A DNA stretch of 35,827 nt from a bacterium (GTDB lineage: Bacteria > Vulcanimicrobiota > Vulcanimicrobiia > Vulcanimicrobiales > Vulcanimicrobiaceae), in the NCBI GenBank assembly GCA_028869385.1, contig JAGWSR010000039.1, forward strand, positions 1 through 35,827. The letters run 5' to 3'. Positions 1 through 35,827 of the stretch are shown piece by piece. Under the pieces are notes generated by a model. It did no database searches. It was not told the origin of the DNA and saw only the letters and a program-made list of their open reading frames with translations. Made by a program: the position numbers and the translations under genes. How positions within the stretch are numbered: the stretch's first letter is position 1; each line of letters starts with the position of its first letter.

Positions 1-64
<64 letters not shown>

Positions 65-67
65 ACG

Positions 68-140
68 TGCGCCCTCTGGGACTCGAACCCAGGACCAACG
101 GATTAAAAGTCCGCTGCTCTACCGACTGAGCTAAAGGCGC
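68..140 (-). tRNA. tRNA-Lys(TTT)
   Basis: A complete cloverleaf is visible on the minus strand: acceptor GCGCCTT pairs with AGGGCGC, anticodon stem GCGGA/TCCGT encloses CTTTTAA (anticodon TTT), and T stem CTGGG/CCCAG encloses TTCGAGT. The discriminator base is A and no CCA is encoded, so the 3' end must be added by CCA-adding enzyme. It is the first gene of a lysine tRNA pair. Confidence 0.95.
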
Positions 141-166
141 GTTCGACCCAACCGGGTGCCTGCGGT

Positions 167-195
167 ATTGTAACGTCGTCCGGCAGGCTTGACAA
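167..195 (-). promoter_or_regulatory. sigma-70-type promoter of the tRNA-Lys pair
   Basis: On the minus strand, a -35 box TTGTCA (190-195) and a -10 box TACAAT (167-172) are separated by exactly 17 bases. The predicted start near position 160 leaves a leader of about 20 bases before tRNA-Lys(TTT). It is the clearest housekeeping promoter in the window. It sits just downstream of the GGDEF-EAL gene stop, so the tRNAs need not depend on read-through. Confidence 0.75.
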
Positions 196-215
196 GGTGC
201 GACAAAATCCGCCGT

Positions 216-3005
216 TCAGGCGGTGGCGCTGCGCTGCGAGCGCCCGAGTATCTCCGGAAAGCGAGCGATCATCTCTTCGCCGCGCATGGGCCGCGCGAAG
301 AGAAAGCCCTGCGCGAGGCGGCAGCCCGTGTTCTGCAGCACTTCGCGTTGGCGCTCCGTCTCGACGCCCTCGGCCACCACGCGTACGTCGTAGGCCTCGG
401 CGAGCGTCATGAGCGTTCGCACGATCGGTTCGCTCGCGACCTCGCCGTCCGGGTTGCTCACGAAGGAACGGTCGATCTTGATCGCATCCACTTTGAACTG
501 CTGCAGGTAGCGCAGCGACGAATAGCCCGTGCCGAAGTCGTCGATGCAGATTTGGAAGCCGCGTTCGCGCACGCGTTCGAGCGTCGCGTTCGCGCGCGTT
601 CCGGCATCGAGCACGACGTTCTCCGTGATCTCGAGCGTGAGATCCGACGGCGCGAGCCCGTGATGCTCGACGAGCGCGACGAGTAGGCGTTCGAAGTCGG
701 GGTCGGAGAGTTCGCTCGCGGAGACGTTGACGTGCATGCTGAAGTCGAGCGTTCCGCCGCGATTGCGCCGCCACGCCGCGAGTTGCTCGGAGGCCGTCTG
801 CAAGACGAATCGGCCGATGGGCGACGCGAGCCCCGCCTGTTCGGCAAGCGCGATGAACTCGGACGGATTGAGCGTGCCGAGCGTCGGATGATCCCAGCGG
901 ATCAACGCCTCGCATCCGTTCGGCACGCCGTCGTGCATGCCGACGATGGGCTGGTAGAGCAGATGGAACTCGCCGTGGTCGATCGCGGAGCGCAGGTCGT
1001 TGAGCAACTGCACGCGCCGCTGCGCCCGCTCGTGCATCGTCGAGTCGAAGAGCGCGAAGCGCGTTCCGCCCGAATTCTTCGCATGTTGCATCGCAATCTC
1101 GGCGTCGCGCATCACATCCTCGGCACGCTCGTAGGTCGCGGTACCGATCGCGATGCCGACGCTCGCGCCCAAGTAGGCCGAGCGATTGCCGATCGTGATC
1201 GGCTTCGAGAGGTTGTTCAGAATGCGGCGCGCGACCGATTCGACGTGCAGGATGTCGCCGAGCGATTGCACGAGAATCGCGAACTCGTCACTCCCGAGCC
1301 GCGCCACTACGTCGCGTGCGTCCACCGAGGCGCGCAGCTTCGCCGCGATCTGCGTGAGGACCAAGTCGCCGGCGGCGTGGCCCATGGACTCGTTGACGTC
1401 TTTGAAGTGTTCGAGATCGACGAAGATCACTGCGAAGAACGAGTCGAGCAGGGCGCTCGCTTCGTCGAAGCGATAGCGCAGTTGCTCCTCGAAGAGCTGG
1501 CGATTCGGAAGCCCGGTGAGCGCATCGTGGGTCTTGTCGTGCTGCATGCGGCGCTCGTTGTGCTTGAGGGCGGTCTTATCGCGGAACATCGCGATCACGA
1601 AGCGCGCGCCGCCTTCGTCGTTCACGATCGAGAGGGTCGCGTCGGCCCACACATCTTGGTTCGCCGAGACGCGCACGTGCTGCTCGTATTCGTACGTCTC
1701 GCGCTCGCCCGAGAGCAGCACGCCGATCGCGCCTTCGTGCCCTTGGAGCGCGCTCGCGTTGCTGTCGCCGAACATCGTGCGGAAGACGTCGTTCGAATCC
1801 ACAATCGCGCCGGCTCGATCGAAGATCGCGATGCCGATGGCCGCGCCGTCGAAGACCGCTCGGAACTGCGCCTCCGAGAGCCGGAGCGCTTCTTCTGCTT
1901 CTTGACGCGCGAGCTCGGCGCTCAATCGCTCCGATTCTTCGTGCGCGCGCCTGAGCGCGTCGCGGTCGCGGCGCGCGATCAACTGTGCGATCGCGATCAT
2001 GATCCCGACCAGCAGCACCGCGCCGAGCACGAAGGCAAGGTAGAGGTACCGATCGCGTAGCGCGTTCGAAGCGCCGCGTTCGACGATGTCGGCGTCGAGT
2101 GCGACGCCGCTCTCGATAAACAACTTGCGCGCGGCGACGTCGACGCGTGCTGCGTCGCGCCGGAGTTTGGCGAGCGGAGCGGTCGGAACGGGCTGCAGCA
2201 GCACGCTCGAAGAGAAGAGGCCGACGTAGGCGGAGCCTGCGTCGGTCATGCCGTTCGCGAGACCCGGCAGCTGAGCCCATTCGCTCTTGCGCTCGGGCAG
2301 CAGCGAGGCGAGGGTCTCGGCGACTTGACGCGGGTGATCCGCGGAGACGTCGTAGCCCGTGCGCAATGCGTAGACGGTCGTCGCGATGTCGATGCGCTCG
2401 TCGAGCGTCAATCCGCCCTGCTTCGACGCGAGTTCGGCGAGCGTGCGTAGTCGCTGCGTTCCGGAGAGCGCGTAGGGCGCCTCTTGCATGTAGAGATCGG
2501 CGAGATTTTGCGCGACGGGGCTTGGATCGTAGGTGAGGCCCGAATTATCTTCCATCGCGGTGACGAAATCGGATGTCGCCACGAAGAGGGGACTCAGCTC
2601 GCGCATCGCCTTCGGCGACGGCTGCAAGCGCGACGCCGGACGCCACGCGGCGCGTACCGCGTCCCATCGCTGCTGGACGTCGAGCAGCGCACCGTCACCG
2701 CGCGCGAGATCCGCGGTCGTCTTCGCGAGCTCATCGGCGAAGGCCGTACGCCGCGCCGCGAGGTCCGGCGTGTTCAGAACCAAGGCATAGCGATACCGGT
2801 CGAGCAGATCCACGATCTTGCGGACGTTCGCCGTCTGATGGACCGCGGCGCGCTCGCGCGCGACGGCGGCGCGGTCGAGCCCCGACTCCTTTGAGAGCTG
2901 AGCAATACGCCATAAGACGAGACTCAAAAGCACCGCTGAGACGACGGTCACCACGATGCCGAGCGAGTCGCGCCAGCGCTGCAGAGCGAGGCGATCGCGA
3001 TTCAT
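216..3005 (-). CDS. membrane-anchored PAS-GGDEF-EAL cyclic-di-GMP protein
   Basis: Predicted inner-membrane sensor of about 929 residues that makes or breaks down cyclic di-GMP. A hydrophobic helix near residues 12-33 and a second near 320-343 bracket a roughly 290-residue, probably extracytoplasmic, helical sensor region that I do not recognise. A PAS domain (about 370-490), a GGDEF domain (about 500-665) and an EAL domain (about 675-915) follow. The GGDEF signature reads GSDEF near residue 572 and lacks an RxxD inhibitory site, so cyclase activity is uncertain. The EAL side keeps EALIR, the N of NVSAS, the E of LEITEN, DDFGTGYSS, KIDRS, EGVET and AQG, so phosphodiesterase activity is likely. 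I chose ATG at 3003-3005; an in-frame GTG at 3015-3017 would add four residues. It lies after the tRNA terminator, so it probably has its own promoter. Confidence 0.92.
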   Translation of the reverse strand: MNRDRLALQRWRDSLGIVVTVVSAVLLSLVLWRIAQLSKESGLDRAAVARERAAVHQTANVRKIVDLLDRYRYALVLNTPDLAARRTAFADELAKTTADLARGDGALLDVQQRWDAVRAAWRPASRLQPSPKAMRELSPLFVATSDFVTAMEDNSGLTYDPSPVAQNLADLYMQEAPYALSGTQRLRTLAELASKQGGLTLDERIDIATTVYALRTGYDVSADHPRQVAETLASLLPERKSEWAQLPGLANGMTDAGSAYVGLFSSSVLLQPVPTAPLAKLRRDAARVDVAARKLFIESGVALDADIVERGASNALRDRYLYLAFVLGAVLLVGIMIAIAQLIARRDRDALRRAHEESERLSAELARQEAEEALRLSEAQFRAVFDGAAIGIAIFDRAGAIVDSNDVFRTMFGDSNASALQGHEGAIGVLLSGERETYEYEQHVRVSANQDVWADATLSIVNDEGGARFVIAMFRDKTALKHNERRMQHDKTHDALTGLPNRQLFEEQLRYRFDEASALLDSFFAVIFVDLEHFKDVNESMGHAAGDLVLTQIAAKLRASVDARDVVARLGSDEFAILVQSLGDILHVESVARRILNNLSKPITIGNRSAYLGASVGIAIGTATYERAEDVMRDAEIAMQHAKNSGGTRFALFDSTMHERAQRRVQLLNDLRSAIDHGEFHLLYQPIVGMHDGVPNGCEALIRWDHPTLGTLNPSEFIALAEQAGLASPIGRFVLQTASEQLAAWRRNRGGTLDFSMHVNVSASELSDPDFERLLVALVEHHGLAPSDLTLEITENVVLDAGTRANATLERVRERGFQICIDDFGTGYSSLRYLQQFKVDAIKIDRSFVSNPDGEVASEPIVRTLMTLAEAYDVRVVAEGVETERQREVLQNTGCRLAQGFLFARPMRGEEMIARFPEILGRSQRSATA

Positions 3006-3064
3006 CAGGTGTGCCACGTTCTCAGGTCACCCTCAGGACTACTGCCGGGAGGGACACAAGATGA

Positions 3065-3104
3065 CAAAAAAGGAACCCGGCGGAGCGAGAGCGTCCGCCG
3101 GGTT
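3065..3104 (-). terminator. intrinsic terminator of the Pro-Arg-His tRNA run
   Basis: A perfect 11-bp inverted repeat (AACCCGGCGGA at 3074-3084 with TCCGCCGGGTT at 3094-3104) has a 9-base loop. On the minus strand it is followed by CC and then a run of six or more T (3066-3071). It ends transcription nine bases after tRNA-His. Confidence 0.9.
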
Positions 3105-3112
3105 CGCACGTT

Positions 3113-3190
3113 TGGGGTGACTGACCGGGTTCGAACCGGCGACCTCCTGAGTCACAGTCAGGCGCTCTAACCAGCTGAGCTACAATCACC
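3113..3190 (-). tRNA. tRNA-His(GTG)
   Basis: On the minus strand the anticodon stem CCTGA/TCAGG encloses CTGTGAC (anticodon GTG). The extra 5' G at position -1, typical of tRNA-His, faces discriminator C73. Acceptor GTGATTG pairs with CAGTCAC. CCA is encoded at 3113-3115. It is the last of three tRNAs before the terminator. Confidence 0.95.
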
Positions 3191-3227
3191 GTAAGGCCCG
3201 CATTTCGCGCCCTCGTGTTCCGGGTCT

Positions 3228-3301
<74 letters not shown>

Positions 3302-3334
3302 GAGCACCACGTTAGGATACCACGGCGGTGCAAG

Positions 3335-3411
3335 TGGTCGGGACGACAGGATTCGAACCTGCGACTTCTTGCTCCCAAAGCAAGCGCTCTACCAAGCTGA
3401 GCTACGTCCCG
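3335..3411 (-). tRNA. tRNA-Pro(TGG)
   Basis: On the minus strand acceptor CGGGACG pairs with CGTCCCG, and anticodon stem CTTGC/GCAAG encloses TTTGGGA (anticodon TGG). The T loop is TTCGAAT and CCA is encoded at 3335-3337. It begins 21 bases after the stop of the GNAT gene with no terminator between, so it is probably processed from a protein-coding transcript. Confidence 0.95.
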
Positions 3412-3432
3412 ATGCGCTCTCGCGCCCAAAGA

Positions 3433-4290
3433 TTAGAAGCTGAGCGGATGAAATCCCACGTAACGGCGCAGATCCACCTCGGGGAGATTCGACGCGAAGA
3501 TCGCGCTGCTGCGTTCGACCCGCAGGCCGAACTCGCCGGCTGCGCGCAGTACGCGCTGATTGCTTCCGGGAACGAGCAGCGTGCACCAGCTCGCGCCGTA
3601 GGTTCGCCGCAGCGCCGCGAGCGCGAAGCCCAAGAACGACCCGAGATACGAGGCCGAACCCGCGGCGACCGGCCCGATCCGACCGTCCGGCCACACGTAT
3701 GCGTAGCCGGCGCATTCACCATCGAGATAGAACGCCGTCCCCGAGGCGACTTCGCAAAGATCGGCGTGCTCGCCCGGCTTCGCGGTCGCGCGAACCTCGC
3801 GATCCAACGCATCCACGTCGTACGTCGTTCGCGCGTCGATCGCCGCGGTTGCGAAGCGATACCGCGTCGCCGCCACGCGCATCAAGCGATCCTCGCGCGG
3901 GATCTCGCCCGCGAGCCGCAACACCGGAACGTGCAGCGCCAACCCGCGCCGCACGAGAAATCCGAGCGTCGCCGCATCGGCGGCGTCGGCGAGCGCCGCG
4001 ATCGCGCAATCCGCCGCGTCGTCGGTGGCGGCTTCGAAGAGGCGACGACCGATGCCCGAGCCGCGAAACGAAGGTTCGACGAAGAGTTCGCTGACGAAGC
4101 GTTCGAACGCGAACGCACGGGCGAAGGCGACGCCGACGGGCGCGCCCGCGTCACGCGCGATCCAGGCACCGTTGACGGCGCGCTCCGCCGCGCGCAGGTA
4201 GAGGCGCCGGCCGATCTCGTCGTCGCAACGGCGCCGCGCGAGGTCGCGGAGATCGGCCTCGGTCGCCGGGACGATCTCGGGCTCGTTCAT
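3433..4290 (-). CDS. GNAT-family acetyltransferase, probably two GNAT modules
   Basis: A 285-residue protein starting with MNEPEIVPATEADLRDLA, the usual first strand of a GNAT domain. The acetyl-CoA loop signature is RGSGIGRRLFEAA near residues 70-82. A second half (about 160-275) again looks GNAT-like: a strand-rich segment around YAYVWPDGRIGPVAA, a helix FLGFALAALRRTYG, and a PGSNQRVL turn resembling the last part of a GNAT fold. The substrate cannot be predicted. The ATG at 4288-4290 overlaps the rdgB stop (ATGA), so the two are translationally coupled. An upstream extension of the frame runs antisense-like through rdgB with implausible Arg-rich sequence and was discarded. Three tRNAs follow directly. 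Confidence 0.85.
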   Translation of the reverse strand: MNEPEIVPATEADLRDLARRRCDDEIGRRLYLRAAERAVNGAWIARDAGAPVGVAFARAFAFERFVSELFVEPSFRGSGIGRRLFEAATDDAADCAIAALADAADAATLGFLVRRGLALHVPVLRLAGEIPREDRLMRVAATRYRFATAAIDARTTYDVDALDREVRATAKPGEHADLCEVASGTAFYLDGECAGYAYVWPDGRIGPVAAGSASYLGSFLGFALAALRRTYGASWCTLLVPGSNQRVLRAAGEFGLRVERSSAIFASNLPEVDLRRYVGFHPLSF

Positions 4291-4880
4291 TTCGTGACGA
4301 GCGCCTCGAGCAACGCGTCGGCCGCGCGGCGACGATGGCTCAGCCGATTCTTCTCCGCGTCGGTCATCTGCGCGAACGTGCGTCGCGAGGGTGGATAGAA
4401 AAAGATCGGATCGTACCCAAAGCCGTGCTCGCCGTGCTCGCCCTCGGTGATGCGGCCGTTGACGATACCTTCGGCGACGATCTCTTCGCCGGTCGGCAGC
4501 AACAAGACGAGTACGCTCACGAAGTGCGCGCCCCGCTCGCTCTCGTGCAAGCCATCGAGCTCGCGGCAGAGCGCGGCACGGCGCTGCGGCCACGTGGCGT
4601 TCGCTCCCGCGTACCGCGCCGAGAGCACGCCCGGACGACCGTCGAGCGCATCGACTTCGAGACCCGAGTCGTCGGCGAGAACCGCCGCGTCGATACCCGC
4701 TTCGCGCAGTTGTCCCATGAGCGCATGCGCTTTCAAGCGCGCGTTTTCGACGTACCCCGCCTCCCCCTCGGCCACGTCGGCGTACCCGTCGTACGTCGCG
4801 AGATCCAGGTGTCTGCCGGCGAAGATCGCCACGAGCTCCGCGAGCTTCCCGGCGTTCTTGGTGGCGACGTAGGTCTTCAA
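4287..4880 (-). CDS. rdgB: XTP/dITP pyrophosphatase (HAM1/RdgB)
   Basis: Cytosolic nucleotide-pool cleaner that hydrolyses dITP, XTP and ITP to monophosphates, keeping deaminated purines out of DNA and RNA. The 197-residue length is normal for the family. Visible signatures are ATKNAGKLAEL at the N terminus, DDSGLEVDAL with the metal-binding acidic residues, PGVLSARYAG, GFGYDPIFF and a C-terminal SHRRRAADALL. The start codon is TTG (4878-4880), seven bases after the lepA stop, giving LKTYVATKN. No ATG lies close enough to keep the nucleotide-binding strand. It sits in a lepA-rdgB-GNAT run with short gaps and overlaps, so it is probably cotranscribed. Confidence 0.97.
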   Translation of the reverse strand: MKTYVATKNAGKLAELVAIFAGRHLDLATYDGYADVAEGEAGYVENARLKAHALMGQLREAGIDAAVLADDSGLEVDALDGRPGVLSARYAGANATWPQRRAALCRELDGLHESERGAHFVSVLVLLLPTGEEIVAEGIVNGRITEGEHGEHGFGYDPIFFYPPSRRTFAQMTDAEKNRLSHRRRAADALLEALVTK

Positions 4881-4887
4881 CGCCGAA

Positions 4888-6717
<1,830 letters not shown>

Positions 6718-6722
6718 GGCGC

Positions 6723-7010
6723 TCAGAATCCGACGTAGCAGGCGGTGAACGCCGCGCGCACGAGCAGCGGCACGATCAGATAGTTCAGGACGAGCAGTAC
6801 GACGAGAAACGCGAGATCGAACCCGCCGAGCGGCGGGATGATACGGCGAACGGGGGCGAGCACGGGCTCGATCACCATCGCGAGGTAGCGTACCCACGGT
6901 CCGCGCAGATCCGGCAGCCACGAGAGCACCGCATACACGAAGAGCAGCACGGAGTAGAGGCGAGCGAGCCAGATCACCAGTTGATCGAGCTGGCAGAGAA
7001 GTGCATTCAC
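6723..7010 (-). CDS. YggT-family integral membrane protein
   Basis: A 95-residue membrane protein with two hydrophobic segments (about residues 10-35 and 65-90) flanking the family hallmark VLSWLPDL...[34 protein letters not shown]. YggT proteins are single- or double-unit membrane proteins of unresolved role, linked to osmotic or ion homeostasis and often found near cell-division genes. This is a single-unit form. The start is GTG at 7008-7010 (GTG AAT GCA CTT). It lies between the M23 peptidase (16-base gap) and lepA (5-base gap). Confidence 0.9.
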
Positions 7011-7026
7011 GACGGGATTCGCAGTT

Positions 7027-7941
7027 CTACGGGAGCGATGCTAAGACATTTGCGGGCACGCCGGTCAGAAACGGCGTCGGGTTGACGGGCGTGCCGTCGT
7101 ACATCACCTGATAGTGCAGGTGCGGCCCGGTCGAGAAGCCCGTCGAACCGACCGCGGCGATCGGTTCGCCTTTATACACGTGCTGTCCGATGCGTACCTC
7201 GGCGCGCGAGAGATGCGCGTACCACGTGTGGTAGCCATTGCCGTGGTCGATATCTACTTTGATGCCGTAGCCGCCGTCGTACGAGTTCGCGACGACGGTA
7301 CCGGCGGCGGCGGCGCGCACGGTGTCACCGTAATCGGCCGCGAGATCGACGCCTTCGTGGAACTCGGTGTCGGGGTACGTGCGATAACAGTAGCAACCGA
7401 TCACTTCGGCGCCGGCGACCGGATCGATCGACGGAATCGCCGCGATCATCTGCGCGCGAGCGAGGTCGCGGAGATGACGAATATTGAGCACGTGCATCGC
7501 GAGGCGCCGGGTGAGGGCCGTCTCGCGCGCGACGGCGCTGCCTTCCGCGCTCAAGAGCTTCATCCGCGCCGCCACCGCGGGCAGGCTCGACCCGCGCACC
7601 CACGAGGTCTTCTTCACCGGCGACTTCGCGGGGGCAGGCGCGCCGATCAATTGCCGAATCTCCTGATTCTGGCGCTGTACGCTCTGGAGTTGCTTGCGCA
7701 GCGCATCGGTCTGACGATCGATCTGGTGCAGCGTCGCCTTTTGCGCGTCGGTCTCGGCGCGCAGCGTCGCCACCTGGGCGTGCGCGCGTAGCGCGGTCAG
7801 CGCCGCGAAGCCGAGCGATCCGAGAATCACGAACGCGACGAACCCCAGCGCCGCGAAGATATGGCGGCGCGTGATCTGCAGGCGATGCACCGTCTCACCC
7901 TTATGGGGGACGATCTTCACATAGTACCGGTCGTCAATCAT
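7027..7941 (-). CDS. M23-family cell-wall metallopeptidase, membrane-anchored
   Basis: A 304-residue envelope protein: a short cytoplasmic basic N terminus, a transmembrane helix (about 28-50), a coiled coil (about 55-95, rich in RAETDAQKATLHQIDRQ-type heptads), then a LytM/M23 domain (about 170-295). The zinc ligands are intact: EFHEGVD supplies His and Asp and GPHLHYQV supplies the HxH pair. The companion histidine in YHTWYAHLS is also present, so it should be an active peptidoglycan endopeptidase. The ATG at 7939-7941 overlaps the stop of the DUF4446 gene (ATGA). Frame sequence further upstream is an antisense-like artefact and was excluded. A role in cell separation or wall remodelling is inferred from the family. 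Confidence 0.93.
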   Translation of the reverse strand: MIDDRYYVKIVPHKGETVHRLQITRRHIFAALGFVAFVILGSLGFAALTALRAHAQVATLRAETDAQKATLHQIDRQTDALRKQLQSVQRQNQEIRQLIGAPAPAKSPVKKTSWVRGSSLPAVAARMKLLSAEGSAVARETALTRRLAMHVLNIRHLRDLARAQMIAAIPSIDPVAGAEVIGCYCYRTYPDTEFHEGVDLAADYGDTVRAAAAGTVVANSYDGGYGIKVDIDHGNGYHTWYAHLSRAEVRIGQHVYKGEPIAAVGSTGFSTGPHLHYQVMYDGTPVNPTPFLTGVPANVLASLP

Positions 7942-8432
7942 GCCTTCTTCGATCGCGCGAACTCGATCGCGCGCAATTCTTCGTCGGAGGCGGGGACCGC
8001 CGGCGAGAATTTGGTGACGGCCTTGCCGTACGTGCGCGTGTCGCTTCGCGAATAGATGCTCGAGATGACGACGCCGTCGCCGTCCCGGTTGAGGAGCGCG
8101 AGGGCGTACGAGAGTTCGGAACCCGTGTCGTCGTAGGCGTCGTAGCGGACGAAGCCGACCCGCGAGAGATCGGTCCGTGCCAGGGCTTCGAGTTCGCCCG
8201 TCCGCTCGGTTACCCCCTGCAGGGCCGAGCGCTGGGCGGCGATCTCCCCTTCGAGCGCCTGAAGCCGTGCCGAGGCGCCGGCCCCGCCGCCGATCAACTG
8301 ATCGTGCGTGGCGGTCAGCTCGCTCAAGCGCCGCAACGCGGGGCGCATCGCGACCGCGTGATAGATGTACAGCGCGACGAGCGCCGCAAGAAGAGCCGCG
8401 AGCGCGGCGACGATCGTAAGTGTCGGCATCAT
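7938..8432 (-). CDS. DUF4446 family membrane protein
   Basis: A 164-residue protein with one N-terminal transmembrane helix (about 5-27), a predicted coiled coil (about 35-80), and the DUF4446 core VRYDAYDDTGSELSYALALLNRDGDGVVISSIYSR followed by YGKAV. In many bacteria DUF4446 proteins are found near chromosome-partition or cell-wall genes; their molecular role is unknown. Two adjacent ATG codons begin the gene (8430-8432 and 8427-8429). It is coupled to the M23 peptidase by a 4-bp overlap, which hints at a joint envelope function. The SRP RNA ends about 30 bases upstream. Confidence 0.88.
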   Translation of the reverse strand: MMPTLTIVAALAALLAALVALYIYHAVAMRPALRRLSELTATHDQLIGGGAGASARLQALEGEIAAQRSALQGVTERTGELEALARTDLSRVGFVRYDAYDDTGSELSYALALLNRDGDGVVISSIYSRSDTRTYGKAVTKFSPAVPASDEELRAIEFARSKKA

Positions 8433-8462
8433 GTTTTGGAAAATAAGGAGCCACGACGAGAG

Positions 8463-8560
<98 letters not shown>

Positions 8561-8574
8561 ATCATGGCCTCGGC

Positions 8575-8583
8575 ATGATACCA
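8575..8583 (-). promoter_or_regulatory. extended -10 promoter for the SRP RNA
   Basis: On the minus strand TGG-TATCAT forms an extended -10 element. Transcription would start near 8565-8568, just ahead of the G-rich 5' strand of the SRP RNA. No convincing -35 box is present. The assignment rests on position and the TGn motif. Confidence 0.5.
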
Positions 8584-8605
8584 CATCCACGCTTCGCCCT
8601 ACTGC

Positions 8606-10117
8606 ATGGGAGGTCTCGTGCTGCTTTTGTCGCTTCTAATCGCCGTCGCCGAGCCGCCGGCGCTCGATTGGCACCCCGAGCCGACGGCCTATGCCGCCGC
8701 GTGCGGCGACGCCGTCACGCGTTACCGCGGCTCGCTCGAAGCGATCGCTCGGACCCAGTCACCGAGCCTGGCAAGCATCGTGCTGCCGCTCGAACGCGCC
8801 CAGGCCGACCTCGACGACGCGACCGCGACGGCTCCGATTCTCGAGCACGAGGCCGCGGCTCCCGATCTTCGGGAGGCGGCGCGAACCTGCCGCGAGAGCG
8901 CCCGGACCGCCGACGAGACCGCCCTCGCCGATCCACGTCTCTTCCATCTCCTGCAGCGCGTCTTTCACGGTCGCTGGGCCCGCACGCCGATCGAGCGCTC
9001 GCTCGGATTGCGCTGGCGCTCGCTGCTCGTCGCCTCCGGCGGTGCGCTCGCCCCGCAAGCGCGCCGGGCCCTGCTCGTTCGCCGCGCCGAGCTCGATGCG
9101 ATCGAGGCCGACTACGCGGAGCACCCCGACGAGATGCTCTTCGCTCGGGCCGCCGCCGCACGCGACCGGCTCGCGCATCTTCTGGGCTACGAAAGCTGGG
9201 CGGAACGTGCCCTAGCCCCGACCTCGCTGCGCACGCCCGCGGCCGCGGAGAAGCTGGTCGAGCGGATTCTCGCCGAGCCGACGGCGCAACCGCATTCGCT
9301 CGATCCCGCGCCCGAAGCGCTCCCCCTCGCGGGACTGCCCGACGATATCCTCGCCGTGGACGCCGCGTTTCTCGGCCTGCGGGTCACGCACTCGGACCTA
9401 GCCGGCTGGTCCCCGAGCGTGCGCGTCTTCGATGTAAACGACGCAGCGAGCGGCGATCCGATCGGCACGCTCGCACTCGACTTCGACGCGGACGACCCGC
9501 GCGGCGCGCAACTGCTCGTGCCGCGCCGCGACGATGGGACGGGCACGCATGCGGCCTACGCGGTCGTGCGCATGCGATACCCGGCACCGCGCCGCGGCGG
9601 CACGATGCTCGCCCGAGCGCAGGTGGCGGCGCTCGCCGACGAACTCGGTACGGCGCTCGCGTCGCTCGTTCCCGACACCGCCTACGAGCGCCTCAACGAT
9701 GTCAGCCCCGACGTCTCGCGCATCACCGGCGCGCTCTTTGCCGACCTCTTCCCACGCGCGCGCGACGAACGCGCCGAGCTCGCGAGCGACGCGCACGTCG
9801 CGTCGCTCGACCTACGCCTCGCGCAGGGCGGCAGCGGCGCCGACGCGCGAATGGCGTGGCGCGCGCTCGCTCCCGCGCAGCGCGCGGTGCTGGTGCGCGA
9901 CGCGGGCCTCGTAAGCGCACGAAACGTGCTCGCCCGCCTCTACGCGGCGGATATCGCCGCGGACCTCGGCGCCGAACCGATCGCTCAAGAAGTCGGCCGG
10001 CGCTATCGCCGCCTCGTCCTCGAGCCCGGCGGCGCGCTGCCGGTGCTCGACGAACTCACACGCTTTCTCGGACGCCCGCCCGACCTGGAACGCCTCTACA
10101 CGCCCGACGCACCCTGA
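8606..10117 (+). CDS. secreted M3-family oligopeptidase homologue, zinc site lost (pseudopeptidase)
   Basis: A 503-residue protein with a short signal peptide (LVLLLSLLIAVAEPP). The family is recognisable from several parts: RDRLAHLLGYESWAERALAP (compare the LGYxSYAE region of M3), the HEFGH helix region LADELGTALASLV, and a C-terminal AADIAADLG...VGRRYRRLVLEPGG...FLGRPPDLERLY that matches the end of thimet oligopeptidase and OpdA. However, HEFGH is replaced by DELGT (residues 345-349), so both zinc histidines are gone. The downstream Glu ligand region reads SRITGALF, and the substrate-binding tyrosines of GYDAGYY are missing. It is also about 150-200 residues shorter than active M3 enzymes. 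The frame is intact, so a binding, chaperone or regulatory role is more likely than proteolysis. A CDGSH gene and hmgA follow. Confidence 0.8.
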   Translation: MGGLVLLLSLLIAVAEPPALDWHPEPTAYAAACGDAVTRYRGSLEAIARTQSPSLASIVLPLERAQADLDDATATAPILEHEAAAPDLREAARTCRESARTADETALADPRLFHLLQRVFHGRWARTPIERSLGLRWRSLLVASGGALAPQARRALLVRRAELDAIEADYAEHPDEMLFARAAAARDRLAHLLGYESWAERALAPTSLRTPAAAEKLVERILAEPTAQPHSLDPAPEALPLAGLPDDILAVDAAFLGLRVTHSDLAGWSPSVRVFDVNDAASGDPIGTLALDFDADDPRGAQLLVPRRDDGTGTHAAYAVVRMRYPAPRRGGTMLARAQVAALADELGTALASLVPDTAYERLNDVSPDVSRITGALFADLFPRARDERAELASDAHVASLDLRLAQGGSGADARMAWRALAPAQRAVLVRDAGLVSARNVLARLYAADIAADLGAEPIAQEVGRRYRRLVLEPGGALPVLDELTRFLGRPPDLERLYTPDAP

Positions 10118-10160
10118 TGCGAACCGGAGTGCGTCGCGCGTGCGGCGAAGGCGAACGTTC

Positions 10161-10373
10161 ATGCAAGACGTTCGCATCAAGGTTCGCGACAACGGCCCTT
10201 ATCTCGTCACCGGAACCGTGACGCTGACCGACGCGACGGGCGCGCCGTACGCGGTCGAGGGGAATTTCGTGCTCTGCCGCTGCGGCGGCTCGGCCACCAA
10301 ACCGTTCTGCGACGGCTCGCATCGCGACAACGGATTCGCGGCCGTCGAACGCGCCCCGGAATCACAGGAGTAA
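10161..10373 (+). CDS. CDGSH-type 2Fe-2S protein
   Basis: A 70-residue soluble protein with one CDGSH iron-sulfur motif: Cys39, Cys41, Cys50 and His54 (CRCGGSATKPFCDGSH), the 3Cys-1His ligand set of the mitoNEET family. The preceding strands (VRDNGPYLVTG...YAVEGNFVLC) match the small bacterial type used for redox or Fe-S transfer. The start is ATG at 10161, giving MQDVRIKVRDNGPY; an upstream ATG at 10140 would add an Arg-rich tail. Its stop is two bases before hmgA, and its last codons contain the AGGAG ribosome-binding site for hmgA, so the two are coupled. Its role in homogentisate metabolism is unknown. Confidence 0.93.
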   Translation: MQDVRIKVRDNGPYLVTGTVTLTDATGAPYAVEGNFVLCRCGGSATKPFCDGSHRDNGFAAVERAPESQE

Positions 10374-10375
10374 CC

Positions 10376-11539
10376 ATGCCTTCGTACGTACGCGCGGGCT
10401 CGCTTCCGCACAAGCGCCACATTCAATTTCGTCGGCCGGACGGCGGACTCTACGCCGAAGAGCTCTTCTCCACAAAGGGCTTCGAGAGCGTGTACTCGCT
10501 GCTCTATCACCAACGCCCGCCGACCGCGACGCTCGACGTGCGTCCGTGGCATCGCCCGAGCGTGACGTTCCTTCCGAACGATCCGCTGCGCAACCGTCAC
10601 TTCAAGGTCGCGCAGTTGGAGACGAGCGGCGACGCGATCGATTCGCGGCGCGCGCTGCTCGGCAACGACGACATCGTGCTCTCGATCGCGCATGCCGACC
10701 GTCCGATGGAGTACTGGTATCGCAACACCGGCGGCGACGAGATGCTCTTCATCCACCAGGGCGCGGGCACGCTCGAGACGCCGTTCGGCGAACTCGCGTA
10801 CCGTCAGCACGACTTTCTCGTCATTCCGACCGGCACGACCTATCGCGTGCAGCCCGCTGCGCCGACGCGAATGTTCGTGCACGAATCCTCCGGCGCGATC
10901 GTGATTCCACGCAAATACCGCAACGAGTTCGGCCAACTGCAAGAGCACGCGCCGTATTACGAGCGCGACTTTCGCGCGCCGCTCCTCAAATCGCCGGTCT
11001 TGGCCCGCGGCGAGTACGAAGTGCGCGTGAGCAATCGCGGCCGTCACGCCGTCTACATTGTCGAGAATCATCCGTGCGACGTGATCGGGTGGGATGGCTA
11101 CTGCTACCCGTATGCGTTCAACGTCGAAGAGTTCGCGCCGATCACCGGCCAACTGCACCAACCGCCGACGGCGCACGCGACCTTCGAGGCACCCGGCGCC
11201 GCGTTCTGTGCATTCGTTCCGCGCCTCTTCGACTACCATCCGCTCGCGATTCCGGTTCCGTACAATCACTCGAGCGTGGACTGCGACGAAGTGCTCTACT
11301 ACGTGAGCGGTAACTTCATGAGCCGCCGCGGCGTCGAAGAGGGCTCCGTCACGCTGCACGCCGCCGGTGCCCCGCATGGACCGCAACCCGGCGCGGTCGA
11401 GGGCAGCCTCGGCAAAAGCCGTACCGACGAGATCGCGGTGATGGTCGATACGTTTAAGCCGCTGCACCTCGCGCAGAGCGCGCTCGACGTCGAGGACCCC
11501 GCCTACTTCCGTTCGTGGATCGAGGCGCCCGCGACGTAG
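10376..11539 (+). CDS. hmgA: homogentisate 1,2-dioxygenase
   Basis: A 387-residue cytosolic Fe(II) enzyme that opens the ring of homogentisate to maleylacetoacetate in tyrosine and phenylalanine catabolism. It is of the short type, like those of Gram-positive bacteria, rather than the 440-residue proteobacterial and eukaryotic form. Iron ligands are visible as His298 and Glu305 in PYNHSSVDCDEVLYYVSGNF and the His of GAPHGPQPG. The N-terminal cupin part carries MEYWYRNTGGDEMLFIHQG. AGGAG lies seven bases before the ATG. The stop codon directly abuts the stop of fahA on the other strand, with no spacer. Confidence 0.95.
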   Translation: MPSYVRAGSLPHKRHIQFRRPDGGLYAEELFSTKGFESVYSLLYHQRPPTATLDVRPWHRPSVTFLPNDPLRNRHFKVAQLETSGDAIDSRRALLGNDDIVLSIAHADRPMEYWYRNTGGDEMLFIHQGAGTLETPFGELAYRQHDFLVIPTGTTYRVQPAAPTRMFVHESSGAIVIPRKYRNEFGQLQEHAPYYERDFRAPLLKSPVLARGEYEVRVSNRGRHAVYIVENHPCDVIGWDGYCYPYAFNVEEFAPITGQLHQPPTAHATFEAPGAAFCAFVPRLFDYHPLAIPVPYNHSSVDCDEVLYYVSGNFMSRRGVEEGSVTLHAAGAPHGPQPGAVEGSLGKSRTDEIAVMVDTFKPLHLAQSALDVEDPAYFRSWIEAPAT

Positions 11540-12811
11540 TTAGCGCGCGGGCGAGATCGTGCCGCTCGCTCGACCGAAACCGACGCGATACTCGCCCGCT
11601 TCGCACCAGCCGCGCAGCGTTACCGTGTCGCCGTCCTCTAAAAACGCCCGCCGCTCGCCCCCCGCGAGTTCGAGCGGGCGTTCTCCGTTCCACGTGAGTT
11701 CGATGAAGCTTCCGTAACTCTCGGGCGTGCTTCCGCTGATCGTTCCCGATGCGTAGAGGTCTCCGGGACGCATCGCCGTGCCGTTAATCGTGACGTGCGC
11801 GAGTTGCTGCGCCATCGTCCAGTACATCTCTTTGAAATTCGTGCGCGAGATGGTCTGCGGCGCAAGCCCCGCCTTGCGCATCTTCGCGCTCTGCAGATCC
11901 ACTTCGAGGTGAATATCGTAGGCCCACCGTCCGTGCGCTTGGAGATACGGTAGCGGCTCCGGTTGCTGCACGGGCGGCGTCAGGGCGAAGGGATCGAGGG
12001 CGTCGAGCGGCACGATCCACGGCGAGATCGTCGTCGCGAACGATTTGCCGAGGAACGGCCCGAGCGGTTGATACTCCCACGCTTGGATATCGCGCGCGCT
12101 CCAATCGTTGACGAGCACGAGACCGAAGATGTGCTCGCGCGCTTTCGCCGCCGGGATCGGATGGCCCAGACGATTCCCCGGTCCGGTGATGAAGCCGATC
12201 TCGAGCTCGATGTCGAGCCGTGTCGAGGGTCCGAAGGTCGGCGCGGAGCTGCCCGGGGGCTTACGCTGCCCCTGCGGTCGCATGACCGGCGTGCCGTCGA
12301 TCACGATCGTGCTCGCGCGCCCGTGATAGCCGATCGGAAGGTGTCGCCAGTTCTCGGTCAAGGGCTCGCCGTTCGGGCGAAAGATCTTGCCCAAGTTCGT
12401 CGCGTGCTGCATCGACGAGTAGAAATCCACGTAATCGCCGATCGCGACCGGAACCACCATGCGCGCCTGCGACTGTTCGACGAAGAATTTCGAAACGTCG
12501 AGCGCGCGCAATCGTCCGTCCGCCGCATCGTCGGTGCGTAAGAGCGCCGCGATGCGCAGGCGCGTCTGACGCCATACCGCGCGACCGAGCGCAAGGAACG
12601 CATTGAGCGTGGGCTGCTGGAACACGCCGCGATCGCAGATGTCGTCGAGCAATCCGGCACTCGCGAGCGCGTGAAGGTCGAGAATCTGCGTGCCGATCGC
12701 GACGCCGAGGTGCGCCGCGCCGATTCCACGCGCGAACGCTCCGTACGGCAGGTTGTAGATCGAGAAGTCGCTCCCCCGGGGAACGGGAATCCAGGATTCG
12801 ATGTGCGGCAC
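11540..12811 (-). CDS. fahA: fumarylacetoacetase
   Basis: A 423-residue hydrolase that splits fumarylacetoacetate to fumarate and acetoacetate, the last step of the homogentisate route. The N-terminal domain has the FAH look (WIPVPRGSDFSIYNLPYGAF). The catalytic core retains YVDFYSSMQHATNLG (metal Asp and catalytic His), RLDIELEIGF (two Glu ligands), VLVNDWSARDIQ (Asp ligand) and GPFLGKSFATTISPW (Lys). The only reasonable start is GTG at 12809-12811, eight bases after the stop of the upstream unknown gene, so coupling is likely. No ATG precedes the conserved N terminus. The gene is convergent with hmgA. Confidence 0.95.
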   Translation of the reverse strand: MPHIESWIPVPRGSDFSIYNLPYGAFARGIGAAHLGVAIGTQILDLHALASAGLLDDICDRGVFQQPTLNAFLALGRAVWRQTRLRIAALLRTDDAADGRLRALDVSKFFVEQSQARMVVPVAIGDYVDFYSSMQHATNLGKIFRPNGEPLTENWRHLPIGYHGRASTIVIDGTPVMRPQGQRKPPGSSAPTFGPSTRLDIELEIGFITGPGNRLGHPIPAAKAREHIFGLVLVNDWSARDIQAWEYQPLGPFLGKSFATTISPWIVPLDALDPFALTPPVQQPEPLPYLQAHGRWAYDIHLEVDLQSAKMRKAGLAPQTISRTNFKEMYWTMAQQLAHVTINGTAMRPGDLYASGTISGSTPESYGSFIELTWNGERPLELAGGERRAFLEDGDTVTLRGWCEAGEYRVGFGRASGTISPAR

Positions 12812-12819
12812 GGTCGTGG

Positions 12820-13755
12820 TTATGCTTTCAAGATATGGAGGGCGGTGAGATCTTCGACGGGTTCGGCGAAACTGCAGCTGCCGTAACCGACGAAGCGCGC
12901 GCGTGCCGCGCGAAGGTGCTCGACGTCGGCACGTCGCTCGCCGACACGCAATCCGTCGGCGTCGAGCGCGAAGGCCGTCGGGTCCTCTTCGGCGAGGACG
13001 TCGCTCACCGCGCGCGCGTCGGCGTCGCCCGCAAAGGCGGCCGCGGCGAGCAGATTGAGAAAGCCGTGCATCGGAAACCCGGTCTCCGCTTGCGTGTGAC
13101 GGATCGGATGGTGGAGGCCAGCGGTCGCTTTGAACGCCACGTTCTCGTCCGCGCAGGCGACGACGAAGGCGGCGAGTTCGTCCACGCTCGGAAAGGCCGC
13201 CGCGTGCGTCCCGCCGCAGCGCACCTTCGCGTGCAGGCGGTGGCGCGCGAGCGCGGCGATGCCGCCTCGCAGCAGCTCGAGGTTCGCCGCTCCCGTCGGC
13301 AACTCGACATAGATTGGAAGCTCGCGCAGCCCCTGGCGCTCGGCCAGCATCGCGAATTGACCGATCGTCGCATCGTATCCGTCGCGTGCGCTCGCGAGCG
13401 GCGGCAGCGGCACCTCGAGCGCCTCGATAACCAGCGCGGGCGTGCCGACGCGCAGATGCGCGAGCCGCTCGACGATCTGCCCGGCCTGCGCGAACCAGGC
13501 GCGGGGATCGCTGCCGGCGTCCACGATGACGCTCGCGCGCAGCGGGCCGCGCGTCCCAAGCGCGCCGAGGAGCTCCCCGATGCGCGAGGCCGGGACGATG
13601 AAGCGGCCGAGCATCCATGCGTGCGCGCCGTCGCGTGCGGCGAGATACTCGTCGAGTGCGGGCGCCATGGCGAGCTTCGCGGGCGGAAAGAGGCCCGCGT
13701 AGTCGATCAGAGCGCCGAGCGCGAGCGCGGGTGTCGGGTGCGTGGAGAGCGTCAT
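12820..13755 (-). CDS. unrecognised protein coupled to fumarylacetoacetase, possible TIM-barrel
   Basis: A 311-residue soluble protein with no signal peptide or membrane segment. Alternating short hydrophobic strands and helices (LRASVIVDAG, TPALVIEALEVPL, LPIYVELPTG, HAKVRCGGTHAAAFP, VAFKATAGLHHPIRH, RFVGYGSCSF) suggest a beta/alpha barrel. KVRCGG and FKATAGLHHPIRH look like active-site segments carrying Lys, Cys and His. I cannot assign a function. It lies directly upstream of fahA with eight bases between, and is divergent from hppD. In a cluster with HPPD, HGD and FAH but no isomerase, it is a candidate for the missing maleylacetoacetate step or a side reaction; this is inference. The start ATG at 13753-13755 gives MTLSTHPTPALALGALIDYAG. 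Confidence 0.85.
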   Translation of the reverse strand: MTLSTHPTPALALGALIDYAGLFPPAKLAMAPALDEYLAARDGAHAWMLGRFIVPASRIGELLGALGTRGPLRASVIVDAGSDPRAWFAQAGQIVERLAHLRVGTPALVIEALEVPLPPLASARDGYDATIGQFAMLAERQGLRELPIYVELPTGAANLELLRGGIAALARHRLHAKVRCGGTHAAAFPSVDELAAFVVACADENVAFKATAGLHHPIRHTQAETGFPMHGFLNLLAAAAFAGDADARAVSDVLAEEDPTAFALDADGLRVGERRADVEHLRAARARFVGYGSCSFAEPVEDLTALHILKA

Positions 13756-13844
13756 GCCGGAACCTAGGTTAGGGACCCGGGCACGACCTTCATGCCGACG
13801 CCGACGAACAGGGCCCCCGGTTCGAATGGCCAAACCGAAACCCC

Positions 13845-14960
13845 ATGAGCACGACGACTGAACCGCGCAGCAATCCGCTCGCGCGCATCGACTGGGATTA
13901 CATCGAATTTTACGTCGGGAACGCGAAGCAGGCCGCCCACTACTATATGTCGGCATTCGGGTTCGACCAGGTCGCCTATGCTGGGCCGGAGACCGGCGTC
14001 AAAGAGCGCTGCAGCTACGTGCTCCAGCAGAACAAGCTCCGCTTCGTGCTCACCACGAGCCTCCAGCCCGACGATGCGATCACCCGACACGTGATGCTCC
14101 ACGGCGACGGCGTCAAAGACGTCGCGATCCTCGTGGACGACGCGCGCGCGGCGTACGACCAGGCGATCGCCGGTGGTGCGACGAGCGTGCTCGCGCCGAC
14201 CGAGTCGCGCGACGAGCACGGGCGCGTGATCAAGGCGACGATCGCGACCTACGGCGACACCGTGCACTCGTTCGTCCAGCGTGACGGATATACCGGCGCG
14301 TTCATGCCCGGCTTCGTCGCCGAGCATCGCTCGCTGCCGGGCGCGAAGAAGCCGGGGCTCCAGTTCGTCGATCATTGCGTCGGCAACGTCGGTTGGGGCG
14401 AGATGGACGGCTGGGGCGACTTCTACGCGCGCGTCTTCGGATTCTCGCAACTGGTCTCGTTCGATGACAAGGATATCTCGACCGAGTACACCGCGCTCAA
14501 GTCGAAGGTGATGACCGATCCGCGCCACCAGGTCAAGTTTCCCATCAACGAACCCGCCGAGGGCAAGAAGAAATCACAGATCGAGGAGTATCTCGACTTC
14601 TACCGCGGCGCCGGCGTGCAGCACATCGCGATTCGCACCGACGACATCGTCGCGACGATCGACGCGCTCTCGGCCAACGGCGTCGAGTTCCTCGACACGC
14701 CTGATTCGTACTACGATATGCTCGAAGCGCGCGTCGGCAAGATCGACGAAGCGCTCGACGTGCTCCGTCAGCGCCGCATCTTGGTGGATCGCGACGATCA
14801 AGGCTACATGCTGCAGATCTTCACCAAGCCGCTGCAAGATCGCCCGACCGTCTTTTTCGAGATCATCCAACGCAAGGGGAGCCTGTCGTTCGGCAAGGGC
14901 AACTTCAAAGCGCTCTTCGTCTCGATCGAAAAGGAACAAGAGAAGCGCGGCACGCTGTAA
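13845..14960 (+). CDS. hppD: 4-hydroxyphenylpyruvate dioxygenase
   Basis: A 371-residue Fe(II) dioxygenase that turns 4-hydroxyphenylpyruvate into homogentisate, the substrate of HgmA. It has two vicinal-oxygen-chelate modules (about 15-150 and 170-355). The ligands are His177 (FVDHCVGNV), His260 (VQHIAIRTDDI) and Glu339 (VFFEIIQRKG), which line up ten residues short of the Streptomyces numbering. The C-terminal gate GKGNFKALFVSIEKEQEKRGTL is complete. An 89-bp gap separates it from the divergent unknown gene and must hold both promoters, though I see no clear boxes. Its TAA stop shares its last A with the deoC start. Confidence 0.97.
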   Translation: MSTTTEPRSNPLARIDWDYIEFYVGNAKQAAHYYMSAFGFDQVAYAGPETGVKERCSYVLQQNKLRFVLTTSLQPDDAITRHVMLHGDGVKDVAILVDDARAAYDQAIAGGATSVLAPTESRDEHGRVIKATIATYGDTVHSFVQRDGYTGAFMPGFVAEHRSLPGAKKPGLQFVDHCVGNVGWGEMDGWGDFYARVFGFSQLVSFDDKDISTEYTALKSKVMTDPRHQVKFPINEPAEGKKKSQIEEYLDFYRGAGVQHIAIRTDDIVATIDALSANGVEFLDTPDSYYDMLEARVGKIDEALDVLRQRRILVDRDDQGYMLQIFTKPLQDRPTVFFEIIQRKGSLSFGKGNFKALFVSIEKEQEKRGTL

Positions 14961-15850
14961 TGACGACGCTCGCTCCCGTCACCGTCGACGCGGTGATGCT
15001 CGAAGCGCGAGCCGCATCGCTCGGTAAACGCTCGATCAAGAACGAGGCCAAGCGCGTCGGTATCGATCTCGCCATCCGCTGCATCGATCTCACGACCCTC
15101 GAGGGCAAGGACTCCGAGGGTCGCGTGCGTTCGCTCTGCGCGAAAGCGGTGTCGCCGCGTCCCGGGTGGCCGAGCATCCCGAGCGTCGCGGCGGTCTGCG
15201 TCTATCCGAATCTCGTCGCGGTCGCCAAAGACGCGCTGCGCGGGAGCAGCGTGCGCGTTGCGTCCGTGGCGACCGCGTTCCCGAGCGGGCTCTCGGCCCT
15301 CGAGGTCAAGCTCGCCGATACGGCCGCGGCGATCGCCGCCGGTGCCGACGAGATCGACATGGTGATCGATCGCGGCGCGTTCCTCAGCGGCGACGAGCGC
15401 AAAGTCTTCGACGAGATCGTCGCGGTAAAGGCGCTCTGCGGCCCCGTGCACCTCAAAGTCATCCTCGAGACGGGCGAGCTCGGCACGTACGACAACATTC
15501 GCCGCGCGAGCGATCTCGCGCTCGAAGCCGGCGCCGACGTCATCAAGACCTCGACCGGAAAGGTGGGCACGAACGCGACGCCTCCGACCGCGCTCGTCAT
15601 GTGCGAAGCGTTGCGCGACTTCGCGCGACGCACCGGCGAGCGCCGCGGCTTGAAGGTCGCCGGCGGCGTACGCACCACGAAGCAGGCCCTGGCGTACCTC
15701 GTGATCGTCAAAGAGACGCTCGGCGACGCGTGGTTGAACCCCGACCTCTTTCGCATCGGCGCGAGTTCGCTGCTCGACGATCTGCTCATGCAGGTCGAGA
15801 AGCTCGAACTCGGTCACTACGCCGGCGCCGACTACATTCCAAAGGACTGA
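14960..15850 (+). CDS. deoC: deoxyribose-phosphate aldolase
   Basis: A 296-residue class I aldolase cleaving 2-deoxyribose 5-phosphate to acetaldehyde and glyceraldehyde 3-phosphate. The Schiff-base lysine is in DVIKTSTGKVG and the assisting lysine in RGLKVAGGVRTTKQAL; AGADEIDMVID supplies the catalytic Asp. The longer N terminus (about 30 residues before the barrel) is the DERA form seen in animals and some bacteria rather than the E. coli 259-residue form. The start ATG overlaps the hppD stop by one base (TAATG). The next gene is an aldehyde dehydrogenase that could oxidise the acetaldehyde formed. Confidence 0.96.
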   Translation: MTTLAPVTVDAVMLEARAASLGKRSIKNEAKRVGIDLAIRCIDLTTLEGKDSEGRVRSLCAKAVSPRPGWPSIPSVAAVCVYPNLVAVAKDALRGSSVRVASVATAFPSGLSALEVKLADTAAAIAAGADEIDMVIDRGAFLSGDERKVFDEIVAVKALCGPVHLKVILETGELGTYDNIRRASDLALEAGADVIKTSTGKVGTNATPPTALVMCEALRDFARRTGERRGLKVAGGVRTTKQALAYLVIVKETLGDAWLNPDLFRIGASSLLDDLLMQVEKLELGHYAGADYIPKD

Positions 15851-15852
15851 CG

Positions 15853-17289
15853 ATGACGACGTTCGAGTACGCCCCGGCTCCCGAGAGCGTGCGCCCGCGC
15901 ATCCGCGAACGCTACGGCCTCTTCATCGACGGGCAGTGGTGCGCGCCGCAGGACGGCCGGTACTTCGAAACCATCAACCCGGCGAACGAAGCGCCGATCG
16001 CGCAGGTTGCCTACGGCAGCGCGGCCGACGTGGATCGCGCGGTGCGCGCGGCGCGCAAGGCCTACGACAAGCACTGGCGCAAGATGAAGCCCGCCGACCG
16101 CGCCAAGTATATCTATCGCATCGCGCGCGCGATCACCGAACGCGGCCGAGAACTCGCGGTCCTCGAGACGATGGACGGCGGCAAGCCGATCAAGGAGTCG
16201 CGCGACTTCGACATCCCGACCGCCGCGGCGCACTTCTTTTACTACGCGGGCTGGGCCGACAAGCTCGAGTGGGCGATGCGCGCCGGCCGCACGCCGCACG
16301 CGCTCGGCGTCTGCGGTCAGATCGTGCCGTGGAATTTCCCGCTGCTCATGGCCGCCTGGAAGATCGCCCCCGCCCTCGCGTGCGGAAATACCGTCGTCCT
16401 CAAGCCCGCGGAGACCACGCCGCTCACCGCGCTCGCGCTCGCGCAGATCGTGCAAGAGGCCGACTTGCCGCCGGGCGTGGTCAACGTCGTCACCGGCGAC
16501 GGCGCGACGGGTGCGGCGCTGGTCGGACACGACGACGTCGAGAAGATCGCGTTCACCGGCTCGACCGAGGTGGGCAAGGGAATCGCGCGAGCGCTCGCGG
16601 GCACGCGCAAGCGGCTCACGCTCGAACTCGGCGGCAAGGCCGCGCACATCGTCTTCGCCGACGCTCCGCTCGATCAGGCGATCGAAGGCGTCGTCAACGG
16701 CATCTACTTCAATCAGGGTCACGTGTGCTGCGCGGGTTCGCGGCTGCTCGTCGAGGAGCGCGTGCACGACGAGGTCGTCGCGCGTCTGACCGAGCGCATC
16801 GCGACGCTGCGCCTTGGCGATCCGATGGATAAGAATACCGATATCGGTGCGATCAATTCGCGCGCGCAACTCGAGAAGATCGAAGAGCTCGTTCGCAGCG
16901 GCGTCGCCGAGGGCGCCGCGCTCGTACAGCAACCCTGCGAACTGCCGGGACGCGGCTTCTTCTTTCCCGCCTCGTTCTTCACCAACGTGCACCAGTCGCA
17001 CCGCATCGCACGCGAGGAGATCTTCGGCCCGGTCCTCTCGATCCTCACGTTCCGCACCCCCGACGAGGCCGTGGAGAAAGCGAACAATACGCCCTACGGA
17101 CTCTCCGCCGGCGTCTGGACCGAGAAGGGAAGTAAGAACATGTGGGTCGCGCAACACCTGCGCGCGGGCGTGGTTTGGTGCAACACCTTCAACCAGTTCG
17201 ATCCGAGTTCGCCCTTCGGCGGCTACCGCGAGTCGGGCTTCGGTCGCGAGGGCGGCGTGCACGGGCTCTACGAATATTTGCGCGCGTAG
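15853..17289 (+). CDS. NAD(P)-dependent aldehyde dehydrogenase
   Basis: A 478-residue full-length ALDH. Motifs: PWNFPL (oxyanion Asn), VVLKPAE (cofactor Lys), FTGSTEVGK (Rossmann turn), LELGGKAAHIVFADA (general base Glu), NQGHVCCAGSRLLV (nucleophilic Cys) and EEIFGPVLSI. The ATG at 15853 is two bases after the deoC stop, so coexpression is clear. Oxidation of acetaldehyde from the DeoC reaction to acetate is the simplest role (inference). A catalytically empty half-length relative lies 13 kb away at 30239-31120; in some actinobacteria a long and a short ALDH accompany deoC, from memory. Sequence upstream of 15853 in this frame is a shadow of deoC. Confidence 0.95.
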   Translation: MTTFEYAPAPESVRPRIRERYGLFIDGQWCAPQDGRYFETINPANEAPIAQVAYGSAADVDRAVRAARKAYDKHWRKMKPADRAKYIYRIARAITERGRELAVLETMDGGKPIKESRDFDIPTAAAHFFYYAGWADKLEWAMRAGRTPHALGVCGQIVPWNFPLLMAAWKIAPALACGNTVVLKPAETTPLTALALAQIVQEADLPPGVVNVVTGDGATGAALVGHDDVEKIAFTGSTEVGKGIARALAGTRKRLTLELGGKAAHIVFADAPLDQAIEGVVNGIYFNQGHVCCAGSRLLVEERVHDEVVARLTERIATLRLGDPMDKNTDIGAINSRAQLEKIEELVRSGVAEGAALVQQPCELPGRGFFFPASFFTNVHQSHRIAREEIFGPVLSILTFRTPDEAVEKANNTPYGLSAGVWTEKGSKNMWVAQHLRAGVVWCNTFNQFDPSSPFGGYRESGFGREGGVHGLYEYLRA

Positions 17290-17305
17290 CCGATAGCCAT
17301 AGGGT

Positions 17306-20212
17306 ATGCTCGGCGAACGCGACCTCGATGCCCTCGGCGACCTGCTCGCGCGCTCGCCGCTCGCCCTGGTGGCGTGGGATTCGGAGCATCGCATTTCGTA
17401 CTGGTCGAGCCGCGCGTGCGCGATGTTCGGCTACGACGCCTCCGAGGTCCTCGGCAAGAGCGTCGACGAGATCGGCCTCGTCTCCGACGGCGACCTTGCG
17501 GCGCTGCATCGCGTGCAGCACGAGGTCGAGACGCACGCTTCGGATCGCGCGCTCGTCAACGTCAATCACAACGTTCGCAAGGATCGAACCTCGCGCATCT
17601 GCCGTTGGATCACCTTCGCGGTCCAAGAAGATCCGCGCTTTCACATCCTCTCGTATGCCGAGGATATCACCGACTCGGTCGAAGCGCAGGCCGCGCTCGC
17701 CGACAGCGAAGAGCGCTTTCGTTCGCTCTTCGAGTACAACCCCGACATCATCATCTTCTTCTCGCACGACGGCCGCATCGTCGATACGAACGCGGCCATC
17801 GCGCGTTTCGGCAACGTGCCGCGCGAGAAGCTCGTCGGGATGCACTTCAGCGTCTTTCTCGATCCCGACGAAGTGCCCAAGCACGAACTCTACCTCAAAC
17901 GCGCGCTCGCGGGCGAGACCCTCTACTATCACGCGACGGCGCACGCGCTCGACGGCCGCGATCTGCACGTGGCGATCACGACGGTTCCGGTCTATCGCGA
18001 CGGCCGCATCGAGGGCGCCTTCTCGATCATCCGCGACGAGACCGAACAGCGCGTCGCGCAAGCGCGCATCGAACTTCAAGAGCGCGCGCTCGCCGATAGC
18101 GAAGCGCGCCTGCGCTCGCTCTTCGCGCACAACCCCGACGGCGTCCTCGCGCTCACGACCGACGGCACGATCGTGGACGTCAACGACGCGTGTCTGCGGC
18201 TCGGCAACTTTCCCCGCGAGGCGGTGATCGGCGAGCGCTTCCATCGCTTTCTCCCCGCGCACGAGATCGAACGCGTGGATCGCGCGTTCAAGCGCGCGGT
18301 CACCGGCGAGCCCGTCTCGCTCACGATGGAGTCGTTTCGCATCGACGGATCGCCGCTCGAATTCGATGTCACGATGATTCCGCAGTTCGCGGCCGGCGAC
18401 TTGGTCGGTGTCTACTCGGTGCTTCAAGACATCACCGAGCAGCGCATCGCCGAGCGGCGCGCCGAGATGCAGAGCCGCCGCATTCGCAATCTCTACTTCA
18501 TCTCGGCGAGCGGCGACTATCCGGACGTCCGCATGCGTGCCTCGCTGGAGATGGGTTGCCAAGCCTTCGACCTCACCGCCGGAGCGGTCGTCGAGGTGAG
18601 CGACGGCGTCCCGCGCATCGAGGGTATCTTTCGCGATCCGAACGCCGAGAGCGTGGGCGACGAGGAGATCGTGGAGATGGCCGCACGCGCGTGTGCGCTC
18701 TCGGGAACGCCGCTCCCCGTCCTTTTCGATAACGGCGTGGCGCTGCGCATCGACGTTGCCGGTGAGGCCTACGGCGCGATCGTCTTCGCGACCGCACCCG
18801 GCAGCAACCGCGATCTCTCTTCGACCGACGGCGACCTGCTCGGCTTGATCGCCATGTTGATCGCCGGCACGCTCGATCGCAGCCGCCAGCGCGCTCGCCT
18901 GCGTGCGATGGCGTACTACGACACGCTCACCGGCCTGCCGAATCGCGTCTTTCTGGCCGAGAAGCTGCGCGACGCCATCGAGGTCGCGCAGTCGCGCATG
19001 ACCCGCGTGGCCGTGCTCTTCTTCGATCTCGACCGCTTCAAAGACGTCAACGATACGCTTGGGCATGCGCGCGGCGACCGTCTCCTGCAATTGGTCGCCG
19101 AGCGCCTTGCGGCCGAACTGGACGACCGCGCGACCATCGCTCGCATGGGAGGCGACGAATTCGTCATCCTGCTAACCGACTGCCGCGACGCCGATCACGC
19201 GCGCGACGTGGCCGAGCACATCATCGGCGCGATCAGCGAACCGTTCCCGCTCGATGAGTACGAGCAATTCATCTCGACGAGCATCGGCATCGCCATCTAT
19301 CCCGAGGACGGCCGCGACGATCAGACGCTGATCAAGAACGCCGACATCGCGATGTACCGCGCCAAGGATCGCGGGCGCAACGGGTATTACTTCTACAATC
19401 CGACGCTCGAAGCGCCGATCCACATGCGGCTCTCCCAGGAGAAGCTCTTGCGGCGCGCACTCGATCTCGACGAGTTCGTCGTGTACTATCAACCGCAAAT
19501 CGACCTGCGCTCGGGCGAGATCGTCAGCGTGGAAGCATTGGTGCGGTGGAATCATCCGAAGAGCGGACTCATCGAGCCCTCGCACTTCATTCCGAGCGCG
19601 GAGCTCTCGGGTTTGATCGTGCCGCTCGGTGATTGGATCCTCGGCACGGCCGCAAAGCAGGTTCAACGCTGGCAGCAGAGTCTGGGCACCTTCCGCCTTG
19701 CGGTAAACCTCTCCGGGCGCCAGTTCCACCAGCGCGACCTGCGAAAGCGCGTGCTACAGCGCATCGAGGAGGCGCAGCTCGACCCGTCGCTGCTCGAAGT
19801 GGAGATCACCGAGAGCGTCGCCATGTCGGACGCGGCGCAGACGGTCGGCATCGTGCGCGATCTCAAGGCCTCCGGCATTCGCATCGCGGTGGACGACTTC
19901 GGCACCGGCTACTCCTCGCTCGCCTACCTGCGTCGCTTCGCACTCGACGTGCTCAAAATCGACGGCTCGTTCGTGGTCGGCGTCGGTCACGAAGCCTTCG
20001 ACGAGACGATCGTCAAGACGGTCGTCGGCATGGCGCACAGCCTCGGCCTCGAGGTCGTGGCGGAGGGCGTGGAGACGCGCGACCAACTCACCTTCCTCAC
20101 CGAAAACGCCTGCGACATCGTTCAGGGCTACGCCATCTCGCCGCCGTTGCCCGCGCACGAATTCGAGGAATTTATCCTCCGTCGGCGCTCGACATCGGCC
20201 GCTTCGGGGTAA
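17306..20212 (+). CDS. soluble three-PAS, GAF-like, GGDEF-EAL cyclic-di-GMP protein
   Basis: A 968-residue cytoplasmic signalling protein with no transmembrane segment. Three PAS modules (about 10-125, 130-250 and 255-380) are linked by ITDS/ITEQ-type ends. The second and third are clearly related (EERFRSLFEYNPD versus EARLRSLFAHNPD). A GAF-like region (about 390-535), a GGDEF domain and an EAL domain follow. The cyclase motif is canonical MGGDEF near residue 615 without an RxxD inhibitory site. The EAL domain keeps EALVRW, NLSGRQF, EITESVAM, DDFGTGYSS, KIDGSF and EGVET. Both activities are therefore possible and the balance is presumably set by the PAS and GAF inputs. It starts 16 bases after the aldehyde dehydrogenase and ends nine bases before the EgtB-like gene. 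Confidence 0.95.
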   Translation: MLGERDLDALGDLLARSPLALVAWDSEHRISYWSSRACAMFGYDASEVLGKSVDEIGLVSDGDLAALHRVQHEVETHASDRALVNVNHNVRKDRTSRICRWITFAVQEDPRFHILSYAEDITDSVEAQAALADSEERFRSLFEYNPDIIIFFSHDGRIVDTNAAIARFGNVPREKLVGMHFSVFLDPDEVPKHELYLKRALAGETLYYHATAHALDGRDLHVAITTVPVYRDGRIEGAFSIIRDETEQRVAQARIELQERALADSEARLRSLFAHNPDGVLALTTDGTIVDVNDACLRLGNFPREAVIGERFHRFLPAHEIERVDRAFKRAVTGEPVSLTMESFRIDGSPLEFDVTMIPQFAAGDLVGVYSVLQDITEQRIAERRAEMQSRRIRNLYFISASGDYPDVRMRASLEMGCQAFDLTAGAVVEVSDGVPRIEGIFRDPNAESVGDEEIVEMAARACALSGTPLPVLFDNGVALRIDVAGEAYGAIVFATAPGSNRDLSSTDGDLLGLIAMLIAGTLDRSRQRARLRAMAYYDTLTGLPNRVFLAEKLRDAIEVAQSRMTRVAVLFFDLDRFKDVNDTLGHARGDRLLQLVAERLAAELDDRATIARMGGDEFVILLTDCRDADHARDVAEHIIGAISEPFPLDEYEQFISTSIGIAIYPEDGRDDQTLIKNADIAMYRAKDRGRNGYYFYNPTLEAPIHMRLSQEKLLRRALDLDEFVVYYQPQIDLRSGEIVSVEALVRWNHPKSGLIEPSHFIPSAELSGLIVPLGDWILGTAAKQVQRWQQSLGTFRLAVNLSGRQFHQRDLRKRVLQRIEEAQLDPSLLEVEITESVAMSDAAQTVGIVRDLKASGIRIAVDDFGTGYSSLAYLRRFALDVLKIDGSFVVGVGHEAFDETIVKTVVGMAHSLGLEVVAEGVETRDQLTFLTENACDIVQGYAISPPLPAHEFEEFILRRRSTSAASG

Positions 20213-20221
20213 GACCGAACC

Positions 20222-21487
20222 ATGTCAACCGTCACGACGCCGCAGCTCGACCGGGACGCGCTGCTCGCATGGTACCGTCGCAACCGCGAGCGCTCCGCAT
20301 CGCTCTTTGCCTTCGTGGACGATAGCGCGTACACCGAGCGTCCCATCCCGCTGCGCCATCCCTTCGTCTTCTACGACGGACATTTGCCGGCGTTCAGCTA
20401 CCTCACGCTCAACGAGCGCGCGCTCGGTGAGGCTCCGCTCGACCGCACGCTCGAGACGCTCTTCGAGCGCGGCATCGATCCCGATTCGCTGCAAGCGGCG
20501 GCCGCGCACGAACGCACGACGTGGCCGAGCCGCACCGAAGTGGAGGCCTTCGGACGGGCGTGCGACGAGCGCGTCGAACGCGCGATTGCGACGGCGACCC
20601 TCGTGGATCCTCAGCGCCCGCGCCTCGTTCGCGCGCAGGCGCTCTATACCGCGCTCGAGCACGAGCAGATGCATCACGAAACCCTGATGTACATCGTGCA
20701 TCGTCTCGACTACGAACGCAAAGGCCGTATCGTGCAGCGGCATCACGATCATGCCGTGGCTCCGGCGCAGATGCGCGCGATCTCGGCGGGTATCGCGACG
20801 CTCGGCGCGGATCGCGACGAGATGGCGTTCGGCTGGGATAACGAGTTCGGGCGGCACGAGGTCGCGGTGCCGGCATTTGAGATCCAGCATCGTCCGGTGA
20901 CCAACGGCGACTGGCTCGCGTTCGTCGAGGCGGGCGGCCCGCCCGCGCCATTCTGGATCGCGCGCGACGGCGACTTCGCGTTACGCGGCGTCTTCGAGGA
21001 GCTTCCGCTGCCGCTCTCGTGGCCGGTGTACGTGTCGCATCGCGACGCCGCGGCATACGCCGCGTGGAAAGGGATGCGACTGCCGACCGAGGCCGAGTAC
21101 CATCGCGCGGCCTATGGCACGCCCTACGGACACGAGCGCCCGCAGCCGTGGGGTGATGAGGCGCCTGCGCCCGTGCACGGAAATTTCGATTTCGAGCGTT
21201 TCGACCCCGAACCGATCGACGCGCACCCGGCGGGCGCGAGCGCCTGGGACGTACACGATCTCGTCGGCAACGGCTGGGAGTTCACCGCAAGCCTCTTCGC
21301 GCCGTTCCCGGGCTTCGAGCCCATGGCATCGTATCCGCAGTATTCGGCCGACTTCTTCGACGGGCGCCACTACGTTCTCAAGGGCGCGTCGCCGGTGACG
21401 GGTCGCGAGTTGGTTCGGCGGAGCTTCCGTAATTGGTTCTACGCCGACTATCCCTACATGTACGCGAAGTTCCGCCTGGTCGCGTAA
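20222..21487 (+). CDS. egtB: EgtB-like nonheme-iron sulfoxide synthase homologue
   Basis: A 421-residue protein with a DinB-like N-terminal helical domain (about 1-170) and a C-terminal FGE-sulfatase/C-type-lectin fold domain (about 185-421). The iron ligand pattern of EgtB is present: a first His in RHPFVFYDGH (His46 or His54) and the HX3HXE motif His147, His151 and Glu153 (HEQMHHE). FGE-domain signatures are RLPTEAEYHRAAYG, DLVGNGWEFTAS and the closing FRNWFYADYPYMYAKFRLVA. In EgtB this joins a thiol to hercynine in ergothioneine synthesis. No EgtD-type histidine methyltransferase is in the window, so the substrate is unproven; related SUMF1-type enzymes exist. It may share a transcript with the GGDEF-EAL gene. 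Confidence 0.85.
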   Translation: MSTVTTPQLDRDALLAWYRRNRERSASLFAFVDDSAYTERPIPLRHPFVFYDGHLPAFSYLTLNERALGEAPLDRTLETLFERGIDPDSLQAAAAHERTTWPSRTEVEAFGRACDERVERAIATATLVDPQRPRLVRAQALYTALEHEQMHHETLMYIVHRLDYERKGRIVQRHHDHAVAPAQMRAISAGIATLGADRDEMAFGWDNEFGRHEVAVPAFEIQHRPVTNGDWLAFVEAGGPPAPFWIARDGDFALRGVFEELPLPLSWPVYVSHRDAAAYAAWKGMRLPTEAEYHRAAYGTPYGHERPQPWGDEAPAPVHGNFDFERFDPEPIDAHPAGASAWDVHDLVGNGWEFTASLFAPFPGFEPMASYPQYSADFFDGRHYVLKGASPVTGRELVRRSFRNWFYADYPYMYAKFRLVA

Positions 21488-21558
21488 GGGGGGCCGCACC
21501 CGCGGCGCGAAACCGAACGGCTCGTCATTGCGCGCCATACCACGCGAAGGAGCCTTCG

Positions 21559-23016
21559 TTGACCAGTCCCACGACAAAACGCGTTCCGATCACGGTCGCT
21601 CACGGCGACGGAATCGGTCCTGAAATCATGGACGCCACGCTGCGGATCATTCTCGCGGCGGGCGCCGCCATCGACATCGAAGAGATCGCGATCGGCGAAT
21701 CGGTGTACAATCGCGGCCTGCAGAGCGGCATCGAACCCTCCTCGTGGGACTCGCTTCGTCGCACGAAAGTCTTTCTCAAGGCGCCGATCACGACGCCGCA
21801 GGGCGGCGGCTTCAAGAGCCTCAACGTCACCGTTCGCAAGACCCTCGGCATGTACGCGAACGTGCGCCCCTGTGCATCGCTCCATCCGTTCGTCGCGACC
21901 AAGCATCCGAACATGGATATCGTGATCGTGCGCGAGAACGAGGAAGACGTCTACGGCGGCATCGAGCACCGTCAGACCAATCAGGTCGCGCAGTGCCTCA
22001 AGCTCATCTCCCGCCCCGGCAGCAAGCGTATCATTCGCTACGCGTTCGAGTACGCGCGCGCGAACAAGCGTAAAAAAGTCACGTGCTTCACCAAAGATAA
22101 CATCATGAAGATCACGGACGGCCTCTTCCATCGCACGTTCGAAGAGATTGCCAAAGAGTATCCCGAGATCGAGAGCGAGCACTGGATCGTCGATATCGGC
22201 GCGGCGAAGCTAGCCGATACGCCCGAGGCCTTCGACGTAATCGTGATGCCGAATCTCTACGGTGACGTTCTCTCCGACGTCGCCGCGCAGATCACCGGAT
22301 CGGTCGGACTCGCGGGATCGGCGAACATCGGCGATCACTGCTCGATGTTCGAAGCGATCCACGGCTCGGCGCCGCGCCGCGCGGGGCAGAATCTCGCGAA
22401 TCCCTCGGGGCTCCTGCACGGTGCGATCCTCATGCTCGTGCACATCGGACAGCCGAAGGTCGCGCAAGCCGTCCACAACGCGTGGTTGAAAACCATCGAA
22501 GACGGCATTCACACCTACGATATTTACAAAGAGGGCGTCTCGAAAGAGAAGGTCGGTACGCGTGAATTCGCCGATGCGGTCATCGCGCGCGTCGGGCAGC
22601 TGCCGTCGCAGCTCAAGGCCGTCGAATACGCCGAGGATGCGGGAATGAATCTCGCGATCCGCCCGGCGGGCAAACCGCCGATGAAGGTGCGCGTCGGCGT
22701 GGACATCTTCATCGACCGCCGCGACGGCAACCCCGACCAGATCGCGGAGCTCATGCAGAAGTTCAACGTCGCGGGCACCAAGCTCACCGTCATCAGCAAT
22801 CGCGGCACCAAAGTGTGGCCGCAGGGCAATCCCGACACGTATTGGAGCGACCACTGGTCGTGCCGCTTCGAAGGCGACGGCGACGCGCTCTTCACGCAAG
22901 AACACGTGATCGCGCTGCTCGCTGCGGCCGACAAAGCCGGATTCGACGTCATCAAGACCGAGGGACTCTTCACCTTCAACGGCGAGCGCGGCTACTCGCT
23001 CGCGCAGGGTCAGTAA
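21559..23016 (+). CDS. icd: NADP-type isocitrate dehydrogenase, long Thermus-like form
   Basis: A 485-residue TCA-cycle enzyme converting isocitrate to 2-oxoglutarate. Signatures: VAHGDGIGPEI, substrate loop FKSLNVTVRKTLGMYANVRP, IVRENEEDVYGGIEH, PNLYGDVLSDVAAQITGSVG with the metal-binding Asp residues, and EAIHGSAPRRAGQ. The extra C-terminal domain of about 140 residues (starting near MKVRVGVDIFIDRRDG) marks the Thermus-type long form rather than the 416-residue E. coli form. The start is TTG at 21559-21561 with an ideal AAGGAG eight bases upstream. A longer frame reaching back into the EgtB-like gene is not credible. A hairpin terminator follows. Confidence 0.95.
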   Translation: MTSPTTKRVPITVAHGDGIGPEIMDATLRIILAAGAAIDIEEIAIGESVYNRGLQSGIEPSSWDSLRRTKVFLKAPITTPQGGGFKSLNVTVRKTLGMYANVRPCASLHPFVATKHPNMDIVIVRENEEDVYGGIEHRQTNQVAQCLKLISRPGSKRIIRYAFEYARANKRKKVTCFTKDNIMKITDGLFHRTFEEIAKEYPEIESEHWIVDIGAAKLADTPEAFDVIVMPNLYGDVLSDVAAQITGSVGLAGSANIGDHCSMFEAIHGSAPRRAGQNLANPSGLLHGAILMLVHIGQPKVAQAVHNAWLKTIEDGIHTYDIYKEGVSKEKVGTREFADAVIARVGQLPSQLKAVEYAEDAGMNLAIRPAGKPPMKVRVGVDIFIDRRDGNPDQIAELMQKFNVAGTKLTVISNRGTKVWPQGNPDTYWSDHWSCRFEGDGDALFTQEHVIALLAAADKAGFDVIKTEGLFTFNGERGYSLAQGQ

Positions 23017-23052
23017 GTCCGCGCAACCGCCTACGCGCTCGTAGCCATCGCA

Positions 23053-23096
23053 ACACCGCCCGCGCGCCGGAGAGTCTCCACGCTCGCGGGCGGTGT
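23053..23096. terminator. bidirectional hairpin between icd and a convergent gene
   Basis: A 12-bp perfect inverted repeat, ACACCGCCCGCG (23053-23064) with CGCGGGCGGTGT (23085-23096), has a 20-base loop. It lies between two convergent genes and its right arm reaches the stop codon of the minus-strand gene. There is no U tract on either side, so intrinsic termination would be inefficient. It may instead protect 3' ends. Confidence 0.6.
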
Positions 23097-23659
23097 CACG
23101 TTCGAGGACATGCGACGACGGTGAAGGTTCCCACGTCTCCCATGACGATTTCGTTCGGCCAGATGAGCCAGAGATCGTACGTCCACGAACCGCGTCCCGG
23201 CGCGCAGAGTTCCTTCGGAACGCGCACATCTACGATGTCGGTTCCATCGGGCAACGTTGCGACGTGCTCGAGCGACGCGGACGCGCCGAGTTTCGCGCAC
23301 GAGTAGTTCCGCCGCGCACCGGGGAGACACGCTGCGAAACGGAAGCGGGCGGGCGCCGTTCGCGCACTCCCAGCATGGCCGCGCGGACCGTTTGCGAAGA
23401 GCACACCCGCGATCGTTCCCGGCGGGTGCGCAATCGTGCGCACCTCGACCGTCGAGCCGACTGCGCCGCTGCACGGCGTGCTCGCGGCAACGTGGCCTCC
23501 AAGCCGCACCTCCGGAAATTTCGAAACATCGACCATCGTGCCGCAGGCATTCGCTGCGCGCGAAATCGCGATCACTGGTGCCGGCTTCGAGGCCCCGAGG
23601 CACGTGAGAACCACGAGCGACACGAGCGCAAAAGCGAGCAACGAACGGTATTCTTGCAT
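23096..23659 (-). CDS. secreted protein of unknown function
   Basis: A 187-residue protein with a clear N-terminal signal (MQEYRSLLAFALVSLVVLTCLGASK). The mature part has five or six cysteines spread along it (ACGTM, TPCSG, AACLPG, YSCAKLG, KELCAPG, VVACPRT), suggesting disulfides and an extracytoplasmic location. It is strand-rich (TVEVRTIAHPPGTIAGVLF, TDIVDVRVPKELC, TYDLWLIWPNE), which would fit a small beta-sandwich. I do not recognise the family. I took the ATG at 23657-23659 because it places the signal at the N terminus; an in-frame ATG 27 bases upstream is possible. It is divergent from another small secreted protein. Confidence 0.75.
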   Translation of the reverse strand: MQEYRSLLAFALVSLVVLTCLGASKPAPVIAISRAANACGTMVDVSKFPEVRLGGHVAASTPCSGAVGSTVEVRTIAHPPGTIAGVLFANGPRGHAGSARTAPARFRFAACLPGARRNYSCAKLGASASLEHVATLPDGTDIVDVRVPKELCAPGRGSWTYDLWLIWPNEIVMGDVGTFTVVACPRT

Positions 23660-23723
23660 GCATCCCACGTGCAACCCGACGCGCAAGGTATCCTGGTCTG
23701 CCGTCCGAACGAACGCTGCGCAG

Positions 23724-24095
23724 ATGCGCGCGCACTCCTACGCAGCCGCCCTTCTGGCGATACTCATCGCCGTCGGTCGCGCGTCGGCAGCAAGCAGCGT
23801 AGCGCCCGCCGACGAGTACTTCGGGCCATTCAAAGAGAGCATCCTCGGCATCCGCAATCGATTGCTTGCCTTCGAGCGTGACACGGCATGGGATCTCAAA
23901 CGGCATCTGCGCGCGCTCGACAACGAAGAGCTCGCGATCGAGGATTGGTATCGCAAATATCCGCGCGATCCGTGGATACGCGATTTCTCGGCACGGTTGG
24001 TACGCGTGTACGACCGCGCGCGCGAGGGTCGCGACCGCTACTGCGGGCGGATGCGCCTCATCGCCCGGGCGACGGGCCGCACGCGACGACGGTAA
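23724..24095 (+). CDS. small secreted helical protein of unknown function
   Basis: A 123-residue protein with a signal peptide (MRAHSYAAALLAILIAVGRASA). The mature part is mostly helical and highly charged. It begins ADEYFGPFKESILGIRNRLLAF and contains repeated amphipathic segments (DLKRHLRALDNEELAIEDWYRKYP, DFSARLVRVYDRAREGRDRYC). I have a weak recollection of DEYFG...ILGIRN-type secreted proteins in Ca. Eremiobacterota, but no function is known to me. The start ATG at 23724 was chosen because the signal follows directly; the longer frame upstream overlaps the divergent gene. It may share control with that neighbour across a 64-bp gap. Confidence 0.7.
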   Translation: MRAHSYAAALLAILIAVGRASAASSVAPADEYFGPFKESILGIRNRLLAFERDTAWDLKRHLRALDNEELAIEDWYRKYPRDPWIRDFSARLVRVYDRAREGRDRYCGRMRLIARATGRTRRR

Positions 24096-24126
24096 AGCGC
24101 AGGTATCCGTCGAATCGGCGTGACCG

Positions 24127-25005
24127 ATGCGTATCGTAAGCCTCCTTCCCAGCGCGACCGAGATCCTTTTTGCCATCGGCGCCGGCGACGATCTCGTCGG
24201 CGTCACGCACGAGTGCGACTTTCCGCACGAGGCGACGTCGCTGCCCGCGCTCACGTCATCGGCGCTTCCGACGGCCGGATCGGCTGCCGAGATCGATCGA
24301 CACGTACGCGCGAGCGTGCACGGCGGTTCGAGCCTCTATCATCTCGACGCGGCGCTGCTCGAGCGGCTCGCACCAGACCTGATCGTCACGCAAGAACTCT
24401 GCGCCGTCTGCGCCGTTTCGTACGAGATCGTGGATCGAGCGGCCAAGCGCCTCCAAGGCGATCCGCGCATCGTCTCGCTCGAACCCTCGTCGCTCGACGA
24501 CGTGCTCGCGAATATCGCCTTCCTCGGCGATCTCACCGGCCGCCGCGCGAACGCCGACGTACTCCTCGCCGAATTGCGGGAGCGTATCGCGGCGCTGCGC
24601 GCGCGCGCGACGGCGCGTACCGAGCGCCCGCGCGTGCTCGTGCTCGAGTGGACCGATCCGCCGATGAGCGGCGGGCACTGGACGCCGGGACTCGTCGAAC
24701 TCGCGGGCGGCATCCCGGTGCTCGGCAATCCGGGCGCAAACTCGGTAACGCTCGCATGGGAGACGATCGCGGCGGAGGATCCCGATGCGCTCGTGATCGC
24801 GCCGTGCGGATTCGATCTCGCAAAGACGCACGCGGCGATCGAGGCGCTCGAAGCGCTGCCCGCGTTCACCGAACTGCGCGCGTATCGCAGCGATCGCATC
24901 TTCGCAATGGACGGTAACGCCTATCTCAACCGCCCGGGTCCGCGGCTGGTCGAGACCGCCGAAATTATGGCGGAGTTACTCGATTCAATGCACGCCGAGC
25001 ACTAA
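24127..25005 (+). CDS. BtuF-like cobalamin/metallophore-binding protein without signal peptide
   Basis: A 292-residue protein of the helical-backbone periplasmic-binding fold (BtuF/FhuD type): MRIVSLLPSATEILFAIGAGDDLVGVTHECDFP at the N terminus, a long bridging helix around residues 140-160, and an ending DRIFAMDGNAYLNRPGPRLVETAEIM. Transporter-bound members carry a signal peptide or lipobox. Here the first residue starts the first beta strand, so the protein looks cytosolic. No permease or ATPase gene is nearby. Its last 21 bases overlap the convergent cobS gene and cobT and cobC follow, which supports a link to cobamide metabolism such as intracellular corrinoid binding (inference). Confidence 0.85.
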   Translation: MRIVSLLPSATEILFAIGAGDDLVGVTHECDFPHEATSLPALTSSALPTAGSAAEIDRHVRASVHGGSSLYHLDAALLERLAPDLIVTQELCAVCAVSYEIVDRAAKRLQGDPRIVSLEPSSLDDVLANIAFLGDLTGRRANADVLLAELRERIAALRARATARTERPRVLVLEWTDPPMSGGHWTPGLVELAGGIPVLGNPGANSVTLAWETIAAEDPDALVIAPCGFDLAKTHAAIEALEALPAFTELRAYRSDRIFAMDGNAYLNRPGPRLVETAEIMAELLDSMHAEH

Positions 25006-25725
25006 GAGCGCGAGCACCTCGGTGGTTACGACGATCGCGCCGTATGCATCACCGGTGAGCCCGCCGCCCAACCGTCGGCTCGCCCACCATCCGACGATCA
25101 CCGCGACGAGCGGGGCGCCGATGCAGACGGCGATCGCCGCGGGCGCGACGTACCGCGCTGCCGCGAGCAGAACCGCGAACGAGACCGCGACGACGATCGC
25201 GCTCGGGCGCGCGTCGAAGGCGCGCGTTACGGCGCCCGCCCGCGCGTACGGATAGATCCAGGCGTTACACACCGTGCCCGCGCGCGCGAGCGCGCCCGTA
25301 AACGCGAGCAACGCGATCCAGGAAGCCGCCGGAAACTGCGCGATCGCCACGATCCAGAACGCCGCGAGCATCGCCATCCCCACCACGGCAAACGTACCGT
25401 GACGCGGATCGCGCAAAATCTCCAGACGCCGCTCCACGCTCGCCGTTACGAGCAACCCGTCGCACGAATCGAGGAATCCGTCCACGTGAATCGCGCCGGT
25501 GAGCGCGATCGCGCAGGCCCACGCGACGATCGCCGCGACGACGTGCGGCAGCACGAATGCGGCGAGCCAGCCGGCGAGGCCGGCGAGCGCGCCGACGCAC
25601 GCGCCGACGAGCGGCAGGTACGAGAGTGCGTAGGCGTCGGGCGCGGGACCCGCGGCGAAGCGCCCGAGTGGGATCACCGTGAAGTACGAGAACGCGCTTG
25701 CGAGTGCGGCGAGCGCGCGCTTCAC
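24985..25725 (-). CDS. cobS: adenosylcobinamide-GDP ribazoletransferase (cobalamin synthase)
   Basis: A 246-residue integral membrane enzyme with about six hydrophobic segments, joining adenosylcobinamide-GDP to alpha-ribazole (or its 5'-phosphate) in the last assembly steps of cobalamin. The signature GAIHVDGFLDSCDGL (acidic HxDGxxDxxDG motif, about residues 80-95) and DPRHGTFAVVGM are present, as is the N-terminal FSYFTVIPLGRF. Its ATG overlaps the cobT stop by four bases. It is the last gene of the minus-strand run and overlaps the BtuF-like gene tail to tail by 21 bases. Confidence 0.96.
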   Translation of the reverse strand: MKRALAALASAFSYFTVIPLGRFAAGPAPDAYALSYLPLVGACVGALAGLAGWLAAFVLPHVVAAIVAWACAIALTGAIHVDGFLDSCDGLLVTASVERRLEILRDPRHGTFAVVGMAMLAAFWIVAIAQFPAASWIALLAFTGALARAGTVCNAWIYPYARAGAVTRAFDARPSAIVVAVSFAVLLAAARYVAPAAIAVCIGAPLVAVIVGWWASRRLGGGLTGDAYGAIVVTTEVLALLVLGVH

Positions 25726-26774
25726 GCTTCGATCGGTGCGTGCGCGGTCGCGACGCCCGCTTGCGCGAAGGTCTTCATCTCGCGTACCATGCGCGCCGCC
25801 GCTTCGCAGAGCGGAAACGCGAGCGCCGCACCGCTCGCCTCGCCGAGACGCAAGTCGAGATCGAGCAGCGGCACGAGCCCGAGGTGCCGAAGCGCGATCG
25901 CGTGACCGAGTTCGCGCGATCGGTGCGCGGCCACACAGTAGCCGATCGCCTCGGGAGCGATCTGCTGCGCCACGAGCGCCGCGGCGGAGACGATGAAACC
26001 GTCGAGCAGAATCGGCACGCGTCGACTCGCTGCGGCGAGCAGTACGCCCGCGAGCCCGACGATCTCATACCCGCCGATTTCGGCGACCACGCTCCGCCAA
26101 TCGAGCTCCTCGACGCGTTTTGCCGCGTCGGCGACGACCTGCTGCTTGCGGCGCAGCGCGTCGTCGTCAACGCCGGTCCCGCGGCCAACCACGTCGTCGG
26201 CTTCCGCGCCCGTGAACGCACAGATGAGCGCGGCGGCGCTCGTCGAGTTGCCGATGCCCATCTCGCCGAGCGCGATGATCTCCGGCTGCACGCGCGCCTC
26301 GACATCGGCGAACGCGTGCGCACCGGCCTCTAACGCCGCGGCGACGTGATCGACCGGCATCGCCGCTTCGCGCGCGAGATTGCGCGTGCCGCGTCCGACG
26401 CTGCGGTCGAGAAGTCGCGGATGCTTGGGTAGTTCGCTCGCGACGCCGAAATTCGCCACGAAAACCTCGGCCCGCGCGACGCGCGCGAACGCGTTGATCG
26501 CCGCGAACTCGCCGAGGAACGCGCCAACCATCTGCGGCGTGACCTCGCTCGGATACGCACTCACGCCCTCGGCGGTGACGCCGTGATCGCCCGCGCCGAC
26601 GACGATCGCGCGGCGATCGTAGAGCGGCGGCAGTCCGCCGTGCATCGCGGCGAGACGTTCGGCGAGCTCTTCGATGCGGCCGAGGCTGCCGACGGGCTTG
26701 GTGAGCTGGTCGATGCGCTCGCGCGCGGCGAGCGCCGCGGCGGCGTCAAGCGATGGAATCGAGGTGGGCAACAT
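25722..26774 (-). CDS. cobT: nicotinate-nucleotide--dimethylbenzimidazole phosphoribosyltransferase
   Basis: A 350-residue cytosolic enzyme that makes alpha-ribazole 5'-phosphate from nicotinate mononucleotide and the lower-ligand base. Signatures: LTKPVGSLGRIEELAERLA, VVGAGDHGVTAEGVSAYP, LGEMGIGNSTSAAAL, and near the C terminus LDLRLGEASGAALAFPL with the catalytic glutamate. The length is normal. Its first 29 bases lie inside the end of cobC and its stop overlaps cobS, so cobC-cobT-cobS form one tightly coupled unit for the nucleotide loop. Confidence 0.97.
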   Translation of the reverse strand: MLPTSIPSLDAAAALAARERIDQLTKPVGSLGRIEELAERLAAMHGGLPPLYDRRAIVVGAGDHGVTAEGVSAYPSEVTPQMVGAFLGEFAAINAFARVARAEVFVANFGVASELPKHPRLLDRSVGRGTRNLAREAAMPVDHVAAALEAGAHAFADVEARVQPEIIALGEMGIGNSTSAAALICAFTGAEADDVVGRGTGVDDDALRRKQQVVADAAKRVEELDWRSVVAEIGGYEIVGLAGVLLAAASRRVPILLDGFIVSAAALVAQQIAPEAIGYCVAAHRSRELGHAIALRHLGLVPLLDLDLRLGEASGAALAFPLCEAAARMVREMKTFAQAGVATAHAPIEA

Positions 26775-27354
26775 GATTGAGCGTGATGATCCGTACGCCG
26801 TCGGCGTCGAGTGCGAGCTCGGTGATGCTCGCGGGTGAGAAATTGAGGCTCATCGGATCGCCGCGGCGGTCGCGAATCGCGTGTCCGAATACCTCGAGCG
26901 TCGCGTGCAGCACGCCCGCATGGGTGACGACGAGAATCGTCTCCTCACCGTCGGTGGCGACCTCGTCGAAGAACGCGCGCACCCGATCGCACACCACCGC
27001 GAACGACTCGCCCCCCTCGGGGACGTAGAGCTTCGCGGCGGTGCTGCCGTGATCGCGCAGCTCCGGCCAACGTTCGACGATCTCGTTCCACGTCAGGCCT
27101 TCCCATTTGCCGAAATTGAATTCGCGCAGACGAGCATCGGGTACGACGGCGAGTCCGTGCGGCTCGGCAATCGCGCGCGCCGTCTCCAGCGCCCGCCCGA
27201 GATCGCTCGCATACGCTCGCGCGAAGGTTCGTCCACGCAGGGCGTCGCCGAGCGCACGCGCCTGCGCGCGGCCCTCCGCGGAGAGCGGAATATCGCTATG
27301 CCCTTGAAAGCGGCGCGAGGCGTTCCATTCCGTGCGTCCGTGACGCACCACCAC
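26746..27354 (-). CDS. cobC: alpha-ribazole phosphatase-like histidine phosphatase
   Basis: A histidine phosphatase of about 202 residues: phosphohistidine motif VVRHGRTEWNASRRFQG, SDLGRALETARAI, acid residue in REFNFGKWEGLTW, and second catalytic His in VVTHAGVLHA. Position next to cobT and cobS supports dephosphorylation of alpha-ribazole 5'-phosphate or adenosylcobalamin 5'-phosphate. Coordinates use the first GTG, but that leaves only MVV before the RHG motif. An ATA at 27361-27363, overlapping the upstream TAA, gives the typical (M)NIVVVRHG and sits eight bases after AAAGGA. ATA is probably the true start. A less likely alternative is a generic phosphoglycerate-mutase-type phosphatase. 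Confidence 0.88.
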   Translation of the reverse strand: MVVRHGRTEWNASRRFQGHSDIPLSAEGRAQARALGDALRGRTFARAYASDLGRALETARAIAEPHGLAVVPDARLREFNFGKWEGLTWNEIVERWPELRDHGSTAAKLYVPEGGESFAVVCDRVRAFFDEVATDGEETILVVTHAGVLHATLEVFGHAIRDRRGDPMSLNFSPASITELALDADGVRIITLNHVAHLDSIA

Positions 27355-27359
27355 GATGT

Positions 27360-27929
27360 TTATTTGCGGCGTCCTTTCCCGTTGCTCGACGGCTGGATCT
27401 CTTCTATGAGATCGAGCATGTCGTTCGCGTGCTCTTCTTCCACGCCCAGAATCTCTTCCATGAGGCGCCGCGTCGTAACGTCGCGATTCCCAAGGAAGCG
27501 AATGATCTCGGTGTAGCTCTCGATCGCGATGCGCTCGGCGATGAGATTTTCTTTGATCATCGCCACCAAGTCGCTCGCTTCGACGTACTCCGAGTGACTG
27601 CGCGCGGTCAGGGTCGCGGGATTCAGGTCGGGCTCGCCGCCGAGTTGGGTGATGCGCTCGGAGATGCGATCGGCGTGCTGCTGCTCTTCGTTTGCGTGCT
27701 GGAGAAACTCTTGCGCGACGGCATCTTTGTTGAGCCCGCGAGCGGCGAAGAAATGACGCTTGTAGCGGAGCACGCAGACGATCTCGGTCGCGAGCGCTTG
27801 ATTGAGCACGTCAACGACGACCTTCGGATCGAGCTCGTAGCTTTCGGTTACGGCGCCGCGCTGCATGTTCGCGCGCGCGCGCTTGCGGAGTTCTTTGACA
27901 TCGGTCAGGAACGGTTTGCTCGTGGCCAT
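27360..27929 (-). CDS. ferritin-like/bacterioferritin-family protein
   Basis: A 189-residue four-helix-bundle protein. The di-iron ligands fall in the expected helices: Glu in LATEIVCVLRYKRHFF, Glu and His in ANEEQQHADRISERI, Glu in LIAERIAIESYTEII, and Glu and His in GVEEEHANDMLDLIEEI. This matches bacterioferritin-like ferroxidases that store or detoxify iron. A charged N-terminal tail (KELRKRARANMQRG) and a basic C terminus (NGKGRRK) extend beyond the bundle and might bind nucleic acid, as in some Dps-type proteins (inference). The start ATG has AAAGGATG upstream. It lies between two histidine phosphatases in the serA-cobS run. Confidence 0.88.
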   Translation of the reverse strand: MATSKPFLTDVKELRKRARANMQRGAVTESYELDPKVVVDVLNQALATEIVCVLRYKRHFFAARGLNKDAVAQEFLQHANEEQQHADRISERITQLGGEPDLNPATLTARSHSEYVEASDLVAMIKENLIAERIAIESYTEIIRFLGNRDVTTRRLMEEILGVEEEHANDMLDLIEEIQPSSNGKGRRK

Positions 27930-27964
27930 GTGCGGGTCATCCTTTCAAAACGGACGATTGGGAA

Positions 27965-28591
27965 TCAGAGCGCTTGATGCGCCGTGTCGACTTCCAGCGT
28001 TCCCAAATGCGTGTCGATGCATTCGTCGAGCAGTTCGAAGCGTCCGTCCGCGCGGCGCAGCCGAGCGTAGCCGCCGTTGACGACGCGGGGCTCCCAGAAT
28101 CGTGCGAGCGGCCGGCGCTGCGCGTCGAGGATCGCCAGGCGCGCGAGCACGTCGTGCGTGACCACGAGCACCTCGTCCGTTCCGCCGAGATCTTTCGCGA
28201 AGGCACGCCAACGGGCCATGACCTCCGCGAGCGACTCACCACCATCGAAATGCACGGACTCGGGCTCCTCGCGCCAGCGTTGCAGCGCGAGCGGTTCCTC
28301 TCGCTCGAGGTCGCTGCGCAAGCGGCCCTCCCAGGTGCCGTGCGCGATCTCGATCGCGCGGGCATCGATCTCGACGGGCACGCCGAGGCGCTCGGCGAGC
28401 GGCTGCGCCGTCTCACGGCAGCGTCGCAGCGGGCTCGAAATGATGCGCCCGATCGGACGCTCCGCGAGCGCCGAGGCGAGCGCCTGGGCTTGCGCCCGGC
28501 CGATCTCGGTGAGCGAGGACTCGCGCCGCCCTTGGTAGCGGCCCGCGCGATTCCAATCGGTCTCGCCGTGGCGAGCGACGTAGAGGATCAC
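27965..28591 (-). CDS. histidine phosphatase coupled to serA, candidate phosphoserine phosphatase
   Basis: A 208-residue phosphoglycerate-mutase-type phosphatase: VARHGETDWNRAGRYQG, SSPLRRCRETAQPLAERLG, AIEIAHGTWEGRL and VVTHDVLARL give the four catalytic residues. The GTG start (28589-28591) overlaps the serA stop as GTGA, a strong sign that the two products are made together. In Hydrogenobacter thermophilus and some other bacteria the phosphoserine phosphatase is a metal-independent member of this family. No SerB-type HAD phosphatase is in the window. I infer serine synthesis. A second cobamide phosphatase or a sugar-phosphate phosphatase remains possible, because the family is promiscuous. 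Confidence 0.87.
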   Translation of the reverse strand: MILYVARHGETDWNRAGRYQGRRESSLTEIGRAQAQALASALAERPIGRIISSPLRRCRETAQPLAERLGVPVEIDARAIEIAHGTWEGRLRSDLEREEPLALQRWREEPESVHFDGGESLAEVMARWRAFAKDLGGTDEVLVVTHDVLARLAILDAQRRPLARFWEPRVVNGGYARLRRADGRFELLDECIDTHLGTLEVDTAHQAL

Positions 28592-30186
28592 ACGCGCACG
28601 AGCCGCACGGAGGCGATGCCGTCGCAGCCGGCGATCGCATCGACGATGCGGCGATCCACGTCGCGATCGACATCCAGCACCATCATCGCGTCGCCGCCGC
28701 GCGCCGAACGCGCCACCTGCATCGTCGAGATGTTCACCGCGGCATCGCCGAGGATCGTGCCGATACGCCCAACCATGCCGGGCACGTCGCGATGGCGCGT
28801 GACGAGCATCGCCCCTTCGGCCACGGCGTCGACTTCGAACCCGTCGATCTCGACGATACGGGGGCCGTGCGGCAGCACCGTGCCCGCGACGCGATGCTCG
28901 CCCGCGGCCACGACGATGCGCGCGCGAAAGGGTTCGGCGCTGCGTTCGCGCCCAAGCGCGGTACGCACGCCGAGTTCGTGCGCGAGCGCGCTCGCGTTGA
29001 CGGGCGTCACGCGGCGATCGGTGACGAACGGCAGCGCGCCGGCGAGCAGCGCCGAGAGAAACGGCTGCGCGTCGAGCTCTTCGATCTCGCCTTGCAAGAC
29101 GAGCGCGATCTCTTGGCGCAACGCACCGTCGAAGAGTTGCGGCAAGAGCGCCCCGAGACGATAGGCGAGATCCACAAAGCCTCCGGCCCGCTCGGCGTCG
29201 GCGCCGGTGAGCGCCGGAGCGTTGACCGCGCCGCTCGCCGGTCGACCGCCGAGTACGCGCACGACGTCGTGCGCGAGTTCGAGTGCGATGCGCTCGAGCG
29301 CTTCGTAGGTCGAGCCGCCGAGGTGCGGCGTCGCGATGACGCGCGGATGCGCGAGGAGCGCGGCCGAGGCCGATCCGGGCGGCGGAGGCTCCTCGGGCAC
29401 CACGTCGATCGCCACCGCGCGCAACCGCCCGGCCTCGACGCACGCGAGCAGCGACGGCCCATCGATCACGGCGCCGCGCGCACAGTTCACGAGCACGGCG
29501 TCGTCGCGCATGAGCGCGAGTGCGCCCGCATCGATCATGCCGCGCGTCTGCGGCGTAAGCGGCACGTGCAGCGTCACCACGTCCGCGCGGGCGAGCAGGT
29601 CGTCGAACGCGACGAGCTCCACGCCGAGCGCGCTCGCGCGCGAGGTCGGAACGTACGGATCGTGCGCGATCACGGTCATGCCGAAGGCCGCGGCGCGGGC
29701 GGCCACGCCGCTCCCGATGCGCCCAAGGCCCACGATCCCGAGCGTCTTGCCGTGGAGTTCGTAGCCGATGAAGGGCTTGCGCTCCCAGATTCCGGCATGG
29801 ACGCTCGCATGCGCCTGGGGCACGTTGCGCATCGCCGCGAGCAGCAGGGCGAAGGTCTGCTCGGTCGCCGCCAGCGTGTTGGCACCCGGGGTGTTGACGA
29901 CGACGATCCCGGCCGCGGTTGCCGCATCCACGTCGATCGCATCGACGCCGACTCCGGCACGGGCGACCACTTCCAACTGCGGCGCACGGCCGAGCAGCAC
30001 GCCGTCCACGCGGGTCTCCGAGCGCACGATCAGGCCGCGCGCGTCGCGCAGCGCTTCGTGGAGCGCTTCCGGGGGCTTGCCGACCACGGAAACCACATCC
30101 GCGCCGGCTCGGCGCAGCACCTCGAGTCCTCGTTCGTCGAACGGTTCGGCGACGACCACGCGCCCGAGCAAATGTTCCTCGACCAT
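28588..30186 (-). CDS. serA: D-3-phosphoglycerate dehydrogenase
   Basis: A 532-residue long-form (type I, ACT-containing) enzyme for the first step of serine synthesis. The nucleotide-binding loop is GLGRIGSGVAARA (about residues 148-160). The catalytic Arg is in NCARGAVID, the catalytic Glu in VVPEEPP and the catalytic His in ATPHLGGSTYEA. An intervening domain and a C-terminal ACT domain follow, starting near VTRHRDVPGMVGRIGTILGDAAVNIS, where serine may inhibit. The ATG at 30184-30186 was chosen; a longer upstream frame crosses into the divergent gene. It heads the minus-strand run that ends in cobS, with only 52 bases to the divergent aldehyde dehydrogenase homologue. Confidence 0.97.
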   Translation of the reverse strand: MVEEHLLGRVVVAEPFDERGLEVLRRAGADVVSVVGKPPEALHEALRDARGLIVRSETRVDGVLLGRAPQLEVVARAGVGVDAIDVDAATAAGIVVVNTPGANTLAATEQTFALLLAAMRNVPQAHASVHAGIWERKPFIGYELHGKTLGIVGLGRIGSGVAARAAAFGMTVIAHDPYVPTSRASALGVELVAFDDLLARADVVTLHVPLTPQTRGMIDAGALALMRDDAVLVNCARGAVIDGPSLLACVEAGRLRAVAIDVVPEEPPPPGSASAALLAHPRVIATPHLGGSTYEALERIALELAHDVVRVLGGRPASGAVNAPALTGADAERAGGFVDLAYRLGALLPQLFDGALRQEIALVLQGEIEELDAQPFLSALLAGALPFVTDRRVTPVNASALAHELGVRTALGRERSAEPFRARIVVAAGEHRVAGTVLPHGPRIVEIDGFEVDAVAEGAMLVTRHRDVPGMVGRIGTILGDAAVNISTMQVARSARGGDAMMVLDVDRDVDRRIVDAIAGCDGIASVRLVRV

Positions 30187-30238
30187 GGCCGTCGTTTCGC
30201 CCGAGGGCTCCTCCGCTCTTGCGTCGTAGCCGCGAAGA

Positions 30239-31120
30239 GTGTCGAAACATGACGACGTGCGGCTCGACGTCCGCAAGATGTACAAGCTCTACATCGGCGG
30301 AGCGTTCGTGCGATCCGAATCGGGACGCAGCGATCCACTCTGGGACGGCAAGGAGTTCGGCGCCAACGTCGCACGGGCGTCGCGCAAAGATGCGCGCGAT
30401 GCCGTCGTTGCCGCGCGCGCCGCGCAGAGCAAGTGGTCGAAGACCGCGCCGGGCACGCGCGGCCTCATTCTCTACCGCCTTGCCGAGATGATGGAGGCGC
30501 GCCGCGCCGAGCTGCTCGAGCGCGTGCGCGAGGGCGGCGTCTCGCAGGGCGAGGCCGAGCGCGAAGTCGCCGCCGCCATCGACCGCACCGTGTGGTATGC
30601 GGGATGGTGCGATAAATTCAACGCGCTGCTCTCGACGCGTAACCCGGTCGGCGGACCGCACTTCAACTTCTCGACCGCAGAGCCGATGGGCGTGGTCGCG
30701 GCCTTCGCTCCCGACCGCCCCGCGCTGCTCGGGCTCGTCTCGACCCTGCTGCCGCCGATCGTCGCGGGCAATGCCGTCGTGCTGCTCGCGTCAGAGCACG
30801 ATCCGCGCACGGCGATCGTCTTCGCCGAGGCGCTCGCGACGAGCGATCTGCCAGGCGGCGTCGCCAACGTCCTCACCGGACTGCGCAGCGAGATCGCACC
30901 CGTGCTCGCCAAACACATGGATGTAAACGCGGTGAGCTTCGGCCAGCACGACGACGAGTTGTTGACCGCGATCCGTCACGACGGCGCGGAGAATCTCAAG
31001 CGCACGCATGCGGCGCCCGCGCGAACGCGCGATGCGTGGTTCGACGCCGACGCACAGAGCCTCGATGAGATCGAGGCCTTTTGCGAGATCAAGACGATCT
31101 GGCATCCCGCCGGTGTCTGA
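30239..31120 (+). CDS. half-length aldehyde dehydrogenase homologue lacking catalytic residues
   Basis: A 293-residue protein aligning with the cofactor-binding half of ALDHs. Matching segments are YKLYIGGAFVRSESGR, ARDAVVAARAAQSKWSKTAPGTRGLILYRLAEMMEARR, and a region parallel to PWNFP...VVLKPAE that here reads APDRP...VVLLASE. The oxyanion Asn and cofactor Lys are therefore changed to Asp and Leu. The Rossmann turn GSTEVG and the whole catalytic half, including the cysteine, are absent. It cannot be an ordinary dehydrogenase and may be a partner subunit, perhaps of the full-length ALDH at 15853-17289 (inference). The GTG at 30239 is taken; GTG at 30257 (giving MRLDVRKMYKLYIGG) is equally plausible. 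The class II aldolase gene overlaps its stop. Confidence 0.82.
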   Translation: MSKHDDVRLDVRKMYKLYIGGAFVRSESGRSDPLWDGKEFGANVARASRKDARDAVVAARAAQSKWSKTAPGTRGLILYRLAEMMEARRAELLERVREGGVSQGEAEREVAAAIDRTVWYAGWCDKFNALLSTRNPVGGPHFNFSTAEPMGVVAAFAPDRPALLGLVSTLLPPIVAGNAVVLLASEHDPRTAIVFAEALATSDLPGGVANVLTGLRSEIAPVLAKHMDVNAVSFGQHDDELLTAIRHDGAENLKRTHAAPARTRDAWFDADAQSLDEIEAFCEIKTIWHPAGV

Positions 31121-31730
31121 GCGCACGGAGCGCGACGAACTCGCAGGCTTCTGCCGACGTCTCTGGGAGCGCTCGCTCACCAGCGGATCGAGCGGCAACG
31201 TGAGCCTACGCCTCGAGGACGGCGACCTGCTCGCGACACCGTCCGGGCGCTCGCTTGCAAACCTCGCACCGAACGAACTCGTGCGCGTCGCACCCGACGG
31301 CACGCCGCGCGACCCCGCGCAGCGCGTGACGAGCGAACTGCCGCTGCACCTCGCCGCCTATCGCGTGCGTCCCGACATTTGCTGCGTCGTGCACACACAT
31401 CCGACGTTTTCGGTGGTCTGGTCGAAGACCGGACGCCTCTTCGCGCGCGATACCGTGGGAGCGATGGAGTCGCTGCGGGCGTGCGCGTGGACGCCGTATC
31501 GTAAGAACGGCACGCAAGAGCTCGCCGAACTCTGCGGCTGCGAATTCGCGCGCGGAATCGACCTCGTCGTTATGGAGCGCCACGGCCTCACCGCGATCTC
31601 GCACGACCTCGAGGATGCCTTCGTGCAGACCGAGCTCGCCGAGGAGGCGGCGAAGATTGCCTATTACAGCGCCTACCTGCCTCGTGCAGCGGAGCCATCG
31701 GCCGAACCGGAGAATCCGGAGCGCTCGTGA
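31113..31730 (+). CDS. class II aldolase/adducin-family protein
   Basis: A 205-residue Zn-dependent enzyme of the fuculose-1-phosphate aldolase / methylthioribulose dehydratase / epimerase superfamily. The glycine loop SGSSGNVSLRLEDG binds phosphate. The metal histidines are in CVVHTHPTFSVVW and VVMERHGLTAIS. Asn and Ser residues near LATPSGRSLANLAPNELVRV fit the family. The exact substrate is not predictable. The GTG start at 31113 overlaps the half-ALDH stop by eight bases, and the stop overlaps the EAL gene as GTGA. An aldolase next to an ALDH-like partner fits cleavage of a sugar phosphate or hydroxy acid to an aldehyde. Confidence 0.88.
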   Translation: MSERTERDELAGFCRRLWERSLTSGSSGNVSLRLEDGDLLATPSGRSLANLAPNELVRVAPDGTPRDPAQRVTSELPLHLAAYRVRPDICCVVHTHPTFSVVWSKTGRLFARDTVGAMESLRACAWTPYRKNGTQELAELCGCEFARGIDLVVMERHGLTAISHDLEDAFVQTELAEEAAKIAYYSAYLPRAAEPSAEPENPERS

Positions 31731-32518
31731 GCTATCGCCTCCCGATGCACCAGCGCCTCGCGAACGCGCTGAGCTACAACGAGTTTCGCCTCTTCTACCA
31801 GCCCGTCATCGATCTTCGCACCGGCATCATCACGGGCGTTGAGGCGCTCTGCCGTTGGCCTCAGCGCGACGATACGTTCGCGCCGCCCGAGACGTTTATC
31901 ACGCAGGCCGAGACGTCGGGATTCATCATTCAGCTCGGCGACTGGGTGCTGCGCACCGCGCTCGAGCAGGTGAGCGCGTGGCAGCGCACGTTCGACATTC
32001 CGCTCACCGTGGCCGTGAATCTCTCCGGGCGCCAATTCTTGCACTACAATCTGGTGAAGTCCATCGAAGACGCCGTACGCACGGCGAAGATGGATCCGCG
32101 CTGCATCGAATTCGAGATCACCGAGAGCGTGGCGATGCACAACGCCGAGGACTCGATCGGCATCATGCGTCAGATCAAAGGCCTCGGCATGGAGCTCGCG
32201 CTCGACGACTTCGGCACCGGCTACTCGTCGCTCGCCTATCTCAAGCGCTTTCCGATCGACAAGCTCAAGATCGACAAGGCCTTCGTCCGTGACATTCCCG
32301 ACGACGGCAACGATCTCGCGATCGTCTCCGCGATCATCGCAATGGCGCACGCGCTCGGACTCAAGGTACAAGCCGAGGGCGTCGAGACCGCGCCGCAGGC
32401 CGAGTTCCTCGCCGAATGCGGCTGCGAGTACGCGCAGGGCTACCTCTACGGCCGCGCCCTCCCCGCCGACGATCTCGCCGCCCTCCTCACCGCCCAATCC
32501 GCCAACTCCGTCGCATAG
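31727..32518 (+). CDS. stand-alone EAL-domain cyclic-di-GMP phosphodiesterase
   Basis: A 263-residue protein that is nearly all EAL domain, with no sensor or GGDEF module. All catalytic positions are present: VEALCRW (ExLxR), NLSGRQF, FEITESVAM, LALDDFGTGYSS, KLKIDKAF, AEGVET and AQGYLYG. It should hydrolyse cyclic di-GMP to pGpG. The GTG start overlaps the aldolase stop (GTGA), so its expression is tied to a metabolic enzyme pair. The EAL domain closely resembles that of the 17306-20212 protein (shared NLSGRQF and ITESVAM), suggesting a duplication within the lineage. Confidence 0.93.
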   Translation: MSYRLPMHQRLANALSYNEFRLFYQPVIDLRTGIITGVEALCRWPQRDDTFAPPETFITQAETSGFIIQLGDWVLRTALEQVSAWQRTFDIPLTVAVNLSGRQFLHYNLVKSIEDAVRTAKMDPRCIEFEITESVAMHNAEDSIGIMRQIKGLGMELALDDFGTGYSSLAYLKRFPIDKLKIDKAFVRDIPDDGNDLAIVSAIIAMAHALGLKVQAEGVETAPQAEFLAECGCEYAQGYLYGRALPADDLAALLTAQSANSVA

Positions 32519-32566
32519 GACTCCCCCCCACCAACCGCAAACCGAAGGGATCGCCCATTATTGGGG

Positions 32567-32693
32567 GCCCCAACGCAGTTGGGGGGCGCGCAGCAGCACA
32601 GCTGCGGAGCGCCTTTCAAATGAACGAGGGGTGCCGCCCTGGAGGGCGGCACACAGTTTCAAGCACAGGATGTGCGGTCGCGCGAAAGCGCGA
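32567..32693 (+). other. hairpin-rich untranslated segment
   Basis: Five compact stem-loops occur in 127 bases with no coding sense: CCCCAAC/GTTGGGG (32568-32584, 3-base loop); GCAGC/GCTGC (32593-32605) nested in GCGC/GCGC; a perfect 9-bp GTGCCGCCC/GGGCGGCAC with TGGA loop (32631-32652); GCACA/TGTGC (32663-32675); and TCGCGC-GAAA-GCGCGA (32678-32693), a GNRA tetraloop. It lies between the EAL stop and tRNA-Ser, and none of the hairpins has a T run. It could be a small RNA, a long structured 3' UTR or a dispersed repeat; I cannot tell which. Confidence 0.55.
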
Positions 32694-32702
32694 TGAAACG
32701 AT

Positions 32703-32789
32703 GGAGAGGTGGTCGAGTGGTCGAAGGCACTCGCTTGGAAAGCGAGCAGACGCGCAAGCGTCTCGAGGGTTCGAATCCCTCCCTCTCCG
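32703..32789 (+). tRNA. tRNA-Ser(GGA)
   Basis: Acceptor GGAGAGG pairs with CCTCTCC and the discriminator is G. Anticodon stem CTCGC/GCGAG encloses TTGGAAA (anticodon GGA). A long variable arm (ACGC...GCGT) marks a class II serine tRNA, and T stem GAGGG/CCCTC encloses TTCGAAT. No CCA is encoded. A strong hairpin terminator follows within ten bases. Confidence 0.96.
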
Positions 32790-32796
32790 ATGGTAA

Positions 32797-32833
32797 AACG
32801 AGCCCGGCACGCGATGCGCATGCCGGGCTCGTT
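32797..32833. terminator. bidirectional terminator between tRNA-Ser and the NTF2-like gene
   Basis: A 13-bp perfect inverted repeat, AACGAGCCCGGCA (32797-32809) with TGCCGGGCTCGTT (32821-32833), has an 11-base loop. The plus strand continues TTCTTCTTC and the minus strand runs into TTTTACC, so it can stop tRNA-Ser from the left and the minus-strand operon from the right. Confidence 0.85.
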
Positions 32834-32850
32834 CTTCTTCCGCCTCGTCG

Positions 32851-33159
32851 CTAGCGGTGCGAGGCGAGACGCCACGTGCCGGCGATGCGCACCCAGCGAT
32901 CCACCGCATCGGCGTTGTGTCCCCGCCAACCGACATACCGCGCGTGCACTTCGACGGAGCCATCGTGCAGCGCGACGATGCGTTCAACCATCACCGCGAG
33001 CGGATCGAGCTCGAAGCTCGCGAGTTTGATCGGCGCGCGATCCTTGAAGTTCGGCGAGAGCACGCGCAATTCGGTGGCCGTATCGCCATGCTGCATGGCT
33101 TCGGCGAGTTGGGAGTACCGCTGCGCGATAGCGGCTTGCGTATCGATCGAAACGGGCAT
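32851..33159 (-). CDS. small NTF2/SnoaL-like protein
   Basis: A 102-residue soluble protein: an N-terminal helix with AIAQRYSQLAEAMQHGDTATELRVLSPNF, then strands ASFELDPLAVMVERIVAL, GSVEVHARYVGW and VDRWVRIAGTWRLASHR. This is the helix-sheet layout of nuclear-transport-factor-2-like domains, where small enzymes and ligand-binding proteins are found. A function cannot be assigned. The start at 33157-33159 is supported by GGAGG seven bases upstream; an in-frame ATG 33 bases upstream lacks such a site. It may be the last gene of the operon starting beyond the right edge. Confidence 0.7.
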   Translation of the reverse strand: MPVSIDTQAAIAQRYSQLAEAMQHGDTATELRVLSPNFKDRAPIKLASFELDPLAVMVERIVALHDGSVEVHARYVGWRGHNADAVDRWVRIAGTWRLASHR

Positions 33160-33223
33160 CGAAAACCTCCGCGGCTCTTCCGAGAGTGCCACGGAGGCGT
33201 TCGCGCTTCCTCGCGGCCATCGC

Positions 33224-34396
33224 CTAGCGGCGATGATCGACGATCGCGGGGGCTTTCGCGGTTACCGGATCGTGGTGCAGCGCGCGGCGCTCGACGCGCT
33301 CGACGCTCGCGATGCCGTCGAATTCGGGGCAATCGAGCAGCGCGCGAAGTTCGCGTTCCACGGCTGCGAGCGAGACCGCCCCGGAATCGTCCACCAGAAG
33401 CAGACGCAGCGTGTCGCGCCCGTGTTCGTCGAAGCGCAGGTGCAACTGCACGGCGTCGCTCCCGAGCGCGATCTCCTCGATGCGCCCGAGATCGTAGGTG
33501 GTCTCCGCGAACTGGAACGACGAGCGATCCCGCCCGCGAAGCTCGAGCAGGCGCACGCCGTCGCGTTCGATGATTCGCCCCACGTCGCCGACGCGATAGC
33601 GAAACAGCGGAAAGCGCGCGCGATAGCCATTCGTCACCGCGAGCGGGCCGAAGCCTTGCGCATCGGGATCGAGCACCTCAACGACGATCCCCGAGAGCAG
33701 TTCGAAGCAACCGGGATTGCGATTGGCGTCGCACCACGCCCAAATGCCGGTCTCCGCGCCGCCGTAGAGCGACCACACCCGACGCACCCCGAAGCGTTCG
33801 CGTAGCAGTCGCAGGGTGGTTTCGCGCAACGGTTCGCCGCCGTAGAGCAGATGCGCGATATCGAGTCGCTCGTCGCGATCCGCGAGGAAGCGTGCGAAGA
33901 GCGTGAGCTTTGAGGGCGTGCCGAGGAGGTGCGTCGGCGCGAAGCGGCGCGCCGCGGCGAGCATGTCGGCGTACGGCGCATGTGCGCTCATCGGCAGGGT
34001 GGTCGCGTCGCAGCGTTCGAGCAAGTCGTCGAAGATCGCCGCGGTGCGATAGAGATCGGAGTAGCCGAACACGTTGAGCGCGACGGTGCTCGGGCCGAAA
34101 ATGCCGACGCGACGCAGTTGCTCGGCGAGCGCCTGACGCTGGGCGTGGTTCTCGGCGATATCGACCGGAAAGATCAGCGGTTCGCGCGTGCTGCCGCCCG
34201 AGCGCACCAGATAGACGCCGCGCGGCTCCGCACGCGGCTCAAACGAACGTAAGCGTTCGAGCACGACGTCCTTACCGATCGCCGGGGCGTCGGCGAGATC
34301 GGTGATGCCCGCGTACAGATCGGCGAAGCGCGGATCGCGACGCACGCGTTCGAACGCCGCGCGCAGCGTCTCCGCGTCGGTACGCGCGGCGATCAC
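33224..34396 (-). CDS. PaaK/CapK-like adenylate-forming enzyme
   Basis: A 390-residue member of the phenylacetate-CoA ligase-like branch of ANL enzymes, which activate a carboxylate as acyl-AMP. The phosphate loop is VRSGGSTREPLIF (Ser66-Pro73), the usual SSGTTGxP with Arg in place of the Gly. The ATP-binding motif is SLYGGAETGIWAW, the YRTGD-type motif is LFRYRVGDVGRIIE, and the C-terminal cap is short, ending VTAKAPAIVDHRR where a catalytic Lys is expected. Such CapK-like proteins occur in polysaccharide and natural-product loci. The GTG start overlaps the glycosyltransferase stop (GTGA), so the two act together. The acid substrate is unknown. Confidence 0.85.
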   Translation of the reverse strand: MIAARTDAETLRAAFERVRRDPRFADLYAGITDLADAPAIGKDVVLERLRSFEPRAEPRGVYLVRSGGSTREPLIFPVDIAENHAQRQALAEQLRRVGIFGPSTVALNVFGYSDLYRTAAIFDDLLERCDATTLPMSAHAPYADMLAAARRFAPTHLLGTPSKLTLFARFLADRDERLDIAHLLYGGEPLRETTLRLLRERFGVRRVWSLYGGAETGIWAWCDANRNPGCFELLSGIVVEVLDPDAQGFGPLAVTNGYRARFPLFRYRVGDVGRIIERDGVRLLELRGRDRSSFQFAETTYDLGRIEEIALGSDAVQLHLRFDEHGRDTLRLLLVDDSGAVSLAAVERELRALLDCPEFDGIASVERVERRALHHDPVTAKAPAIVDHRR

Positions 34397-35307
34397 GCTC
34401 GAACCTTCGGCGAGATGTCGAGGTCTTCAAAGATGGTAGCATGCTCGCGCTCGAAGGCACGCAGGTCGTCGGCATGGAGTATCGCGCGTGCGTGTGCGAG
34501 CCAACGTTCGGCGATCGTACGCGCCATCCGACGATCGCGGGGATCGTCGCTCGCGCGATAGCGCCGCACCGTCGGCGGCGGTTCAAGCGCGCGCCAGTCG
34601 GCGACCGGCGCGTGCGAGAGGCTCAGGGCGCGAATGCGAAACCGAATGAGCGGCTCGGTAAAGAGCCCCACGCGAGCGCCTTCCGCGCACGCCGCCTTTA
34701 CCACGCGATACCAGAGATCGACGCCCTCGTTGAGGCGCGCGTCTTCGCAATAGCGAAGCTCGCCGAGGGCGCTGCGCCGAACGACGACGTTGCTCGCGCG
34801 TCCCATGACGAACGACGGGTGCGCGACGGTACGCAGCGGGTCGCCGAGTTCGACGAGCGCCGGTTCGAGCGCGCGAAGATCCCATTCGCGAAGATCCTCG
34901 TCGGGAAAGCGTTCGCCCGACGGATCGCTCGCATAGCCGATAACCGCGAGCGCGAGGTCGTGGCGCTCCATACCCTCGCGCAACACGCGCAGCGCGCGCG
35001 GCGCGAGGCGATCGTCGGCATCCATGCAGAGGAGCAGATCGCCCGTCACCTGCGCGATCCCGTCGTTGCGCGCTCGGCCCGGGCCGCCGTTTTCGCTTCG
35101 CCGGAGCACCACCACGCGCGTCGCGCGCAACTCCGCCGCGTGGAGTGCGAGCGCGTCGCGCGCGGCATCCTCGCTGCCGTCGCGGCTCGCGTCGTTCACG
35201 ATCACGATCTCGTCGGGCGGAACCTCTTGCAGCGCGAGCGACGCGATCGCCTCTCCGATGTAGCGTTCGGCATCGAAGAGCGGAACGACGACGCTTATGC
35301 GACTCAT
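34393..35307 (-). CDS. family 2 glycosyltransferase
   Basis: A 304-residue cytosolic GT-A enzyme: SVVVPLFDAERYIGEAIASLALQ (first strand and helix), IVIVNDASRDGSEDAA (nucleotide binding), GGPGRARNDGIAQ, and the metal-binding LLCMDADDRLAPRALR. A likely acceptor-side segment DARLNEGVDLWYRVV follows. No membrane helix is visible. The donor sugar cannot be predicted. The ATG overlaps the stop of the upstream ATP-grasp-like gene (ATGA) and its own stop overlaps the CapK-like gene (GTGA), a three-gene coupled set. Confidence 0.92.
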   Translation of the reverse strand: MSRISVVVPLFDAERYIGEAIASLALQEVPPDEIVIVNDASRDGSEDAARDALALHAAELRATRVVVLRRSENGGPGRARNDGIAQVTGDLLLCMDADDRLAPRALRVLREGMERHDLALAVIGYASDPSGERFPDEDLREWDLRALEPALVELGDPLRTVAHPSFVMGRASNVVVRRSALGELRYCEDARLNEGVDLWYRVVKAACAEGARVGLFTEPLIRFRIRALSLSHAPVADWRALEPPPTVRRYRASDDPRDRRMARTIAERWLAHARAILHADDLRAFEREHATIFEDLDISPKVRA

Positions 35308-35827
35308 GCTTCGACCAGGGGCACGTAGATGCGCCCTCGGCGCCCGTGCACGTTGATAATCTTCGCATCGGAGCCGCGAAAGACGCCGGCCCCGAACGAC
35401 GTCGCGTCTCGGCAGAGCTGCATGCCGACGAAGTGTATCGGCCGCAGCTCATCGGGAACCGCGAACGATGCCTGCTCGAGGTAGCGCTGGTACATGTCGC
35501 TCGCCCATTGCCCGCGAACGCGCTCGCTCCACGCCGCGTCGCCGCATTCGCTGCGCACGAAGGCATCGACGCCCCGCCCGCCGCTGCTGCGTTTGGCGAT
35601 CAGGTCGCCGTCGATCGCAAGCAGCGATTCGCATGCATCCCGATCGGTGGCGACCCAGGATGGAATGAGAAACGCGCGCAGCCATGCGTAGTCGTCGTCG
35701 GGGAGCATCTCGCGCATGATCGCCTCGTCCCAGAGCACCGCGAGCGTGCGCTTGTCGTGAACGAGTATCAACGTTCGAACGTCGTTGAAGTAGGCCCCGG
35801 AGGCGAGCAGCGCATCGAGCGCTTGCG
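35304..35827 (-). CDS. circularly permuted ATP-grasp-like protein, N terminus outside the window
   Basis: The open frame runs off the right edge, so only the last 174 codons (including stop) are visible. There is no start codon in a sensible place; the frame reads QALDALLASGAYFNDV before TLILVHDKRTLAVLWD. The segment HDKRTLAVLWDEAIM...WLRAFLIPSWVATD, then LIAKRSSGGRGVDAFV, AAWSERV and MYQRYLEQASF, resembles the DKR...hIPWT, KPNxxxGGKGV and VVQExV series of circularly permuted ATP-grasp proteins, which join a carboxylate to an amine using ATP. The ending INVHGRRGRIYVPLVEA is specific to this protein. It overlaps the glycosyltransferase by four bases. Family placement is tentative. Confidence 0.6.
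   Translation of the reverse strand, partial: QALDALLASGAYFNDVRTLILVHDKRTLAVLWDEAIMREMLPDDDYAWLRAFLIPSWVATDRDACESLLAIDGDLIAKRSSGGRGVDAFVRSECGDAAWSERVRGQWASDMYQRYLEQASFAVPDELRPIHFVGMQLCRDATSFGAGVFRGSDAKIINVHGRRGRIYVPLVEA

Follow-up and report, generated by a model that had tools for sequence, protein, structure and literature searches.

Catalytically dead M3 oligopeptidase homologues beside ffs in a Candidatus Eremiobacterota family: apparently repeated inactivation and relaxed selection

Why does a peptidase fold outlive cutting, and does what remains decay slowly or gain a binding role? This question is raised by a gene at positions 8606..10117 (plus strand) of the window, i.e., the whole stretch of 35,827 nucleotides that was analysed. 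The reading frame is open throughout, as an earlier note on this DNA had claimed, and encodes 503 amino acids; an alternative start is possible at a GTG at position 8618, which is preceded by GGGAGG (8608-8613). Profile, alignment and structural model characterize the product as a catalytically dead homologue of the M3 oligopeptidases.

An M3 fold without its zinc site

The Pfam profile PF01432 (Peptidase_M3) matched the window protein with 45.1 bits (E = 1.2e-11), well above its curated cut-off of 27 bits, and the other dead copies described below with 52-169 bits. In addition, a phmmer search employing the window protein matched neurolysin and thimet oligopeptidase. From an input alignment of the window protein with 16 homologues (17 sequences in all), AlphaFold yielded a model with a pLDDT of 84.9 and a pTM of 0.84. 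The top 15 PDB matches of this model are all M3 enzymes with a TMq of 0.72-0.82, and the comparison with neurolysin 2o3e gave an E value of 1.2e-19 and a TMq of 0.80. Judged by the predicted structure, the window protein retains the M3 fold of the thimet oligopeptidase type. The M3 ancestry suggested in the earlier note, which had proposed both the profile search and the structure prediction and had regarded an unrelated fold as fatal to the idea, is borne out by these matches. Its landmarks LGYESWAE and VGRRYRRLVLEPGG are located at residues 193 and 463, respectively. Relative to intact orthologues, the alignment further shows two deletions in the window protein, one of about 65-75 residues following residue 169 and a smaller one near residue 381.

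An active M3 peptidase is expected to contain HExxH, a third-ligand Glu about 25 residues further downstream and the substrate-binding Tyr/His residues, none of which was found in the window protein. At the position of the HEFGH zinc motif the alignment with intact orthologues shows DELGT (residues 345-349; 9638..9652, plus strand), where both His ligands are lost and the general-base Glu is still present as E346. The third-ligand segment EAPSQ has become part of SRITGALF (residues 371-378; 9716..9739, plus strand), with the ligand Glu replaced by Arg (EAPSQ to RITGA), and the substrate-binding loop GYDAGYY now reads DAGLVSARN (residues 432-440; 9899..9925, plus strand). DELGT and SRITGALF thus lie at the residues reported previously, and the alignment agrees with the earlier claims that all zinc ligands are replaced and that the substrate tyrosines are gone.

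The protein starts with a short hydrophobic leader (MGGLVLLLSLLIAVA followed by EPPALD; 8606..8668, plus strand), which upon inspection of the sequence contains an AVA/E site and no Lys or Arg in the n-region; the intact relatives mostly have normal leaders. Of the signal peptide proposed earlier, the hydrophobic leader is therefore present, but it is weaker than stated, as the basic residues are lacking. Moreover, the Cys pair C33 and C95 is invariant across the aligned dead and intact copies, which fits an exported protein. Export of the window protein appears likely, though not certain. In genome G015 (L065:8798-10774) the M3 has an intact catalytic site but seems to have lost its signal peptide (MLPALALTWSF). 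This M3 has one of the longest branches of any intact copy and possibly represents an intermediate step towards loss.

Three states of the ffs-linked slot and the number of inactivations

The M3 gene is oriented head-to-head with ffs, which encodes the bacterial small SRP RNA (Rfam RF00169, 73.8 bits; 8459..8557, minus strand), and the same divergent linkage is found in relatives. Both belong to a block widespread in this family of the uncultivated phylum Candidatus Eremiobacterota, lepA-yggT-M23-orf164-ffs, followed divergently by the genes for M3, PEBP, CDGSH, homogentisate dioxygenase and fumarylacetoacetase, the neighbour genes being named from sequence. In the window, the conserved neighbours on the ffs side are lepA (4888..6717, minus strand), yggT (6723-7010), an M23-type peptidase gene (7027..7929, minus strand) and orf164 (7938..8432, minus strand). 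A CDGSH iron-sulfur protein gene (10161..10373, plus strand) and a homogentisate 1,2-dioxygenase-like gene (10376..11539, plus strand), likewise conserved, are located downstream of the M3 gene. Since the block is widely kept around ffs, the M3 slot can be used as a reliable marker of orthology. The PEBP-family gene, which follows M3 in several genomes, G001 and G002 among them, is absent from the window, where the CDGSH gene comes directly after M3 (10118-10160). On the lepA side of the block, Rfam identified five minus-strand tRNA genes (1-140 and 3116-3411), one of them cut by the window end; tRNA genes near the block recur in several relatives.

Across the family, this slot was observed in three states. 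In the locus tree, 20 genomes carry an intact M3 with HEFGH and a length of ~690 amino acids at this position. The gene is missing from 19 sampled genomes, among them those of the nearest sister genera, G085 and G041, and a dead M3 is present in 8 genomes of three genera, namely g1, to which the window belongs, g10 and g21. Many of the M3-less slots run straight to PEBP, CDGSH or dioxygenase genes, and a search for M3 remnants in the ffs-adjacent slots of M3-less genomes gave no M3 match. At the HEFGH position, g1 reads DELGT in the window, GSVGS in G001 and GDLGG in G002, g10 reads RLMGR in G011 and GDAGR in G075, and g21 reads GAAGS in G022, G080 and G081; across these variants only the Gly of HEFGH is kept. 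The conservation of DELGT among orthologues, which the earlier note had proposed to survey, consequently breaks down already within the same genus, and the conserved feature, as far as the alignments tell, is the loss of the site and not DELGT itself. The same note had held that orthologues with an intact HEFGH would speak against a pseudopeptidase. Such orthologues do exist in other genera, but they leave the idea standing, because their presence in the same position indicates that the M3 was ancestrally active and was then inactivated at least three times. The window protein thus combines an ancestor of the active type, evident from the intact positional orthologues, with the lack of essential catalytic residues, a combination expected of a pseudoenzyme. 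The lineage-specific origin suggested before is likewise supported.

Searches proceeded locus by locus. A scan of genome contigs with the window protein alone gave no confirmed relative. The alignment-based scan of genome contigs yielded 20 loci titled Eremiobacterota or merely 'bacterium', with the exception of L164 (JACDFK010000047), a Dependentiae MAG whose M3 relative has an intact HEFGH and which is the sole locus titled with another phylum. In G018, counted among the 20 intact genomes above, HEFGH is kept and the frame shifts just past EAPSQ (L069:2795-5096), leaving overlapping ORFs at 2795-5008 and 3648-5096, which would point to a recently formed pseudogene or to a mistake in the assembly.

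How often was the site lost? On the starred branches of the tree built from LepA, YggT, M23, orf164 and the dioxygenase, at least three changes are needed, and none of 200 bootstrap trees supports a single origin of the dead M3. A larger neighbour-gene tree comprising more genomes gave the same count, and the dead copy of G011 has the intact G015 as a close relative. Alternatively, a single inactivation could have been followed by horizontal transfer of the dead gene into the same locus. The joint M3 gene tree can indeed unite all dead copies (unstarred, 90), and Gly replaces the first His in four of the six motif variants. However, this grouping unites the longest branches of the tree, and the very long branches of the dead copies may attract one another. 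When each dead group was placed in the M3 tree as the sole dead group, it joined its own species neighbours: g1 grouped with L065/L068/L104, g10 with L065 and g21 with L103/L112/L106/L107. Moreover, holding g21 with its species neighbours raised the likelihood by 23.6. Following these one-group-at-a-time trees, a common origin of the dead copies was set aside, and we consider a single loss with subsequent transfer improbable. As the individual placements match the genome tree, three separate, vertically inherited inactivations of the ffs-linked M3 are the best reading of the phylogenetic data. Elsewhere in its genome, G011 contains another M3 of the ffs-type clade that is intact (L071:4982-7057), kin to the copies of G095 and G006 (L077 clade), and that was probably acquired or relocated after the death of its own ffs-linked copy.

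Selection after inactivation and the role of the dead copies

Since all g21 species share GAAGS, the differences among them arose after inactivation. The g21 pairs are unsaturated (dS 0.15-0.26) and their dead M3 shows a dN/dS of 0.29-0.33, significantly below 1 (2dlnL 35, 59 and 68 versus omega = 1). The ratio is below 1 in all five regions of the protein, in some weakly (2dlnL 2.9-23), and reaches 0.16-0.26 in the strands lining the former cleft. By comparison, intact M3 pairs with usable dS gave 0.04-0.07 and the neighbour genes 0.02-0.16; the constraint on the dead M3 is thus about five times weaker than that on the intact M3. In g1, the M3 dS between the window and G001 or G002 diverges due to saturation, and the dS of the neighbouring genes (1.05-2.74) was used instead. 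Together with an M3 dN of 0.53-0.56 this results in an omega of roughly 0.2-0.5. Within g1 the M3 proteins are 42-47% identical as compared to 75-95% for the neighbour proteins. Neutral simulation over g1-like distances put the expected number of stops in the g1 sequences at about 2.5-8, and none was observed. The probability that the frame survives neutral drift was 0.003-0.09 for the window sequence and 0-0.007 for G001; neutral drift produces few stops in a sequence as GC-rich as that of the window, so the open frame by itself counts as modest evidence. Taken together, the dead copies appear to evolve fast but not neutrally, under selection that is relaxed yet present. This is shown in one of the three genera, g21, where the purifying selection measured after inactivation supports the pseudopeptidase idea of the earlier note; in the window's own genus the neighbours' dS points indirectly to purifying selection.

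What could the protein do? An exported M3 oligopeptidase would have adjoined ffs in the ancestor of the family; in the window genus and, separately, in two other genera, substitutions have destroyed its zinc site. The dead protein has since become shorter and changed rapidly, yet its frame, the predicted M3 fold and the invariant Cys pair are retained. In one genus of three, selection is seen to purge amino-acid changes throughout the protein, the strands of the former cleft not excepted. Outside the cytoplasm, the old substrate channel may hold or sequester peptides, and cutting may be left to another M3, an intact one of the Dcp type, encoded in the same genome. The window genome indeed contains an intact Dcp paralogue (C127). 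Among the genera with a dead copy, g1 and g10 have Dcp and g21 does not, and few genomes with an intact M3 carry it. Redundancy with Dcp may have made cutting by the exported M3 dispensable; given its absence from g21, it would be at most part of the cause. On balance, we slightly favour a convergently formed, exported and weakly constrained non-catalytic pseudo-oligopeptidase that binds peptides or proteins in its old channel. The bolder proposal, that an oligopeptidase at one fixed locus was turned three times into a selected, non-catalytic peptide-binding protein, is tentative and falls a little short of even chances.

The strongest rival to a binding role is slow decay towards deletion. 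On this view, the exported M3 would have become dispensable owing to Dcp or lifestyle and its constraint would have relaxed; the active site would be lost first, deletion would follow later, as in many sister genera, and the gene would have no selected function now. This would account for the 19 genomes that lack M3 at the locus, for the long branches of the dead copies, and for the presence of Dcp in the window genus and g10, yet in few genomes with an intact M3; the low identity within g1 and the fivefold weaker constraint also fit. On the other hand, g21 lacks Dcp and keeps a full-length dead M3 under the constraint described above, the frames are open in eight widely diverged genomes, and the M3 of the three g1 species has no stop despite a neighbour dS above 1. 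We therefore regard decay as a serious possibility, somewhat less probable than not. Much less credible is the persistence of peptide hydrolysis via a rebuilt metal site or other chemistry. Although E346 is kept in the window copy and Asp is able to bind metal, the residues replacing the two His vary by species (D/T, G/S, G/G, R/R and G/R), the third ligand survives in none of the dead copies but that of G075, and the Tyr/His loop for substrate binding has disappeared; we consider this very unlikely. Lastly, the source is a metagenome-assembled genome of 152 contigs, in which misassembly or sequencing errors might mimic a dead gene. The same dead, open gene was found at the same locus in independent assemblies of two other g1 species, which practically excludes an artefact.

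Relation to known pseudoenzymes and significance

The window protein shares with M3A peptidases (thimet oligopeptidase, neurolysin, Dcp/oligopeptidase A) the fold, the N-terminal helical domain, LGYESW and the C-terminal motif YR..L.P....FLGR. Unlike these, it has no zinc His pair, third-ligand Glu or substrate loop, and it comprises 503 instead of ~690 residues. Locus, Cys pair and descent connect it with the intact ffs-linked exported M3 of other Eremiobacterota (e.g., L068 and L065). In contrast to the window copy, these have retained HEFGH...EAPSQMLEN...GYDAGYY, or sequences close to it, and intact pairs are strongly constrained (omega 0.04-0.07). M3 non-peptidase homologues are catalogued in MEROPS, and dead M3 proteins as a kind are thus known in outline. 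Our search of the PubMed Central literature found no description of an M3 pseudopeptidase. The reviewed metallopeptidase pseudoenzymes include cases in M1, M12, M13, M14, M15, M16, M24 and M41, among them Gone early (M13), Ebp1 (M24), alpha-MPP (M16) and FtsHi (M41), several of which bind protein via the pseudo-active site, and the tables of this review contain no M3 member (PMC11266112). As in those cases, the fold is kept, the metal ligands are replaced and a non-catalytic role is proposed; in contrast to them, the dead M3 is known by evolutionary evidence alone, and inactivation was repeated at one bacterial locus.

The new aspect is that inactivation recurred at a single locus while selection persisted. 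Pseudoenzymes tend to be encountered as isolated, ancient events, whereas one locus in one bacterial family here presents three fates of the same gene: active, dead but kept, and deleted. With three independent inactivations and many intact comparators at the same slot, it can be asked why a peptidase fold outlives cutting, and the locus could help to separate slow decay from the gain of a binding role. If the proposed role is true, no pseudopeptidase lineage would have been described before this one in family M3, and the binding use of the M3 substrate channel would be separable from catalysis.
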